This document shows, one piece after another, positions 1 through 64,000 of a stretch of DNA of 64,000 nucleotides. The DNA is taken from contig CP069394.1 of the NCBI GenBank assembly GCA_016887485.1, positions 310,001-374,000 of the forward strand. The letters run 5' to 3'. The notes under the pieces were generated by a model. That model saw nothing but the letters and a program-made list of their open reading frames with translations, made no database searches and was not told where the DNA came from. Position 1 is the stretch's first letter; each line of letters starts with the position of its first letter. The DNA comes from Chloroflexota bacterium. GTDB taxonomy: Bacteria; Chloroflexota; Anaerolineae; Anaerolineales; Anaerolineaceae. Both the position numbers and the translations under genes were made by a program.

Positions 1-600
1 ACCAAGATAGCCAGCGAGGGCGTAGGTGGTGATGCCAAAGTGACCCATGGCGAAGGAATCGCCGCCGGTGATTTTCTTCATGAAGGGCATCGACAGAGCG
101 GGCATGAAGGTCATCATGAAACCGGAGATGATGGATGCAACTGCGATCATCAGCCATTCGCTGTTAGCGAAGACTGGCATAACGGAGAGCATACCGGTGG
201 TCAGGGTGGCGATGAAGAGGGTGTGGTGACCGGTCAGCCAAATGTATTTGAATTTGGTCACACGGGCCAGAAGCAGGTTGAACAGGAAAGCGAAGAGGAA
301 GACCAGGGAAATCTGGCGGCCTAAGGTTTCCTGAACAATGCTGGTGAAGACCTCATTGACGGGCACAGCAGCGTTGGGGATGTTCAGAACAGAGGTGAAC
401 AGGGTGCCGAGGGGGACGATTGCGCCGACAACCACGCCAGCGCCAGCGCCCAAAACCAGGAAGCCCAAGATGGTCTTAATGGTGCCGGTAACAACTTCCT
501 CGAAGGGACGCTTGAGGGCCAGCAAACCGATCAGGGCCATCAAACCAACGAGGATTGATGCATTACTAAGAAATGCTTGAAGGAAGTTAAGAATTGCCAT
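1..600 (-). CDS. PTS ascorbate/pentitol-type permease IIC (UlaA/SgaT-like), partial
   Basis: Membrane channel subunit of a phosphotransferase system; it would carry a sugar acid, pentose or pentitol across the membrane for phosphorylation by IIB. The gene starts with ATG at 600 behind a clear AGGAGA site and runs off the left edge, so only the first 200 residues are seen. They are very hydrophobic. TIKTILGFLVLGAGAGV (about residues 40-56), WLTGHHTLF (about 121-129) and a later GDSFAMGHFG block match the UlaA family pattern, including the conserved TGH and GH. It is the last visible gene of the IIA - small peptide - IIB - IIC series. Substrate cannot be fixed from sequence; the transketolase genes upstream favour a pentose or pentitol. 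Confidence 0.85.
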   Translation of the reverse strand, partial: MAILNFLQAFLSNASILVGLMALIGLLALKRPFEEVVTGTIKTILGFLVLGAGAGVVVGAIVPLGTLFTSVLNIPNAAVPVNEVFTSIVQETLGRQISLVFLFAFLFNLLLARVTKFKYIWLTGHHTLFIATLTTGMLSVMPVFANSEWLMIAVASIISGFMMTFMPALSMPFMKKITGGDSFAMGHFGITTYALAGYLG

Positions 601-626
601 TTTTTTCTCCTAAAATAATTTAGTGA

Positions 627-926
627 TTACTTCTTTTCATTCTGAATTTTTCTGAAAACATCCATAATGGCAGCATCTATTTCGTTTTCATCGAAGAGGT
701 TTTTTACAGTAATAACTTCTGCTTCAACCTCGCGCAATGATTTCGCGAATTCTGATGTTGTCACAAAGATGTCTGGCCTCATGGACCGGGCGGTAGATAT
801 GTCAGCAACTTCGACTTGAAACTCTTTTCGACTGATGCCATTTTTCTCAAGCACTCGCTCAATCCCCATCTTGACCAAGAGCCCACTGCCCAATCCCATG
901 CCACATACAGCACATAGTTTGACCAA
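627..926 (-). CDS. PTS IIB component, ascorbate (UlaB/SgaB) type
   Basis: Cytoplasmic phosphotransfer subunit of 99 residues. The N-terminus has the P-loop CAVCGMGLGSG; Cys8 is the expected phosphocysteine, accepting phosphate from IIA and passing it to the incoming sugar. The length is that of UlaB. The start codon is TTG at 926, chosen because AGGAGTG lies at the right distance and the start leads straight into the conserved first strand. It sits 26 bp before the IIC gene and about 40 bp after the 32-residue membrane peptide, so it is probably co-transcribed with both. Confidence 0.88.
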   Translation of the reverse strand: MVKLCAVCGMGLGSGLLVKMGIERVLEKNGISRKEFQVEVADISTARSMRPDIFVTTSEFAKSLREVEAEVITVKNLFDENEIDAAIMDVFRKIQNEKK

Positions 927-964
927 TTTACACTCCTAGGGTTCTAACAAAATACCAATATGAC

Positions 965-1063
965 TTACAGGGATAGTAAACCGAGTACGAAGGCTGCAAC
1001 AACGAGGACGAGAGAAACAATCCCTTCAGCTTTGCCAACGACTACCTTCTTTTCATCTGCCAT
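965..1063 (-). CDS. 32-residue single-pass membrane peptide inside the PTS operon
   Basis: Short ORF with ATG at 1063, TAA at 965-967 and the strongest Shine-Dalgarno of the operon (GAAGGAGGTGA, about 1070-1080). The product starts with a charged stretch (MADEKKVVVGKAEG) and then has one hydrophobic helix (about residues 15-32) ending at the C-terminus. It lies exactly between the IIA and IIB genes. I do not recognise a family. Placement and ribosome site argue for real translation; by analogy with other transporter-associated micropeptides it may bind or stabilise the IIC permease, which is inference. Confidence 0.65.
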   Translation of the reverse strand: MADEKKVVVGKAEGIVSLVLVVAAFVLGLLSL

Positions 1064-1153
1064 TCTTATTCACCTCCTTCCTTGGAAAGTTTTTTAAAAC
1101 TTTTTTGCTTTGCATTTTCATGCAATGAGCAAATATGAATGGAATAAAAACTC

Positions 1154-1621
1154 TTAAGCAGCGTTTAGAAACGCTGCGAGCAGCTCTTCCTTGGTGGCAG
1201 CCGATTTGATCTCGGCGATTTTATCCTGGTTGCCCAGGACCATGGCGAGCTGCTTTAATCCATCAATATGTTGCTCGTGATCAATCGCTGCTAATGCAAC
1301 GACGAGATATACTGGGTCATTGTCTTCATTACCGAAATTAACGGGTGTGCTCAGACGGACAACAGAGATACTGGCTTTGATAACGCCATCTTCTGGACGA
1401 GCATGCGGGAGGGCGATGCCGGGGGCAACAACGATATAAGGGCCAAATTCTTTGGCCACCCGGATCATTGCATCTACAAATCTGGCTTCGACAGCACCAT
1501 CTTCGACCATTAATTTGCCTGCCGCACGGATAGCTCCTTGCCAATCCTCAACTGCGACATTTACGTCAACAATTTCTTTTCGAATTAATTGATTGATTTC
1601 CATCAGTTCTTTCTTTTCCAT
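1154..1621 (-). CDS. PTS IIA component, mannitol/ascorbate (EIIA-2) type
   Basis: 155-residue cytoplasmic phosphocarrier that takes phosphate from HPr and gives it to IIB. The motif GIALPHARPEDGV contains the active-site histidine (His73), and the length fits a single EIIA-2 domain. ATG at 1621 has only a weak ribosome site. It is separated from the transketolase genes by 124 bp that hold a good promoter, so the PTS genes can be expressed apart from transketolase. Family identity is clear; the sugar is not. Confidence 0.9.
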   Translation of the reverse strand: MEKKELMEINQLIRKEIVDVNVAVEDWQGAIRAAGKLMVEDGAVEARFVDAMIRVAKEFGPYIVVAPGIALPHARPEDGVIKASISVVRLSTPVNFGNEDNDPVYLVVALAAIDHEQHIDGLKQLAMVLGNQDKIAEIKSAATKEELLAAFLNAA

Positions 1622-1659
1622 TTATTCTGCATCTTTAATGAACTATTAACATCAGGTCA

Positions 1660-1689
1660 ATTATAGGTCACATCCTTGAGAAAAATCAA
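1660..1689 (-). promoter_or_regulatory. Promoter of the PTS operon
   Basis: On the minus strand TTGATT (1684-1689), an 18-bp spacer and TATAAT (1660-1665). An inverted repeat CCTTGA/TCAAGG overlaps the -35 box and could be an operator. The start point would give a leader of about 30 nt before the IIA gene. Confidence 0.6.
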
Positions 1690-1713
1690 GGTAAAAAGCC
1701 CTTAACTTCTCAG

Positions 1714-1727
1714 GTTAATATGTTAAC
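1714..1727. promoter_or_regulatory. Palindromic operator candidate upstream of the PTS promoter
   Basis: GTTAA-TATG-TTAAC, a short dyad just upstream of the -35 box of the PTS promoter and just past the end of the transketolase gene. The position suits an activator or repressor site, but no regulator gene is visible nearby. Confidence 0.3.
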
Positions 1728-1745
1728 ACTGAAGTTTCCAACTAG

Positions 1746-2711
1746 TTATGAATCAAAAACCTGCAATAATGTGTCTCGTATGCCTTCGGGATCAAGTTTA
1801 TAGTAGCTGAGCAGATCTTGATAGGGGCCTGAAGTTGTGAAAATATCCATAATGCCGTGACGGTGGAATTTCAGGTTCAGGTTTGCTTCAGCGATAACTT
1901 CGGCAACAGCACTGCCAAGGCCATTAATCACATTGTGTTGTTCAACGGTCATGACGATCTTGTAATTCTTGAGAATCTCAGCTAACCCTTTTACATCAAG
2001 GGGTTTGATGGTTGAAATATTCAGCAGGCCAGCCTTGACGCCCTTTTCTTCGAGCAGTTTGACAGCGTCCATAGTCTCACCGACTTCCATGCCAGTAGCA
2101 ACTAGTAGCACATCCTCGCCGGGGATCAATAGGTCAGGCTTTCCGATCTGATATTCAAATTCCTGGGTGTAGACGGTCTTTTCCGCAACCCTGCTGAGGC
2201 GGATATAGACTGGGCCGTCCAGGTCAACGGTTGCCCGTAAAATGGCAGCTGTTTCAACGGCATCAGCCGGTGAGAAAACTGCCATACCAGGGATGGTTCT
2301 GAAAACAGCGATATCTTCCAGCGCCTGGTGGGTCGCACCGGCGACACCGAAGGTGATCCCGCCGTGGGTGGAAACGATCCGAACGGGCAGGCCGTTATAG
2401 CCAATGTCTGTACGGACTTGTTCCGCGGCACGTAGCGCAGAGAACACAGCGTAGGTGCTGGCGTAAGGGATTTTCCCTGCCAGGGTCAGGCCGGCGGAAA
2501 CACCCATCAGGTCTTGTTCCGCCACGCCGACATTGACGAACCGATCGGGGAATTCTTTGGCGAATTCCGATAAGTTGACACTGCCAGCCAAATCGGCTGA
2601 GAGGGCAACGATATTCTCATTTTGGTGTCCCAGCTCAACAATGACTTTACCATAGGCTTTTCGGCTGGGGAGGCCAACCAGGGGACTTTGGGATTGTTTA
2701 TTGTCGTTCAT
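1746..2711 (-). CDS. Transketolase, C-terminal subunit
   Basis: 321 residues holding the pyrimidine-binding and C-terminal domains of a split transketolase, which moves two-carbon ketol units between sugar phosphates in the non-oxidative pentose phosphate pathway. VGVAEQDLMGVSAGL carries the conserved glutamate (Glu65) that activates thiamine diphosphate. ATG at 2711 follows AAGGAG, eight bases after the stop of the N-terminal subunit, so the two are translated together. Two-subunit transketolases are common in anaerobes and archaea. Its place beside a PTS suggests it handles the phosphorylated sugar produced by that system. Confidence 0.92.
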   Translation of the reverse strand: MNDNKQSQSPLVGLPSRKAYGKVIVELGHQNENIVALSADLAGSVNLSEFAKEFPDRFVNVGVAEQDLMGVSAGLTLAGKIPYASTYAVFSALRAAEQVRTDIGYNGLPVRIVSTHGGITFGVAGATHQALEDIAVFRTIPGMAVFSPADAVETAAILRATVDLDGPVYIRLSRVAEKTVYTQEFEYQIGKPDLLIPGEDVLLVATGMEVGETMDAVKLLEEKGVKAGLLNISTIKPLDVKGLAEILKNYKIVMTVEQHNVINGLGSAVAEVIAEANLNLKFHRHGIMDIFTTSGPYQDLLSYYKLDPEGIRDTLLQVFDS

Positions 2712-2719
2712 TGTTCTCC

Positions 2720-3553
2720 TTATGCTTCCATATCTGCAATTTTCAATGCTTCCAAAGCTTTCTCAGCTTCTTCCTTTGAGATCTTGAAGAAGTGTGAGCT
2801 TGCTTTCCCCTCAATGGAGGCAACACCCCGGCCTTTAATCGTATTGGCGATGATGAATTTCGGCTTGTTGTCTGGGGATTTTTGGTTGAATGCATCCAGC
2901 AATTCTTTGATATTGTGCCCATCGACTTCCAGAACAAACCAATTGAAGGCTTTCAATTTATCTGCCAGTGGCTCCAGCGCCATGGTGTCTTCTGTGTGGC
3001 CTTCAATGGTGAACATATCCCGGTCCAGAATGACTGTGAGATTGTCCAAGTGGTAATTGGCGCCGCACATCAGAGCTTCCCAAACAGAGCCTTCTTCCAA
3101 CTCACCATCGGAGATGATGCAGTAGGTTTGCCAGTCGGCTTTATCCATCTTGGCGCCGAGAGCGGCCCCAACAGCGACTGAGAGACCATGTCCGAGGGAA
3201 CCGGAGCTGATCTCAACACCAGGCATGCGGTGTTTATCAATGTGCATGCTCAACATGGAGTTGAAGGTATCAAATTTTTCCAGTTCTTCCAGAGGGAAGA
3301 AACCCTTACGAGCCATCGCAGAGGAAAGGGCGACATTGCCGTGACCTTTGCTCAGAATGATGCGGTCCCTGTTCTGCCATTTGGGGTTCTTGGGATCGAG
3401 GTGGGCAACTTCAAAGAAGAGGACGGCCATGATCTGGGATAAGGTCAGGTTGCCACCGATATGGACACCAACAGCACAATCGCGTCCGGTTGTCAGGATG
3501 TCCTGATCAATTTGAGCTGCTATCTTACTTAGTTCTATAATTTTTGCTTCCAT
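2720..3553 (-). CDS. Transketolase, N-terminal subunit
   Basis: 277 residues forming the pyrophosphate-binding half of transketolase. The thiamine diphosphate/Mg motif is seen as SDGELEEGSVWEAL (about 148-161) followed by NYHLDNL, and the early HIGG and SKGHG motifs are present. ATG at 3553 follows TAGGAGA. It must pair with the C-terminal subunit encoded directly downstream to form the active site. It is the first gene of the transketolase-PTS cluster. Confidence 0.92.
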   Translation of the reverse strand: MEAKIIELSKIAAQIDQDILTTGRDCAVGVHIGGNLTLSQIMAVLFFEVAHLDPKNPKWQNRDRIILSKGHGNVALSSAMARKGFFPLEELEKFDTFNSMLSMHIDKHRMPGVEISSGSLGHGLSVAVGAALGAKMDKADWQTYCIISDGELEEGSVWEALMCGANYHLDNLTVILDRDMFTIEGHTEDTMALEPLADKLKAFNWFVLEVDGHNIKELLDAFNQKSPDNKPKFIIANTIKGRGVASIEGKASSHFFKISKEEAEKALEALKIADMEA

Positions 3554-3935
3554 ACACTATTCTCCTACGTGGAACTTTTATCCATCATAAATATTGATTG
3601 ATCAGTAATTATTTAATTTTGTCATGAATTGGAGTGAGATTTAATGCCTTTAGATGTTTGTTGCTGAAAGTCTCTTGTGGTCATAGGTTCAAAGGCGTTT
3701 AAATAATTTTGGACAAGATGATTATTGCTCTTAATATAATAACATAAAACCTTTTGAAAGGGTCCCATATCATCGCTCATTTGCGAAAAATGTGCTTTAT
3801 GTCATATCAGAAAAATGCTGACTGTTTCCCATAGAAAATCTTAACATTAGAATTTTTTAGAGAATCAAAAAATAAAACGAAATTATGATAATATTGTTAA
3901 TATTCCATTAACTGACAATTAGAGGAGGATAAGTT
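3554..3935. other. A+T-rich divergent intergenic region
   Basis: About 380 bp between the divergent transketolase and nuclease genes, with no ORF carrying a ribosome site. Both promoters must lie here. The only box I would point to is TATGAT (3884-3889) upstream of the nuclease, without a good -35. No recognisable riboswitch. Confidence 0.5.
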
Positions 3936-6900
3936 ATGCATATCCGCACAAGATTGTTTAATCTAGTGTTGATATTAGGTATGTTGTTCGGCGCGTTGGG
4001 AATCGTCACCCAGGAGGCGTCAGCTGCTGCTATTACAGATTTATTCATTTCAGAATATATTGAAGGCGGCAGTTTTAACAAAGTGATTGAGATCTTCAAT
4101 GGAACTGGAGCACCGGTAGATCTCACCCAATATTCCCTTGAACTCTATAGCAATGGAGCCTCATCGCCATCTCAGTCCACAGCTTTATCCGGGACACTTG
4201 CAGACGGCGATGTTTTTATTATTTCACATGGATCAGCTGATCCAACGGTTCTGGCCATTGCTGACGCTACAAATAGCTCTGTTATCAATTTCAATGGAGA
4301 TGATGCAATTGCCCTGCGGAAAGGCACTGCATTTATTGATGTTATTGGGCAGATTGGTGTTGATCCTGGAGCATCTTGGGGATCAGGCGATGTGACAACA
4401 GTCAATGATACCCTGGTTCGGAAATCCACAGTTTGTACGGGTGATCCAGATGGCTCAGATGCCTTTGACCCAGTTCCCGAATGGGATGGTTATGCCCAGG
4501 ATACATTTGGTTACCTTGGTTCGCATTCCTGTGACTGCTATGTCGCTTCGACGGACCCAGTAATTAATGAGTTCTCCGCCAGCACAACAGGGATAGATGT
4601 TGAATATCTGGAACTCTATGGTGAACCTGACACGGATTATTCGGATTTGACCATTCTGGCGATTGAGGGTGATGATCCTAACTGGGGAATCATTGATGGC
4701 GCGTTTGTAATGGGTACTACAGATGCCAATGGCTTTTACTTGGCGAGCCTGGCAGCCAATGACCTGGAGAATGGCACGCAGACTTTCTTGCTGGTCTCAA
4801 GTTTCATCGGCCTTGAAGGTGATGATCTCGATACTGATGATGACGGCGCACTTGACTCGACCCCTTGGGATGCGATCCTTGATGCGGTCGCTGTCAATGA
4901 TGGAGGTTTAACAGACCTGACCTATGGTGATCCGGTTTTAGGTGTTGCTTATGATGGTTTGTCTTTTGCGCCTGGTGGAGCATCCCGAATCCCCGATGGC
5001 CTGGATACAGATGCTGCGTCGGACTGGGTGCGTAACGACTTTGACCTAGCGGGAATTCCTGGCTATGATGGTTCCATTGGGATGCATGAAGCTTACAATA
5101 CACCCGGTACAACCAATATCGCTTACGAACCTCCACCAGAGGCCTGTGGTGATGAATACACTGCAATTTATGACATTCAAGGCAATGGTGCATCTACGCC
5201 GCTTTATGGTTCTGAGGTTGCTACTGAAGGTATTGTTGTTGGCGACTATCAGGAAGGTGGCAAGAACGGGTTTTTCATTCAGGATGCGGATGGCGATGCT
5301 GATCTCACTACATCGGATGGCATTTATGTTTATGCGCCCAGCGCTCCTGATGTGATGATTGGTGATCATGTTCGTGTTCGTGGTACGGCGTCTGAGTACT
5401 ACGATTTAACCCAGATTGGTTCCGTAAGCCAAGTTTGGATCTGCGCGACTGGGCAGGCTTTACCTGACGCAGGTGTTTTATCTCTGCCGATGGTCAGTGC
5501 GGATGCCTATGAACCTTATGAGGGCATGCGGGTTACTTTCCCACAAGACCTGATAATCTCTGAGTATTTTAATTTTGACCGTTATGGCGAGGTTGTTCTG
5601 ACCTCCACCCGACATGTGACCCCCACAGCCCTGTATGAACCTGGTTCACCGGAATATACGGCGGCTGTAGCCGCTTATGCGTTGGATGAAATCACATTGG
5701 ATGACGGGCGCACGTCTCAAAATCCTGATCCCGCCTTACATCCGGATGGCGCTGTGTTTGATATGAGCCATCTCTTCCGCGGTGGCAGTTGGGTGACTGA
5801 TCTGATTGGTGTACTGGATTACAGCTACGGCGCCTACAAGCTCCAACCCTCGGAGGGCGGCACATATACTGACGGCAACCCGAGGACAGCGAGCCCGGAT
5901 GTGGCCCCGGGTAATTTGACCATTGCCAGCTTTAATGTGTTGAATTATTTCATCACCCTTGACGATGGTGTCAATGATATTTGTGGCCCCAGCGGCGATA
6001 TGGAATGTCGTGGTGCTGATACGGCTGAAGAGCTTAACCGACAAAGGGCTAAGATCGTGGCCGCCATGGCAACGATTGATGCTGACGTGTTCGGCCTGAT
6101 GGAAATCGAGAACGATCGGCTTGGTGGTGAAACAGATGCCGCAGTTTTTGATCTGGTTAATAGCCTGAATGCCGTGGCTGGCGCAGGAACCTATGACTAC
6201 ATTGGGACGGGCGCAATCGGCACAGACGCGATCAAAGTGGCGATTATTTATAAACCCGCCTCAGTAACGCCTGTCGGCAATGTCGCAATCCTCGATTCAA
6301 CCGTTGATCCTCGATTCCTGGATGATTACAACCGGCCTGCTCTGGCTGTTTCATTTGAGGATAATCTAACAGGCCAAAGGTTTACGGTCGTTGTCAACCA
6401 CCTGAAGTCTAAGGGTTCTAGTTGTGATGCTGTTGGAGATCCGGACACTGGTGATGGTGCAGGGAACTGTAACATCACCCGGTCGAATGCGGCCGCTGCG
6501 GAAGTGGATTGGCTGGCGACGGATCCAACCAATGCCGTTACCGGAAACATCATCCTGATTGGTGACTTCAACTCTTATGACAAAGAGGATCCAATTGATA
6601 TCATCAAAGCTGGTGCGGATGATGTTGATGAAACAGGCGATGATTATCTGGATATGATCGAAGAGATGCAGGGCGATACAGCCTATGGGTATGTCTATGA
6701 TGCTCAGGTAGGTTATCTGGATTATGCTCTGGCGAATGTCTCTATGTCCAACTACATTGTTGATGTCAACATCTGGCATATCAACGCTGATGAACCGGAC
6801 TTGATTGACTACGATATGAGCTATAAGCAGGATGCCCAGGATCTGCTCTATGCGCCGGATCCCTATCGCTCCAGTGACCATGATCCTGTCGTGATCACGG

Positions 6901-6950
6901 TAACCTTCCCGCCGTTCATCGAGTACTTGATGCCGATCTTCTTCCGCTAG
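3936..6950 (+). CDS. Secreted multidomain nuclease (ExeM/NucH-like) with lamin-tail domains
   Basis: 1004-residue extracellular protein. A signal peptide covers residues 1-30 (cleavage after EASA). Residues 33-200 look like a lamin-tail domain (FISEYIEGGSFNKVIEIFNG), and a second related region starts near 208 (INEFSASTTGIDVEYLELYG). About 405-505 is an OB-fold of the kind preceding such nucleases (YDIQGNGASTPLYGS, GFFIQDADGD). From about 660 to the end is an endonuclease/exonuclease/phosphatase domain with ASFNVLNYF, the catalytic Glu in LMEIEND, NHLKSKG, GDFNSY and SSDHDPVV. All expected catalytic residues are present. The protein ends in EYLMPIFFR, a hydrophobic tail seen in other secreted proteins here. 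Start is fixed by AGAGGAGG (3921-3928). Likely role: degrading extracellular DNA for nutrients or biofilm release. Confidence 0.85.
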   Translation: MHIRTRLFNLVLILGMLFGALGIVTQEASAAAITDLFISEYIEGGSFNKVIEIFNGTGAPVDLTQYSLELYSNGASSPSQSTALSGTLADGDVFIISHGSADPTVLAIADATNSSVINFNGDDAIALRKGTAFIDVIGQIGVDPGASWGSGDVTTVNDTLVRKSTVCTGDPDGSDAFDPVPEWDGYAQDTFGYLGSHSCDCYVASTDPVINEFSASTTGIDVEYLELYGEPDTDYSDLTILAIEGDDPNWGIIDGAFVMGTTDANGFYLASLAANDLENGTQTFLLVSSFIGLEGDDLDTDDDGALDSTPWDAILDAVAVNDGGLTDLTYGDPVLGVAYDGLSFAPGGASRIPDGLDTDAASDWVRNDFDLAGIPGYDGSIGMHEAYNTPGTTNIAYEPPPEACGDEYTAIYDIQGNGASTPLYGSEVATEGIVVGDYQEGGKNGFFIQDADGDADLTTSDGIYVYAPSAPDVMIGDHVRVRGTASEYYDLTQIGSVSQVWICATGQALPDAGVLSLPMVSADAYEPYEGMRVTFPQDLIISEYFNFDRYGEVVLTSTRHVTPTALYEPGSPEYTAAVAAYALDEITLDDGRTSQNPDPALHPDGAVFDMSHLFRGGSWVTDLIGVLDYSYGAYKLQPSEGGTYTDGNPRTASPDVAPGNLTIASFNVLNYFITLDDGVNDICGPSGDMECRGADTAEELNRQRAKIVAAMATIDADVFGLMEIENDRLGGETDAAVFDLVNSLNAVAGAGTYDYIGTGAIGTDAIKVAIIYKPASVTPVGNVAILDSTVDPRFLDDYNRPALAVSFEDNLTGQRFTVVVNHLKSKGSSCDAVGDPDTGDGAGNCNITRSNAAAAEVDWLATDPTNAVTGNIILIGDFNSYDKEDPIDIIKAGADDVDETGDDYLDMIEEMQGDTAYGYVYDAQVGYLDYALANVSMSNYIVDVNIWHINADEPDLIDYDMSYKQDAQDLLYAPDPYRSSDHDPVVITVTFPPFIEYLMPIFFR

Positions 6951-6970
6951 TTTTTACGATTTGATTGATG

Positions 6971-7007
6971 AAGAGGGAGAGAGTCACATCTCTCCCTCTT
7001 TCTATTT
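6971..7007 (+). terminator. Rho-independent terminator after the nuclease gene
   Basis: Perfect 12-bp stem (6971-6982 with 6989-7000), 6-base loop, then TCTATTT. It ends the nuclease transcript ahead of mutL. Confidence 0.85.
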
Positions 7008-7063
7008 AATGCCTATTCGAGTGAACACTTTGTTGGTGGGTTATAATTCAATCTGGAGAATTT

Positions 7064-8812
7064 ATGCCTATTCGTTTATTGCCAGACCATATCGCCAGCC
7101 AGATTGCTGCCGGAGAAGTTATCGAGCGACCTTCCTCCGTTGTAAAGGAGTTGGTCGAGAACGCCCTGGATGCCGGCAGCGATGCGATCACTGTCGAAGT
7201 GATGGGCGCGGGAAAACGCCTTATCTCAATTCTCGATAATGGTGCAGGGATTCCCACAGCCGAATTAGCTCTGGCTGTTTCCCGGCATGCCACCAGCAAG
7301 TTGGCGCGGGCTGAGGACCTTTTCCATATCAAAACCCTGGGTTTCCGGGGTGAGGCCTTGGCTTCAATCGGTTCCGTATCCCGAATGACGGTTGAATCAC
7401 GCTCGGGTGAGGAAGCTCTTGGCGCAAGGCTGGTGGTGGAAGGGGGACGGCTGGGAGAACAAGAGCGGGTGGGCGTGCCTTCGGGGACACGGATCGTGGT
7501 GGAGGACCTGTTTTACAACGTCCCAGCCCGGTTGAAATTTCTCAAAAAGGATAATACTGAGCGTCGCCACATTGAATCTCTGGTGACTCGCTATGCTCTG
7601 GCCTACCCGCAGATCCGCTGGCAATTGGTTGTGGATGGCAAGCCCTCACTGCATACCAGTGGGAATGGCGACCGGCGGGAAATTCTTTCAGCGCTCTATG
7701 GGGTGGATATCGCCCGGCAGATGTTGGCTGTAGATTTCAAAGAAGATGATTACAGGATTCACGGGTTCATCAGCCCGGTTTCGCTGACCCGTGCCAACCG
7801 ACGTGAGATAACCGTCTTTGTCAATGGCCGCTGGGTTCGGGATACGGCCGTCACGGCAGCGATTTTGCGTGCCTATCATACCCTGTTGATGGTTGGCCGT
7901 TATCCGATCGTGACCCTTTTCATGGAGATGCCGCCCGAGGCCGTGGATGTCAATGTGCATCCCGCCAAAGCGGAAGTCCGGTTCCGCGAGAATGATCTGG
8001 TTTTTTCTCGGGTGCAGCGGTCCGTCAGGCGGGCCCTGCTGGCTTATTCGCCAGTGCCGGAATTACGGCCCCGACAATTTTGGGGCGGTCAGCCTGCGGG
8101 AGAAACCTCGGATGAAAGTCAGGCTTCCTGGTCCCAGGCAGCGGAGATTCCCTTTCCGGTTGTCAATGCAACTGAGACTGCTCCGGCTCATGTGCAGATC
8201 CATACCGGTACTTTAGAAGGCGACAAGCTACCGCTGCTGCGCCTGGTGGGGCAGGTGGCTGGGACCTATCTGATCGCTGAAGGCCCGGATGGGCTTTACC
8301 TGATCGACCAGCATGCCGCTCATGAACGAGTGCTTTTTGAACAGCTGATGGCTCAGCAATCTCAGGAAAAAGTGCCGGCGCAAACCTTATTGGAACCGGT
8401 GAATGTAGTCCTGCCGCCTGAAAAAGCACGGCTATTGGAAGAGCAGTTGGAGGTTTTGGAACATATCGGCTTTGATGTGGAACCTTTTGGCCCCAACACC
8501 TTTACCGTCCGGGCGATCCCGGCCCTGATCGTGGGCGGAGACCCTGAAGTGGCCTTGAATGTGGTTGTTGAGGATTTTGAAGACGATGAAACGCCTTTGG
8601 CATCCGCTACGGAAGCCCGACTCACGGCCCGCATTTGTAAACGAATGGCCGTGAAGGGCGGACAAACCCTCTCGGTGGAAGAGCAGAACGCCTTACTGCG
8701 CAGCCTTGAGGCCTGCCATTCACCACGCACCTGCCCGCATGGGCGGCCAACGATGATCCATCTTTCGGCAGACCTTTTGGAGCGGCAATTCGGCCGCCGG
8801 GGAGCCCGATAG
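7064..8812 (+). CDS. mutL: DNA mismatch repair protein MutL
   Basis: 582 residues, normal MutL length. The N-terminal GHKL ATPase shows ELVENALDAG, DNGAGI, TSKL and LGFRGEALASI. The C-terminal domain holds DQHAAHERVLFE (from Asp415), the metal-binding endonuclease motif, plus ACH and CPHGRP (Cys551, Cys557) which complete the zinc site. This is therefore the nicking type of MutL found in bacteria without MutH. ATG at 7064 has only GGAGA before it, and TATAAT lies at 7042-7047, implying a leader of about 10 nt. No mutS is in view. Confidence 0.95.
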   Translation: MPIRLLPDHIASQIAAGEVIERPSSVVKELVENALDAGSDAITVEVMGAGKRLISILDNGAGIPTAELALAVSRHATSKLARAEDLFHIKTLGFRGEALASIGSVSRMTVESRSGEEALGARLVVEGGRLGEQERVGVPSGTRIVVEDLFYNVPARLKFLKKDNTERRHIESLVTRYALAYPQIRWQLVVDGKPSLHTSGNGDRREILSALYGVDIARQMLAVDFKEDDYRIHGFISPVSLTRANRREITVFVNGRWVRDTAVTAAILRAYHTLLMVGRYPIVTLFMEMPPEAVDVNVHPAKAEVRFRENDLVFSRVQRSVRRALLAYSPVPELRPRQFWGGQPAGETSDESQASWSQAAEIPFPVVNATETAPAHVQIHTGTLEGDKLPLLRLVGQVAGTYLIAEGPDGLYLIDQHAAHERVLFEQLMAQQSQEKVPAQTLLEPVNVVLPPEKARLLEEQLEVLEHIGFDVEPFGPNTFTVRAIPALIVGGDPEVALNVVVEDFEDDETPLASATEARLTARICKRMAVKGGQTLSVEEQNALLRSLEACHSPRTCPHGRPTMIHLSADLLERQFGRRGAR

Positions 8813-8828
8813 AGCTGGGGATGATACG

Positions 8829-9752
8829 ATGAGCCGTCTTTTTGTCGCTGGGCTGATTAACCTTGAAACCACGCTGGCCATTGACGGTTTTCCGCTGCCA
8901 TATTTCCCTGTTCGATATCCCTTTTTCGGCATTCAAACCACCGTCTCTGGCGTGGGTTATAACTTAGCCAAAGCCCTGACCAGGTTGGGCAATCAGGTGG
9001 ACTTTGCCTCACTGATCGGCGGGGATGATAACAGCCAATTGGTGCGTAAGGCTTTGAAGGGGGATGGTATTGGAGATGGTCTGATCCTCTCAACCGTAAA
9101 TGAGACCGCTCAATCGGTGATTATTTATGATCCCGAAGGAAAACGGCAGATTCATACCGACTTAAAGGATATTCAGAATCAGTCCTACCCGCTGAAAGAA
9201 GCAGAGGCAGCCCTGAGGCAGGCGGACCTGGCTGTGATCTGCAATATCAATTTTGCCAGGCCCTTGCTGCGTGCCGCCAAAAGTGCCGGTAAGTGGGTCG
9301 CCACGGATGTCCATGCTCTTTCGGATCTGGATGACGCCTATAATCAGGATTATATGCAAGCCGCGGATATTCTTTTCCTGAGCGACGAGTCCCTGCCGGA
9401 GCCACCGGAAACTATCCTTCCGGAATTGATGGATAAATATTCGGCTGAGATTATAGTGATTGGGCTGGGAGCGGAAGGCGCAGCGATGGGTGTTCGCAGT
9501 GATACCCACTTGGAGTGGTTCCCTGCGGTGCAAACCCGACCGGTGATCAATACAATTGGCGCGGGGGATGCGCTTTTTTCAGCCTTCCTTGACCATTATG
9601 TGCGAACGCACGATCCCTACGCCTCGATTCGGGCTGCGATCGTGTTTGCCTCCTACAAGATTGGGGAAAAAGGGGCCGCGCAGGGTTTCCTGACGGCAGA
9701 GGCCCTTGATGAGTGGGTCAAAAAGGTCGAAACGGATTCCAGTAATAATTAG
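8829..9752 (+). CDS. PfkB-family (ribokinase-like) carbohydrate kinase
   Basis: 307 residues. Signature 1 region (VSGVGYNLAKALTRLG, about 39-54) and signature 2 NTIGAGDALFSAF (catalytic base Asp247) are intact, so an ATP-dependent sugar or nucleoside kinase is expected. Substrate is unknown; the family includes ribokinase, fructokinase, adenosine kinase and pseudouridine kinase. It starts 16 bp after mutL with a GGGGATG ribosome site, so it is probably co-transcribed, although no functional link to mismatch repair is obvious. Confidence 0.85.
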   Translation: MSRLFVAGLINLETTLAIDGFPLPYFPVRYPFFGIQTTVSGVGYNLAKALTRLGNQVDFASLIGGDDNSQLVRKALKGDGIGDGLILSTVNETAQSVIIYDPEGKRQIHTDLKDIQNQSYPLKEAEAALRQADLAVICNINFARPLLRAAKSAGKWVATDVHALSDLDDAYNQDYMQAADILFLSDESLPEPPETILPELMDKYSAEIIVIGLGAEGAAMGVRSDTHLEWFPAVQTRPVINTIGAGDALFSAFLDHYVRTHDPYASIRAAIVFASYKIGEKGAAQGFLTAEALDEWVKKVETDSSNN

Positions 9753-9801
9753 GGGTTATATGAGCAATCCCAGTTCTTGACTCAGTAAAACCCTGCTTAT
9801 T

Positions 9802-11160
9802 TCATTTAAATTGGAGCCATTTGGGGGCTACATGCGGCTTGGGTTTACGCCCATAGAAAAGATCATCCATCTTGACGGCTGTTTTGCGAAAGTTGGCGGA
9901 ATGGTTCACGCCAAACCGGATCAGGTTGTGGAGGGCTGTATCCGGATGGGAATAGGGACAAACCGCCATACAGCGGCCGCAGTCCGTGCCGATTTGGGTC
10001 CAGTAGGTGAAACACTTTTCGGAGTTGATCTTCCAGCGCAGGGTGTCATCCGGATGGGCGGTGCGTTCACCGGTGGGGATGGCGTTGGAGGGGCAGACCT
10101 CGACGCATTTCTGGCAGTGGTCACAAAAATCAATGACAGTGGGGTCAAAGGTGGGCTGGTCAGTTACGAGCGGCAGGTCAGTGGTGACGACTGCCAGGCG
10201 CACCCGAGGACCAAGCCGGGGGGTCATCAGCAGCCCCATGCGCCCGACCTCTCCAAGCCCGGCATCCTTGGCGACCAGGGGGGCAATGACACGGTAGTTG
10301 CTGTCAATGTGGGCCCGGGCAGGGTAGCCGAGATTGCGAATGGCAGCGGCGAGGATCACGGCGATCTTGCCGGCCTCGACATATTCCCGGGCGGATTCCA
10401 TCACGGCGGGCATGCGCGGTGCGGCGGAGATCATGGCATGGTCCATTTCCACAGTGAAGGCAATTGCAAAACGGTGATCGAGGGTGATCGGTGCGCCATA
10501 TTCACCGGTGCCGCGCCCGATATGGGAATAGATGTGGTAGGGCTGCAGTTCACAGACGCCGGAATCCACTGCGCCATGATAGGCAGCCAGGCCTTTCACG
10601 AAGCGGGCCAGGTCTTCAGGTGATTTTTCAACTTTCTCAGGTGCAACAGGGCCATCCACTTGGTCGCGGAGGACGCCTGTGAGGAAAAAGCTGGCATCCG
10701 GTGAAGAACTTAAAAAAGCATCATAGAATGCGGAGCCAGGCTGCAGCAGGCCAGGGTTGGCTCGAAAGGCATTGTCCGGAGCGAGATGCTCGGGGTGTTC
10801 GCGATAATAGGCTTCGAATTGGGGTGTTCCGGGTTCCAGCCTGACACGGGCAAACATGATTGTGCGCTCATCAACCCGTTGATTGGGCATGGGGGAGGCT
10901 GTGATCTGGCGCTTCACCGGCCATGATAGCCAGAAAATGAAAAGCCCCAACAAGATTGCAAGGATGAGTGCGGCAATTTGTGTGACAAGTGGGGGAGTGA
11001 GTAATAATGCCGTCAGAGCCAAACCTGAAAGAACTGTCAGTGCCGCTGAGAACCGGGCAGCCCGACGTTGTCCTTCGACCATTGACACAATGGCAAAGGC
11101 CAGGAAGCCAGCAATGAAGAGCAGGTCAATGATAAGGATGAAGAGACGGGATAGCGGCAT
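9802..11160 (-). CDS. Membrane-anchored reductive dehalogenase-like iron-sulfur protein
   Basis: 452 residues. Three hydrophobic helices fill the first 80 residues, with no twin-arginine signal. From about 95 on the sequence follows the reductive dehalogenase family: VDERTIMFARVRLEPGTP, a Tyr/His-rich middle, then GLGEVGRMGLLMTPRLGP. Two ferredoxin-type clusters follow: CDHCQKCVEVCP (Cys346, 349, 352, 356), and Cys383 with DCGRCMAVCPYS (Cys394, 397, 401). Relatives bind a corrinoid and cleave carbon-halogen bonds or do related reductions. There is no separate anchor gene (rdhB) and no halide regulator nearby; the N-terminal helices may replace the anchor. QueG is related but lacks the membrane segment. 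Start ATG 11160 has AAGGAG. Substrate is unknown. Confidence 0.75.
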   Translation of the reverse strand: MPLSRLFILIIDLLFIAGFLAFAIVSMVEGQRRAARFSAALTVLSGLALTALLLTPPLVTQIAALILAILLGLFIFWLSWPVKRQITASPMPNQRVDERTIMFARVRLEPGTPQFEAYYREHPEHLAPDNAFRANPGLLQPGSAFYDAFLSSSPDASFFLTGVLRDQVDGPVAPEKVEKSPEDLARFVKGLAAYHGAVDSGVCELQPYHIYSHIGRGTGEYGAPITLDHRFAIAFTVEMDHAMISAAPRMPAVMESAREYVEAGKIAVILAAAIRNLGYPARAHIDSNYRVIAPLVAKDAGLGEVGRMGLLMTPRLGPRVRLAVVTTDLPLVTDQPTFDPTVIDFCDHCQKCVEVCPSNAIPTGERTAHPDDTLRWKINSEKCFTYWTQIGTDCGRCMAVCPYSHPDTALHNLIRFGVNHSANFRKTAVKMDDLFYGRKPKPHVAPKWLQFK

Positions 11161-11240
11161 AAATCACTCCTTGTGTTGGCGTAATTATACATCTGGAGTG
11201 AGACGCTACCGTCGAAAAGCGATGCTTGATTGGTCAGGAC

Positions 11241-11654
11241 TTAAGCTATCGGTAATCGCCTTAGGGCGCCGATGAATTCATATTTATTCAGTCCAAGGGC
11301 TTCCATTCCGGATTTGAAACGGAGCGTGAGGGTCTTTTCCAGAACAGGGGTGGGGACGACCAGCACAGGCTCGTTGAAGAAATTCTTTGTGACCTGGATA
11401 TCGCTGAGCTGCGCTTCAATGGGATTGGAAACGACTTTTTCACCGCGGACGGTGCGCACGGCGAGGACGATTAGACGTTGATTGGTCACTGCGGCGTGAA
11501 ATTCCCTGGCTGCATACCGGGCGATCCCGCGGGTGAGAAGCAGGTGCGAAATGGAAGGGTCTTTTTTGAAGATCCCCAGGGCAGTGATGGTTTCGTCAGG
11601 CTTCAGGAGGGGGGTGAATTCACATTCCAATTGGTGAGGGTAATTGGCGGACAT
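11241..11654 (-). CDS. Conserved hypothetical protein, PH-like fold possible
   Basis: 137 residues, no signal peptide or membrane segment. ATG at 11654 follows AAGGAG. The alternating hydrophobic pattern (FHAAVTNQRLIVLAVRTV, SDIQVTKNFFNEPVLVV, TLTLRFKSG) resembles small bacterial PH-like domains, but I cannot name a family with confidence. It lies upstream of the dehalogenase-like gene on the same strand with an 80-bp gap, so co-transcription is possible. Confidence 0.6.
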   Translation of the reverse strand: MSANYPHQLECEFTPLLKPDETITALGIFKKDPSISHLLLTRGIARYAAREFHAAVTNQRLIVLAVRTVRGEKVVSNPIEAQLSDIQVTKNFFNEPVLVVPTPVLEKTLTLRFKSGMEALGLNKYEFIGALRRLPIA

Positions 11655-11789
11655 AGATACTCCTTGAAGAAATATAGATTATTAAGTTTATTATGGCATA
11701 AGGAAGAGAGAGGAACCCTAGATTTTCTAGGGAATATCATGAGTAAAAAAGGGGGCGATATCTGGTAATCCGCCGCATTTAGGGTATAA

Positions 11790-11870
11790 TTGCATCTGCA
11801 TTTTTACCGAGATGCAATGTGGTCCTGTTGTCAGCGGATGACCCGAAACGCTGAAGGAATGCGAAGGACC
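11790..11870 (+). other. Structured leader upstream of tRNA-Pro
   Basis: TATAAT (11785-11790) is followed by a TTGCATCT/AGATGCAA hairpin (11790-11797 with 11810-11817) and then a nested structure: outer stem GGTCCT/AGGACC (11821-11826 with 11865-11870), inner stem TCAGCG/CGCTGA (11831-11836 with 11849-11854). No ORF with a ribosome site. It could be a small structured RNA or a processed tRNA leader; it matches no class I can name. Confidence 0.35.
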
Positions 11871-11880
11871 AGAGAAGAAT

Positions 11881-11955
11881 CGGGGCGTGGCTCAGCCCGG
11901 ATAGAGCGCACGGTTCGGGTCCGTGAGGTCGACGGTTCAAATCCGTCCGCCCCGA
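11881..11955 (+). tRNA. tRNA-Pro (anticodon CGG)
   Basis: Full cloverleaf: acceptor CGGGGCG/CGCCCCG with C1-G72 and A73 as usual for proline, anticodon stem CACGG/CCGTG with loop TTCGGGT (anticodon 11916-11918), T-arm GACGG TTCAAAT CCGTC. The 3' CCA is not encoded. The 3' half is duplicated at 13658-13693. Confidence 0.95.
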
Positions 11956-11959
11956 CTAT
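11924..11959 (+). repeat. Direct repeat, copy 1 (3' end of tRNA-Pro)
   Basis: 36-bp segment running from the 3' side of the anticodon stem through the end of tRNA-Pro and four bases beyond. It matches 13658-13693 at 33 of 36 positions. This is the usual position of an integration (att) site. Confidence 0.8.
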
Positions 11960-11966
11960 TTTGATC

Positions 11967-12016
11967 AAAAAAAAGACTCTATTTGCCGCACGAAGTGGTA
12001 AATAAGGTCTTTTTTT
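11967..12016 (+). terminator. Terminator after tRNA-Pro
   Basis: Long imperfect stem: AAAAAGACTCTATTTGCC pairs with GGTAAATAAGGTCTTTTT across a loop of about 9 bases, ending in a T-run. Confidence 0.7.
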
Positions 12017-12063
12017 GGATTAAAAAAGAGACCTTCTCTATGAGTCGAAAATCTAACTTTTGG

Positions 12064-12100
12064 GAAAAAGGGAATTAACAACAATGATAAATAAATTCCC
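12064..12100 (-). terminator. Terminator of the MFS transporter gene
   Basis: On the minus strand GGGAATT (12094-12100) pairs with AATTCCC (12070-12076), followed by TTTTTCCC. It lies just past the MFS stop codon. Confidence 0.55.
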
Positions 12101-12107
12101 CAACAGG

Positions 12108-13307
12108 TTAGGCAGCGTTTGGTAACTGTTCCTTCTGGGAAGTCTTTCGATTTAGGATGAGAGAGAGCACTGCGAGAGATGAGATGAAGAATAAGATAGC
12201 CCAGGCAAAGGCAGCAGGGCTGATTGAGTTTAGGATATTCCCCGCAAGCGAGGGCAAAATCATCCCGCCAACAGTTCCCGAGGTAATAATTATGCTGCCG
12301 GCCTTATCTACATTCTTTCCAAAGAACTTGGGCATGAAGGAGAGTAATAGCGGGTAGAAACCCCCAAAGCTTAGACCGATGAAAATTAACGATATCAATG
12401 AAGGCAGGTAAGCACCTGTTGTAATTAAGAAGAGAATTGATCCAACTATTGAACCTGCAATGTTAACAAATAACATTTTCATCTGGGTCAGTTTATTGCT
12501 TAGGAAAATTGCCAGGACTCTTCCTATAGAAATGAACATCCAATACAAAGAGGCACTCATCGACGCCTTCTCCGGGCTCAAACCTGTAGTATTGGTCAGG
12601 AAGATTGAGGCCCAACTGCCAACGCTAAATTGGGTTCCGACCACAATAAACAGCATAGCCCCCAACAGCCAAACCAAAACATTCGTAAAAACTGGCGTCT
12701 GCTTATCTTCGACCAATTCCACTTTCACGGTCTCTGACGAGACAACTTTTTCTTCGCGATGGATGAAAAGAAAAACAAGCCCAAGCGCGAAGAACATTAC
12801 CCCAGCAACCCATTCGACTAGTAACCCACGGTTAAAATATTTAATGAATAGGCTAACAAGAATTGGTCCCAGCGTTGATCCGACACCATAAACAAGGTGC
12901 AATATATTCAGAAAGGCGACACTTTTTTCGGGGTAGGCTTGACTCACAATAAGATTGGAAACCATATCCAATCCACCTTGTCCCAGACCTATTACGAAAC
13001 AAAAGGATACCAACAGTCCAAGCGATTTGACATTCACAAGTCCGAAGAGCCCCAAGGCGATTAAAAGGATGGAGATCGTCATTATCGTCATTCTGCCAAA
13101 TTTTGTGGTTAACCACCCTGATGTAATTTGAGTTAATAATGATCCGGTATAAATTGCAGTGAAAATTATTCCAATTGCAGCCGGAGTTGACCCAATTCGA
13201 TCGGCTAATTCCAGGATGACTGGGCCAAGCCCTGCGCTATATATCCCAAAAGAAAAAAAGCTTATACAAGTAATTACGAAAATGACCCGATTTCGTGAAC
13301 GATTCAT
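12108..13307 (-). CDS. MFS transporter, 12 membrane segments
   Basis: 399 residues with the regular 6+6 helix pattern and a charged central loop near 185-205 (HREEKVVSSETVKVELVEDK). The motif after helix 2 is SGWLTTKFGRMTIM, a good match to the MFS A motif (Gly-x3-Asp/Lys-x-Gly-Arg). Closest in feel to sugar or drug MFS permeases; the substrate cannot be told. The gene is the only one between the two copies of the tRNA-Pro 3' end, and is more A+T-rich than its flanks, both suggesting acquisition by transfer. ATG at 13307 lies only about 8 bases from the predicted transcription start, so the leader is very short. Confidence 0.85.
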   Translation of the reverse strand: MNRSRNRVIFVITCISFFSFGIYSAGLGPVILELADRIGSTPAAIGIIFTAIYTGSLLTQITSGWLTTKFGRMTIMTISILLIALGLFGLVNVKSLGLLVSFCFVIGLGQGGLDMVSNLIVSQAYPEKSVAFLNILHLVYGVGSTLGPILVSLFIKYFNRGLLVEWVAGVMFFALGLVFLFIHREEKVVSSETVKVELVEDKQTPVFTNVLVWLLGAMLFIVVGTQFSVGSWASIFLTNTTGLSPEKASMSASLYWMFISIGRVLAIFLSNKLTQMKMLFVNIAGSIVGSILFLITTGAYLPSLISLIFIGLSFGGFYPLLLSFMPKFFGKNVDKAGSIIITSGTVGGMILPSLAGNILNSISPAAFAWAILFFISSLAVLSLILNRKTSQKEQLPNAA

Positions 13308-13321
13308 GGATTATGACCTAA

Positions 13322-13349
13322 TCTATAATAATTTAGCTATAGGGTACAA
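13322..13349 (-). promoter_or_regulatory. Promoter of the MFS gene
   Basis: TTGTAC (13344-13349), 16-bp spacer, TATAGA (13322-13327) on the minus strand, placing the start a few bases before the ATG at 13307. Confidence 0.4.
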
Positions 13350-13657
13350 AAGGAGATTATATCAACGGCCTTTCAAATTAGGTTTGAAACATAAATTGGA
13401 TTTTCTGATGTCTTCATAAACAATTTCGAGATAAGTTGCCAGGTTTTTAACAATCACGAAACTCTGATACAACAAAACCAATGGAACCCTTATGACATCC
13501 TTTTGGATAGAACACTCCAGCATCGTGGCGAATTCAACGGTATCGGGACTCGTACTTCAATTAGAAGTCAACTTTTTTCGACAAGGTTTGAAGTCCTTGG
13601 TGTAAAGGTAAACAGCTCATGATTCTGTAAACAAATTTGGATTATTTTCAGAGCTTA
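13350..13657. other. Non-coding stretch inside the tRNA-flanked segment
   Basis: About 300 bp with no convincing gene. A 37-codon ORF (13492-13605, plus) has no ribosome site and no recognisable product. No integrase or resolvase remnant could be seen. Confidence 0.4.
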
Positions 13658-13693
13658 TGAGGTCAATGGTTCAAATCCGCCCGCCCCGACTAT
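13658..13693 (+). repeat. Direct repeat, copy 2 (displaced tRNA-Pro 3' end)
   Basis: Matches 11924-11959 with three substitutions and has no 5' half of a tRNA in front of it. It is followed at once by its own terminator, as a normal tRNA gene would be, so this may be the original end of the tRNA locus separated by an insertion. Confidence 0.8.
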
Positions 13694-13720
13694 AAACCCC
13701 TCTGAGCGAGGGGTTTTGTG
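13694..13720 (+). terminator. Terminator following the displaced tRNA end
   Basis: AAACCCCTC (13694-13702), loop TGAGC, GAGGGGTTT (13708-13716), then T. No complete gene now reads into it. Confidence 0.75.
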
Positions 13721-14143
13721 GTTAATTCTGAGAGGGGGGGATAGTGGTGGCCACCAAAGGGAGAAGCAAATCATAGGCTAATACGGACGGCATTCAAAAG
13801 GCTCCCGCTGGTAGCCATAACCCACTTTGAACCGTGATAAGGGGTAGGAGAGAGAAAGCGTTGGATATTAAAAACCAGGCATAACTAAAATCAATCCACT
13901 TCTCCAATTCGATAATTCCCACCGCGGGAGTCACGTTTACACCCAGAGTGATGGTTTGTTGATAATAGGGCCCTATAAAAACGGTGGTGACGACCTGGTG
14001 AACATCAGTTATTGGGCCTGCACCTGCTTGTTAGAAAATTGTTGCAAAGTTTTCTCGATAATTGGCTAATGGTGTGAAAGCTAATTATCTAGTTTGATAA
14101 CAGATCTGAAATAAATACTTTTCTTGCTTCATTTATAAAATAT
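13721..14143. other. Intergenic region without a gene
   Basis: About 420 bp. A perfect 12-bp palindrome TGGTGGCCACCA lies at 13745-13756. No ORF with a ribosome site, no clear promoter. Probably decayed accessory DNA between the tRNA scar and the RHS tip. Confidence 0.4.
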
Positions 14144-14734
14144 TTATTCCCTAATTGAAAAACTTGATATGATATCTGAATATATATTTTCTATTTGATC
14201 CCATCTGTTTTCTCTATCGCAAATAGATATTATATATCCATGACCGTTTTGAATCGTGACTAAATCCCTGCAATATATCGTTGGAGCAAGAATTGGATGA
14301 TTTGTGTCAATTCTAAAATTTAAAAATTGGCCAGATGAATGAATATTAGATTGTAATATTGAAAGGATAAAATTCGGATTATTTTCGTCTGCCATTCGAG
14401 AATTGTCCCAATCAATTAGTTTGTCAAGCTGGATATCTTCCTCTTCAGAATCAAAATTTTTTACTTCATAAATGATCATTCGAGGAAATCTTCCGTAATT
14501 GCTAGCTACAAATATAATATGTTTTTCATAACTAATTTTCTTTTCATATACTTCTCGGGCATCAAATCCAACCCACTGATTTGGTATTAGTATTGAAGCA
14601 TTCCCATTATCAATGACTGTTTCTTCTAACTCTAAATCAGTCAATCCTAAGAATATCCTTATGACAAATATTACGGTTAATAGCAAGGATATTACTAGTA
14701 GGATTATTACCGGCTTCATCTTTTTTATCTTCAT
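14144..14734 (-). CDS. A+T-rich single-pass membrane protein downstream of an RHS tip; possible immunity or partner protein
   Basis: 196 residues from the ATG at 14734. One membrane helix lies near the start (IILLVISLLLTVIFVIRIFL), followed by a soluble domain of about 165 residues with aromatic-rich strands; with the helix at the N-terminus the domain is probably outside the membrane. The longer reading from 14779 is less likely because ATG 14734 lies eight bases after the RHS stop, with GGAG just upstream, a typical coupled start. Codon use is strikingly A+T-rich against the region. The family is not recognised. Position directly after an RHS variable tip is where immunity genes are normally found; that role is inference only. 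Confidence 0.6.
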   Translation of the reverse strand: MKIKKMKPVIILLVISLLLTVIFVIRIFLGLTDLELEETVIDNGNASILIPNQWVGFDAREVYEKKISYEKHIIFVASNYGRFPRMIIYEVKNFDSEEEDIQLDKLIDWDNSRMADENNPNFILSILQSNIHSSGQFLNFRIDTNHPILAPTIYCRDLVTIQNGHGYIISICDRENRWDQIENIYSDIISSFSIRE

Positions 14735-14742
14735 TTTCTCGC

Positions 14743-15774
14743 CTAATCTCCAACTATAGTTGTAAAAGCAGAACTCCAATTAAACCCAGCCTCTGGTCCC
14801 AGCTGAGGAGAAATTGTTATGCCTGTGATTTTACCAATACCCAGAATACCTCCGTCTAAATCGAAGGATAGACCAGCAGCTACGCTAACAGGTATTACAA
14901 TTGGCCCAATCGGAATGCCAAATGGAATAGAAATTCCAGCCTCTTGACCCCAACCCTCGAAATCAGTAGTCGAATTTACTCCCCATGACAACCCAAAATT
15001 TATTCCTTCCGACATCCCTACTGAAGATGGGTTTGACTCGCCAACTGAGACAAATGTATGTTGCCCATTTATCCATACTAATCCGGTTTCTGCAATCGTA
15101 CCATAATAACCAGTTCCCATTGCCTGTTCTACTGAGACGGAAAAAGCCAAACCCAGATCGGGGAAAATCGGCCCTATCAATATTTCTTCGGGTAATGGTG
15201 TTGGGGTATGAGAAGGAGATGTGTCATAACCAATGGGTGATGGGGTTGGAGTAGAAGGCGGTTCCAATGGAGGAGCAGGTGTAGGCGTAGGACTCTTTCT
15301 TGGTGATGGTGTTGAAGAAACACCAGAATCTGAATATAGACCTATAGAATAAACCATTCGTATATAGTCTTCTTGTTCTGTAATAGTCTCTGCGCAAGCG
15401 GGATCATAATAATCTCCACCCAACCAATGACCAGATGGATCAGTATGTATCAATGGACGATAATTAACGTATGCATACCTATTCCACGCCAGAGGATTTC
15501 CTGGCTTTGGCACAATCGTATCCGCCTGGATGAAATGCCCAATCTCACTGTCATACCAGCGCGCCACATAATACTTTAATCCAATCTCTGCAGCTTCCCG
15601 CTGTCCTGTGTAGGTGTAGTCAGTCGGCAGTTCAGTTGCGCTGACGCCCCAGGTTTCGCCAAAAGGCAGATAGGAACGTTTAGCCACTTCCTGACCGGAT
15701 GTGTTAATCACCAGCGAAGTTGAGCCGAGATGATCGCTGATCAGGTAGAGAGGGCTGTATGAATCCTCCCTCAC
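14743..15774 (-). pseudogene. Truncated RHS-repeat protein: core end plus variable C-terminal tip
   Basis: The ORF begins (GTG at 15774; open back to a stop at 15826-15828) inside the RHS-associated core: SDHLGSTSLVINTSGQ, SYLPFGE, TYTGQREAAEIGLKYYVARW, YDSEIGHFIQADTI, NRYAYVNYRPLIHTDPSGH. Full RHS proteins have many hundreds of residues of YD repeats before this point; none are present here. After the DPSGH boundary (about residue 118) come a Pro/Thr/Ser spacer and a Gly-rich tip of about 150 residues (FGIPIGPIVIPVSVAAGLSF). The tip matches no toxin fold known to me. No promoter or ribosome site is evident, so this may be a displaced tip that is silent or used as a recombination donor rather than an expressed gene. 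Confidence 0.7.
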
Positions 15775-15825
15775 GAAGTCCCCGAAACAATATTCACGAT
15801 TATAAATGATTTCGTTATGATCCTC

Positions 15826-16212
15826 TCAACAGATGACAATATTCCATTTGATCCCGAATTTGTCCATTACGGCTGCAATGGTTGGTCCGAAGGACATCTT
15901 CTCAAAATCACTCAGGATTTGACCTTGGGCTGCCAGGGCGTTGAAGATGTGATGCGCTTCTTCCTCGTCACTGGTTTCAATCACGAATTTGATCGCGGTG
16001 AAATCCGGTTTCTCGCCTGTATCAGCCAGATATAGGTTGAGGTCACCAATTTTCAGTTCAGCATGGAAAACCTTGCCAAGTAAATCGGGATTATTGGTCA
16101 TCCCGTCTTCAAACATGTATTGAAGGAGGACTTCCGCGCCGAAGATGGATTGGTAGGTGTTAATTGCATCCTGAGCATTTAAGTTGAAGTTCAGGTAAGC
16201 TGCTGCTTTCAT
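15826..16212 (-). CDS. VOC-superfamily protein, PhnB/YjdN-like
   Basis: 128 residues. Start MKAAAYLNFNLNAQDAINTYQSIFGAEVL is typical of the PhnB-like branch of the glyoxalase/dioxygenase fold, as is the final FGIKWNIV. ATG at 16212 follows GAGGTGAT. These proteins are small dimeric metal-binding enzymes or binding proteins; the substrate is rarely known. Its stop codon is in frame just ahead of the RHS tip reading frame, which marks the left limit of the foreign-looking DNA. Confidence 0.8.
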   Translation of the reverse strand: MKAAAYLNFNLNAQDAINTYQSIFGAEVLLQYMFEDGMTNNPDLLGKVFHAELKIGDLNLYLADTGEKPDFTAIKFVIETSDEEEAHHIFNALAAQGQILSDFEKMSFGPTIAAVMDKFGIKWNIVIC

Positions 16213-16283
16213 CGGATCACCTCAATTAATCGTTGGTTTTTTCAATTTTACGATAACGATATCTTGGAACGCAACAGTATCTT

Positions 16284-16625
16284 TTAATCCCTCTTATAAT
16301 GCGGCACTTCGTTTGGCAAAGGCAGGCTCAATTCGACAACCCCTTTCAATTCGCCATCTTCAAAATAGGGCGCTTGATAGATCAGTTTCTTTTTGCCATT
16401 TTTCTCAATGGTATAGGCGTTGGGTTCACAGTCGCTATAAAGTTCGCGAACCTTGGCCTGTGTCTTCGGAGGATGGCAGTCGACCACGCTTTGCCCGATC
16501 AGATCTCGGCCGCCAGATCCCTTGAAGGTCTCAGCGGATTTAGCGTTCATAGCAATGATGATCGCGTTCTCATCGGTGACGGTGATTGCGCCAGGGAAGT
16601 TTTCAAACCAGGTTTTATTCTTCAT
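16284..16625 (-). CDS. Single PAS-domain protein
   Basis: 113 residues from ATG 16625, which has GGAG just before it; a GTG seven codons earlier lacks a ribosome site. FPGAITVTDENAIIIAMNAKSAETF and GRDLIGQSVVDCHPP are a standard PAS core, with the second half (YTIEKNGKKKLIYQAPYFEDGELKG) completing the fold. No output domain is attached, so it would sense a small molecule or heme and act on a partner. Similar stand-alone PAS proteins are common in anaerobic bacteria with unknown partners. Confidence 0.75.
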   Translation of the reverse strand: MKNKTWFENFPGAITVTDENAIIIAMNAKSAETFKGSGGRDLIGQSVVDCHPPKTQAKVRELYSDCEPNAYTIEKNGKKKLIYQAPYFEDGELKGVVELSLPLPNEVPHYKRD

Positions 16626-16694
16626 AGGGACTCCAAGACAGTTCACAAGGATAGAGTTGATTGCTAATCATATCATGGCAGGATTATTAGATTG

Positions 16695-16731
16695 ATCAAA
16701 AAAGCTCCTCGATTATTCTGAGGAGCTTTAC
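16695..16731 (-). terminator. Terminator after the XRE regulator gene
   Basis: GAGGAGCTTT/AAAGCTCCTC stem (16701-16710 with 16720-16729), 9-base loop. On the minus strand it is followed by TTTTTT, ending the membrane protein-XRE operon. Confidence 0.8.
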
Positions 16732-16779
16732 TTTTAAATTCATTTCTTTTCGATCAATTTTCTGATTATTCGGTCATTC

Positions 16780-17028
16780 TTATTTCTTTTTATTTTTCTT
16801 GTTCTCAACCTCGACCGCTTCATAGCTGAACGCTCTGGTGATGTCCACCTCAAAGGCATCTGCAATGGCGAAGGCGAGTTTGAGAGAGGGGGAGTATTTG
16901 TTCGCTTCAATGGCGATGATCGTTTGGCGTGAGACGCCTACTTTTTGGGCCAGGGCTTGTTGGGTCATCTCATCGGCGAAGAAGCGCAGCTCTCGGATGT
17001 TGTTGTGGATAATGATCTCTTTAGCCAT
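16780..17028 (-). CDS. XRE-family transcriptional regulator
   Basis: 82 residues: a single helix-turn-helix (TQQALAQKVGVSRQTIIAIEANKYSPSL, about 22-49) and a lysine-rich tail. Its ATG overlaps the end of the upstream membrane protein gene by 8 bp, so the two are translated together. Small XRE proteins paired with a 3-4-helix membrane protein are a known two-gene arrangement in which the regulator usually controls its own operon. The dyads in the promoter at 17553-17581 are the obvious binding site. Confidence 0.85.
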   Translation of the reverse strand: MAKEIIIHNNIRELRFFADEMTQQALAQKVGVSRQTIIAIEANKYSPSLKLAFAIADAFEVDITRAFSYEAVEVENKKNKKK

Positions 17029-17515
17029 GGATTGCGCCCTTCCGGTAGAGGATCAGATTGACAATACCTTCAGCAATTGTCCCGATGAAAAAAGCGCCAT
17101 AGATCAGGTTCAGCATCACGGCTGGCGGGAAGTCCAGAAGGATGGACGCCAATCCGAGCATCAGACCGGCGCTCAGGGTAGCTGAATTCGCCTTTGAAGA
17201 TTTGAGCTCAAGCAGTTTGTCGCGTTCATCTTCGATCAGGGCGCCTTTTAGTGCTTCTTCGATCTCTGCATTTTCCGGATCTTCCTGCTTGATGGCTTCT
17301 TTTACTGAAACACCAATTGAGAGGAGAACGTGGAATACGATCTGGATGATGATGGCTGCGACAATTGCTATGCCGATAAAGGTCAGCATGGTGATAGCCC
17401 AGGGTTTGAGGGCAGTTGTCCAGGTGTGCTTGGAAAAGGCGGTGAGGCAGTAGGCAGCGTAGACAGCCGCCATTGTGAAGATATTGACTAGGGTCCTTCT
17501 TTGTGGATATGACAT
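17021..17515 (-). CDS. Four-helix membrane protein paired with the XRE regulator
   Basis: 164 residues with hydrophobic segments near 10-27, 40-65, 108-126 and 130-157, and a charged cytoplasmic loop in the middle (KEAIKQEDPENAEIEEALKG). It resembles DUF2178-type proteins that accompany XRE regulators. ATG at 17515 follows AAGGAG. Function unknown; perhaps it senses membrane state and modulates the partner regulator (inference). Confidence 0.75.
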   Translation of the reverse strand: MSYPQRRTLVNIFTMAAVYAAYCLTAFSKHTWTTALKPWAITMLTFIGIAIVAAIIIQIVFHVLLSIGVSVKEAIKQEDPENAEIEEALKGALIEDERDKLLELKSSKANSATLSAGLMLGLASILLDFPPAVMLNLIYGAFFIGTIAEGIVNLILYRKGAIHG

Positions 17516-17552
17516 TTTATTTACTCCTTATTAAGTTTGTTTTACCTGACAC

Positions 17553-17581
17553 ATTGTATACTATTTTAGCCAAAATGTCAA
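17553..17581 (-). promoter_or_regulatory. Consensus promoter with operator dyads for the XRE operon
   Basis: TTGACA (17576-17581), exactly 17 bp, TACAAT (17553-17558). The spacer contains the dyad ATTTT-AGCC-AAAAT (17563-17576), and TGACA/TGTCA arms flank the promoter (17547-17551, 17576-17580). A regulator bound here would block RNA polymerase, fitting autorepression. Confidence 0.75.
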
Positions 17582-17646
17582 GAAAATATTACATTATGTT
17601 AAGAATATCAGTCATGCAGAAATGAAATCGCCCCCAGATACGTTAC

Positions 17647-17675
17647 TTGAAATGCCTGTCCGGGTTATATAAAAT
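17647..17675 (+). promoter_or_regulatory. Promoter of the acyltransferase gene
   Basis: TTGAAA (17647-17652), 17-bp spacer, TAAAAT (17670-17675). It overlaps the possible early start codons, supporting the downstream ATG at 17707. Confidence 0.5.
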
Positions 17676-17706
17676 GAAAGTACCTCATCCACCAGGGCAA
17701 ATCCTT

Positions 17707-18612
17707 ATGTCTGAAGTTGCATCAGCTTCAACAATCCAATCTGCGATCACCGATGAGATTTTCTTCGCTCTCGGGCTAAAGCACAGGGGACTTGTGCGGC
17801 GCGCGTTGGGATGGGTTTTTGCCTTGCCCACGCGTCATTTCGCACGGCACATGGCCGCGGTGGACGTGGCTATAGCGAAAGGGGGGGCACCCGCGGGCTG
17901 CCGGGTGATGATGGAGAGGTTGGATGTGGATATACGAGCATCGGGTGTGGAGCATATTCCAACTTCCGGCCCAGTCATGCTATTGGCAACCCACCCAGGT
18001 GCTTATGATTCGATGGCCATTGGCAGCCTGGTACCCCGCACGGACCTGAAGGTTATAGCAACCGGGACGAGGCTATATTCGGTGATGCCTAATCTGCGGC
18101 CGAATGTCTTTTTTGTGAAGAAGGGTGACGTGCGGGAAAATATGATGACCTTACGCAATGCCATTGAGCACTTGCGTCAGGGCGGAACCTTATTACAGTT
18201 TGGCTCTGGGAGAATAGAACCCGATCCCGCAACGGACCCGGTGGGGGATGGTATCTTTGCCAAGTGGTCGCCCAGCCTGGAGATAATTCTCCGCAAGGCA
18301 CCCGAAACGACAGTAATCCCGACTGTTCCCAGCGGGGTGCTGCTAAAGCGTTTCCGGGACAGCCCGCTCACACGGCTGCGAAAGGAAAATGTGGACAGGC
18401 GAAGATTGGGGGAATTTATTCAGATACTCCAGCAGCTTGCCTTCCCGAAAAGCGTCGAGGGAAAGGCGAATATCAGCTTTGGAGAACCATTCCGGTTAGC
18501 TGATCTGGAAGCGGTAAGTTCTGGGCAGCGAGTGATGGCCGCGGCGATTGCGCGGGTGAAAGAGACGCTGGCGGAGCATCGTAATTGGATTTCAAAATTG
18601 GAAGCTGAATAA
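17707..18612 (+). CDS. PlsC-like acyltransferase
   Basis: 301 residues from ATG 17707; the reading frame is open further up, but a TTG at 17647 and an ATG at 17674 fall in or right beside the promoter boxes. The catalytic HX4D motif is HPGAYD (His96, Asp101). It is followed by VIATGTRLY, FFVKKGDVREN and a block FGSGRIEPDP in the place of the substrate-binding glycine-rich motif. These enzymes move fatty acyl groups onto lysophosphatidate or similar acceptors at the membrane surface. The HP variant instead of the usual NH before the motif places it off the main PlsC branch, so the acceptor is uncertain. Confidence 0.75.
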   Translation: MSEVASASTIQSAITDEIFFALGLKHRGLVRRALGWVFALPTRHFARHMAAVDVAIAKGGAPAGCRVMMERLDVDIRASGVEHIPTSGPVMLLATHPGAYDSMAIGSLVPRTDLKVIATGTRLYSVMPNLRPNVFFVKKGDVRENMMTLRNAIEHLRQGGTLLQFGSGRIEPDPATDPVGDGIFAKWSPSLEIILRKAPETTVIPTVPSGVLLKRFRDSPLTRLRKENVDRRRLGEFIQILQQLAFPKSVEGKANISFGEPFRLADLEAVSSGQRVMAAAIARVKETLAEHRNWISKLEAE

Positions 18613-18620
18613 AACGAATC

Positions 18621-19064
18621 CTATTGGTTATAGGCCCCATCAATGTATTTACTGAGCTGCTCGATGGTGTATTCATGTTGGGAGATGATCGCTTTGACCA
18701 CGTCGCCAATGGACACCAACCCAACAAGCTGGCCTGCTTCCACAACGGGCAGGTGGCGGATATGTTCATCGCTCATCAGCTGCATGCATTCCTCAATTCC
18801 TGCATCAGGGCTGATAGTAAAAACTTCCCGAGTCATCAGGGTGACAGCCTGCCGGTTCAGATATAAGGCCTCCTCCGAGGCAATCTGGCGGACGATATCA
18901 CGCTCGGAAATAATCCCGACGATCTGACCATTCTCCATGATCAACAATGCGCCGACATCTTTTTCAGCCAGGATCTGGATGGTGCTGAAGACCGTGGTCT
19001 CAGGTGCAATTGTCCATACCTGATCCCCCTTGACTCTCAACAAATCACGTACTGTCGTGAACAT
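18621..19064 (-). CDS. Tandem CBS-domain protein
   Basis: 147 residues made of two CBS motifs, residues about 10-65 (GALLIMENGQIVGIISERDI) and 75-130 (HLPVVEAGQLVGLVSIGDV). ATG at 19064 follows AAGGAG. Such stand-alone pairs bind adenine nucleotides and act as energy-state sensors on partners that are not identifiable here. Confidence 0.85.
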   Translation of the reverse strand: MFTTVRDLLRVKGDQVWTIAPETTVFSTIQILAEKDVGALLIMENGQIVGIISERDIVRQIASEEALYLNRQAVTLMTREVFTISPDAGIEECMQLMSDEHIRHLPVVEAGQLVGLVSIGDVVKAIISQHEYTIEQLSKYIDGAYNQ

Positions 19065-19185
19065 GGTTTGCTCCTTATGGCAAGGGATGAATTTTTCGTT
19101 ATGAGAAGTGGATGCGCTGATGCGAAGTTGTGGCGCTCTATAATTATTTTACACTGACAGGCGGTTGGAATTCAAACATTTCTGC

Positions 19186-19857
19186 TTAGAATCCCCGTGT
19201 CTGACCTTTCCAGGGGGGAGTTGAGCCCGCTATGTATTCCTCTACACCAGGCCCACCCAAACGACGCAGGCGCCAGACCCCATAGATGTAACTCAACACG
19301 AGTACCAGAAGTGTGACCGGCCAACCGAGCAGTGTCTCGATCCAGGTGAGCGCGCTAAGCTGGTCTTTCAGGTATAAGGTTAACTGTAAACCGAATCGAG
19401 CGAGGAAGAAAACCAACCAGGCGATGGTGACCTCACGATAAGCCGGGTGGATATCTTTTCGCCAGAACCAATCTCGTGGCCAGCCCCGACTGAGGTGGCT
19501 GACCCAGGCTGCGAGGGGTTTTCCGATCAGCAAACTGATCAAGGCTGCCAGGATCATAAATGCACTTGTGACCAGTGCGGGGAGGAAGTAATTAATCGCA
19601 TCCTGGGTGAGCAGGGTTAGGCCGACAGCAATGCCAACCAACACCAAACCGGCCAAGGAATATCCCCAGGGTTGTTTTTTGATTATCCGCAGTACGCCCA
19701 AAACAAGGCTCAGTCCCAGGGCTGTGATGGCACCGACTGTCAGCCCAAAAGCTGCATTAGTGAGCGCAAAAACGAGGGGCAGGATCAGAGCATCGAGAGT
19801 CTTGCCGGTCAGAATGGATTTTAGTTCCTGGCCGATTTCTTTGAGATCAAATTTCAT
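19186..19857 (-). CDS. DUF3159-like multi-pass membrane protein
   Basis: 223 residues from ATG 19857, the start that follows the upstream stop by two bases; the reading from 19917 would overlap that gene. About six hydrophobic segments; PRDWFWRKDIHPAYREVTIAW and the closing Gly-rich, charged tail resemble DUF3159 proteins. Function unknown. It is the last gene of the five-gene DegV-led operon. Confidence 0.65.
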   Translation of the reverse strand: MKFDLKEIGQELKSILTGKTLDALILPLVFALTNAAFGLTVGAITALGLSLVLGVLRIIKKQPWGYSLAGLVLVGIAVGLTLLTQDAINYFLPALVTSAFMILAALISLLIGKPLAAWVSHLSRGWPRDWFWRKDIHPAYREVTIAWLVFFLARFGLQLTLYLKDQLSALTWIETLLGWPVTLLVLVLSYIYGVWRLRRLGGPGVEEYIAGSTPPWKGQTRGF

Positions 19858-19859
19858 GC

Positions 19860-20210
19860 TTATCCCGGCAAAACTAGAATAATACCCAAAACGATCTCCA
19901 CGGCTAAGCTGATCCAATTGGATTGAACAACGGATTTATCCACGAACATTGATATCGCGCGAACCAGGCCGACAAAGAGATAGGTCACACCCAGCATGGT
20001 GTAGGTTTGCGGTAGTCGGTAGTAGAGTGCCATCACGCCCAAAGCGATAAAGAAAGCTCCCAGCACCGCTCGGATTTCAGTTATACCGCGTGGGCCAGGC
20101 GCTTCGAGGCCAGTGAAACCGTAAACTGAGCGAGGATTAATCAAAGAGATCAGGCCCGTGGCGATGGTTGCCAGGCCGGCAATGATCTTCAAGATATTTT
20201 GTAGATTCAT
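19860..20210 (-). CDS. DUF4345-like small membrane protein
   Basis: 116 residues, four hydrophobic segments. GITEIRAVLGAFFIALGVMAL is the conserved centre of this family. Start ATG 20210 is taken because AAGGAA precedes it and it does not overlap the upstream gene, which stops at 20215. Function unknown. Confidence 0.7.
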   Translation of the reverse strand: MNLQNILKIIAGLATIATGLISLINPRSVYGFTGLEAPGPRGITEIRAVLGAFFIALGVMALYYRLPQTYTMLGVTYLFVGLVRAISMFVDKSVVQSNWISLAVEIVLGIILVLPG

Positions 20211-20214
20211 GGGA

Positions 20215-20571
20215 CTATTCCTTTCCAATTTTTGTCAGGATTTGATCTTTTCGGTCACCGAGGAAAAAGCTCAACCAGTCACCTTTGGACCGAATCAATG
20301 CAATGAGCAGATATAAACTGCCGGTGAAGAAGCCCAGACCCATCATCAAAACGATCCAAATAATGGCAGCTAATATATTCTTCTCACGAAATGCGATCCA
20401 AATCGAGAACAAGGTGAAGCCTACGTATAGATCCACAAATGAGACAATACCCCAGGGATTAGCCAGAAGTTCTGCACCATCTTGTGAGAAATTACCATCT
20501 ACAAAACCGTTGACCAAAACCGCGGTCATAGCAATAATACCGATAATTGCGATAAGCTTCGCTATTTTCAA
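20215..20571 (-). CDS. DUF1475-like small membrane protein
   Basis: 118 residues. The start is TTG at 20571: AAGGAGG lies seven bases ahead, and this start follows the upstream stop at once. Longer readings from 20682 run antiphase through the upstream gene. Three hydrophobic segments with VSFVDLYVGFTLFSIWIAFRE and an ending GDWLSFFLG typical of the family. Function unknown; co-translated with the reductase-like protein before it. Confidence 0.7.
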   Translation of the reverse strand: MKIAKLIAIIGIIAMTAVLVNGFVDGNFSQDGAELLANPWGIVSFVDLYVGFTLFSIWIAFREKNILAAIIWIVLMMGLGFFTGSLYLLIALIRSKGDWLSFFLGDRKDQILTKIGKE

Positions 20572-20572
20572 T

Positions 20573-21373
20573 TTAATCCTCCTTTGATTTTGGAAACCAG
20601 GGGATGAAGGCACTGGTTCTTTTGACATAGTCTTCGTAACCTGGTTTGGTTTTTGTGAGGGTTTTTTCGAGCAGAGAAACACCAGAGACGCGGACCAGGA
20701 GAAGAGTCATAATGATAGGGCTGAAGATTGTCCACCAGCCACCAGCAGGCACAGCGAGCAGATAGTAGGCCCACCATTGAGCCGAATCGCCGAAATAGTT
20801 AGGGTGGCGGGAGTAACGCCAGACGCCGGTTTTGAGAACCTTGCCCTTATTTTCGGGACTGGCTTTAAAACGGGTTAATTGGGCATCGCCAAAGGCCTCA
20901 AAATAGAAACCGAAAAGCCAGAGTGCTATGGCTATACCATCAAATATGACCAAGGCATCTGAAGTGTTGGGGTTTTGTACGGCCGTCAATGGTGCAGCAA
21001 TGATCCACATCAGGAGGCCTTGGAATAGGAAGACCTTGAAGTAACTTTTCCACCACCACTGCGGCCCATTTTCTTCGCGCATTTTGACGTAGCGAAAATC
21101 TTCACCTTTACCCCAATTTCGGATCAGGATGTGGATGGATAGCCGCAGCCCCCAGATGGTCACCAGACTCACAACGAGCCAATCACGGGGCCCCAGGCTT
21201 TCGAGGGTGGAGAAGAACGCAACCCAAGCGGAAAGGACAAACCCTGCACCCCAAAAGATATCGACGATGCTGCTGTCTTTGAGAAGCATGCTGATAATCC
21301 ATAATGTGGTCATCAAGCCTACAATCCACAGCCCTGTCATAGCGTGCAGTTGGAGAAATTCTAGTGTAGCCAT
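20573..21373 (-). CDS. DUF1295 / steroid 5-alpha-reductase-like membrane enzyme
   Basis: 266 residues, about seven hydrophobic segments. The C-terminal half carries the NADPH-binding signature seen as TGVWRYSRHPNYFGD and the final PGYEDYVKRTSAFIPWFPK, diagnostic of this family, related to isoprenylcysteine methyltransferases. Probably reduces a double bond in a lipid; the substrate is unknown. Its start overlaps the degV gene by 13 bp. Confidence 0.85.
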   Translation of the reverse strand: MATLEFLQLHAMTGLWIVGLMTTLWIISMLLKDSSIVDIFWGAGFVLSAWVAFFSTLESLGPRDWLVVSLVTIWGLRLSIHILIRNWGKGEDFRYVKMREENGPQWWWKSYFKVFLFQGLLMWIIAAPLTAVQNPNTSDALVIFDGIAIALWLFGFYFEAFGDAQLTRFKASPENKGKVLKTGVWRYSRHPNYFGDSAQWWAYYLLAVPAGGWWTIFSPIIMTLLLVRVSGVSLLEKTLTKTKPGYEDYVKRTSAFIPWFPKSKED

Positions 21374-22248
21374 CGATATAACCCTTTCTTTGGTTCTTGA
21401 TCCAATCCCTCTTTTTCAATCCAGTTGATGCACAATGCACCGGGGCCAACATGGAAACCCAATGCCGGATTAACCTCTGTGACCCAGGGCTTTGGCAGGT
21501 CAGGGTAATGTTCCTGCAGGTGTTGGATCAATTCATCCGCCTGGTCCGGAACATTGGCGTGGGTAATGCCAAAATATTCTGACCGTGGTCTGACTTCAAG
21601 GGCCCTATGGAGGACTTTTTCAAATGCTTTACTTCTCGTTCGGGCAACTTCCATTTTCGAGATATATTCGTGCATTTTCAGGATGGGTTTGATGCCCAGC
21701 AGGCTTATCACACTATGCTGGATGGAATTGATCCGGCCGCCTCGTAACAGATAGTCAATGGTATCCAGTTTGGCATAAGCGTATGCCCGATGGATGGCTG
21801 CATTGAGAATATCCTGGATGGCTTGAATGTTTTTGCCTTCTTTGGCTGCTTTTGCGGCTTCTACCACGATTAGGCCTAAAGCCATGGAGAGGTTCCCTGA
21901 ATCAATGGGATAAACCGGGATTCCTTTGAATTGTTCAGCAGCGATTTGAGCTGATTCCAGAATAGCGCTTAGTGTTCTGGAAATATGAATTGAGAAAATG
22001 GCTTCTGCGCCATTGTCCATCAGGTGCTGATACGTTTCGATGAATTTACCGGGAGATGGCGCAGCTGTGCTTGAATTGTGGCTGGAATTTGGCAGAGCCT
22101 TATAGAATTGATCGCGGGTTAGGTCAATCGTATCCAGGTAATCAATGTTATTGAGCCGGACATGAAGAGGAAGAATGGTGATGGGCAGATTGGCTGCAAT
22201 CTCAGGAGGTATATCGCTGGTTGTGTCTGTAATAATTTGGATGGTCAT
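21361..22248 (-). CDS. DegV-family fatty-acid-binding protein
   Basis: 295 residues. TDTTSDIPPEI at the N-terminus, STAAPSPGKF and the IDYLLRGGRI motif (about 164-173) mark the family. Related FakB proteins hold a fatty acid for phosphorylation by FakA. ATG at 22248 follows AAAGGGA. As first gene of an operon with a 5-alpha-reductase-like enzyme and three small membrane proteins, it suggests the operon handles or modifies fatty acids or membrane lipids. Confidence 0.88.
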   Translation of the reverse strand: MTIQIITDTTSDIPPEIAANLPITILPLHVRLNNIDYLDTIDLTRDQFYKALPNSSHNSSTAAPSPGKFIETYQHLMDNGAEAIFSIHISRTLSAILESAQIAAEQFKGIPVYPIDSGNLSMALGLIVVEAAKAAKEGKNIQAIQDILNAAIHRAYAYAKLDTIDYLLRGGRINSIQHSVISLLGIKPILKMHEYISKMEVARTRSKAFEKVLHRALEVRPRSEYFGITHANVPDQADELIQHLQEHYPDLPKPWVTEVNPALGFHVGPGALCINWIEKEGLDQEPKKGLYRWLH

Positions 22249-22950
22249 TATTCCCTTTCCAAGTTAATATTTTGTGCGTTATTTCATTTTTTATTTTTAT
22301 TATAGAAGAAGATAGAAATGGAAATCAATTATTGTACAACCTTTGAATAGCCTGTCTCGTGTTATTCGGAAGAGTGGAACAGGGATATTCGGGAATTTGA
22401 GTGCTTAGGGCACTGAAAACGAATTGGAAATTTCGAAAATTTGTCTAAAAACTTGATTTTTCTTATTCATCTGAGCCTTCCACCCAAACTACAATGTTTG
22501 ATTAGGCGGAAGGTCTATATATTATGTGATCCAAACGCATTCAGCTTCATCTTCACAAGGACTGTCGAATTCAGGTGGACGGAGTGCTCAGAATCTGGGT
22601 CGGGCCAACGGAGAACCATCCCCTGACTCATCCCGATTTTCAGGGAGTGATCCCTGAGAGAGGGTATGACAGGGGAATGGTACCTTTTTGGGACAGAAAC
22701 CCTTATCATAATCTGCAGGCTAGTGAGGACGGACTCTAGAGACAACCCTTGCGCAGCAGCTGGAAGAGACGCATGTGACCATTTTTAACCAAAAATGCAG
22801 CGCGCTTCGGGGGAATTTTGGGAGTTATCCCCTTATCCTTAGTTTATACTCATGATTTCTATAATGTGATTACTCCTAAGTAGAACAAATGATTTTGTTG
22901 TAGTTATTGAGTTAATCACCAAGAACTTCTATTAGAGAACTGATAAGAAT
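22249..22950. other. Long intergenic region before the diguanylate cyclase gene
   Basis: About 700 bp. Two overlapping antiparallel ORFs of 60-76 codons (22441-22745) have no ribosome sites. A CCTTCC/GGAAGG inverted repeat near 22480-22520 may form a hairpin. TATAAT at 22860-22865 lies about 85 bp before the start codon, without a good -35. I saw no cyclic-di-GMP riboswitch signature. Confidence 0.4.
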
Positions 22951-24537
22951 ATGAACGAGAGAGTATTTTTAGTTGTTGAATTGATTCTTACGGCAATGGT
23001 TCTGTTTCTTTTAGGGGTAATGTCCTGGAGCCGGCGATCAACCGGAAAAGCGGCTGTGTTTTTAGCCATTAGTTTGTGGTCTGTGGGCATCTATAGTTTT
23101 GGCTATGGGATGGAGCTCAACTCATCCACACAGCAGGCCATTTTCTTTTGGGTTCGTTTTGAGCATTGGGGGATCCAACTGATTGCGCCAACCTGGCTGC
23201 TCTTTGCGATGAGCGTGTCGGGCTATGAAAAGAAAATCAAGCCATCGCTGATGGTACTTCTTGCAATTATCCCTTTGTATCTTTTTATTACCTCTCAAAC
23301 GCTTGGTGGACTGAACTGGGCCCATTGGAACCCAAGAGTGGACTTTAGCGGTCCTTTCCCAATGTTTGTCTATGATCGGAATGTATGGAACTATATTGCA
23401 GCTGGGTTTTATCTCATATGCCTGGCGTTTAGCACCGTTCTGTTTACAATCTCCTTATTCAACTCTGTGGCGACCTTTAGGAGAAATGCGGCTGTCTATC
23501 TGCTTGGTTCATTGCCGCCGCTGATCGGACAGCTGTTCCATAATTTTAAGCTCTTACCATCAAATATTGACTATACGCCTTTTATGTTGTCCATCAGTGG
23601 TTTGTTCTTTGTCTATGGTTTCACCAAGCTGCGCCTTTTGGATATTATCCCCTTGGCGCGGGACACGATCTTTGAGAATATGAACACTGGGGTTATGATT
23701 TTGGATCGTGAAGATCGGATCGTGGATTACAACCCTGCCATGCAAATCATCGTGCCAGAGTTGGATAAAAAAGTCATTGGGAAGACTATTTATAAGACTT
23801 TTCCTAATGACCCTTCCTTGTTGGAGCTTGTGAGAGGGGTAAAATCAGGGCGGATTGAGTTGAAGTTTGATGAAGGTGTTGCCACGGCTTACTATCGGGT
23901 GAGCATGGCAAGCATGCAGGATAAAAAAGGCCAGCTAATTGGTAAAATCATCAATTTTTATGAGTTCACCATGGAAAAGGACCTTCTGGATGAATTGGTA
24001 AATCAGGCGGCTCATGATGGATTGACTGGGATTTACAATCGGCAATATTTTATGAAGCTGGCTGAAAAGGAGATCCTGCGACACAATCGCTATGGCGGTG
24101 ACCTCTCATTGATAATGATGGACCTAGATCACTTTAAACAGATCAATGATACTTATGGACATGCAGCAGGTGACCTTGTGTTGCGGACAGTAACGGATAT
24201 CTTCTCAAAGATGATCCGCCAATCAGATATCTTTGCCAGGATAGGTGGCGAGGAATTTATCATGCTGCTGCCGGAGACAAAGCTTGAATCGGCTCAGATT
24301 CTTGCGGAACGGTTGCGCAACACTCTGGATCTGACATTGATTGAATATGAGGGGCAGCAGTTTTATGCCCATGCCAGCTTTGGGGTTTCCGGCGAGGGAC
24401 CAGATGAACAACGCAGCCTTGATGATCTTTACCGGGTTGCCGATCGAGCCCTTTACCGGGCGAAATCGATGGGTGGCTCATCCGTTTGCGTCAATACACA
24501 TAACCCTTTTCTGATGGCTGAGGCCGAAAGTCACTAA
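22951..24537 (+). CDS. Membrane-bound diguanylate cyclase (7TM-PAS-GGDEF)
   Basis: 528 residues. Residues 1-230 form about seven membrane helices of the type used as sensors by histidine kinases. A PAS domain follows (about 237-345, FENMNTGVMILDREDRIVDYNPAM), then a GGDEF domain from about 350. The active site reads GGEEF (432-436) and an inhibitory RxxD site (Arg423-Asp426) is five residues before it, so it should make cyclic di-GMP under product feedback. DLDHFKQINDTYGHAAGD is intact. The ligand is unknown. It stands alone and ends at a strong terminator. Confidence 0.92.
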   Translation: MNERVFLVVELILTAMVLFLLGVMSWSRRSTGKAAVFLAISLWSVGIYSFGYGMELNSSTQQAIFFWVRFEHWGIQLIAPTWLLFAMSVSGYEKKIKPSLMVLLAIIPLYLFITSQTLGGLNWAHWNPRVDFSGPFPMFVYDRNVWNYIAAGFYLICLAFSTVLFTISLFNSVATFRRNAAVYLLGSLPPLIGQLFHNFKLLPSNIDYTPFMLSISGLFFVYGFTKLRLLDIIPLARDTIFENMNTGVMILDREDRIVDYNPAMQIIVPELDKKVIGKTIYKTFPNDPSLLELVRGVKSGRIELKFDEGVATAYYRVSMASMQDKKGQLIGKIINFYEFTMEKDLLDELVNQAAHDGLTGIYNRQYFMKLAEKEILRHNRYGGDLSLIMMDLDHFKQINDTYGHAAGDLVLRTVTDIFSKMIRQSDIFARIGGEEFIMLLPETKLESAQILAERLRNTLDLTLIEYEGQQFYAHASFGVSGEGPDEQRSLDDLYRVADRALYRAKSMGGSSVCVNTHNPFLMAEAESH

Positions 24538-24553
24538 ATAAATTTGTAGAATA

Positions 24554-24586
24554 AAAAATGCGGTGCTGATAAAGCACCGCATTTTT
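24554..24586. terminator. Bidirectional terminator between the cyclase and cold-shock genes
   Basis: Perfect 14-bp stem AAAAATGCGGTGCT/AGCACCGCATTTTT with 5-base loop; A-run and T-run on either side serve both convergent genes. Confidence 0.9.
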
Positions 24587-24608
24587 CTAATTTTGAATAA
24601 TTTACAAC

Positions 24609-24824
24609 TCAGTCAATGATTTCAACATTCTGAGCCTGGGGGCCTTTTTGACCCTGGACGACTTCAAACTCAACACGCTGACCTTCGCGGAGGGTCCGGA
24701 AACCCTCAGCATTGATCGCCGTGAAGTGAACAAAGACGTCTTTTTCGCCGCTGTCGCGGGCAATGAAACCATAGCCCTTTTCGCCGTTGAACCATTTGAC
24801 AACGCCAAGTTCTCGTTCTGCCAT
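24609..24824 (-). CDS. Cold-shock protein
   Basis: 71-residue single cold-shock domain with RNP1 KGYGFIAR and RNP2 VFVHFTAI. It binds single-stranded RNA/DNA as a chaperone. ATG at 24824 is chosen because GGAGG precedes it and the length then matches CspA; the reading from 24881 adds an unrelated N-terminus. The leader from the predicted promoter is about 100 nt, in keeping with cold-inducible csp mRNAs. Confidence 0.93.
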
Positions 24825-24933
24825 GCCTGGAAACCTCCTTATTACAATATTCCTACCTAATCCTGCTAACGTACTTTCCAAACAAGAACAAAACGAGCCT
24901 TCTTTTTTGAAATTCCGTTAACCATCCTTTTCA

Positions 24934-24962
24934 AATATACTATGGTTTATTTTCCCCGTCAA
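24934..24962 (-). promoter_or_regulatory. Promoter of the cold-shock gene
   Basis: TTGACG (24957-24962), 17 bp, TATATT (24934-24939) on the minus strand. Confidence 0.65.
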
Positions 24963-24991
24963 TTATATTTGTAAAAAGGCCAATAAAATCA

Positions 24992-25014
24992 AAACTGCCC
25001 GTAAGGGGCAGTTT
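24992..25014. terminator. Terminator after the DUF1232 gene
   Basis: AAACTGCCC/GGGCAGTTT stem with a 5-base loop; T-rich on both sides. Confidence 0.75.
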
Positions 25015-25049
25015 GGTTTTTATCAAGTAAGGGTGTTTACCCGGAAATC

Positions 25050-25373
25050 TTAGTCATTCTCTGTGGGTGTCTCAGATTTCGCAACGTTTTTCTTTTCAGC
25101 CCGGTATTTCTTCCCTTCTGTAGCTTCCACAATGCCCGCGATGATCAGCATGACTGCAAGGCTTTCATCCAGGTTGCCTATACCGGGGATGACATCCGGG
25201 ATCAACTCCAAGAGGCCGGCAGTGGGATTCAATAAGTAGACTACACCAATGACAGCCAGAACATAAACCAACCAGGCAGGCCACCCATGTTTGGAAAGGG
25301 GTTCACTGATCGCCTTGACGAATCCTGAAGGGCCTTCTTTTACTTTATCCAGGGGGGTGATTTCTTTATCCAT
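25050..25373 (-). CDS. DUF1232 (YkvA-like) membrane protein
   Basis: 107 residues from ATG 25373, which follows AAGGAG; an earlier in-frame start at 25424 lacks one. LNPTAGLLELIPDVIPGIGNLDESLAVMLI is the DUF1232 signature around a membrane hairpin (about 33-83). Role unknown. Lysine/glutamate-rich tail. Confidence 0.75.
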   Translation of the reverse strand: MDKEITPLDKVKEGPSGFVKAISEPLSKHGWPAWLVYVLAVIGVVYLLNPTAGLLELIPDVIPGIGNLDESLAVMLIIAGIVEATEGKKYRAEKKNVAKSETPTEND

Positions 25374-25439
25374 TTTTCTCCTTATCTTTCTTCTCTTTGG
25401 ATATCTTACTTTTATTTTTACCATTAATCCTTGCGGATG

Positions 25440-26834
25440 CTAATCCCAAAAGGTGGGGAGATGTTCCTTATAGGCGATTAGGTATTCATCCAGGATTTGT
25501 TTCGCCACGTCCATATCCCGAATAACGGGGTCCAGCAGGAGCGCCTGGAGGGCTAACTGCCGGTCTCCCATGACCACTGAATCCACAGTCAGGTGGCTGA
25601 TGGTGATCTCACGCCGGAGCAATTCCGCGATCCCCTCCGGGATTGCCCCAATATGAACGCCCGTGACGCCATTGGCATTCAACACGCCCGGCAGTTCAAT
25701 GATCGCGCCCAAAGGCAGGTTCGTGATCTGGCCCTGATTGGGAACATTCACGGCCTCCCAGACTAGATCGCTATTCATCTGAATATTCTCGATCAATTCA
25801 AGAGCGCCTTCACTGTAGAGTGGGATGAAGGCTTCCGGATCGGTTTTCTCCTGAATGGCTTCTTGCAGGCTGACCCATTGATCGTCACGTTCCTGACTGT
25901 GGGTGTGCCATTCATAGAGCTCAAGTTCATATTTTTCCCAGGGCTGCGTCGTGGGGTCGCTGACCCAGGGGAGGTATTCGCATAGGTGTTCATCGCCGGG
26001 AATTGGGAACAGGCCAAAAGCATCAAAGACCCGGCGGCTGAGAGGCTCGAAGCTCTCAGGTAATGCCGCCCAGCGCTGGCGAAACAACGGGTAGAGGTCC
26101 TCTCCGGTCGTTCGATCCCGGACGGCCAGCATCCAGGTGAAGTGGTTCACACCGGCAGCAGTGATTTTGATTTTCTGCAGCGCTTCCAGTGCTGTTACTG
26201 ATCGGGCTTCATTATACTTGGGGCTGGCATGGGTGCTGGTGAATTCCGGCAACACAGTGATGCCCAGGTCATCTTTCAGTGCTTTACCGACCATCGCATA
26301 CCCAGCGCCCAGCTGGTGGCAGAGACCAACCACTTTGATCCTGCTGTGCCGATGGACGGCCGCACAAATCCGCTGCATGGGGTTGGTGAAGTTGATGAAC
26401 CAGGCATCGGGACAGAGTTTTTCCATGTCCCAGGCGATTTTCAGGATGGGAACGATGTTCCGGGCGGCATGGGCGAATCCCCCAGGACCGCCATTCTCTG
26501 CATAAGGCTGGCGGACGCCGTATTTCAATGGGATCTGCCAATCGGATTCCCAGAGACCTTCCCGCGGTCCGACTTCCGTGGCATTGATCACATAGGAAGC
26601 GCCGGGCAGGGCAGGGCGGTGAGAAGTGTATGCCGAGATCGTCATCTGGCTATCCCAAACCTCATTGAGCCATCCAACGAGCTGGCGCATGATCTTAAGA
26701 TGTTCAGCGTTTCGGTCCACCAAAACCAGTTCACTGCCCTTGAGGTGGGGGCTGCGAAGGAGAGAGACCAGGGTGGTCACCCCAAAAGAGTAACTGCCAG
26801 CACCGATGCAGACGATTTTTGTTGGATAAGGCAT
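25440..26834 (-). CDS. Glycoside hydrolase family 4 enzyme
   Basis: 464 residues from ATG 26834 (GGAGA ahead of it). NAD-binding Rossmann start IVCIGAGSYSFG, then NFTNPMQR (about 148-155), GLCHQ (Cys172) and GVNHF (His231), the Cys and His that bind the Mn ion in GH4. These enzymes open glycosidic bonds by transient NAD oxidation at C3 and can act on alpha- or beta-linked, often 6-phosphorylated, sugars. Here the relatives are of the alpha-galactosidase/alpha-glucosidase type, but the exact sugar is uncertain. It starts 16 bp after the Nfn gene. Confidence 0.88.
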   Translation of the reverse strand: MPYPTKIVCIGAGSYSFGVTTLVSLLRSPHLKGSELVLVDRNAEHLKIMRQLVGWLNEVWDSQMTISAYTSHRPALPGASYVINATEVGPREGLWESDWQIPLKYGVRQPYAENGGPGGFAHAARNIVPILKIAWDMEKLCPDAWFINFTNPMQRICAAVHRHSRIKVVGLCHQLGAGYAMVGKALKDDLGITVLPEFTSTHASPKYNEARSVTALEALQKIKITAAGVNHFTWMLAVRDRTTGEDLYPLFRQRWAALPESFEPLSRRVFDAFGLFPIPGDEHLCEYLPWVSDPTTQPWEKYELELYEWHTHSQERDDQWVSLQEAIQEKTDPEAFIPLYSEGALELIENIQMNSDLVWEAVNVPNQGQITNLPLGAIIELPGVLNANGVTGVHIGAIPEGIAELLRREITISHLTVDSVVMGDRQLALQALLLDPVIRDMDVAKQILDEYLIAYKEHLPTFWD

Positions 26835-26850
26835 GAGGTCTCCGGTTTGA

Positions 26851-29109
26851 TCAGGGTTTGGATTTGAGGTAGGCATTGATGGCGCGAGCGGCTTTTCGAC
26901 CGGCTCCCATCGCCAGGATCACGGTTGCGCCGCCGGTGACAATATCACCGCCGGCATAGACGCCGGGAACAGAGGTTGCCATCGTCTCTTCATCAGCGAT
27001 GATATTGCCCCAGCGGTTGAATTTAAGATCTTCAGTGGTGCGCTGCAGGATAGGATTGGAGCTGTTGCCAATGGCCACTATAACCAGGTCAATCGGCACT
27101 TCTTTCTCCGAACCTTCGATTGGCACAGGCCGCCGCCGGCCGGAGGCGTCCGGTTCACCTAGTTCCATCTCGATCACTCGCATACCCGTCAGCCAGCCGC
27201 GTTCATCACCCAGAAAGGCTACAGGACTTTTCAGGAATTGGAAGTCCACGCCTTCTTCCCGGGCATGATGGATTTCTTCCAAACGGGCAGGCATCTCGGC
27301 TGCTGTCCGGCGGTAGATGATGCTGCCTTTCTTTGCACCCAGGCGTAGCGCCACCCGAACTGAATCCAGGGCGGTATTACCGCCGCCGATCACGGCCACA
27401 TGCTTATCCTTGCAGTCAATCACAGGTGTGTCATAGTTGGGGAATTTGTAAGCCTTCATCAGGTTTACCCGGGTAAGGAATTCATTGGCGGAATAAACAC
27501 CCACCAGGTTCTCGCCGGGGATGTGCATGAAATGGGGCAGGCCGGCGCCGACGCCGATGAAAACAGCCTCGTAACCTTCTTCGTTCATCAATTCATCGAG
27601 CGTGTAGGTCATCCCAATCACAGTGTTGGGTTGGAAGTTAACACCCAGGGCTTCCAGGGCTTCCACTTCTTCCCGCACGATCGCTTTGGGCAGCCTGAAT
27701 TCCGGGATGCCGTAGGCCAGAACCCCGCCAAATTCATGAAAGGCTTCAAATACCGTCACGTCATGGCCAGAGCGGATCAGGTCACCGGCGCAGGAAAGAC
27801 CAGATGGCCCAGACCCAATAATGGCGACCTTTTTACCTGTCTTTTGCTGCTGGGGAATGGGTTCGGGGATCAGGTCACCGTGTTGGCGTTCATAATCCGT
27901 GACAAAACGAGCGAGAGCGCCAATTGCAACTGCGTCGCCGCGTTTCTGCAGGATGCAGGCCCCTTCACACTGGTCCGATTGGGGGCAGACCCGGCTGCAA
28001 ACCGACGCAAGCACATTATCCTGTTTGATGAGCTGTGAGGCGGGGATATATTCGCCTTCCTTGATCAACTCGATGAATTCTGGGATGCGGACGCCCACCG
28101 GGCAGCCAGCCACACAAGCAGGTCGCTTGCAGTCCAGACAGCGCTGTGCTTCAAGCTGAACCAGCGCTTCCGTAAAGCCCAGGTTGACCTCATTGAAATC
28201 CTTATTGCGTTCTTCCGGATTACGGGCGGGCATGGGCTGGCGGGGAATCTTGCGGATTTCCCGTCGCTGTTGGCGTTCAACCTCTTCTGCGGCTTCTTCC
28301 AGGGCGCATTTCTCTTCGTGGAAATAGGCCCGGTTACGATTCATCAGGGTGGCAAAATCAACGAAGTGGGCATCGAATTCCGGTCCATCTACGCAAGCGA
28401 ACTTAACCTCGTCACCGACCACAACCCGGCAGCCGCCGCACATACCAGTGCCATCCACCATGATCGAGTTGAGGCTGACCACAGTCTTGATGTTATTAGG
28501 GCGGGTCAATTCCGTCACGGCCTGCATCATAGGCAATGGTCCGACAGCCAGGACGAAATCAATGGGATTGCCTTCATCAATCAAGGACTGCAGTAGGTTG
28601 GTGACGAAACCCTTTGTGCCATAGGTGCCATCGTCCGTGCAAACCCGGACATCATCCGCAATTTGACGTAAATCCTCTTCCAGGATGACCAGTTCTTCGG
28701 TCCGCGCACCGATGATGGCTGTGACTTTGTTGCCAGCCTTCTTCAATGCTTTGGCCTGGGGGTAGCTGACGGCAGTGCCAAGACCGCCGCCGATCACAAC
28801 GACATGACCGAAATGCTCAATCTCCGAGGCATTGCCCAGCGGACCTACCAGGTCGCGGATCTGATCACCAGCCTCAAGCTGGTTAAGCTTGTGGGTGGAT
28901 TTACCGACACCCTGAACGATCAGCGTAATAGAGCCCTGTTCAGGATCAGAATCGACAATTGTGAGGGGCACACGTTCGCCCTCCTCCGAAAGCCGAATGA
29001 TCACGAACTGTCCGGGATGGCGCTTTTCAGCGATCACCGGGGCCTGGATGACGAACTTTTTGATATCCTGGGCAATGAACTGAGCATCTAGAATTGAGTG
29101 TGAAGCCAT
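26851..29109 (-). CDS. Fused NfnA-NfnB electron-bifurcating transhydrogenase
   Basis: 752 residues from ATG 29109 (AAAGGTGG before it). Residues 1-270 are an NfnA/PyrK-like FAD-NAD module with IGGGLGTAVSYP and a [2Fe-2S] site (Cys224, Cys227, Cys239; Asp219 sits where an aspartate ligand is known in Nfn). Residues about 300-752 are NfnB, the glutamate-synthase-small-subunit type: CLDCKRPACVAGCP and CSRVCPQSDQCEGAC for two [4Fe-4S] clusters, GSGPSGLSCAGDL for FAD, IGGGNTALDSVRVA for NADPH. The enzyme couples ferredoxin, NADH and NADPH pools in anaerobes. No glutamate synthase large subunit is nearby, which favours Nfn over GOGAT. One-chain fusions of this length are known. Confidence 0.88.
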   Translation of the reverse strand: MASHSILDAQFIAQDIKKFVIQAPVIAEKRHPGQFVIIRLSEEGERVPLTIVDSDPEQGSITLIVQGVGKSTHKLNQLEAGDQIRDLVGPLGNASEIEHFGHVVVIGGGLGTAVSYPQAKALKKAGNKVTAIIGARTEELVILEEDLRQIADDVRVCTDDGTYGTKGFVTNLLQSLIDEGNPIDFVLAVGPLPMMQAVTELTRPNNIKTVVSLNSIMVDGTGMCGGCRVVVGDEVKFACVDGPEFDAHFVDFATLMNRNRAYFHEEKCALEEAAEEVERQQRREIRKIPRQPMPARNPEERNKDFNEVNLGFTEALVQLEAQRCLDCKRPACVAGCPVGVRIPEFIELIKEGEYIPASQLIKQDNVLASVCSRVCPQSDQCEGACILQKRGDAVAIGALARFVTDYERQHGDLIPEPIPQQQKTGKKVAIIGSGPSGLSCAGDLIRSGHDVTVFEAFHEFGGVLAYGIPEFRLPKAIVREEVEALEALGVNFQPNTVIGMTYTLDELMNEEGYEAVFIGVGAGLPHFMHIPGENLVGVYSANEFLTRVNLMKAYKFPNYDTPVIDCKDKHVAVIGGGNTALDSVRVALRLGAKKGSIIYRRTAAEMPARLEEIHHAREEGVDFQFLKSPVAFLGDERGWLTGMRVIEMELGEPDASGRRRPVPIEGSEKEVPIDLVIVAIGNSSNPILQRTTEDLKFNRWGNIIADEETMATSVPGVYAGGDIVTGGATVILAMGAGRKAARAINAYLKSKP

Positions 29110-29226
29110 GAATCCACCTTTAATCAATAGAGTACGGCTGCAAGACCATAGAATAATATTTTATCTCATTGGGGAAGGATGAGGGGGAAATTTCGGTTTT
29201 GTTTCTGTTTTTTACGGGAGGGCGCA

Positions 29227-30177
29227 TTACTCAGCGGGAGCGATTTCAACCTTAAAACACCAATAAGAGGCTGCCTCGACGACAGTGTTCGCTGGCAGCT
29301 GCTGGAAACAATAGAGACCGGGATTCAATTCTGATTCGGCGTGGAGCAAGCTTATCCCGTTTTTCTTATTTTGGAAATTGAAGGAGATATACTCTCCGGT
29401 TTCATAGATCAGGTTGAGTGTTTCAGGGTTCGTCTCAGCCGTGTAGATCACGATAGTGGGATTCGTGGTTTGGCTGGTAGGGATTCCAACATCCTGTGAG
29501 GGCAGACCTTGATGCTGTTGGATGTCTGAATAGAGGTCATTTTCAAACAGGAAAACCCCGGCATAAGGGGGTAACCCTTCAGCGGCTTTTGATCCTGAAA
29601 GGGCATTGATCGGCAGGTCGAAGTCGAAGATCGCACTGGCGGCCAGGATGCCGATAAAGGCAAATACCACCACGACCACACCCAACAGGACTATCTCGAA
29701 AGCGCTGAGTTTGGGCAGATCTTTCAGCAGTTTCTCCGATGATTTTACCGGTTTATTCTTTTCGGGTTTTTTCCCGTCTTCTTTTTCACCGGACGCAGCC
29801 ATCTTATTGATCTCGTCCAGTTCAAGCTTGGATAAGTCTTCATCATCTTTGACAGGGTCAGGACGACCTTTGGGCGGGAAGGGGGAAATGGGGCTGGTGT
29901 GATCGGAGAGGTGATCGTTTTGATCGGCGATCTGGTCCCGTTTGCGTTTTTGCAGGTAGGCCATGCCGCGTTGAGCGGGGATATTCTGAGGGTCAATCTC
30001 GAGGGCTTTTTTCAGGAAGATCTCTTGCTTATCCAGGTCATCAATAATTGCAGCAACCCAGACCCAGACATCCGCGTTCTGGGGTTCCTCAATAATCGCG
30101 TCCTTCAGGAAGTCCAATGCTTCCTGCATGTGGCCGCTCTTTGCTGCTTTGATCCCTTTTTGAAGCGAAGATACCAT
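29227..30177 (-). CDS. TPR protein with membrane anchor and external domain
   Basis: 316 residues. Two to three TPR units at about 5-75 (SGHMQEALDFLKDAI, KQEIFLKKALEIDP), a charged Pro/Lys-rich linker, one membrane helix (about 165-188, FEIVLLGVVVVVFAFIGILAAS) and an outer domain of about 125 residues with two cysteines. No family name for the outer domain. ATG at 30177 follows GGGAG. TPRs would sit in the cytoplasm, the last domain outside. Confidence 0.7.
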   Translation of the reverse strand: MVSSLQKGIKAAKSGHMQEALDFLKDAIIEEPQNADVWVWVAAIIDDLDKQEIFLKKALEIDPQNIPAQRGMAYLQKRKRDQIADQNDHLSDHTSPISPFPPKGRPDPVKDDEDLSKLELDEINKMAASGEKEDGKKPEKNKPVKSSEKLLKDLPKLSAFEIVLLGVVVVVFAFIGILAASAIFDFDLPINALSGSKAAEGLPPYAGVFLFENDLYSDIQQHQGLPSQDVGIPTSQTTNPTIVIYTAETNPETLNLIYETGEYISFNFQNKKNGISLLHAESELNPGLYCFQQLPANTVVEAASYWCFKVEIAPAE

Positions 30178-30359
30178 AAATTCTCCCTGACCGTAAGAAG
30201 AAAATGATCGAATAATGGAGAAAATTCTTATGTGTCAGAATAAATTTCTACTTTAATGATTTTACCACAGGCGAGTATGAGAATAGACTCAATGCTAAAA
30301 TACGGCAAAGGATTCAGGGTTTTTTCTGGTTAGGGTATTATGTTCATCCGATACATTTT

Positions 30360-30387
30360 TTGAGTTCTCCCCATCATCATTTATAAT
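30360..30387 (+). promoter_or_regulatory. Promoter of the phosphodiesterase operon
   Basis: TTGAGT (30360-30365), 16 bp, TATAAT (30382-30387). The -10 overlaps an upstream ATG (30386), ruling that start out. Confidence 0.6.
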
Positions 30388-30415
30388 GGAGAGAGTCACT
30401 GAGAGGAGCGCAGGG

Positions 30416-30916
30416 ATGAAGATCGGTATATTGTCGGATACGCACGATAGCTTATCCAATGTCATTTATGCTGTTGAAACAATGCGAGACCGGGGGGTTG
30501 AGACCGTGATTCACTGCGGTGACCTAACGGATTTTGAATTGATCTCCCGATTTGAAGGGTTTAGACTGATCTACCTGTTGGGGAATATGGACCATGCCAG
30601 TGGGACAATTGTCAAACTGGTGCAAAGTATGAATCCTGATAATTTTGCAGGGACGATATTCACCGGTAAGCTGGATGGCGTTTCTGTGGCTGCCACGCAC
30701 AGTCATATTGAGGGTATGGTGATGGATTTGGTCCGATCCAGAAAATATCAGTGGATCTTCCACGGCCACACTCACCGGAAGCGAGATGAAGTGATCAGAG
30801 GGGTGCGGATTGTCAATCCCGGCGCTCTGGGCGGCTTGAACCATGGACTACGTACTTTTTGCATTGTGGACCTCAACTCATCGGATGTGGAGTTTATCCA
30901 GATCCCTTCGGATTAA
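30416..30916 (+). CDS. YfcE/MJ0936-type metallophosphodiesterase
   Basis: 166 residues from ATG 30416 with GAGGAG about ten bases ahead. MKIGILSDTHD, HCGDLTD, LLGNMDH, ATHSH and HGHTHRKRDE give all metal ligands of the calcineurin-like fold in order. Small proteins of this type hydrolyse phosphodiesters with unknown natural substrates. First gene of a three-gene operon. Confidence 0.88.
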   Translation: MKIGILSDTHDSLSNVIYAVETMRDRGVETVIHCGDLTDFELISRFEGFRLIYLLGNMDHASGTIVKLVQSMNPDNFAGTIFTGKLDGVSVAATHSHIEGMVMDLVRSRKYQWIFHGHTHRKRDEVIRGVRIVNPGALGGLNHGLRTFCIVDLNSSDVEFIQIPSD

Positions 30917-30925
30917 TGGCAAACT

Positions 30926-31303
30926 ATGAACTATGATTCCCTTTGTAAATATTTAGAAGCGAAACCTGATTCACGGCGGGACATGCCCTTTGGTGCGGAT
31001 ACCCTTGTTTTCAAAGTGATGGGGAAGATATTTGCTCTGGTCGCCTGGCAGGCTGATCCATTAACGGTTAATCTCAAGGTGGACCCGGTGGAGGCTTTGT
31101 TCCTGCGGAAACAGTACCCGGCCGTGATGGCAGGTTATCATATGAACAAGAAACACTGGAACACGGTTACTCTGGATGGCAGCATCCCGGATGCGGAAAT
31201 CCAACGGATGATTGATGACTCTTACGGCCTGGTGGTGAAGGGCCTGAGCAAGGCTCAGCAAGACCGGCTGCGGATGATGGGATGGATGGACGATGAAGCG
31301 TAG
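30926..31303 (+). CDS. MmcQ/YjbR-family protein
   Basis: 125 residues. DMPFGADTLVFKVMGKIFALV and YHMNKKHWNTVTLDGSIP are the family blocks. CyaY-like fold, possibly DNA- or protein-binding, function unsettled. Starts 10 bp after the phosphodiesterase and overlaps the exonuclease gene by 11 bp. Confidence 0.85.
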   Translation: MNYDSLCKYLEAKPDSRRDMPFGADTLVFKVMGKIFALVAWQADPLTVNLKVDPVEALFLRKQYPAVMAGYHMNKKHWNTVTLDGSIPDAEIQRMIDDSYGLVVKGLSKAQQDRLRMMGWMDDEA

Positions 31304-31865
31304 ATTGGACAAAATTCTGGTTGTTGACCTGGAAGCTACTTGTTGGGAGGGTGAACCACCGGCAGGGGAATCAAGCGAGATCATCGAGATTGGCTTGTGT
31401 GTTTTGGATGTTACAACCGGTAAACGAACGGATACGCAGGGGATTCTGGTGAAACCGGAGCGATCCACCATGAGTGACTACTGCCAAAGTCTGACCACGA
31501 TCACACCGGAGATGTTGGTAGGGGGAATGACCTTCGCTGAGGCGTGTTCATTGTTGGTTGAGCAGTATGACTCCAGGCATCGAACGTGGGCGAGTTATGG
31601 CGACTTTGACCGCATCAAACTCCTGCAGCAATGCGAGGATTGGGGTGTTCTCTATCCTTTCGGGCGTTCGCATATCAACGTCAAGAACCTTTTTGCGCTG
31701 CAGCAGGGCTTTTCACAGGAAGTTAACCTACAAAAGGCAACGGCTCTGTTGGGTATACCCTTTGAAGGCACAATTCACCGCGGGGTGGATGATGCTTGGA
31801 ATATTGCTGAAGTGCTGAATCGGGTGCTATTTCAGCGCAGGAGTGAGAGTAATCTTTTCGGTTGA
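31293..31865 (+). CDS. DEDDh-type 3'-5' exonuclease (KapD/ERI1-like)
   Basis: 190 residues. Exo I VVDLEATCW (Asp12, Glu14), Exo II YGDFDR (Asp104), Exo III HRGVDDAWN (His162, Asp167) are all present, so it should be an active RNA or DNA exonuclease. The DLEAT form is seen in the ERI1/KapD branch, which favours RNA. Last gene of the operon. Confidence 0.85.
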   Translation: MKRRLDKILVVDLEATCWEGEPPAGESSEIIEIGLCVLDVTTGKRTDTQGILVKPERSTMSDYCQSLTTITPEMLVGGMTFAEACSLLVEQYDSRHRTWASYGDFDRIKLLQQCEDWGVLYPFGRSHINVKNLFALQQGFSQEVNLQKATALLGIPFEGTIHRGVDDAWNIAEVLNRVLFQRRSESNLFG

Positions 31866-31974
31866 CATGTCAGCAGTAGATCAGGCTGATGGGTTGCGAA
31901 AATGTCCGATTGGGTTGAAAACATCAATTGTCTTAGTGCTTTCCTTGCTTGAACAAATTCGGATAACCATAAAC

Positions 31975-32010
31975 AAGAACACCCGGTGGAGAAATAAACC
32001 GGGTGTTCTT
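31975..32010. terminator. Bidirectional terminator between convergent genes
   Basis: Perfect 13-bp stem AAGAACACCCGGT/ACCGGGTGTTCTT (31975-31987 with 31998-32010), 10-base loop. The T-run is weak on both sides. Confidence 0.7.
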
Positions 32011-32036
32011 GTCGTTGCGAGAACGGAGAGTTACCG

Positions 32037-35000
32037 TTAAGGTCTGCTCATAAAGGGGATAAAGCTGAGCAAAGAGGCTGAAAGTTCAATTGTCGCCTGG
32101 TCAGTTGCTGGTGGGTTGCTGGGGTCGCCCTGTGAGGTGACTGATAGAATGACCTGCTGTACTTGACCAAAGGTTGCGTCAGCAGGAACGGTCACTGTGA
32201 TTTCCAATGTCGTTATTTCACCAGGTTGTAAGTCAATCACTTCCCGGGTTTTCAGGTTGATGACCCAATCGCTGTTGCTCAAGTCGATATCATAGGAATC
32301 TGGATTGAGGCCGGCGTTGGTCAGTTGAATTTGAACGGTGATCTCTTGCCCGGGGGCTGAACCGGCGGTTACTGCATCTGAGCTGAGATAAGGCCGATAG
32401 TCCGGTTTGGCTTCACAGGCTGTGACGGAGAAATCGTCAATGTACCAACCTTCGAGACCGATGCTGGCATCACTGCCCTGTGAGAAGCGGAACTGAACAT
32501 CTTGTCCCGCATAATCCGACAGGTCTACAACCGTCTTGGTCCAATCCTGTAGGCCGCACCAACCGAGGTTGCCACCCAGTGGGTTGCCATAACCATCTGA
32601 GATGGTGCCGTAATAGGGATTGGTCAGCAGCATACTTTCGGGGACTGGTGTCCAGCTTTGACCGCCGTTATCGCTGATTTCCAGAATGGCGCCATCAAAA
32701 CAGCCGGTTGTTCCGGAGGCTTCAATATCGGTCCATTGCCAGAACTTGAGTGAGGCCGGTTCATCGTAGGTTTCGGGGATGCTGATCGTCGGGCTGGTCA
32801 GACGCTGCACGCTGATGGCATTCTTATCTACTGAGTGATATGAGGTGTTGGGGCTGGTGGAACGACTCGTAGAGAGCGCCCAGGTATCATTGGTGCCGCT
32901 GTGCGTCCAACCGGCCGGGTTATTTTCAAAGTTGGTTTGATAGACATCAAGAGGCTGGGTGCCTTCGGGGCAGTCACCGGCGGCGAGGACGGTCTTGAAT
33001 TGATAAGTGCTGGAATAGCTGCTGGTACCGCAGGCGTTGTATGCCCGGACACGCCAGTAATAGGTGGCGCCATTGGCGAGTGAGCCGGCAGGGTCAAAGG
33101 AGGGCTGATCTAATCCGGATTGGGAATAGACAACCTGATTGAAGCCGCTGTCGAGAGCAATTTGAATTTCGTATGTCAGGCTGGATTGGGGTTCAGCCCA
33201 ATTCAAGTAAGTGTCAATTGAGACATCGGTTGCGCCATTGGCCGGGTTGGTCAGGGTGACTGTATCTGGTGCTGAGGCGAATATGCTCAGGCCCAGATTG
33301 TATTCATGGTATAAGCTGCCGGAGGTACCGCTGACGGTCAGAGTGTAATCCCCGACATTCGCTTTCCGATCGGCGGAAATGGTCAGTTGGCTGACATTGG
33401 GTGGTGTGACCGGATTGTAACCAAGCGTTGCGGAGACATCGGAGGGTACACCTGTAACAGCCAGGGAAACAGGGCTGCTGAATCCATTGGTTTGGCCCAC
33501 AGCGACTGTGGCGTTTGCGTCGGCACTCTGGCAAACTGAAACGGTGGAGGGCTCAACACTTAAGGTGAAGTCTGAGACTTTGGGGCCAATGAGCAATTCG
33601 AGGGAAGGATCTCCCAGGAGATTATAGGATTCCCAGTAGTAACGACTTTGAGCTGTACCGGTGCCATAGCGTTCTGATTCAACTGCCATCAGGCCGGCGA
33701 ACATGAAGGAGCCGACCACATTGGCGGAGTCAGCACCGCTATAGAGGGCATCCATCATCGCCCTTTCCATGATGTCGTCGGGTCCCCAATAGCTGCTGGA
33801 GGACGAGCCGATGAACGCCACTGCGCCTTTATTGGCCTGCAGCATCCAGGTTTCGCCAAAGGATTCAGTGACATTGTAATCACCGGTGAGGCAGGCAAAG
33901 CTGGCAACCACGCTCAGAGCACCGGAATTGGAAAGGCTGCGAATGTTGCTCTCACTGAGCGAAGGGCCGCCCCAGGAGACCTGCGAGCCGTGCCCGGAAT
34001 AGGCCACCAAAGCCCGACCGTTATTGAGCGCATTGATTACATTGCTGTTGCCAGCGCCATAGGTGTGGGCATAGAGTTTATCGCCACCGGCCTGCGGATT
34101 GTTGGGGAAGGTCCCGGTGTATCCGGCAGGGAGGGTGTCGTTGGAAATCACATAGTTCTGAGTGGCTTCAGCGATATCCCAATAATCAGCATCGCTGGAG
34201 GCCAGGAGGGCTGCTTTCATTACCCAACTCTCCGAACCGGAGAAATTGTTATAGGTGACCAGATTATTGATCATGGTGGTCAACTGGCTGGTTGAACGAG
34301 CGGGCAGCCGGCCAACAAAGATATCCGGAACCCAGTCACTGCCGTCCACGGTGCCGTAGTACAAGTCGGTCACTCTGCCGGAAGATTCGCCGGTGAATGC
34401 AGGCATGGTTGAAGTACCGTTATCGAGGTCCCCGACCAACAGAACGTAGGTGGGGGCGATGGGCCAGGTGTTATAGGCGCTCTGGATATAAGCTTTGATC
34501 GCATCCGCTGTCGAACCGGTTGTTGATAGTCCAGCCACGGTCACGGAGAAGCCCTGGGAAGATTTAAGGTTGACCAGGGGTTCCAGGGTGGAGATGTAAC
34601 TGTCAGGTGCGATGATTAGATAGCCGTCCCCGCCAATCGAACGATCAGCGTCAGCCTGGACCTGAGGGGTGTAATTGAGCAAACTTTCAGAAGCGATGGC
34701 TTCGAAAGCATCAGAAGCCAGACTGGTAATCACGGTTCCCCGGCTTACCGCGCCAGGGATGGTGAGGCGAACGGTCAGTTGCTGATAGATTTGGACAGTT
34801 TGGGTTTGGGGGTCATATTGGACCGGCCAAAATGCCAATTGTGCGACCTGATGGCCGCGCAGAATGTAGGTGTCCAGGAGTTGGGCAGGTGAATCAGGAT
34901 AGATACCATTGACCTGTTGGAAAACCGAGGCGGAATTAACGCTGCAAAGTTCACCTGTGCCGCATTTTTCAGTTTCCTGTTCGGTAGTAGGAATCGAAAC

Positions 35001-35378
35001 AGGGAGGTTCTCCTCGCCGAGGGTGGCGGTATAGGAAACGCTATCCAGAATCTCAAAATTGACCGTTTCACCGGCTGGGACTTCGATATCTTTATAGAGC
35101 ACAGGGAGGTCAGGGACGCCTGCATCTGAGGGGTGATCGTAGTACGCTTCATTAAATAAAGCACTTTGATCGTCAACGGGTTTTTGCAGTGGATTGGCGG
35201 GGAACTGAATGACTAGTTCCAGCACATCACCTGTGGGGGTGTTGACGCTGATTTCCGGTTGGTTTACTTCCTGCTGTAACTCGGTTCCCTGCGTTGCAGC
35301 AATGACCGTCACAGGGAACACGAGTGACATCAGGATTGGGACCAATAAGAAGAGTTGTTGTAATTTACCTTTATTCAT
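32037..35378 (-). CDS. Secreted gingipain-like (C25) cysteine peptidase
   Basis: 1113 residues from ATG 35378; a TTG two codons upstream is also possible. Signal peptide about 1-28 ends near VIAATQG. A propeptide-like region runs to about 245. The C25 domain (about 250-590) holds GDGYLIIAPDSY, AYSGHGSQVSWGG with catalytic His463 and SVVASFACLTGDY with catalytic Cys496. After that come an Ig-like domain, a fibronectin-like domain (LNWAEPQSSLTYEIQI) and an immune-inhibitor-A-like beta domain (SLKFWQWTDIE, WYIDDFSV) followed by another Ig-like unit. The protein ends in LLSFIPFMSRP with no Por-type sorting domain. Likely digests extracellular protein. Confidence 0.83.
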   Translation of the reverse strand: MNKGKLQQLFLLVPILMSLVFPVTVIAATQGTELQQEVNQPEISVNTPTGDVLELVIQFPANPLQKPVDDQSALFNEAYYDHPSDAGVPDLPVLYKDIEVPAGETVNFEILDSVSYTATLGEENLPVSIPTTEQETEKCGTGELCSVNSASVFQQVNGIYPDSPAQLLDTYILRGHQVAQLAFWPVQYDPQTQTVQIYQQLTVRLTIPGAVSRGTVITSLASDAFEAIASESLLNYTPQVQADADRSIGGDGYLIIAPDSYISTLEPLVNLKSSQGFSVTVAGLSTTGSTADAIKAYIQSAYNTWPIAPTYVLLVGDLDNGTSTMPAFTGESSGRVTDLYYGTVDGSDWVPDIFVGRLPARSTSQLTTMINNLVTYNNFSGSESWVMKAALLASSDADYWDIAEATQNYVISNDTLPAGYTGTFPNNPQAGGDKLYAHTYGAGNSNVINALNNGRALVAYSGHGSQVSWGGPSLSESNIRSLSNSGALSVVASFACLTGDYNVTESFGETWMLQANKGAVAFIGSSSSSYWGPDDIMERAMMDALYSGADSANVVGSFMFAGLMAVESERYGTGTAQSRYYWESYNLLGDPSLELLIGPKVSDFTLSVEPSTVSVCQSADANATVAVGQTNGFSSPVSLAVTGVPSDVSATLGYNPVTPPNVSQLTISADRKANVGDYTLTVSGTSGSLYHEYNLGLSIFASAPDTVTLTNPANGATDVSIDTYLNWAEPQSSLTYEIQIALDSGFNQVVYSQSGLDQPSFDPAGSLANGATYYWRVRAYNACGTSSYSSTYQFKTVLAAGDCPEGTQPLDVYQTNFENNPAGWTHSGTNDTWALSTSRSTSPNTSYHSVDKNAISVQRLTSPTISIPETYDEPASLKFWQWTDIEASGTTGCFDGAILEISDNGGQSWTPVPESMLLTNPYYGTISDGYGNPLGGNLGWCGLQDWTKTVVDLSDYAGQDVQFRFSQGSDASIGLEGWYIDDFSVTACEAKPDYRPYLSSDAVTAGSAPGQEITVQIQLTNAGLNPDSYDIDLSNSDWVINLKTREVIDLQPGEITTLEITVTVPADATFGQVQQVILSVTSQGDPSNPPATDQATIELSASLLSFIPFMSRP

Positions 35379-35583
35379 TCGCAAGTTGCCTTAAAATCTG
35401 ATTTGCGGATATAATCTTTCTCATTATTTCTATGTTGCGGTTTCATGTTACGAAGATTTAGCATCAAAAGAGTGTAAAAAAACACCGATTCTGACTGGAA
35501 AATATGATTTTTGGTTAGAATGAAATGAGAAAGCCCTTTCTTGTGGCAACTCTAATCTGAGTCTTAAGTTAAGGATCGCTTTT

Positions 35584-37440
35584 ATGGTGAATGTGGAGTT
35601 CGTGAAAGAGATTCGCCCCAAAATTGTTGATGATTTCAGCGATATGGGAGAATTTCGACCGCGCACACCGGCCATCGCCAAAGCATTTGACCTCGGGAAG
35701 AGATTGCATAAAGGCCAGGTCCGGCTGAGCGGGGAGCCATATTTTGAGACCCACTGTGTGTGGATTGCTTCATTTATGGACCGCCTGGTGCAGAATGAAG
35801 CCTGGACGATTGGCTCACTTTTACATGATGTCGTGGAAGACCAGGGGGAGACGCTGGAAGAGATTCAGCGCGAATTTCCTGGGGTGCTGGGTAAGCATGT
35901 GGCTTATCTGGTTGATGGCGTCACTAAGATGAGCAATCCCCGAGGCGGACGTTCAAGAGAATTGGAAACCCTCCGGAAGATCGCACGGTTCCGCGATCCG
36001 GGGGTTTTTCTTATTAAATTGGCCGACAAGAGCCATAACATCATGACACTGGAATATATGACCCCTGAGAAACAGCGCCAGAAGGCCACTGAGGCGATCC
36101 GGGCCTATGGCAAGCTGGCCGGTATTCTCAACTGCTATCGCTGGCGGCGCTGGTTGGAGGATATGGCTTTCCCTTATGCGGAGCCGGATATCTACCAGTT
36201 TGTCACCAGCCAGATTGACCAGGATCCCCGGTTGGAAATAGGGTTCATCAATGATATGCTTGAGCACCTTAGCGCCCTGATGGATGCTGAGGGGATCAAT
36301 GGTACAGTGCGGATTATTGTCAATGGCTATTGGCAGGCCTGGCAGAAACTTCGTCGAATGGCCCGCGACCGTCGGACTTCACTGGATGATTTCTCAGCTG
36401 TGAATGATATTGTTAGTTTCCGAATGCTGGTCGAAGATTCAAGCGTTGAAGCCTGTTACCGGTTGCTTTCCAGAGTGAACCGGTTTTTTAATCGCAATTT
36501 GGATCAAAACCGATTTGATGACTATATTGCCAATCCCCAGCACGGCTATCGGGCGCTGCAGGTGACCGCCTGGCTGCCGGATATGGGTGCCATTGAAGTG
36601 GCAATTGCAACCGAGGAGATGGAAGGGGAAAACCTCTGGGGTGTGATCTATGCCCTGCAGCACGGCAAAGAGATCAACCAATATAAGCCGATCCAGATCT
36701 TCACGCCAACCGGTGGGACTCGCTTCCTTCCGGATGGCTCCACTGTTCTGGATGCTGTGGCGGCTATTCAGGATTTCCTGCTGGATAAGATCGGCCGGGT
36801 GGAGGTCAACGGAGAGCCACGTGAATTGAGTGACCCGATCAACCCCGGTGACGTTGTGGAGGTGATTACTGACGGCCAGCGGATGGTGCCTTCTGAGGAG
36901 TGGCTGGATTTTTGTAATTTGTCTACTGCACGTCAACTGCGTTCCGTGTTGATTACCGTCGCGCTGAAACAGACTGCTGAAGAAGGACGTGAACAACTGC
37001 GGCCTTTGCTGGTTGAACGCGGCATTGTGGATCTGGAGGATGTGCAGGTGCAGGAGCGGGTAAAGCTGGAAAACCTATTGAGCTCCGTTTCGGCTGCCAG
37101 CCTGGATGACCTCTATTCTGCCCTGGGCGGCGGCGCGATCCGTCTCTCAGAAGTCAATGATGCACTGGATGAAGCAGGGATCTCTCGTGAAGTGCTTGGC
37201 TGGACGACGATCAACATTGTTGGCCCGGGCAACACCAATAAACCTGGTGTGTTGGCTTATTTGGCGGGTCTGGTCTCAAACTTTGGGGGAAATATCCTGC
37301 GGACGGTGAACAACACTTTCTCGGATGGGTCGTTTACACTGCGCTGGGTGATCCAGGGACTGGATGACTCGCGTAAGGATGACCTGCTTGTGGCTTTTAT
37401 CAATTGCGAGATTGAATTGGTCAAAGTGGAAATTGTTTAA
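35584..37440 (+). CDS. RelA/SpoT homologue with a degenerate synthetase domain
   Basis: 618 residues, shorter than usual (about 720-750). The N-terminal HD hydrolase domain is intact: His57, SLLHDVVED (His81, Asp82), LIKLADKSHN (Asp148, Asn152). The following synthetase region is recognisable (DIVSFRMLV, RFDDYIANP, IEVAIATEEM) but has lost key residues: the family's RFKDYIA lysine is Asp, the YQSLHTT histidine is replaced (YRALQVT), and the EIQIRT arginine is Ala. A TGS domain (IQIFTPTGGTRFLPDGSTV) and a C-terminal ACT domain (INIVGPGNTNKPGVLAYLA) follow. It probably breaks down (p)ppGpp but may not make it. ATG 35584 follows AAGGA. Confidence 0.82.
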   Translation: MVNVEFVKEIRPKIVDDFSDMGEFRPRTPAIAKAFDLGKRLHKGQVRLSGEPYFETHCVWIASFMDRLVQNEAWTIGSLLHDVVEDQGETLEEIQREFPGVLGKHVAYLVDGVTKMSNPRGGRSRELETLRKIARFRDPGVFLIKLADKSHNIMTLEYMTPEKQRQKATEAIRAYGKLAGILNCYRWRRWLEDMAFPYAEPDIYQFVTSQIDQDPRLEIGFINDMLEHLSALMDAEGINGTVRIIVNGYWQAWQKLRRMARDRRTSLDDFSAVNDIVSFRMLVEDSSVEACYRLLSRVNRFFNRNLDQNRFDDYIANPQHGYRALQVTAWLPDMGAIEVAIATEEMEGENLWGVIYALQHGKEINQYKPIQIFTPTGGTRFLPDGSTVLDAVAAIQDFLLDKIGRVEVNGEPRELSDPINPGDVVEVITDGQRMVPSEEWLDFCNLSTARQLRSVLITVALKQTAEEGREQLRPLLVERGIVDLEDVQVQERVKLENLLSSVSAASLDDLYSALGGGAIRLSEVNDALDEAGISREVLGWTTINIVGPGNTNKPGVLAYLAGLVSNFGGNILRTVNNTFSDGSFTLRWVIQGLDDSRKDDLLVAFINCEIELVKVEIV

Positions 37441-37563
37441 TCCTCTATCAACTCTAAAAATTTATATATAATAATGTAATAAGGGTGTGTTACAAACATC
37501 CCCATTTCTTTACTGTTTTTTACATTTGTTATCCGGCTAGCGGACCTCTAAGGAGAAAACCAG

Positions 37564-38364
37564 ATGGTGAAAGGAAGCAGAAAACTACTTTCGTTCTTTC
37601 TAATGGCATTTGCCTGGATGTGGGGGCTCAATTTGCCGAGGGTGTTGGCAGAATTTGGTGCAATTGAGATTCCAGGGTGGCTTTCAACGACCCTGGGTTA
37701 TCTGGCGGCTTTTGCACCATCCATTATGGCCTTTATCTTGGTTCGGCGTGAAAATGGCAGAGAAGGGGTTAAAGCCTTATGGAAAAGTGGGTGGAAGAGT
37801 AACGGTCCAAAGGTTTGGCTATTTGTTGCCATTTTCCTGATGCCCATTTTTGGCCTGCTGACCCTGGCGATCATGATGTTTTTCAAGATAGAGATGCCCT
37901 GGGAATACGGTTTATCGCCTGCGATGATCGTACCAATTGGGCTTTTGATTTGGCTGGTGGGGGCGGTACCAGAAGAATATGGCTGGCGAGGGTATGCCTT
38001 GCCAAAATTGTTGGAAAAATACAGCCCGCTGGTTGCCAGCCTGCTCCTGGGCGTGATTTGGGGAGTCTGGCACTTACCGCTTCATTTAATCAGTACGACC
38101 ACGCAGTATGCCATTCCTATCTGGCAATATATCCTCCAAATTATCCTCTTGACATTTATGTTCACATTCCTGCATCTCAAATCGAAAGGCAGTGTCCTCA
38201 TTGCCGGTTTGTTTCATGCATTTGGCAATATCACCGGTGCAGTCTTGCCCTACTGGGTGCTCAATTCGGGTCGCTGGATTAGCTTTTCACTAATGGCGGC
38301 GTTTGTTGTCTTCGTCGTTATCAAAGAGAAATTCTGGCTAAGGCGGTACTTTGAAACTGAATAA
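37564..38364 (+). CDS. CPBP-family intramembrane metalloprotease (Abi-like)
   Basis: 266 residues, about eight membrane segments. Motif 1 EEYGWR (Glu137, Glu138, Arg142), motif 2 WHLPLH (His170) and motif 3 FHAFGN (His218) are intact, so proteolytic activity of the Rce1 type is expected. AAGGAG precedes ATG 37564. Targets are unknown; relatives work in bacteriocin maturation or self-immunity, but no peptide gene is adjacent. Confidence 0.88.
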   Translation: MVKGSRKLLSFFLMAFAWMWGLNLPRVLAEFGAIEIPGWLSTTLGYLAAFAPSIMAFILVRRENGREGVKALWKSGWKSNGPKVWLFVAIFLMPIFGLLTLAIMMFFKIEMPWEYGLSPAMIVPIGLLIWLVGAVPEEYGWRGYALPKLLEKYSPLVASLLLGVIWGVWHLPLHLISTTTQYAIPIWQYILQIILLTFMFTFLHLKSKGSVLIAGLFHAFGNITGAVLPYWVLNSGRWISFSLMAAFVVFVVIKEKFWLRRYFETE

Positions 38365-38401
38365 ATCCAATAAAATCCACTCTCATAAGTAATCAAAATC
38401 A

Positions 38402-38437
38402 AAACCACCAGAGTATAAATAATGGCTCTGGTGGTTT
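38402..38437. terminator. Bidirectional terminator
   Basis: Perfect 12-bp stem AAACCACCAGAG/CTCTGGTGGTTT (38402-38413 with 38426-38437), 12-base loop, between convergent genes. Confidence 0.8.
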
Positions 38438-38465
38438 CTTATTTCCGGTTATATAGATGCTGGGC

Positions 38466-40097
38466 TTAATTGAGTTGCTCCAATTGGTGGGTTGCGAAGG
38501 CGAAGTTGAATTGGGTGCCATTTTCTGCTTGAAGCAGTAATCCATCAGGGCCAGCCTCAATAATCGTAAGGCTGCCGGTAGGCGCATTGGTGGTCACAAG
38601 GATGGATTGGACAATGGCCTTTTCCTGTGAGATCTCCTGAAAATAGACCACACCCTGGCCGGGGTAATCCGCTGACGAACCGGCACCAATTTGAAGGTAA
38701 CCCGCATCCGTTCGGGCTTGCCAGACCGTGGTCAGTTCTGAGCCATAAGGCAGCCCGGCCATCTCGCCACCTTGAATGATCCCTTCTATGAAATTGGGAT
38801 CAGTAAAGCCTTGCGGATTGGATAGGTGGATTGTGTCCTTTGGCGCTGGGTTGGCCCCTGAAAGCGCTATTTTCTCAGCAAGGCCGTTCAGCAAGCCCAG
38901 CTTGGTGGTGATCAGCGTTTCGGCTTCTGAATTTATTGAGGGGGATTGGAGGCTATTCGTCAGGTCAACCAACCGTGAGGCCATCGAAGCTGGGAGATCG
39001 CTGATGGTTTCTGTGCCGGCGCTATAGAATTCCGAGTAAGCTTCTTCTCGTAAAATCCAGCGGATGTCCGTGGCCCAGTCCAGACTTTGAGCGGTGTCAG
39101 GGCTTTCGTTGAGTTCCTTATAGAGCTGTGAATAAGCTTCCGCTGGGGTGTTGTCCATGCCACTGCATTCCCATTGTTCACAGGCTTGCATTTGGGTGAA
39201 AACGCCGGTGATGTCCATGCGCGCGCCGTGGGTGTCATAGGCATATTGGCTGAGGGTAGCCCACTGCTGGGCATGTACGCCACTGGTCAGGTAAATGAGC
39301 GGGAGTGGTAGGGAAGGCTCAAACCCCCACGAGACATACCAGACATTTTCAAGGGTCCATTCCGGGAAGGTGGATGTGCCGCACTCCAGGTTTGGCAGAG
39401 CATCAAAGGGGCAGCCGGCAGCGTCACCATAATAAAGCATCGGCGCTTCAGCTACACTGCCATATCCTGTGAGCCAGGCGATAGAGTTGGTGGGCGAATT
39501 CCAACCTAATTCGATATCGCTGGCACCATACGCCTGGACCTGTTGGAGCATATTATTGTCAAACAGGGTTTGGTTGAGGGTATTGACCATTCTGGCCCAG
39601 ACAGCACCATGCGCGGCCATTTTCTCGGCGGTGTCCAGCGAGTTGGGTTTGTTATTTGTCCCCACACCCAATACCAGATTAGATTCGTTATCTGAGCCGG
39701 TGCAGGCGTAATAGCCCCTTGCGAAATTCTCAGCAGCGATCCGGATTTCGGAAAGCCCAACAGGACCGAGGCTGAAAAGGTCAGCGCCATAACCATTGTC
39801 AGGCGTGTAAAGTGGATAGCCGAAATCCAGCACGACCACGCTGTCCTGGGCATTGGGTTCATTCTGGTCACGGGTGCCCAGTTCACAGCCCAGAGCATAA
39901 GTGAACTCCGGTTCAATCGTGATCATGTAATAGCTGGTTGAATAGAGCGGACCAAGCGAACTTGTAAAAAATGGCAGGTAGGTTTTATCAACCTCTTGCG
40001 CGGTGGCAGTGTGAGGGCTCGGGCCCGGAAGAGAATAAACCAAACCACTGATCAAGATTATTGCGAGAAATAGTATTGTGATTTTTCGAAGGGCCAT
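38466..40097 (-). CDS. Secreted protein of unknown function
   Basis: 543 residues. Signal peptide about 1-34 (cleavage near TATAQ), then YLPFF at 40-44. The mature part has scattered Trp, Tyr and several cysteines (CELGTRDQNEPNAQDSVVVL, YYACTGSDNES, MQACEQWECSGMDN) but no fold I recognise. VVVLDFGYPLY and the many Asn/Ser-rich turns suggest a compact extracellular domain, perhaps glycosidase-like (weak). ATG 40097 follows AAAGGA, nine bases after the DUF6504 gene, so it is read from the same transcript as the radical-SAM protein. Confidence 0.7.
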   Translation of the reverse strand: MALRKITILFLAIILISGLVYSLPGPSPHTATAQEVDKTYLPFFTSSLGPLYSTSYYMITIEPEFTYALGCELGTRDQNEPNAQDSVVVLDFGYPLYTPDNGYGADLFSLGPVGLSEIRIAAENFARGYYACTGSDNESNLVLGVGTNNKPNSLDTAEKMAAHGAVWARMVNTLNQTLFDNNMLQQVQAYGASDIELGWNSPTNSIAWLTGYGSVAEAPMLYYGDAAGCPFDALPNLECGTSTFPEWTLENVWYVSWGFEPSLPLPLIYLTSGVHAQQWATLSQYAYDTHGARMDITGVFTQMQACEQWECSGMDNTPAEAYSQLYKELNESPDTAQSLDWATDIRWILREEAYSEFYSAGTETISDLPASMASRLVDLTNSLQSPSINSEAETLITTKLGLLNGLAEKIALSGANPAPKDTIHLSNPQGFTDPNFIEGIIQGGEMAGLPYGSELTTVWQARTDAGYLQIGAGSSADYPGQGVVYFQEISQEKAIVQSILVTTNAPTGSLTIIEAGPDGLLLQAENGTQFNFAFATHQLEQLN

Positions 40098-40106
40098 AAT
40101 AGTCCT

Positions 40107-40484
40107 TTAGTTTTCAGGTTGCATGAGTTCCGCCAGGAGGGTCCAGCCCCCATAGCGGTCAGTGGCGTCTTTGGGTGCCCGGTCGTAATACATCCGGTAG
40201 GCGTGGTGGTCTTCCGTTTCGACATCGAAATAAAACCTGCCGACCCCCCAGGAACCATGTTTAGAAGCAGAGGTGGCATGTTGTGGCTGCATATTGCGTG
40301 CCATCCGGCCGCGACGGCTGAAATCATGCCATTCAGCAAGACACCTGATCACCCTGAATTCCCGGTTCTGCCAGGTGAAACTGTTTGGGCAGGGCGGGCT
40401 TTTGGGATGAAGGGGCGGGGTGTCAAAATGGATGGAAATGGGTTCGGATATAAAGTGACTGATTTTTCGTTTTTCAGTGAACAT
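40107..40484 (-). CDS. DUF6504-like protein
   Basis: 125 residues from ATG 40484, which overlaps the last 11 bp of the radical-SAM gene; the longer reading from 40598 is antiphase to that gene. FTWQNREFRVIRCLAEWHDFSR and GRFYFDVETEDHHAYRMYYDRA form the conserved part, ending WTLLAEL. Function unknown. The tight coupling says it works with the radical-SAM protein, likely in DNA metabolism (inference). Confidence 0.7.
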   Translation of the reverse strand: MFTEKRKISHFISEPISIHFDTPPLHPKSPPCPNSFTWQNREFRVIRCLAEWHDFSRRGRMARNMQPQHATSASKHGSWGVGRFYFDVETEDHHAYRMYYDRAPKDATDRYGGWTLLAELMQPEN

Positions 40485-41646
40485 TAAATAAAGTAGGTTG
40501 GTAAGCGGGTTGACGGCCATCCAACAGGATAAATCGGTCGGCACGTTTGGTAGAGACCCCAAGTTTTCGGAGGTCGCTGATATCCCGAATCTTACCATAG
40601 CGGCGGCTCAAGATGATCTTTTGGGCAATTTGAGGGCCGATCCCGGGTATTTTGATCAGTTGGTCATAGTCTGCAGAATTCAGTTCAATGGGCTGGTGCT
40701 GCAGGTGATGTTCCGCCCAAATCAGCTTGGGGTCCTTGAGGAGGTCTAGGTGACCGGTGGCGGAGAATTCAATATCTTCCAGATTGAATTGGTAATCTCG
40801 GAGGAGGTAGAAGGCCTGGTAGAGCCGATTTGAACGTCGCAGGTTCGCTGGAGGGAGATTCTCAAAGGGCGTATCCAGTACTGGGCTGAATTTTGAGAAG
40901 TAGGCCCGGGCGATCTTGAATTGGGTTCGCAGTTTATCCGTGGTTTGCAGCAGGTCCAGATCGGTCTCGCCGACGGCACCGACCACAAATTGAGTGCAGC
41001 TGGTCGGCCAGGTACCTTTCCAGGCCAGATGGGAGGGGTTGGCCCGGCGGATTTGTTCGATGACCCGCAGAGGTGTGATCAATTGTTCAAGGAAGACCTT
41101 GCGGGGTGCCAGCCGGTTGAGGCTGGTCTCATTGGGACCTTCCAGGTTGATCGAAACTCGATCCGCCAACTGCATTGCACGGAAGATCTGGTCCTTTTCC
41201 GCCCCTGGCATGATCTTCAGGTGAATATAGTAAGGGTAGTGATAGCGGTTACGCAGGACTTCAGCGGTTGCGATGATCCGATCCTGGGTTCGGACGCCGC
41301 CGTGGACGATTCCCGAGCTGAGGAAGACACCTTTGGCAATCCCGGCATCGGAAAGCTTGACAACCGCCTTGGCCATCTCATCCGGAGTGAGGGCCGCACG
41401 AGGCATATCCCTACCAGAGCGGAAAACGCAATAATTACAGTTGTTTTCGCAGACTGAAGTCTGCATGGTCTTCAGCAGGGGGATGGTTTGCCCATTGGGA
41501 AGGCAAGCCTGGGTGACCGGGAAACGCTCTTTGAGGTGCTCAATCTCCTGACCATATTTGATGGCGTTCTGACAGAATTGCACATCTTCCGCAGCCTCAA
41601 AGGGCATATTAATGGAAAAGGATTTAATCTTTTCAAGCGTATCCAT
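40474..41646 (-). CDS. Radical-SAM protein with helix-hairpin-helix, putative DNA repair/modification
   Basis: 390 residues from ATG 41646. The cluster motif is CENNCNYC (Cys66, Cys70, Cys73). A C-terminal helix-hairpin-helix (LIKIPGIGPQIAQKII, DISDLRKLGVSTKRA) implies binding to DNA, matching the putative DNA modification/repair radical-SAM family. The usual partner, a DUF4130-type protein, is missing here and DUF6504 takes its place. The -10 box ends seven bases before the ATG, so the message looks leaderless; a TTG six codons earlier falls between the boxes and can be excluded. Confidence 0.87.
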   Translation of the reverse strand: MDTLEKIKSFSINMPFEAAEDVQFCQNAIKYGQEIEHLKERFPVTQACLPNGQTIPLLKTMQTSVCENNCNYCVFRSGRDMPRAALTPDEMAKAVVKLSDAGIAKGVFLSSGIVHGGVRTQDRIIATAEVLRNRYHYPYYIHLKIMPGAEKDQIFRAMQLADRVSINLEGPNETSLNRLAPRKVFLEQLITPLRVIEQIRRANPSHLAWKGTWPTSCTQFVVGAVGETDLDLLQTTDKLRTQFKIARAYFSKFSPVLDTPFENLPPANLRRSNRLYQAFYLLRDYQFNLEDIEFSATGHLDLLKDPKLIWAEHHLQHQPIELNSADYDQLIKIPGIGPQIAQKIILSRRYGKIRDISDLRKLGVSTKRADRFILLDGRQPAYQPTLFNVH

Positions 41647-41652
41647 AGCTCC

Positions 41653-41681
41653 ATTATAGAACAAATGTTTTATCTCTACAA
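41653..41681 (-). promoter_or_regulatory. Promoter giving a leaderless radical-SAM transcript
   Basis: TTGTAG (41676-41681), 17 bp, TATAAT (41653-41658). The expected start point coincides with the A of the ATG at 41646. Confidence 0.65.
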
Positions 41682-41745
41682 GATTGAAAAGGAAATTAAT
41701 TCTTTACCCTGCATTTTGAATTATGATTAGGGACGAGGTAACACT

Positions 41746-42630
41746 ATGACCAAGAAGATCTTGCTGGACACTGATATTGGTTCGGATATTGATGATGCCG
41801 TTGCATTGGCCTATCTTCTGATGCAGCCGGAAGCGGACATTTTGGGCGTGACGACCGTCTCAGGCCAAAGCCAGTTGCGGGCCGAGATGGTGGATGCTAT
41901 CTGTCAAGCAGCAGGGCGGGAGGTGCCTATTTACCCTGGCGTGGCGGAGCCGTTACTTGTGCCAAATCGCCAACCTGTGGCGCAGCAAGCCCTTAAATTG
42001 GATGACTGGCCGCACAAATCTAAGTTTCCCACTCGGAAGGCGGTGGATTTCCTGGCGGAACAGATTCTGGCACATCCGGGAGAGGTGACGCTGCTGACGA
42101 TTGGGCCGCTGACCAATATTGCCTTGTTGTTCGCACTTTTTCCTGAAACCATCGATGCCTTGGAGCAGTTGGTGATGATGTGCGGCGTGTTTACGGATAT
42201 GCCCGATAACCCCTGGAAAGCCGAATGGAATGCCCTGCTGGACCCGCACGCCACCGAGATGGTCTATAACGCACCGGTGAAGAGCCATCGCTCGATTGGC
42301 CTGGATGTCACCCGCCAGGTGAGGATGTCCGCCCTGGAGGTCAAAACTCGGTTTACCCACCCTGTCTTTGCGCCCGTCGTTGATTTTGCGGAAGTGTGGT
42401 TTCGAGAACAGGAATACATGATCTTTCATGATCCTCTGGCAGCGGTCTCAATCTTCGATCCGGATGTCTGCCGGTTCACAAGGGGGCTGGTGACCGTTAA
42501 TAGCGATGTAGCAGCCGGATTGTTGGGTGAGACCCTATTCGATCCGGGAGCCGCGGAAAAACCGCATGAGGTTGCCCTGCAAGTTGATCCAGAAAGTTTC
42601 TTTGATTCTTATTTTAGGGTTTTTGGATGA
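41746..42630 (+). CDS. Inosine/uridine-preferring nucleoside hydrolase
   Basis: 294 residues. N-terminal ILLDTDIGSDIDDAVAL has the aspartate cluster that binds Ca. VTLLTIGPLTNIALL and GLDVTRQV are present, and HDPLAAVSIFDP carries the later Asp/His. It splits ribonucleosides into base and ribose for salvage. ATG 41746 follows GAGGT. It is divergent from the radical-SAM operon and stands alone. Confidence 0.9.
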   Translation: MTKKILLDTDIGSDIDDAVALAYLLMQPEADILGVTTVSGQSQLRAEMVDAICQAAGREVPIYPGVAEPLLVPNRQPVAQQALKLDDWPHKSKFPTRKAVDFLAEQILAHPGEVTLLTIGPLTNIALLFALFPETIDALEQLVMMCGVFTDMPDNPWKAEWNALLDPHATEMVYNAPVKSHRSIGLDVTRQVRMSALEVKTRFTHPVFAPVVDFAEVWFREQEYMIFHDPLAAVSIFDPDVCRFTRGLVTVNSDVAAGLLGETLFDPGAAEKPHEVALQVDPESFFDSYFRVFG

Positions 42631-42761
42631 GTAACAGTCCAGTTACGGTCGATCACCTTTAGAGCGCACTACTTTATCAATTGATCTGGGCGAAGTAGGA
42701 TATGCCCTAACATTTTTTCAAGAACTTGATAGAATAATATATTGAAAAAAATATCACGAAA

Positions 42762-44417
42762 ATGATACCTACTATGAAACGAACATTAGCCTTTACCCTT
42801 GCAGTGATATTAAGCCTTGTTGCTGCATTCACAACCATATCAGCTCAGGCGGGATTTACAGGATTATCTTCCGAACCTGCCCAATTTGCCACACCGGCTG
42901 GTCCGGCCGTATCGGTTGCCACTGAAGCCTATGCCGAAGATGCGGTCCATGCCTATTATTTCTATGCTAACGACTGCCCCCATTGCCATACGGCTTTGGA
43001 GGAAGTGGTCTATCCCCTGGAAACGAAATGGGGCGACCAGTTGGAAGTGCGTTTGCTGGAAATAGGCACACCAGAATATTATGAAGCCCTGATAGCGGTA
43101 GAAGCCCATTTTGAGGTTCCTGCTGCCAGCCGCAGTATCCCAACCCTCGTGGTTGGTGATCAAATCCTGATCGGTGAGTCTGAGATTAACGATAATTTCC
43201 CTGGAATTGTCAGTGACGGTATTGCTGCGGGGGGCATCACTTTCCCGGATATTGAAGGTGTTGATCCATCCATTCTGATCAGCGTGGAGCCCGTGAATAA
43301 CGGCACCGGTGATGAGACCTGTGATGAGAATGAAGGCTGCGAGGTTGTCACGCCGATTTACGTCGTCTATTTCTACCAGACCGGGTGCGATGTGTGCAGC
43401 CGGGTTGAAGCGGACCTGAATTACCTCAAATCCCAATATCCACAATTGATGGTCATCGAATTCAATATTTATGACAGCGCTGACCTGGCCGCCTGGATGA
43501 CGGAACAAGTTGGTTTTTCTGGTGATTTCCAGACCCCTGCGTTATTTATAGGTGATTATGTGTTAGTGGGCGATGAGATATTGCCCGAATCCATTATCCC
43601 GATTTTGGATGAATATAAGGATGGCGGCACAGAGGCCTATTGGTTGGATTACAACGCCAGCCAGGGTCAGCAATCCGTTGTTGACCAGTTCAAGAATATG
43701 GGATGGTTGACTGTGGTTGCGGCGGGACTGATCGATGGGATCAATCCTTGTGCCTTTGCCACTTTGATTTTCTTTGTGTCTTACCTGACATTGAGCGGCC
43801 GAAAGGGGAAGGAAGTCTTGCTGGTCGGTGGTTCGTTCACGGTGGGTGTTTTTATTGCCTATTTCGCTGTCGGTTTGGGCCTATATCAGATTCTGGACCT
43901 GGTGGGCGGCACACTGGATATCATCTCCAAAGTGGTGTACGGCCTAACGGGTGTGTTCTGCCTGGTTTTGGCCGTCCTGAGTTTCATTGATTATCGCAAG
44001 GCTAAAGCGGGCGGCACCGAAGACATGATGTTGAAACTCCCGGAACCCTTACGCAAACGGATCAATGCCACCATTCGTAAGGGTCGAAGCGCTCAGAATT
44101 ACATCATCGGCGCATTCGTTGCCGGTTTGCTGGTCTCACTGCTGGAATTGGCCTGCACTGGTCAGGTCTACCTGCCGACGATCATTTTTGTCAGCAGTAT
44201 TCCGGAATTGCGGCTTCAGGCCATACTTTATCTGGTGATTTACAATCTGCTCTTCATCTTGCCGCTGGTCGTGATCTTTGTACTGGTTTATTTTGGAACC
44301 ACTTCCAAGGACCTGACGAAATTCTTGCAGGAACGAGCCGCACTGGTCAAGTTCCTGATGGCTTTTGTCTTCATTGCCTTAGGCAGTTGGCTGCTGATTT
44401 CCTTGTTTGTGGGATAA
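42762..44417 (+). CDS. Tandem thioredoxin-like domains fused to a CcdA/DsbD-type transmembrane domain
   Basis: 551 residues. Signal-like segment 1-30, thioredoxin-like domain 1 with CPHC (Cys72, Cys75), domain 2 with CDVC (Cys209, Cys212), then from about 313 six membrane helices of the CcdA type. The redox pair of the membrane part would be Cys329 (GINPCAFATL) and Cys464 (ELACTGQVY). Electrons would pass from the cytoplasm through the membrane domain to the external CxxC sites, as in DsbD, to reduce disulfides or feed cytochrome c or peroxide defence. Two external domains in front of the membrane part is not the textbook DsbD order. Start ATG 42762 or 42774; neither has a clear ribosome site. 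Confidence 0.8.
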   Translation: MIPTMKRTLAFTLAVILSLVAAFTTISAQAGFTGLSSEPAQFATPAGPAVSVATEAYAEDAVHAYYFYANDCPHCHTALEEVVYPLETKWGDQLEVRLLEIGTPEYYEALIAVEAHFEVPAASRSIPTLVVGDQILIGESEINDNFPGIVSDGIAAGGITFPDIEGVDPSILISVEPVNNGTGDETCDENEGCEVVTPIYVVYFYQTGCDVCSRVEADLNYLKSQYPQLMVIEFNIYDSADLAAWMTEQVGFSGDFQTPALFIGDYVLVGDEILPESIIPILDEYKDGGTEAYWLDYNASQGQQSVVDQFKNMGWLTVVAAGLIDGINPCAFATLIFFVSYLTLSGRKGKEVLLVGGSFTVGVFIAYFAVGLGLYQILDLVGGTLDIISKVVYGLTGVFCLVLAVLSFIDYRKAKAGGTEDMMLKLPEPLRKRINATIRKGRSAQNYIIGAFVAGLLVSLLELACTGQVYLPTIIFVSSIPELRLQAILYLVIYNLLFILPLVVIFVLVYFGTTSKDLTKFLQERAALVKFLMAFVFIALGSWLLISLFVG

Positions 44418-44446
44418 TTCGTCCTTCTGATAGTCTGTTGTGATAG

Positions 44447-44480
44447 AATCTGTGCATGAGATATTGCACAGATTTTCTAT
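44447..44480 (+). terminator. Terminator after the thioredoxin-CcdA fusion
   Basis: AATCTGTGCA/TGCACAGATT stem (44447-44456 with 44465-44474), 8-base loop, TTCTATTT. Confidence 0.8.
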
Positions 44481-44495
44481 TTAAGGGATAAAGCA

Positions 44496-45173
44496 ATGTG
44501 CGGTCGTTTTACATTAACGCTGGAACCAGGTGAATTGCAGGAACTTCTTGATTTAGGTCCCTTTGTGCATATCGTTCAGCCTCGTTTTAACATTGCCCCC
44601 ACACAGCCCGTTCCGATTGTGAAAGATCCTGAAACCAGAGGCGTTGAACTTTATCAGTGGGGCTTGGTTCCTTTCTGGTCAAAGGAAATTAAGATTGGTG
44701 CGCGTTTGATCAATGCCCGATCCGAAACGGTGGCTGAGAAACCGGCTTTTAGGGCGGCATTTAAGTATCGACGTTGTCTTTTGCTGGCCGATGGCTTCTA
44801 TGAATGGAAAAAGGAAGCCCAAGGCAATACAAAAACGCCATATTTATTCAAAATGAAAGATGATGGTCCGTTTACCTTTGCCGGACTCTATGAACACTGG
44901 CAGTCTCCTGTGGGCGGTGAATTGCATACCTGCTCGATCCTGACCTGTGAGCCGAATGAACTCGTTGGACAGGTTCATAACCGTATGCCGGTGATGCTGG
45001 ATGCAGAGGCGCGCTGGCAGTGGTTGAACCCTGAATTGGACCGCAAGAAACTAATGGCATTATTAACGCCCTATCCTCCAGAAGCGATGAAGGGCTTTGA
45101 AGTCTCCAGGGCAGTTAATTCTCCCGGGAATGATACCCCTGATGTGGTTAAGCCTGTTATCGACAACGCCTGA
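44496..45173 (+). CDS. SRAP-domain protein (YedK/HMCES)
   Basis: 225 residues. MCGRF exposes Cys2 after Met removal; Asn73 (LINARSE), Glu103 (FYEW) and His161 (HNRMPV) complete the active site exactly as in YedK. The protein crosslinks to abasic sites in single-stranded DNA and shields them. AAGGGA precedes ATG 44496. No lexA-like box was evident. Confidence 0.93.
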   Translation: MCGRFTLTLEPGELQELLDLGPFVHIVQPRFNIAPTQPVPIVKDPETRGVELYQWGLVPFWSKEIKIGARLINARSETVAEKPAFRAAFKYRRCLLLADGFYEWKKEAQGNTKTPYLFKMKDDGPFTFAGLYEHWQSPVGGELHTCSILTCEPNELVGQVHNRMPVMLDAEARWQWLNPELDRKKLMALLTPYPPEAMKGFEVSRAVNSPGNDTPDVVKPVIDNA

Positions 45174-45203
45174 ATACTCAATTACCTATATATGGTGGAA
45201 TAA

Positions 45204-47414
45204 ATGACACGACAAATCCGATTCTTCCTATTCGTTTTATTAGCTGTAATCATTTCAACAACTCTGTTTTATCCAATCAATCAAGTAGTTGGCCAATCTC
45301 CAACACCGGTGAACTACATTCCTTTTTTTACAGCGGGTCCGGATCCTGATTATGCCTATGGTTTGGATGGCGGGACGGTTGAAAATGTGATTGTTGATCC
45401 GTATGATTCAAATATTATCTATGCTGGAACCTGGGGGAATGCAATTTATAAGAGTTTCGATGCCGGTGCGACCTGGAATCATATCACTGAGGGATTGCGG
45501 TCTCCCTACATTTATGAGATCTCTATTGATCCATTGAACCCGAATCACATCCTGGCAAGTGTGTATGAGCATGGGATTGATCAATCATTTGATGGCGGTA
45601 ATACCTGGTCACCAGTAGTTGGTTTTGATGGGTACAGTGTGGTTTATTCAATAGATTTCGATAGCTCCGTTCCCCTTAGTGACCCTACACGTTCGGGTAC
45701 GGTATATGCGGCTGTGAGGCAAGAAACGATCATTTTACCTACTGGGAACATTTATCCCGGCGGGGTCTGGAAATCCACCGATGGGGGCTATAACTGGAGA
45801 GAAGTCACCAACACTGATAATGGGTTTAATGAGGAAGATTATATTTATGATCTGGCCATTGATCCCAATAATCCGAACACTCTTTACACGGCAAATCATC
45901 GAACTGGGGTTTATAAAACGACCAATGGAGGTGAGACTTGGATCAAAGCCAGCACTGGACTGGTTCATCAGGATATACGCGGTATCCAAGTTAACCCAGT
46001 GAATGGAACGATCTACGCAGGTATTTGGGACGGGTATGGATTTGCATATTCTACAAATGGCGGATATTCTTGGGTGAATAATAGCCCGAGTCATGCAATG
46101 GGCCTCTACGTTTATGAAATTCAATACGATCCCTATGAGCCTGGCAATGTATATTTAACAACTTCCTCGGGTGTGTTCTTCTGTACGAATCCATCGGCTA
46201 CCTCAACATGCAGCCTCATCGCAAATGAAAAGCGATTTGTTTTTGATCTTGCCTTAGATCTCAACGGTCCAGCTGCTGAAAATGGTCGAACGCAAAATCT
46301 TTATACGGGCTTGCAGCATTTTGGATTGAATAAGAGCGATAATGGTGGCGAACTTTTCCTGCCCAGCTATAAAGGTATCCGAGTAAATATTATAAAAGCT
46401 GTGATGGTAGATCCCTCAAATCCTGATATTCAATTTGTCTCAGCAGGCAACCGCGGAATTTTCAGGTCAACCAATGGCGGAGTATCCTGGATATCACTCC
46501 ATAATAATCTTGATCTTGAATGGATTATGGACATAACTATAAAGCCTGATACTTTTGACATTGTATATGTTGGTGACAGATATGGCGGTCTCCATTACAC
46601 TACAGATCTTGGCATTAACTGGTACTCTGGCAATACTGGGATCAGAAGCGCCGATTCAGAAGTTGTTGTCTCAGAGGCGCAAAGGTCAGATGGTGGAATC
46701 GATCAAGGTGATTATGAGTGGATGGATCCTGTTGATTTTCAGGACTTAATGGATGCAATGGGTGATATTTCTACGGATCGTGATACGATGATTTATGTCT
46801 CTACGATTGGTTTTGACCCTAGCGATAGTAATAAGATGTTTGCCGGAAAGGTTCCGGGAGGTGTGTCTTACAGCAATGATAGCGGGGTAGTCTGGATAAA
46901 ATCCAACTTGATATACCCGGATGTTCTGGACTCGTTGGTGGATCCAAGCCGACCAGAGAAATACCTTGTGGGAATAATGAATAATGGAGTCAAGATATCC
47001 CGTGATCGAATCAACTGGGAGGATTTCAAAGAGGGGCTTCCTGAAGGTGCTGATGTTTACGCTCTGGCTTTGCAGGGTGATGGAATCTATCTGGCTGGAA
47101 CCTATGACGGCATGTTTAGAAGGGATAGAAGTATTGGTGATGTATGGGTTGATCTTGGGCTGGATGCTGATATCCGAGACATCATTGTTGACCCGACCAA
47201 TTCGGCTATGATCTGGGCTGCGACCATCAATGGATTATTCTATGGCTTGCCAACCAGTCCTGAAGGGCCCTATGAGTGGACGAAGTTTGATGTGCCTGAT
47301 TCAAACAATGACCGATTTTATGTTATTGAGGTCATTCCGGGCACCATACGTGATTTCTATGTCGGGTTGGATGGCGGCGATCTGATCAGATTAACTGAAG
47401 ATTTGCTACCCTGA
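45204..47414 (+). CDS. Secreted Asp-box (BNR/sortilin-like) beta-propeller protein
   Basis: 736 residues. Signal peptide about 1-31, then YIPFF at 38-42. The rest is a series of about a dozen Asp-box repeats of the form S-x-D-x-G-x-T-W (KSFDAGATW, QSFDGGNTW, KSTDGGYNW, KTTNGGETW, YSTNGGYSW, RSTNGGVSW) interleaved with DP-x-NP-x-x-(I/L)-Y strands, as in sialidase- and sortilin-type propellers. No catalytic residues of sialidase are evident, so it is more likely a binding or structural surface protein, or a polysaccharide-acting enzyme of the xyloglucanase kind. GGTGGAA precedes ATG 45204. Confidence 0.78.
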   Translation: MTRQIRFFLFVLLAVIISTTLFYPINQVVGQSPTPVNYIPFFTAGPDPDYAYGLDGGTVENVIVDPYDSNIIYAGTWGNAIYKSFDAGATWNHITEGLRSPYIYEISIDPLNPNHILASVYEHGIDQSFDGGNTWSPVVGFDGYSVVYSIDFDSSVPLSDPTRSGTVYAAVRQETIILPTGNIYPGGVWKSTDGGYNWREVTNTDNGFNEEDYIYDLAIDPNNPNTLYTANHRTGVYKTTNGGETWIKASTGLVHQDIRGIQVNPVNGTIYAGIWDGYGFAYSTNGGYSWVNNSPSHAMGLYVYEIQYDPYEPGNVYLTTSSGVFFCTNPSATSTCSLIANEKRFVFDLALDLNGPAAENGRTQNLYTGLQHFGLNKSDNGGELFLPSYKGIRVNIIKAVMVDPSNPDIQFVSAGNRGIFRSTNGGVSWISLHNNLDLEWIMDITIKPDTFDIVYVGDRYGGLHYTTDLGINWYSGNTGIRSADSEVVVSEAQRSDGGIDQGDYEWMDPVDFQDLMDAMGDISTDRDTMIYVSTIGFDPSDSNKMFAGKVPGGVSYSNDSGVVWIKSNLIYPDVLDSLVDPSRPEKYLVGIMNNGVKISRDRINWEDFKEGLPEGADVYALALQGDGIYLAGTYDGMFRRDRSIGDVWVDLGLDADIRDIIVDPTNSAMIWAATINGLFYGLPTSPEGPYEWTKFDVPDSNNDRFYVIEVIPGTIRDFYVGLDGGDLIRLTEDLLP

Positions 47415-47420
47415 TTTTTC

Positions 47421-47449
47421 TTGACCAGTACAACATTGAATGGTAGAAT
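47421..47449 (+). promoter_or_regulatory. Promoter of tRNA-Glu
   Basis: TTGACC (47421-47426), 17 bp, TAGAAT (47444-47449), about 18 bp ahead of the tRNA. Confidence 0.7.
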
Positions 47450-47467
47450 TGCATTCGCTTTAAAAAT

Positions 47468-47540
47468 GCCCCCATCGTCTAGGGGACCAGGACGTAGCCC
47501 TTTCAAGGCTAAGACCAGGGTTCGAATCCCTGTGGGGGCA
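47468..47540 (+). tRNA. tRNA-Glu (anticodon TTC)
   Basis: Acceptor GCCCCCA/TGGGGGC, anticodon stem TAGCC/GGCTA with loop CTTTCAA (anticodon 47502-47504), T-arm with TTCGAAT, A73. CCA not encoded. Confidence 0.95.
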
Positions 47541-47545
47541 TGCAA

Positions 47546-47577
47546 ACAACTCTTCATCATGAAGAGTTGTTTTTTTA
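47546..47577 (+). terminator. Terminator after tRNA-Glu
   Basis: AACAACTCTTC/GAAGAGTTGTT stem (47546-47556 with 47561-47571) and a run of seven T. Confidence 0.85.
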
Positions 47578-47586
47578 TCCTTTACA

Positions 47587-47801
47587 CCCTTTCAACACCC
47601 GTGGAGGGTGCAGGTGCTGAGACCAGGGCCGAAGGTCCTTGTGGGGGAAAGCCCTCGCAGGGGGTAATTTTATCCCTTTCAACACCCGTGGAAAGTACAG
47701 GTTCTAAGGCCAGGTCCGAAGGTCTCTGGGGGGGGGGGGAGCTTATTTAATCCCTATTGACACCCGTGGAGGGTGCAGCTGGTCTACCTTCTGGTGGGGG
47801 G
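47587..47801 (+). repeat. Three tandem decayed repeats resembling the tRNA-Glu 3' half
   Basis: Units begin at about 47587, 47674 and 47752 (spacing 87 and 78 bp). Each starts CCCTTTCAACACCCGTGGA or a variant, has the small hairpin CACCC-GTGGA-GGGTG (unit 2 degenerate), and units 1-2 go on as GCTGAGACCAGGG..GGGG, close to the tRNA-Glu stretch from the anticodon arm to the acceptor end. Unit 3 has lost much of that part. No ORF. The following 150 bp up to the yigZ-like gene hold nothing I can name. Confidence 0.65.
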
Positions 47802-47949
47802 CAGTTAAATTTATTCTTGATATATTAGCATTTTAATAAACCTAATAATCAAATAAAGAAGTCCTATTCAATTTGGGTGTTTGCATCCTGTCCTATTGGG
47901 GTAAAATGAGTGCGTTTAATGCGTTGAGTTTGTCATCATAGGATGGTTT

Positions 47950-48606
47950 ATGCCCGATTTTCGCATTGTTCCTGCGAGAAGAATCCAAACTGAATTTATT
48001 GAGATGAATTCCCGGTTCATCGCGAATGCTGCACCTGCGTTTACAGTGGATCAGGCTCAGGAGTTCATCCACCACGTCAGTGAGAAATTTCCAGACGCCA
48101 CCCACCACGTACCGGTATTCCTGATCGGTCATGGGGCATCTGTGATTGAACATTGCTCAGATGATGGTGAGCCTTCCGGGACGGCTGGGAAGCCGGCTTT
48201 GGCTGTTCTGCGGGGAAGTGGCTTGGGGGATATTGCCGTGGTGATCACCCGCTATTTCGGAGGCACCAAACTTGGCACAGGCGGCCTGGTGCGTGCTTAT
48301 AGTGATAGCATGCGTAAGGTGTTGGAGGAATTACCTCGGGCAAAGAAACTTGCCACAACCACGTTGCTTTTTGTGGTTCCCTATTCCCTTTTTGAACGTG
48401 TCCAAATTGTGATTGCCAACTTTGATGGATTTTGCATTGAGAAGAATTTTGCGGCGGATGTGACCATATCCGTTCGGCTGCCAAATGAACATGTTGACCG
48501 GTTTAAGGACAGGATGACAGCCCTGACTCAGGGGAATATTGAATTTATTACGATCGAAACCCGCGATAATACAATTATCCCATTCAAGACCAAAAAGGTT
48601 TGTTAA
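47950..48606 (+). CDS. YigZ/IMPACT-family protein
   Basis: 218 residues. SDDGEPSGTAGKPAL (about 75-89) and VVITRYFGGTKLGTGGLVRAY (about 98-118) are the signature; a C-terminal RNA-binding-like domain follows. Bacterial members bind RNA or ribosomes and are weakly linked to translation control; some act as proline dipeptidase, unproven here. ATG 47950 has a modest AGGATGG site. Confidence 0.9.
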   Translation: MPDFRIVPARRIQTEFIEMNSRFIANAAPAFTVDQAQEFIHHVSEKFPDATHHVPVFLIGHGASVIEHCSDDGEPSGTAGKPALAVLRGSGLGDIAVVITRYFGGTKLGTGGLVRAYSDSMRKVLEELPRAKKLATTTLLFVVPYSLFERVQIVIANFDGFCIEKNFAADVTISVRLPNEHVDRFKDRMTALTQGNIEFITIETRDNTIIPFKTKKVC

Positions 48607-48633
48607 TTTTCACTTATTGATCACAAATTAGGA

Positions 48634-50361
48634 TTATAGATTTTCCTGAACGGTATACAGGCGGTGATAGAGACCGTTCCTTGCAATCAGGTCATCGTGT
48701 GATCCCTGCTCGATGATTTGCGTTCCCTCCAAAACTACAATTTTATCTGCATTGCGCACAGTTGAAAGCCGATGAGCGATGATGATGGTTGTCCGACCTG
48801 CCATCAAGCGTTCGAGGGCCTGTTGGATCAGGAGTTCAGTCTCGGTATCCACAGAGGAAGTTGCTTCATCCAGGATCAGAATGGGGGAATCTTTTAGGAT
48901 GGCCCGGGCGATGGAAATGCGTTGGCGCTGACCGCCGGAAAGCTTCACGCCGCGTTCACCAATGAGGGTGTCATAACCATTGGGTAAGTCCATGATGAAA
49001 TCGTGGGCGTTTGCCACCTGCGCTGCATGGATGACATCATCATCCTTGGCAGTGGGGTTGCCAAAAAGGATGTTCTCACGAACGGTGCCGTGGAACAGGA
49101 AAACATCCTGCAGGACGATGCTGATCTTGTTGCGGAGTTGATTGATATCCAGGCTTTGAATATCTACGCCATCCAGTTTGATCGCACCGGAGTTTATATC
49201 ATAGAACCTTGGGATCAGGCTTACGAGGGTGGATTTGCCTACGCCGGTCGGACCGACCAAAGCCACGACATTGGAGGCTGGGATTTCCAGGTTGATATTT
49301 TCAAGAACAGGTTCGCCTTCGATGTAGCTGAAACTGACATTCTCAAGTTGAATAGTCCCTTTGACCGGTTCGGACAGAGCAATGGATTGGCGGGAGCTTT
49401 TGACTTCCGGTTGTTCATCAAGTAGATCTGAAATCCGATCGAAGCCTGCCAGCGATTCCTGAACCTGTTCCCAGGACGTGCCCAGGGCACGGATGGGTTG
49501 GTAGAACATCTCCAGATAGAGGAAGAAAGCAACCAGGTCCGGCACGGATAGGGTGCCCATTAAGGCCATCCGGCCGCCAAAGAAGATCGCGACCAATTGG
49601 CCAATGGAGGTGGAGAAATCTATGAAGGGTTGGAAGACAGCCATCAGCTTGAGGGCTGTCAGCAGGGACACCCGGTAATTCTGAATGCCCTGGTCAACCC
49701 GTTCCAATTGTTCACTTTCCCGGTTGAATGCTTTGATCTCACGGATTCCGGCAAAGCTGTCGTTAAGGACAGCGTTCAGTTCGCCAATCTTGGCCTGCCG
49801 CCTGCGGAAGGCAGGCCGAACAACTTTGGCAAAGCCTACCAAAGCCAGGATGACCAGGGGAATGGGTGCCATGCTATAGAGGGTCAGCTGCCAGTTGAGA
49901 CTTGCCAGGATGGTGGTGATCCCGATGAAGGTGATGATGTTGACTAATACATCTGGAATGGCATGAGAGATCATCCGCTCAAAGAGGTCGGTGTCATTGA
50001 CCACTCGCGACATCAATTGGCCGGTTTGTTTGTCTTCGTAGAAGCGGAGAGAAAGTTTCTGCAGGTGTTCATACACAAATCTGCGGGCATCAGAGACACA
50101 GCCCCAGCCGGCGATATGAGCCATGTATGAGCGTAGAAATTGCATGAACCCGCGGCCGACATAAGCGATCAGAGCGATCAGCGCAAGCCGGGTGACGGTT
50201 TGCATGGTTTCAGTGCTGAGGGATTGGTCTGTAACGAGGCTGACCAGGTTGCGGACTAGCCAGGGAATGAGCAGTTGTGCACCGACGAGGGCCAGGCTTG
50301 CGATGACCGTGATGATCAAAGCCCAGGTATATTTTTTAGCGAAGCGTAGCAGAAGTTTCAT
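48634..50361 (-). CDS. ABC exporter, fused permease-ATPase
   Basis: 575 residues from ATG 50361. Six membrane helices (about 15-310) then an ATPase with Walker A GPTGVGKSTL, Q-loop VLQDVFLF, signature LSGGQRQR, Walker B ILILDEATSSVD and switch His in IIAHRLSTV; all catalytic residues are canonical, so it likely works as a homodimer exporting lipid, peptide or drug. The TTG start at 50397 lies in the -35 box and is excluded; the message appears leaderless. Confidence 0.88.
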   Translation of the reverse strand: MKLLLRFAKKYTWALIITVIASLALVGAQLLIPWLVRNLVSLVTDQSLSTETMQTVTRLALIALIAYVGRGFMQFLRSYMAHIAGWGCVSDARRFVYEHLQKLSLRFYEDKQTGQLMSRVVNDTDLFERMISHAIPDVLVNIITFIGITTILASLNWQLTLYSMAPIPLVILALVGFAKVVRPAFRRRQAKIGELNAVLNDSFAGIREIKAFNRESEQLERVDQGIQNYRVSLLTALKLMAVFQPFIDFSTSIGQLVAIFFGGRMALMGTLSVPDLVAFFLYLEMFYQPIRALGTSWEQVQESLAGFDRISDLLDEQPEVKSSRQSIALSEPVKGTIQLENVSFSYIEGEPVLENINLEIPASNVVALVGPTGVGKSTLVSLIPRFYDINSGAIKLDGVDIQSLDINQLRNKISIVLQDVFLFHGTVRENILFGNPTAKDDDVIHAAQVANAHDFIMDLPNGYDTLIGERGVKLSGGQRQRISIARAILKDSPILILDEATSSVDTETELLIQQALERLMAGRTTIIIAHRLSTVRNADKIVVLEGTQIIEQGSHDDLIARNGLYHRLYTVQENL

Positions 50362-50368
50362 GTCGGAA

Positions 50369-50397
50369 ATTATACGATGTAGGCCAGTAAAAATCAA
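50369..50397 (-). promoter_or_regulatory. Promoter of the homodimer-type ABC exporter
   Basis: TTGATT (50392-50397), 17 bp, TATAAT (50369-50374), with seven bases between the -10 and the ATG at 50361. Confidence 0.65.
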
Positions 50398-50456
50398 AAT
50401 GGCAGGTTATATTTGATCTATGGCTGCTTTGCCTTTGGGGGAGTCTGATTGATGAA

Positions 50457-50573
50457 TGAAAAAACCGCCCAATTTTTTGAGCGGTTTTCCTTGAGAGAGA
50501 AAAATATTGGAGGTTGTAAGAAGAGTTGTATGTTACCGGTTACAATCCATAAAAAGTATTATGGATAAATTGT
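50457..50573 (-). ncRNA. Candidate small RNA, about 117 nt
   Basis: A complete transcription unit without an ORF. It is preceded by TTGACA-17-TATTAT (50580-50608) and ends at the hairpin AAAACCGC/GCGGTTTT (50461-50468 with 50481-50488) followed, on the minus strand, by TTTTTT. Near its 5' end is a hairpin ATCCATAA/TTATGGAT (50545-50552, 50559-50566), then an unpaired ACCTCC (complement of 50509-50513), the anti-Shine-Dalgarno type of seed. Neighbouring genes have their own promoter and terminator, so it is not their leader or tail. No matching RNA family is known to me. Confidence 0.5.
50459..50490 (-). terminator. Terminator of the candidate small RNA
   Basis: 8-bp stem, 12-base loop, U-run of six on the minus strand. 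Confidence 0.75.
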
Positions 50574-50579
50574 ATCTAA

Positions 50580-50608
50580 ATAATACAATATAATCGTAGG
50601 TTTGTCAA
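50580..50608 (-). promoter_or_regulatory. Promoter of the candidate small RNA
   Basis: TTGACA (50603-50608), 17-bp spacer, TATTAT (50580-50585): one of the best promoters in the window, with no gene start within 200 bp. Confidence 0.7.
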
Positions 50609-50610
50609 CA

Positions 50611-50647
50611 CTAAAATAAAAAAGCCTGATGAGTATTCGTCAGGCTT
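50611..50647 (-). terminator. Terminator of the XRE-cupin gene
   Basis: AAGCCTGA/TCAGGCTT stem (50622-50629 with 50640-50647), then TTTTTTATTTT on the minus strand. Confidence 0.8.
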
Positions 50648-50718
50648 CTTGTGCGCTTAGATATAAGACGCGTGAAGCGCCTCAAAAATGTGTGTGAATT
50701 TTTTAGGGCAATCTTGAT

Positions 50719-51318
50719 CTACTCTACGACTTGATAGGAGAGGAGATCACCCTGCAGGTCCAGATGTTGGACGGTGGCAGATGCGACCACGAGCAGCTTG
50801 ACAGCTTTATTGTCATTGGCACTGGAAAGGATCGTGCCTTTGAAACTGGTCAGATGAGCGCTGTCACCTTCATGCAGAAGGAGCGGCTTTTTGTTAGGCA
50901 GGTCCACTTTGAGGGTGCCTTCTTTGACCAACAGGAAAGCCTCACCTTTCTGGATCTGGACGCTTTCATGGTAAGCCGCCGGCGGGATATAGACCAGAAT
51001 GGATTTGAAGGAGAGATTCTCTTCCGGTGAGAGCAGATAGAGGAAGGGCAGGGCGGGGTTGCTGTATTCGCCTAATTGCTCCATCTGACTCTTCCGAACG
51101 ACGAAGGCATCTTCTTCTTCAATGTCCTGGAAAATCTGGAAGAGCCGGACGTTATAGAAGTTTGCCAATTTTTGAAGGTTTTCGACGGAGATTGATGCTT
51201 TATCGCGTTCAATCAGAGAAATGAAAGAGATGGAAAGGTCTGCACCTTCAGCAACTTCATTGAGTTTGAAGCCTCGTTGATGTCTAAGTTCACGTAGTTT
51301 TTGACCGAGAGTAGCCAT
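50719..51318 (-). CDS. XRE-cupin transcriptional regulator
   Basis: 199 residues. Helix-turn-helix at about 8-62 (LNEVAEGADLSISFISLIERDKASISVENL) and a cupin domain from about 100 (YHESVQIQKGEAFLLVKEG, HEGDSAHL). Such regulators sense a small molecule in the cupin pocket and often control amino-acid, sulfur or polyamine genes. ATG 51318 has AAAGGAA. It is divergent from the DtxR-type gene, so either could control the shared region. Confidence 0.85.
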   Translation of the reverse strand: MATLGQKLRELRHQRGFKLNEVAEGADLSISFISLIERDKASISVENLQKLANFYNVRLFQIFQDIEEEDAFVVRKSQMEQLGEYSNPALPFLYLLSPEENLSFKSILVYIPPAAYHESVQIQKGEAFLLVKEGTLKVDLPNKKPLLLHEGDSAHLTSFKGTILSSANDNKAVKLLVVASATVQHLDLQGDLLSYQVVE

Positions 51319-51434
51319 TTTTTATTCCTTTTCTAAATTAGTAAACTAATTCTACCTTATAAATCTATATTTTTGAATATCCTTCCAACATTTTCGATAA
51401 GCCTCAATTCTACCAGTAATTAAATTTAAACAGA

Positions 51435-51462
51435 TTGACGAACTTCTTAAGAATGATAAAAT
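51435..51462 (+). promoter_or_regulatory. Promoter of the DtxR-type regulator gene
   Basis: TTGACG (51435-51440), 16 bp, TAAAAT (51457-51462). The -10 overlaps the first possible ATG (51461), so translation must start further on. Confidence 0.5.
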
Positions 51463-51496
51463 GATGTCAGTTGTTCCCAGTTCAAGCGATCAAAAG

Positions 51497-52168
51497 ATGA
51501 CCAACGAACGTCCCAGCCCAACAATTGAAGATTATCTGGGTGTGATCTACACCCTGGACCGCAATGGTGACCGAGTGATCTCTGCTCGTTTGGCCCAGTC
51601 ATTGGACGTTTCTGCACCTACGGTTGCGGCCACGCTCAAAAGGATGCAGCGAGATGGCTGGGTGATCCTAGATGACCATAAGGAAATCCAACTAACACCT
51701 TCTGGACGATCAGCGGCAATGAATGTGATTCGCCGTCACATGCTCACAGAGTGGATGCTTTCCAGGATGTTGAAATTGCCTCTGTCGGAGATCCATCGTG
51801 AAGCGCATCAAATTGAGCATACGCTATCTCCTGAAGTTGCAGAACGACTCCAGGCGGAACTGGAAGATCCCCGATTTTGTCCGCATGGCAACCCATTGCC
51901 TGGATTTGAAGATGAAGCTGAAAACTGGGTGCCGCTTTCCAGTTTGGACCCAGGTGAGACGGCGGTTGTCAGGCGGATTCAGGAAAGTCTCGAAGAAGAC
52001 TATGACGTCTTGACTTTCCTTGAGTCAAAAGGAGTGGTTCCCGGTGCGCAATTTGAGGTGATGGAATTGCTGCCCTTTAATGAGACAGTGATGGTTTCAA
52101 TTGAAGGAAATGATGTAATCCTTGGATTGCGATTGGCATCTGAGATTTACGTGAATAAATTGGAGTGA
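51497..52168 (+). CDS. DtxR/MntR-family metal-dependent repressor
   Basis: 223 residues from ATG 51497, which puts the EDYLGVIYTL helix nine residues in, as in the family; starts at 51461/51464 lie in the -10 box. Winged helix at about 20-60 (LAQSLDVSAPTVAATLKRM), dimer domain with metal ligands in HMLTEWML, EAHQIEHTLS and FCPHGNP, and a C-terminal FeoA/SH3-like domain (PGETAVVRRI onwards). It represses iron- or manganese-uptake genes when metal is bound; none is in the window. Confidence 0.88.
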   Translation: MTNERPSPTIEDYLGVIYTLDRNGDRVISARLAQSLDVSAPTVAATLKRMQRDGWVILDDHKEIQLTPSGRSAAMNVIRRHMLTEWMLSRMLKLPLSEIHREAHQIEHTLSPEVAERLQAELEDPRFCPHGNPLPGFEDEAENWVPLSSLDPGETAVVRRIQESLEEDYDVLTFLESKGVVPGAQFEVMELLPFNETVMVSIEGNDVILGLRLASEIYVNKLE

Positions 52169-52314
52169 TGAGGGAAACCGCTATCCTTATGAATTGCAGT
52201 AATTTATTATAATATTAAAAAGGGTGGAAAGTAAAGAAGGTTTTTTAGGTGAATTCAATATTTAAGATTTTTGACATTTTTAAGGATTAACAAACGATAG
52301 CTTTTGACCAACCT

Positions 52315-52342
52315 AAAATAATTGCAGATTTGCAATTATTTT
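52315..52342. terminator. A+T-rich hairpin, possible terminator
   Basis: AAAATAATTGCA/TGCAATTATTTT, 12-bp stem with a GATT loop, followed by TGTC. It lies about 150 bp past the DtxR-type gene, between convergent genes; the stem is A+T-rich, so function is uncertain. Confidence 0.4.
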
Positions 52343-52421
52343 GTCTGCAAAACTATGTGGATCAAAAAATCGCGGATTCAGCCATCAATTTGGCAAATTG
52401 AATGTAAAGGGTTCAGGATTT

Positions 52422-53213
52422 TTAGCTGTTCTGGTGCACCAAATCGTAAAGGCGGGGGACTTGTTCCTTGATGGTGTTCTTGTCTGTCCGCCAGACAAAT
52501 ACATCTCCCACGCCGCCGTATTCAAATGCAACGATGCGGGGCTTTTTCCACTGCCCTGACCGGATTTCATTCAGCGCCCATTCCAGAATTTCCCAGGCGC
52601 CATCTTCCATTCCGAAGTGATCGGTGAGGACGCCGCCAAAGGGGCGGATTCCGGTAATGTGCATTTCCGTCAGGCGGTCAACGGGCAATTGGCGGATATA
52701 TTCCTTGACATCCATCCCGAGGGTATCCGCTGTGATGCGGGCGTGGGCCAAATCCAGCAGGAACTGGCAGTTGGTATCGGCGATCACCTCGGAGAAAGCC
52801 ACAGGGTCCACGGCAGGGGCGATATAGGGGGTTGCCATGGTGAAAGGGTAGTGTTCCAGAACGACTCGATCCGGGCCGAAATGCGCCACCATACTGTTAA
52901 TTTCCTCATGCCATATGTCGTTAACCCTTTGTAGTTCGGTGGGATCCTCAGGCGTGCAACTACGGGGGGTCACCAGGTGGGTGTTCACATGGGGAGTGTC
53001 CGTTTCGGCAATGAATTTATCAATTCGCTCAAAATCCGCTGTGAGGGTATTGCCCAGGCCAGCATCCAGGCTAAAGTGGATGGTGACCGGCCCGTAGGGT
53101 AGCGCTTCTTCGAGCATCCCTTCCCAATCAGGGCATTTGATAAGGTCCACCTGGATCTCTTTGGTTTTAATCAGATTGACCAATGGATTTGAGAAATTGA
53201 CGGCTAATTTCAT
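52422..53213 (-). CDS. DUF692 (MNIO)-like TIM-barrel protein
   Basis: 263 residues from ATG 53213 (GGAG ahead); the frame from 53273 adds an unrelated start. The metal-site pattern of the multinuclear iron oxidase family is visible in order: YGPVTIHFS, VNTHLV, VVLEHYP, FLLDLAHARITA, LTEMHITGIRP, LTDHFGMEDGAWEILEWAL, and a closing VAFEYGG. Characterised relatives oxidise cysteines in small peptides (methanobactin, bufferins) with a partner protein; no partner or Cys-rich peptide is next to this gene. A plain xylose-isomerase-like barrel remains possible. Confidence 0.6.
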   Translation of the reverse strand: MKLAVNFSNPLVNLIKTKEIQVDLIKCPDWEGMLEEALPYGPVTIHFSLDAGLGNTLTADFERIDKFIAETDTPHVNTHLVTPRSCTPEDPTELQRVNDIWHEEINSMVAHFGPDRVVLEHYPFTMATPYIAPAVDPVAFSEVIADTNCQFLLDLAHARITADTLGMDVKEYIRQLPVDRLTEMHITGIRPFGGVLTDHFGMEDGAWEILEWALNEIRSGQWKKPRIVAFEYGGVGDVFVWRTDKNTIKEQVPRLYDLVHQNS

Positions 53214-53315
53214 AGTGATTTGTCTCCTGTATCGTCCAAACTTCGGCTTTTTGGCCAAAGTACGCCTTATCAAATCTTTGGGATCACAAGCAGCACCAAG
53301 GTGAGCCCCAGTTTA

Positions 53316-53361
53316 TATAAACAAACAGCCTCCCCATGATAGCAGATGATTGGGGAGGCTG
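53316..53361 (-). terminator. Terminator of the heterodimeric ABC exporter operon
   Basis: 11-bp stem CAGCCTCCCCA/TGGGGAGGCTG (53326-53336 with 53351-53361), then TTTGTTTAT on the minus strand. Confidence 0.8.
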
Positions 53362-53382
53362 CAAATTAAAATTTAAGGTGGA

Positions 53383-55206
53383 TCAGCTTGCCTCAACGGG
53401 CTCCGACTCTTTGAAATAATCATATTGGGCTTCAAGCTCGTGGCGGAACTGCTTGGTGTAGAGATTGTAGTACTTGCCTTTGAGCTTGATCAATTCACTA
53501 TGCGTGCCCATCTCCATGATCTGACCATCTTCGATCACGATGATCTTATCAGCCCTTTTAATGGTTGAGAGCCTATGGGCGATCACGAAGCTGGTTCGAT
53601 CTTTCATCAATTGATCCATACCACGCTGGATCAGGGCTTCGGTCAGGGTATCCACTGAACTGGTGGCTTCATCCATGATGAAAAGTTCAGGTTTGGCGAG
53701 GATGGCGCGGGCGATACTGATGAGCTGTTTCTGCCCGACAGAGAGCAGGTTACCACCTTCACCCACATCCTGGTTGTAGCCGTGTTCAAATGACATGATG
53801 AAGTCATGCGCACCGGCCAATTTTGCCGCTTCAAGAATCTCCTCTTCCGTGGCGTTCAGCTTGCCATAGCGGATATTGTCTTGGATGGACCCGCTGAAGA
53901 GGTGAGGCGTCTGCAGCACCATACCAATCCGGGATTGGATATCCAGCAACTTCATTTCCTTGTAGTCGATGTCGTTCAGGTAAATCTTGCCCTTCTTGGG
54001 TTCATAGAACCGACAGAGCAGGTTGACGATGGTGGTCTTGCCGCCACCGGTTGGGCCGACCAGCGCGACCATTTCACCGTGCCGCACATGAAAATCCAGG
54101 CCCTTGATGACGGGATCATTTTCCTCATAGTGGAAGTGGACATCCTCAAAGCGGATGTCGCCCTGAATTGTCTCGGTATCAACGGTCCGGGGGATGTCTT
54201 TGACTTCCGGTTCGGTATCAATCAGGCTAAAAATACGTTCCGCGGAAGCAACGGCATTCTGCATCTGGGCATAAACCCGAGCCATATCCTGAATGGGCCA
54301 CATGATGAAGGTGATATAGGAGACAAACGCCTGAATACCACCAATGGTCATGCTGCCGATCTGCACCTGCATACCGCTTTGCCAAAGGACGATCCCCAGG
54401 CCCATAGCACTGATGACCTGCACGGTGGGCAGGAACAGGGCTGAAAGCCAGGCGGCCTTGAAGCTGGCATTGTACATCCCCTTGGAGAGCTCGCCAAATT
54501 CTTCCAGGTTGGATTCCTCACGGCCAAGGGCTTTGATGACCCTGACACCGGTGATGGATTCATTGAAAGCGCCGGTGATCTTGGAGTTCATCTTGCGGGA
54601 TTCGCGGTAGTGCTTCAGGATGACCTTTCGGAACCGGAAAGCAATCACGACCAGCAAGGGCAGCATCACAACCACGATGGTGGCGAGCTTGGCGTTGATG
54701 ATGAACATGAATACGGCTGCCGTGGTGATATTGATGATGGCCCAGGTCATATCTAGAATGCCCCAGGTAAGCAGGTCAGCGAGCCTTTCAGTATCCGAAC
54801 CGAGGCGGGACATGATCCAGCCTACTGGAGTCTGGCTGAAATAGGACAGGGAGAGTTCCTGCAGGTGATTGAACATGCTCTTGCGCAGGTCATAGCGGAC
54901 GCGTTCAGCTAGGATCCCAACCAGGTAGATGAAACCAAAAGCGCAGGCAGCCTGAAAAATGACCATAACGGCATAAATCAGAATGGTGCGGACGACAGCC
55001 TGTCTATCACCGGCTATGATACCGTTGTCAATCAGGCTTTTACTTAGATATGTTGTGAAGGCGTCAATGACAGAGACGACTGCAATGCAGAGCAGGAAAC
55101 CCAGAACCCACTTCCAGTGCGGTTTGAGAACCTGGACCAGGCGTTTGAAAACCTGGCCGGTCAGTTTGCCATATTCCTTTTCTTCGAGTTCGTTATAGGT
55201 TGACAC
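53383..55206 (-). CDS. ABC exporter half, second subunit of a heterodimer
   Basis: 607 residues from GTG 55206 (AAAGGA nine bases ahead; TTG 55212 is also possible). Permease helices about 30-320, then an ATPase with GPTGGGKTTIV, signature reading SVGQKQL instead of LSGGQ, Walker B FIMDEATSSVD and IAHRLSTI. The altered signature marks one degenerate ATP site, as is usual in heterodimeric multidrug exporters (BmrCD/LmrCD type). It overlaps its partner gene by 14 bp. Confidence 0.88.
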   Translation of the reverse strand: MSTYNELEEKEYGKLTGQVFKRLVQVLKPHWKWVLGFLLCIAVVSVIDAFTTYLSKSLIDNGIIAGDRQAVVRTILIYAVMVIFQAACAFGFIYLVGILAERVRYDLRKSMFNHLQELSLSYFSQTPVGWIMSRLGSDTERLADLLTWGILDMTWAIINITTAAVFMFIINAKLATIVVVMLPLLVVIAFRFRKVILKHYRESRKMNSKITGAFNESITGVRVIKALGREESNLEEFGELSKGMYNASFKAAWLSALFLPTVQVISAMGLGIVLWQSGMQVQIGSMTIGGIQAFVSYITFIMWPIQDMARVYAQMQNAVASAERIFSLIDTEPEVKDIPRTVDTETIQGDIRFEDVHFHYEENDPVIKGLDFHVRHGEMVALVGPTGGGKTTIVNLLCRFYEPKKGKIYLNDIDYKEMKLLDIQSRIGMVLQTPHLFSGSIQDNIRYGKLNATEEEILEAAKLAGAHDFIMSFEHGYNQDVGEGGNLLSVGQKQLISIARAILAKPELFIMDEATSSVDTLTEALIQRGMDQLMKDRTSFVIAHRLSTIKRADKIIVIEDGQIMEMGTHSELIKLKGKYYNLYTKQFRHELEAQYDYFKESEPVEAS

Positions 55207-57007
55207 TGGCAATATCCTTTTCTAATTCAACTTCTATCCGGGTTTGGATATCATAAATATCCCGGTAGATTCCAATTTCTTCCATAAGTTGGTCATGGGT
55301 GCCGTGTTGGACGATCTCACCTTTATCAAAGACCAGGATCAGGTCGGCATCCATCACGGACTGGATCCGATGGGCAATGATGAAGGTTGTGCGATCTTCC
55401 ATCAGGTGCTCCAGGGCGGAGCGGATGTGAGCTTCGGTTTCCGTATCCACACTGGAGGTGGAGTCATCCAGGATCAGGATGCGGGGATTCTTGAGAAGCG
55501 CCCGGGCGATCGCCACGCGCTGCTTCTGCCCACCGGAAAGCGTTACACCACGCTCGCCAACAAGAGTTTCATAGCCGTTCGGAAATTCTTCAATGACATC
55601 ATGGATGGCAGCAAATTTCGCCGCCTGAATGACCTCTTCATCCGAGACCTTACGATGAACGCCATAGGTGATGTTCTCCTTGATCGAGCGGGAGAAGAGG
55701 AAGGGTTCCTGTTCAACGATCCCGATCTGTGAGCGGAGAAACTTGCGCGGATAATCGGTCAGGTTCACGCCATCCAGGGTGATCACACCGCTGGTGGGGT
55801 CATAGAAGCGGGGCAGCAGGTTGACCAGGGAAGTCTTGCCTGAGCCGGTGGACCCCAGGAGGGCAATCACGTTCCCAGACTGACAGGTGAAACTGATGTC
55901 CTTGAGCACCGGGTTATCGGTTTCATATTCAAAACTGACATGATCAAAGACGATCTCACCCTTCACGTCAGCTTCGGGTTCATAACTTCCCTCCGTGAGT
56001 GATTCACGGGTTTGTTCCAAAATGTGCGCGACACGCTTATAGGACACAAGGCCTGTTGAGGTCTGCACGATCAGACGGCCTAAACCACGCATTGGCCAGA
56101 TGATCCAGATGACCAGAGAGGCGAAGGCGATATAGGTGCCGACGGTGATCTCACCATTCACGGCCATGATCGCGCCCACGAAGAATGACGTCAGCATCTG
56201 TGCACCGCAGATCAGGTCCGATACCGGCCAGAAGAGGGAATGGATCGAGAGCAATTTCTTGCCCAGACGGAACTTCTCCCAATTCTCGCGGTCGAACTTG
56301 TAGCTCTCATAACCCTGCCGGGCGAAGGCTTTCACAACCCGGATGCCAGTCAGATTTTCCTGTAGCCGGCTGCTGAGGGTGGCTTCCTGCTCCTGATATT
56401 TCTCGTAAGCCTTGGAGACCTTGCTGAAGAAGAAGATCGATGTCCCAATGATGACCGGGATGGCGACCACAGAGATCAGCGCTAATTTCTGGTTGAGTTC
56501 CATCAGGGCAACGAAGTTCACCACGAACATCAACAGGATGCGCCCAATCCCAATCGCCTGTTCGCTATAGAAGCGATTGATGGCATCCACGTCAGAGGTA
56601 GATCGGGATATCAGGTCACCAGTTTTGGATTCAGCATGGTAAGCATAGGGCAGCCGTTGCAGATGGTCAAAGAGGTAATTCCTGAGCCTGCGGGTGATGC
56701 TTTCGGCGGTTTTTGAAGCCATCCAGCCTGAAAGGAAGGAGAATACCCCTTGCAACAAAGCCAATCCAAAGAAACTCAGGATAATGATCAGAAGTTCCCG
56801 GCCATAATTCCCGGCAACGACGACATTATCAATAAATTTCTGCAGCACCAGGTAGACGTTCGTGCGGGCGATGGTTGCGACTGCCAAAGTGGCCGTTGCA
56901 CCTAAATAGAGCCAGCGATAGCCCTTCATCATCCGCCAAAGTCCCAACATGCGGTTTTTTGAGATGGTCTTGCTCAAATCAAGATTATAGTAATTATTTT
57001 TCGACAC
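55193..57007 (-). CDS. ABC exporter half, first subunit of a heterodimer
   Basis: 604 residues from GTG 57007 (GGAG ahead; an ATG seven codons upstream overlaps the ribosome site). Permease helices, then Walker A GSTGSGKTSLV, signature LSGGQKQR, Walker B ILILDDSTSSVD and IAHRIQSV. The usual catalytic Glu after Walker B is Asp here (LDDS), the normal sign of the non-hydrolysing site that pairs with the other subunit's altered signature. Export of drugs, peptides or lipids is likely. Confidence 0.88.
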   Translation of the reverse strand: MSKNNYYNLDLSKTISKNRMLGLWRMMKGYRWLYLGATATLAVATIARTNVYLVLQKFIDNVVVAGNYGRELLIIILSFFGLALLQGVFSFLSGWMASKTAESITRRLRNYLFDHLQRLPYAYHAESKTGDLISRSTSDVDAINRFYSEQAIGIGRILLMFVVNFVALMELNQKLALISVVAIPVIIGTSIFFFSKVSKAYEKYQEQEATLSSRLQENLTGIRVVKAFARQGYESYKFDRENWEKFRLGKKLLSIHSLFWPVSDLICGAQMLTSFFVGAIMAVNGEITVGTYIAFASLVIWIIWPMRGLGRLIVQTSTGLVSYKRVAHILEQTRESLTEGSYEPEADVKGEIVFDHVSFEYETDNPVLKDISFTCQSGNVIALLGSTGSGKTSLVNLLPRFYDPTSGVITLDGVNLTDYPRKFLRSQIGIVEQEPFLFSRSIKENITYGVHRKVSDEEVIQAAKFAAIHDVIEEFPNGYETLVGERGVTLSGGQKQRVAIARALLKNPRILILDDSTSSVDTETEAHIRSALEHLMEDRTTFIIAHRIQSVMDADLILVFDKGEIVQHGTHDQLMEEIGIYRDIYDIQTRIEVELEKDIASVNL

Positions 57008-57173
57008 GATAATACATCTCCAATACAAATCAAGTCAAAAAAACCAGGTTAATGGTTAATCCAGGTCCCTTGGACCTAACAATATATAGGTATGCTCGAT
57101 GACGACGCATCGTGCAGTCCGTTACAACACGCATGTGAGGTTTGCAAATGGATAAATTGTTCCCGAGTTTCCT

Positions 57174-57202
57174 AGTGTACCAAGAACTGAACTTGGTGTC
57201 AA
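57174..57202 (-). promoter_or_regulatory. Regulated promoter of the heterodimeric exporter, with long leader
   Basis: TTGACA (57197-57202), 17 bp, TACACT (57174-57179). The spacer is a dyad CCAAG-TTCAGTT-CTTGG, a likely repressor site. The leader to the GTG start is about 160 nt and holds the hairpin AGGTCC-CTT-GGACCT (57063-57077). Confidence 0.65.
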
Positions 57203-57260
57203 TCGGACTGACCCATCTTGGGAGGGGATTTTCCCCTGGTCAACTGCCTAGAATCCATTT

Positions 57261-58007
57261 TTATGAGTGATCATTGATGAACTGGTCGATATCCTGAAAA
57301 GCCTGATCCAACTCGCCATCCAGAAGGATGCAGTGGGGGGAATCCGCCATGTGGATGAGACCTTTCTCTTTCGAGCCTAATCCCTCAAGGACAATCTCAG
57401 CAGCGTCATCAGTCAGGGTGTTGTCATATTCGCCTGTGAAGAGCAAGGTGGGTGGCGTCACATCGGCCAGGTGTGTACGGGCCTGTTTTTGAAGTTTGAG
57501 CATTTGAACGGAAGCCCGCACAGGATAGACGTTGTAACCCTTCCAAGGGAGGCCGTCGTCCTCGCTGTTTTTGGTAAGGTATTTCATGAATGGCGCTACG
57601 AAACGGGACAGCCACAGCTTATGGACTTTAATCGCCGGGGCGAATAACAGCAGCCCTTTGATTTCGGGGTGCTGAACGGCTAACTCAAGCGCCAATAGGG
57701 TGCCCATTGATTCAGCAACCACGAACACCTGACTGCATTCACGGGTGAGCATTTCGTAGAAATTCTTGACCTTTTCCAGCCACATCTGCCAGGTCGCATG
57801 ATTGAGATCATCGGGATCTGTGCCGTGACCGGGCAGAAGCGGCGCGGCGACGGTATAGCCTGCCTGATGCAGTTTGTCACCGATCAGTCGAACTTCCGTT
57901 GTGGTAGCTGTAAATCCGTGGAGAAGGAGGATGCCGGTGTCATTGCCCTGGAAATGGAAATCTTCTCCATCCAGATGGTCGTTGCGCATATAGCCGTTAT
58001 CAAGCAT
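57261..58007 (-). CDS. Alpha/beta hydrolase, carboxylesterase type
   Basis: 248 residues. LLLHGFTATTTEV forms the oxyanion region, the nucleophile is Ser100 in VVAESMGT (Ala in place of the first Gly), with Asp195 and His225 (SPHC) completing the triad. Close in layout to Est30-type esterases. ATG 58007 overlaps the racemase stop by 8 bp and has GGAG ahead, so the two are co-translated. Confidence 0.87.
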   Translation of the reverse strand: MLDNGYMRNDHLDGEDFHFQGNDTGILLLHGFTATTTEVRLIGDKLHQAGYTVAAPLLPGHGTDPDDLNHATWQMWLEKVKNFYEMLTRECSQVFVVAESMGTLLALELAVQHPEIKGLLLFAPAIKVHKLWLSRFVAPFMKYLTKNSEDDGLPWKGYNVYPVRASVQMLKLQKQARTHLADVTPPTLLFTGEYDNTLTDDAAEIVLEGLGSKEKGLIHMADSPHCILLDGELDQAFQDIDQFINDHS

Positions 58008-59268
58008 GTTGGATCTCCGTCATGGTGCGGGTGGCCGCGGGAAGGATGGCAACCCTTGTATCGGTGGGTAATTGGGTGGTGAGCCACTCCAACAGGGCGT
58101 CCAATTTGTCGGGTTGGCTGGGTGTGAGCTTCCATTCCCGAACGGACTCAGGGGGAATTTCTGAAATCAGGATCACAGTGACTCGTTGGGCATCTCTGGC
58201 GATCTGGTAGGCTTTGTGCGGGCCCACCTTGAAGAGGCCATCCTTGAACTGGTCGATCACGTCCTGATGGGAGGCCATCTGGGTGATATAAGTTTCGTAG
58301 GACGGGCTGCCGGACCCCTCTTCACAGCCAGCCAGCAGGATCACGGTGCCGTTATCCCGGGTGATCCGGGCTGCATGGGTCAGGCCTTTTTGGGCCTGAT
58401 AGAGGTTGATGTCTTTGGGGTAACCGCCGGGGGAGGCAAAGACAAGGTCGTAGGGCTCCTGGACAGGCAGGGTGAACATCTTGCGAACGGTGGGGATAGC
58501 GGCCTGCATCACGGCCCTTGGTTCACCAAAGAACGCCTTCAGGACTTGCTTATCCTCGTTCAGGATGGTTCCCAGGGCAAAATGAATGCCGATTTTCCGG
58601 CCGATTTCCTCAATGTCCTGCCGCATGGGGTTGACGCTGTAGAGTCCTGATCGGGTCAGGTCTTGGGTCAGCATGGCATGGTTGACATTGATTGTCTCCC
58701 GACTGGCTAAACCAATCGCAGCGGTCTTGACTCCGCCGGAATAGCCCATGAAGTGATGGGGCTCGATATTCCCCACGGTAAACTTGAGGTCACAATCGAC
58801 ATAATCCTGATTGATTGAGATGGGCGTACCGTAATGAGTCGTACCCAGCTGGGCCATTGGAGAAAGGTCACAATCATGGGCGAAAATGGTATATTTTGCG
58901 ATGGTCTCCTCGTCCAGGATCAGCGGCAATTCTTCCACCGGCATTGGCTTATGCGTGCCGGAGCCCAGGAAGAGAGCGATCTGTTCAGGGACGAAACCTA
59001 ACGAATCTAGATAGGTAAGCAGATAGGTGACGGGATGCGGATGGGAGACCGGGCGGGTTTTGTCATTGATGGCAATCCCGACCTTCAGGTTTGGATTTGA
59101 TTGAAGGGGTTGGACGATGCCGACTGGAGTGGATAAGGCTTTGGTAAACACCGTGTCGGCGTCCGGGAGTGTATCCAGCGGCTCAGGGAGAAGGAAATCC
59201 ACCTGATAAGAATCCGGCAAGTGGACGGTTAATTGCGAATGGTTGTAAGGAAGGGTAAATTCTTTCAA
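58000..59268 (-). CDS. LarA-like nickel-pincer racemase/epimerase
   Basis: 422 residues. GSGTHKPM (His106), EPHHFMGYSGGVK (His171, Lys181, the pincer attachment) and VNHAM (His197) match the LarA active site. The family interconverts 2-hydroxyacids such as lactate or related sugars acids using a nickel-pincer nucleotide made by LarBCE, none of which is in the window. The start is TTG 59268, with GGGAG seven bases ahead. Substrate unproven; many LarA homologues act on other hydroxyacids. Confidence 0.87.
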   Translation of the reverse strand: MKEFTLPYNHSQLTVHLPDSYQVDFLLPEPLDTLPDADTVFTKALSTPVGIVQPLQSNPNLKVGIAINDKTRPVSHPHPVTYLLTYLDSLGFVPEQIALFLGSGTHKPMPVEELPLILDEETIAKYTIFAHDCDLSPMAQLGTTHYGTPISINQDYVDCDLKFTVGNIEPHHFMGYSGGVKTAAIGLASRETINVNHAMLTQDLTRSGLYSVNPMRQDIEEIGRKIGIHFALGTILNEDKQVLKAFFGEPRAVMQAAIPTVRKMFTLPVQEPYDLVFASPGGYPKDINLYQAQKGLTHAARITRDNGTVILLAGCEEGSGSPSYETYITQMASHQDVIDQFKDGLFKVGPHKAYQIARDAQRVTVILISEIPPESVREWKLTPSQPDKLDALLEWLTTQLPTDTRVAILPAATRTMTEIQHA

Positions 59269-59327
59269 GGTCAGCTCCCGTTGTAGTGGGATGAAAAAGT
59301 CTTATCAACCCAATAATTATAACCTCA

Positions 59328-60824
59328 TCAGGGTTGGGTGTTACGGAAGTAGCGTTCGAGCAGGCTGCTAACGTCCTCTGAGGAATAGGCGGCAACCAGG
59401 CTAAAGAAATCGACTGAAGAGCGAAATGTGTCCATGGCATCCGGTGTGGCATAGTCCCGCAGAATGGCAAAAAAGGCGTCATCACCAATCCGCTGGCGCA
59501 GGTCATTCAGAAACTGAACCCCGCGCAGATAGACTGCGTTGACATAGGGGCGAAATCCCGCGTGTCCATAGATGGTGCTATCAACCCATCCCATGGGTTG
59601 GTAAGCATAGACCCGGTAATTCCACCACCAATCCACCAGTTCCGGATAGGTTTTTTCGAGGTAAAGCAATTCGCTGTAGGTGGCCAAGGCCTCATCCAGC
59701 CAGGGCTCATTGGCCTGATCGTTAGCGATCTGGGCATAGAACCATTGGTGGGCAGTTTCGTGCACGATCAGCAGTTCGAAGTAATTCTGCGGGGTCTCAT
59801 CTGCAGAGGCGAAATAATCCTGACTGAGAAGAAACGCGCCGTCATATTCCATACCATCTTCGAGATCCGCTTCTATGATCGCCATATATTCTCGGGGATT
59901 ATCGCCATACAGGTTTTCATAAAAAGCCCAGGCATCGGCTGCCAGGTCAGCGGCCCGCTGGCCCAGTTCCGCATGTTCGGGGAAAACATAGGCCTTGATG
60001 GTGACATCCTCTGTATCCCGGGTATATTCAAGATACTCTGGGCTGAAGGCAAAGGTCACGTTGCGGACATTCTCGGCTTTATGGACGGAGAACGAGGAGT
60101 CATCTTCGATTGTGGGTTGTATACTCGCTGCGATATCCGTAGATCCAAAAACGCTCAGATTCACCCAGTAATCTGCCAGAGGATATACCAAATATTCGCC
60201 AATATTACTCGGTTCATTGATCAACCAGCCACTTGTTTGAAGGTAAGGTGGGATGAAAGGGTACCAATCTGTCAGAATGAGTTGCCGATCAGTCTTTCCT
60301 AGTAAGCTCCGCCCTTCGGGGATCCACAAGTTATACGTTAACAGCAATTCGACGGATTCACTTGGTTCAAGAGGTTCGGGAAATGTGACCCATAGGGCAG
60401 CACCGTCAAAATGGGTTTGTGGGGTTTCAACGGTTTGACTAGTGAATAAGAATATCAAGTCGAAAACGCCGTCCACCTGTTTTGGGGGAATGACCAGAGG
60501 AATTTCCTTGAGAATGTTCCCAGTTGTATTCGTGTAGTCAATTGCCTGACCAACGGCCAATTGATCTTCTTCAAAACTCAGAGCAGCATTAAAGTGATAT
60601 TGCGTGATTTTGTTATTGGATAGGGAATTGAGTGGTGTTGACGATGGGGAAGTCGTAGACAATCCGGTTGGTACACTTGTTTCCTGCGGTGTATCCGTGG
60701 CAGTTATGGCGGGTTCAGTGGTGGCCGTGTCGGTTGCAGGGCTTGTTGTTGCGGCCTGGCAAGCGAAAAGTAAACTGGTCGTCAAAAGGATAACCATAAT
60801 GGAGAAAATCAGGTACTTTCGCAT
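59328..60824 (-). CDS. M1-type zinc metallopeptidase lipoprotein
   Basis: 498 residues from ATG 60824 (TTG two codons earlier also open). Lipoprotein signal with Cys22 in LLFACQ, a Thr/Pro-rich tether, a beta domain, then the gluzincin domain with HETAH (His355, Glu356, His359) and Glu378 in WLDEALATY. The tyrosine that stabilises the transition state may be in the GHAGFRPYVN region. Anchored outside the membrane, it would trim peptides released by secreted peptidases. Confidence 0.85.
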   Translation of the reverse strand: MRKYLIFSIMVILLTTSLLFACQAATTSPATDTATTEPAITATDTPQETSVPTGLSTTSPSSTPLNSLSNNKITQYHFNAALSFEEDQLAVGQAIDYTNTTGNILKEIPLVIPPKQVDGVFDLIFLFTSQTVETPQTHFDGAALWVTFPEPLEPSESVELLLTYNLWIPEGRSLLGKTDRQLILTDWYPFIPPYLQTSGWLINEPSNIGEYLVYPLADYWVNLSVFGSTDIAASIQPTIEDDSSFSVHKAENVRNVTFAFSPEYLEYTRDTEDVTIKAYVFPEHAELGQRAADLAADAWAFYENLYGDNPREYMAIIEADLEDGMEYDGAFLLSQDYFASADETPQNYFELLIVHETAHQWFYAQIANDQANEPWLDEALATYSELLYLEKTYPELVDWWWNYRVYAYQPMGWVDSTIYGHAGFRPYVNAVYLRGVQFLNDLRQRIGDDAFFAILRDYATPDAMDTFRSSVDFFSLVAAYSSEDVSSLLERYFRNTQP

Positions 60825-60848
60825 TGTCAAATGACCGGGTTCTGCAGA

Positions 60849-62417
60849 CTATTTCAGCCCTGGCTGCCGGCGTTGAAGGATTTGACCGATTTCATGATAG
60901 AGCGGCTTGAGCTGTTTATACATCTGCTTATAAACCCGCTCATAAAGTTCGGAATACATCAGATGGCATTCAGGGTTCGGTTCAAAGGTTTCGCCAAGAT
61001 GAGTCATCTCATCTACAGCGGTCTCGAAATCCGGGAGGAGCTTTAAACCAACGGCGACATCCATGGCTGCGCCCAGCCCGGAGGCCTCATAGACATGCGG
61101 GCGAGAGACGGGCAGCCCAAAGATGTCGGCCGTGATCTGCATCGCACCGGGGCTTTGACTGCCGCCGCCGGCCACCCGCAGGGAGGTGATGGGGATGTGT
61201 GAGCGTTTCTCAGTGCGTTCGGCCCCTTCCCGCAGGGCATAAGCCAAGCCTTCAATGATGGCGCGATAGAAATGGGCCCGGCTGTGAACATCACCAAAGC
61301 CGATCACGGCACCCTTGGCCTCTGGTCCGGGAATCTTCAGGCCTGGAGACCAATAGGGCTGCAGGATCAAGCCATCCGCACCTGCCGGTACGGTTTGGAG
61401 TAATTCATCGAATAACTCCTCAGCCTCAATGCCCAGTTCTTCGGCTTTGCGTTTTTCTACCTGGCCGAACTCATCCTTGAACCAGCTGACCATCCAGAAA
61501 CCCCGATATATTTGCACTTCCATGGAATACGCGCCTGGGACAGCCGAGGGATAGGGGGGGATCAATGGGATAACTTCAATGTACTTGCGATGGGTAGTGT
61601 TGATGGTGGCGGTGGTGCCATAACTCAGGCAGCCGATATGCGGGTCCAAACAACCCGCGCCGATCACTTCAGTGGCCTTGTCAGCGGCAGTGGCGATCAG
61701 AGGCAGCCCTTCGGGGATGCCGGTGGCTTCTGAGGCTTCTTTGCTGATCGTGCCCAGGAGACCGGTCGGTGGGACCAGGTCCGGCAGCATCTCGCGATCG
61801 ACCAATACGGCGTCCCATTTCCAATCTGAGCGACCAGCCCAATCTTGTTTCTTGTAGTTGAAGGGCATGTAGCCCACCTGGCAGCCGACGGAATCGATAA
61901 CCTGCCCGATTAGCTTATAGGTCAGGTAGCCCGAGAGAAAGACAAATTTCTTGGTTTGCTTCCAGATTTCCGGCTGGCGGGTTTTGATCCAGTTGGCTTC
62001 CGCTTCGGCCTGGAGATAATGTACGGTGGGTTGCATCCCGGATATATTGAACAGCAGCCCCCAAAGGCCCCCAACCGGCGGCATATCTTCCACGCGGCGC
62101 TGGTCCAGCCAGACAATGGCCGGGCGCAGCGGTTTGTTCTCAACATCCAAGTTGATTACAGTGGAGCGTTGAGTGGTCAAGCCCACCCCGGCAATGGCAT
62201 CTTTATGGACCCCTTCCATCTGCCACAGTCCCTGGCAGGCATCACAAACGGCTTTCCAGAAGACATCCGGGTCTTGTTCCGCCCAACCGGGTTTGATGGA
62301 GTAGTAGGGTTCAATCGGGACGCGCTTTTTGGCGATCAGATTTCCCTTTAGATCAAAAATTAGTGCCCGAACGCTCTGGGTGCCGTTATCAATAGCAAGG
62401 ATCTGTTCACCTGCCAT
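60849..62417 (-). CDS. FGGY-family carbohydrate kinase
   Basis: 522 residues. [16 protein letters not shown] (phosphate 1), [19 protein letters not shown] and the C-terminal [19 protein letters not shown] (adenosine motif) are in order. The next gene upstream encodes glycerol-3-phosphate dehydrogenase, so a glycerol kinase role is attractive, but the sequence is closer in feel to xylulokinase-like members. GGGAGG precedes ATG 62417. Confidence 0.88.
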
Positions 62418-62489
62418 TAGTCCCTCCCGAATGAATTGATTGAGTGATTGCTTTCCCTTTATATCACGGATTATGAAAGCTGAGGATGA

Positions 62490-64000
62490 TTAATGCGGCA
62501 GATGGTAGCTTTTTTGCCAGAGTCTTTGGTATCGAACAACTTCCGCCTGCCAGGTTTCATCGGACCAGCCCAAAGGTTGCTGGATCAGGGCTCTGATATG
62601 GTTGATTTCACCCAGGCCACCCTTCGGCAGCAATAAACCCACCCGAACCCGACGCAGGAGCAGGTCATCCAAATGCACCACAGCTTCATTGCTGGCGGCC
62701 CAGGCCATTTCGGCCCAGAATTGCGGCATGGGGTCAATGGATTGGAGCTCGTCAGGTAATGCGCTTTCAAAGAAGGGGGTGACATCTTCACCCAGGCGAC
62801 CGGCCATCATTTGCCAGGCAGTTTCGCTGGCTTTTGGGGTGGTTTCCGGTTCGGGATGGATGAAACATGGGGCCTGGTGGTCGAATTTTGGCTCTCCGGG
62901 TAAGTGATCCCGGCAGAAGTTCAATACATCAGCTGCCATCACGCGGAAGATGGTCAGCTTGCCGCCAGAGACGGTCACCAGGCCATCTTCTTCCCAAACC
63001 TGGTGTGCCCGTGATTCCTTGGAAGGGGTTGGAGCGTTGGTGTTGATCACAGGCCGCAGACCAGCAAAAGTGGAAATTAGGTCAGCATCGGTGACAGTGA
63101 AATCGGGGAAAGCGTATTGTACGGCTTCCATCAGATATTCATATTCCAAAGGGTTAATCCGGGCCTCATCTTCCGTGGTGGGATCATCCAGGTCAGTGGT
63201 GCCAATCATCGTTCGCCCTTCCCAGGGGATGGCAAACAGGGCCCGGTTGTCCCGTGGGTGCAGCATTGTCACGGCGGATTCAATGGGCAGTTTTTCACGA
63301 GAGAAGATCAGGTGGCTGCCACGCAGACGGCGCAGTTTGGGCTCGCCGCTGACCGATTGGCGGATTTCATCCGACCAGGGACCGGTCGCGTTGATGACCA
63401 CATTGCCCCGCAGTTCGCGGGTGGCAGGGGTAAGGGTGCCGCTTTGGTCTTCCACGACCACACCTTCCACCCGGCCGCTTCTGGATTTGCAGAGCCCAGT
63501 TACCTTGGCGTAGTTGAGTGCCAAACCCCCAAAGCGAATCCCGTCCGAGATCACCCGCATGACCAGCTGGCTGTCATCCAGCCGAGAGTCATAATATTCC
63601 ACACCACCGACAAGTGCTTTCTGGTTGATTGCAGGGACGGACTTAACAACTTCTTCCTGTTTGAGGAAGTCATGCTGCCATTTGGGTGCCATTAGGTCAT
63701 AGGCGATCACGCCCAACCGCATCAGGTGGGCTTCCTGTATGTTGTGTTCATAGGCCGGGAAGATGAATGCCAGAGGGTCTACCAAACCATCCGATTCACG
63801 GATCAGGCGTTCACGTTCGCGTACCGATTCCCTAACTACATCGAATTGTCTATTTTTAAGATACCGGATTCCGCCGTGGATCAGTTTGGAGGAACGGCTG
63901 GAAGTGCCAAAAGCGAAATCACGGGCTTCGACCAGGGCAACTTTGAGCCCTTTTTGGGCAGCCATGTTGAAGATACCCGCGCCAGTGATCCCGCCGCCGA
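62490..64000 (-). CDS. glpD: FAD-dependent glycerol-3-phosphate dehydrogenase, partial
   Basis: At least 502 residues; the true start lies beyond the right edge, since GGGITGAGIFN of the FAD-binding site is read before the internal Met at 63965. SSRSSKLIHGGIRYL, VINATGPWSDEI and FAGLRPVINT are typical GlpD blocks, with the helical C-terminal domain following (about 370-490). It oxidises glycerol-3-phosphate to dihydroxyacetone phosphate at the membrane and hands electrons to quinone or another carrier. It leads the pair with the FGGY kinase 72 bp downstream. Confidence 0.92.
   Translation of the reverse strand, partial: GGGITGAGIFNMAAQKGLKVALVEARDFAFGTSSRSSKLIHGGIRYLKNRQFDVVRESVRERERLIRESDGLVDPLAFIFPAYEHNIQEAHLMRLGVIAYDLMAPKWQHDFLKQEEVVKSVPAINQKALVGGVEYYDSRLDDSQLVMRVISDGIRFGGLALNYAKVTGLCKSRSGRVEGVVVEDQSGTLTPATRELRGNVVINATGPWSDEIRQSVSGEPKLRRLRGSHLIFSREKLPIESAVTMLHPRDNRALFAIPWEGRTMIGTTDLDDPTTEDEARINPLEYEYLMEAVQYAFPDFTVTDADLISTFAGLRPVINTNAPTPSKESRAHQVWEEDGLVTVSGGKLTIFRVMAADVLNFCRDHLPGEPKFDHQAPCFIHPEPETTPKASETAWQMMAGRLGEDVTPFFESALPDELQSIDPMPQFWAEMAWAASNEAVVHLDDLLLRRVRVGLLLPKGGLGEINHIRALIQQPLGWSDETWQAEVVRYQRLWQKSYHLPH

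Follow-up and report, generated by a model that had tools for sequence, protein, structure and literature searches.

What is encoded in the gap between an XRE-type regulator gene and an ABC transporter gene, where a promoter and a terminator lie close together with no reading frame between them? We addressed this question in Chloroflexota bacterium GCA_016887485.1, using a 64,000-nt stretch of contig CP069394.1 (positions 310,001–374,000, forward strand), referred to here as the window. The initial annotation had placed at this locus a candidate regulatory RNA, with a near-perfect promoter and a strong terminator enclosing about 117 nt without an ORF, between genes that have signals of their own.

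A promoter-terminator pair between two genes

These elements were all recovered, on the minus strand, which the annotation had left unspecified. The promoter TTGACA-N17-TATTAT (50608–50580) agrees with the consensus at 11 of 12 letters and is followed by a 14-bp hairpin; the enclosed stretch is about 116 nt long, with sense frames of at least 8 codons in some copies and none conserved; and the neighbors carry their own signals, namely a hairpin and T-run after the upstream gene and −35 and −10 boxes before the downstream ATG. The features are listed below, where copies are the intact copies found in the genus (see next section).

50719..51318, minus strand: upstream gene on the same strand, XRE-type HTH regulator of 199 aa (Pfam HTH_3)
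~50619..50650, minus strand: terminator of the XRE gene (hairpin and T-run), between that gene and the small RNA, read directly from the sequence
50603..50608, minus strand: −35 box TTGACA, identical in 12 of 12 intact copies
50580..50585, minus strand: −10 box TATTAT after a 17-nt spacer; 12 of 12 intact copies fit the 17-nt-spacer pattern
50573..50585, minus strand: conserved 13-mer TATTATTTAGATA, the −10 box and discriminator up to the inferred start
50458..50573, minus strand: predicted small RNA of ~116 nt, its start at A50573 inferred from the −10 box
50545..50566, minus strand: 5′ hairpin of 8 bp, from the predicted fold
50509..50514, minus strand: ACCUCC tract, predicted unpaired (mean unpaired probability 0.94 for CCUCC)
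50493..50504, minus strand: pyrimidine tract UUUUUCUCUCUC, the universal open tract, with TTTCTC in 12 of 12 copies
50459..50490, minus strand: intrinsic terminator with a 14-bp stem, an AAAA loop and a T-run overlapping the stem
50369..50397, minus strand: promoter belonging to the downstream ABC transporter gene and not to the RNA (10 of 12 letters; ATG at 50361)

The pairing of promoter and terminator exceeds what chance would produce. Two promoters reach 11 of 12 letters on the two strands of the 64-kb window, and a strong hairpin with a T-run lies 40–200 nt on behind this one only, whereas 30 dinucleotide-preserving shuffles of the window yielded a mean of 0.43 such promoters and zero promoter-terminator pairs under a hairpin rule that was set after the site had been seen and that lets the T-run overlap the stem. 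A stricter terminator scan, in which the T-run must come behind the stem, lists four other terminators (3.6 expected) and omits that of the small RNA because its T-run overlaps the stem; the terminator of the upstream XRE gene (~50650–50619) is likewise absent from this list. The predicted RNA folds at −27 kcal/mol compared to a shuffle mean of −12.2 kcal/mol (z = −5.5; none of 200 shuffles reached this stability), and the copies of nine relatives gave z values of −3.5 to −6.4. Downstream, a TATAAT box ends 7–9 nt before the ATG of the ABC transporter gene in 12 of 12 genomes in which the start was found (G010 and G013 are outside this count), and the transporter mRNA is therefore probably leaderless.

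Conservation of the unit within one genus

A blastn search of 101 genomes placed every match with E < 1e-4 in a single genus, which we call Brevefilum after one named contig (Brevefilum sp. KA23, G011 contig 99); the next match (G021, 2.6e-4) was a terminator-like stretch. A sequence-only model (R1) built from 12 copies was searched against 16 genomes of the genus, returning 12 intact copies (E = 5e-27 to 8e-17). A weak thirteenth, with a degraded promoter, was returned from G005 (2.9e-5). No copy was found by this search in G002, G008 or G013, the last of which is 98% complete and has the XRE gene. A further match (L190, E = 2.9e-5) has the promoter alone in common with the small RNA. Extending the search to 147 genomes of the family (131 outside the genus; E ≤ 0.001), with stricter filters that are able to lose weak matches, gave two weak matches outside the genus, neither convincing: in G026 (L048) a similar −10 and start region precedes a protein gene, and in G169 (L206) only a C/U and terminator-like stretch is shared; in neither was the small-RNA unit recognized. 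Named genomes were also scanned for the promoter pattern, and of at least 118 stretches three reach the score of a full copy (UBA4775, UBA6086 and Brevefilum sp. KA23). These are the same records as G004:C2, G015:C97 and G011:C99 and hence not additional copies, UBA4775 and UBA6086 being Anaerolineaceae records of the same genus group. Elsewhere in the window's genome, no second copy was found above chance.

Conservation is concentrated in the promoter. Mean pairwise identity among the 12 copies is 100% for the −35 box, 95% from the −10 box to the discriminator, 47% for the spacer and 28% for the flanks, the last being chance level in an ungapped comparison of 60 nt on each side. The −35 hexamer and the 17-nt spacing are invariant, variation between the −10 box and the start is confined to three of 13 columns (one differing in two copies, the other two in G014 alone), and the G preceding the −10 box differs in one copy. 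The XRE proteins of the relatives are 61–94% identical to that of the window, so the copies do not come from near-identical strains. The initial annotation had reasoned that promoter boxes varying freely among close relatives would speak against a regulatory RNA; the boxes are near-invariant in 12 copies, and G005 is the only relative in which they are altered. Of the elements whose conservation it had proposed to check, promoter and terminator are kept in 12 copies, but the ACCTCC seed is found in only half of them.

The unit has its own promoter, its own terminator and no conserved ORF, which on sequence evidence are the properties of an intrinsically terminated small RNA, and it is conserved regardless of the downstream gene (12 of 16 genomes intact, one degraded). 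Since the boxes are not free to vary and the layout is kept in 12 members with diverged flanks, a stand-alone small-RNA gene kept across the genus is well supported.

Gene neighborhood

The XRE gene (E ≤ 1e-20) is present in 14 of the 16 genus genomes, the two without it being 71% and 81% complete; a remote relative of 33% identity was found in 1 of 45 other genomes searched. In 13 of the 14 genus genomes with the gene, the small RNA follows it on the same strand; the distance is 66–250 nt for the 12 intact copies, and that in G005 falls inside these limits. The gene after the small RNA, named by eye, encodes an ABC transporter in 8 of 13 cases and others in 5 of 13. The constancy of the XRE linkage, while the downstream gene differs, speaks for a gene of its own that remains next to the regulator gene, and against a leader of the downstream gene.

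Two other genes of the neighborhood were recorded. A DtxR-family regulator with a fused FeoA domain (51461–52168) is divergent from the XRE gene, an arrangement seen in 9 of 12 loci; of the three others, one is cut off before this could be judged. The protein encoded at 52425–53213 is related to the MbnB/TglH/ChrH (MNIO) peptide-modifying enzymes (Pfam PF05114).

Anatomy of the predicted RNA

The layout of a 5′ hairpin, an open pyrimidine tract and a terminator is kept in 12 members of the genus. The 5′ hairpin is predicted in most copies, with differing sequence and length; the terminator is conserved throughout the 12 copies and also in G005. Paired changes occur in the terminator stem (A-T to G-C in G015 and G005; C-G to T-A in G003), as read copy by copy outside RNAalifold. 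RNAalifold itself, applied to the 12-copy alignment, gave only four pairs, near the start and all lacking two-sided changes, a result of the diverging sequences of the 5′ hairpins and of terminators that the alignment does not bring into register. No reading frame shared among the copies was found.

Between the 5′ hairpin and the terminator, the RNA is predicted to be open. TTTCTC is present in 12 of 12 copies and TTTCTCTC in 11 of 12, the tract itself varying (UCUCUCUC in the window, TCTCTCCCT in 7 of 12 copies), and the UUUCUC tract has a mean unpaired probability of 0.93–1.0 in all 12 (taking the N in G007 as A). ACCTCC, which the initial annotation had taken for an anti-Shine-Dalgarno seed, is present and predicted unpaired in the window but is carried by only 6 of the 12 copies; at the corresponding place of the alignment, seven copies have CCTCC, two have TCTCC and three have neither (G015, G012 and G006). 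The letters CTCC stand directly before the tract in 9 of 12 copies, and in two of the three copies without CTCC the letters there are about half paired (0.53–0.54). Because TTTCTC is universal and predicted to be unpaired and ACCTCC is not universal, the open TTTCTC tract appears to be a better candidate for the active part than ACCTCC alone.

Predicted pairing with mRNAs

We compared the predicted pairing of the window's tract with 51 initiation regions of the window, their starts picked by our own rule, and with gene interiors. The tract pairs at a mean of −8.8 kcal/mol with the initiation regions and −7.0 kcal/mol with the interiors (p = 0.0004). Shuffled tracts of the same letters, however, reach −9.1 kcal/mol with the same 51 regions, so that the true tract is no better (p = 0.76) and composition alone accounts for the difference between initiation regions and interiors. 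The complement of the seed (GAGGGAGAGAAA, at most one mismatch) has at least 175 matches in the 16 genomes compared to at least 94 for the reversed pattern, counts to which the small RNAs themselves and numerous sites in coding sequence contribute, while the pattern misses the window's own tract variant. Complement sites were examined at 50 loci (some places appearing under two identifiers) and at a further 40 (L346 without a site), and many proved intragenic. Eight sites with at most one mismatch fall within 16 nt before the ATG of a frame of at least 50 aa, each preceding a different gene as judged by eye, among them one in G007 that we take to be a ribosomal protein L30-like gene; a further site precedes a doubtful TTG frame in G015. 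Across the complement sites that were examined, no target gene recurred between genomes. The XRE mRNA is predicted to pair equally well with the cognate small RNA (−12.85 kcal/mol) and with non-cognate ones (−12.77 kcal/mol). The RNA may block ribosome binding, as the initial annotation proposed; the tract does favor initiation regions over gene interiors, but it pairs with them no better than its shuffles, and the sites examined gave no recurrent target.

No match to Hfq was found in the window's genome (95% complete), compared to matches of the Hfq model in 6 of 14 control genomes. By analogy with characterized small RNAs, the RNA is probably a regulator that pairs with mRNAs.

Sequence elements at the start site

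Conservation continues past the −10 box, which hints at an operator or at a start site of a special type. In the window's genome, the promoter of the small RNA is the single place with TATWATTTAGATA, which 11 of the 12 intact copies match. A search of the genus with the 13-mer returned 14 places in 11 genomes, and 11 of these places are the small RNA; the surroundings of the other three (in G007, G003 and G010) are not small-RNA copies. The 13-mer thus shows no clear sign of being a shared operator. Three genomes, G014 (p = 0.002), G005 (p = 0.014) and G007 (p = 0.022), have a match to the start element in reverse orientation 30 nt ahead of the start codon of the XRE gene; the other 11 of 14, the window included, do not. 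The Fisher values are 0.005 for the XRE genes and 0.43 for 12 ABC controls, although the three positive genomes are not independent, because they have the site at one position and look like one lineage. These matches leave the idea of an XRE operator weakly supported.

Two observations on start regions elsewhere are recorded separately. In G000, a GATAAN3TTATC site (L238) lies 3 nt behind a TATAAT box, a layout like that at the small RNA. The feoA start regions (L298–L308) are near-invariant, with GAGGCTAAATGAA in 10 of 11 loci and GAGGCTTAATGAA in the remaining one, and a TTGAC...AGAAT-like promoter recurs ahead of them; the patterns tried recognized neither a Fur nor a DtxR box.

Proposed mechanism and alternative explanations

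Drawing on sequence, prediction and conservation, we propose that a sigma-70-type RNA polymerase would start near A50573 and stop at the hairpin at 50490–50459, giving an RNA of ~116 nt. This RNA would consist of the 5′ hairpin, an unpaired C/U-rich stretch (ACCUCC...UUUUUCUCUCUC) and the terminator. The open C/U tract may base-pair with a small number of mRNAs at purine-rich ribosome-binding sites and reduce their translation independently of Hfq, in the way known from C-rich small RNAs of Firmicutes. Synthesis may be controlled through the conserved discriminator and start region, for which the XRE regulator would be the nearest candidate. With slightly better than even confidence, we regard the locus as encoding a trans-acting, Hfq-free C/U-rich small RNA that would work like RoxS/RsaE or IsrR and constitute a new, genus-restricted example. 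Against this reading stand the pairing results above, the variation of the tract, the loss of CUCC before it in 3 of 12 copies and the lack of a copy in G013. A broader proposal, in which the genus-wide Hfq-free C/U-tract RNA and the XRE regulator make up a two-part module, the regulator acting via the start-site element and the RNA retuning translation of a set of mRNAs, is possible but doubtful.

The small RNA could instead be real and act by binding a protein, for example with the pyrimidine tract as the site of an RNA-binding protein. The open tract that is conserved consists of a plain C/U repeat whose mRNA pairing is no better than that of shuffles, no recurrent target emerged among the examined sites and the 5′ hairpin changes freely in sequence, all of which fit such a role; yet Hfq was not found in the window's genome, no protein partner is known here, and 9 of 12 copies have CTCC just ahead of the tract, which anti-Shine-Dalgarno pairing would require. 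We consider protein binding unlikely. An iron-sparing RNA under Fur or iron control, a counterpart of RyhB, FsrA or IsrR, would be repressed through a GATA-N5-TRTC dyad around the start. The alignment does retain GATA-N5-T(A/G)TC in 11 of 12 copies, the perfect site GATAAN3TTATC occurs at 23 places compared to 4 for the reversed pattern in four genomes (G000, G009, G010 and G012), the window's genome has three FUR-family genes, and nearby there is a gene of DtxR type that includes a FeoA domain. However, neither the strict nor the relaxed site is present in any of 12 FeoB_N loci (11 with the upstream region read) or of three FUR-family gene loci, and the 23 dyad sites precede genes without an evident iron role or fall inside genes, which makes iron control improbable.

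Reading the unit as a leader or attenuator, whose hairpin would end transcription unless a signal permits read-through, draws on the same-strand ABC transporter gene that comes next in the window and in several relatives. The next gene differs among genomes, however, the ABC start, where that gene comes next, lies ~250–350 nt behind the small-RNA promoter with a TATAAT box of its own, as described above, and the minimum-energy folds show the terminator; a leader is thus very improbable. Still less credit is due to a remnant, the promoter and terminator of a lost gene: although the G005 copy is degraded and G013 has none, promoter, spacing and C/U tract are near-invariant in 12 copies despite randomized flanks, and we give this explanation almost no weight. 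A short translated gene for a small protein is the least credible alternative. A sense frame opens from a TTG near +6 in some copies (18 codons in G004 and G007), but in G010, G014 and G015 it is missing or broken off after a few codons, a loss by which the coding interpretation appears largely refuted, and it would lie too close to the inferred 5′ end for a ribosome site. The pairing small RNA remains our preferred reading of the locus.

Comparison with known small RNAs

At this place, the Rfam search of the window gave no family at the gathering threshold. A permissive search with 301 bases produced five weak matches far below threshold (RcsR1 at 21.5 bits, gathering threshold 60), and RsaE was not among the five. 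A limited literature search found no published work on small RNAs of Anaerolineaceae, a lineage reported to be abundant in anaerobic digesters and little cultured (PMC5481317). If transcribed, the RNA would be a conserved riboregulator of a digester lineage, in a genome without detectable Hfq, and the linked XRE regulator gene suggests where the signal for it might be sought.

Trans-acting small RNAs of Hfq-containing bacteria combine a seed with an intrinsic terminator. The present RNA has the same layout, in a genome without an Hfq match, and several Firmicutes small RNAs of the C-rich type do without Hfq. RoxS and RsaE, of Bacillus and Staphylococcus, carry a UCCC loop motif, whereas the tract described here is a CU repeat; no Rex-like site was seen by eye at the small RNA, and the RNA differs further in its lack of an Rfam match and in its phylum. 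IsrR, FsrA and RyhB offer a second comparison. The study of IsrR reports that most predicted sites are at ribosome-binding sites and that the RNA is Fur-controlled (PMC11257911); the Brevefilum RNA would likewise be a compact RNA acting on ribosome sites, with a dyad at its start site, but a Fur-like operator is unsupported at the iron genes of Brevefilum. RoxS is described as having C-rich regions able to pair with G-rich mRNA target sites (PMC5419742): the RNA of this locus would, in the same way, be a C-rich small RNA that pairs with G-rich sites on mRNAs.
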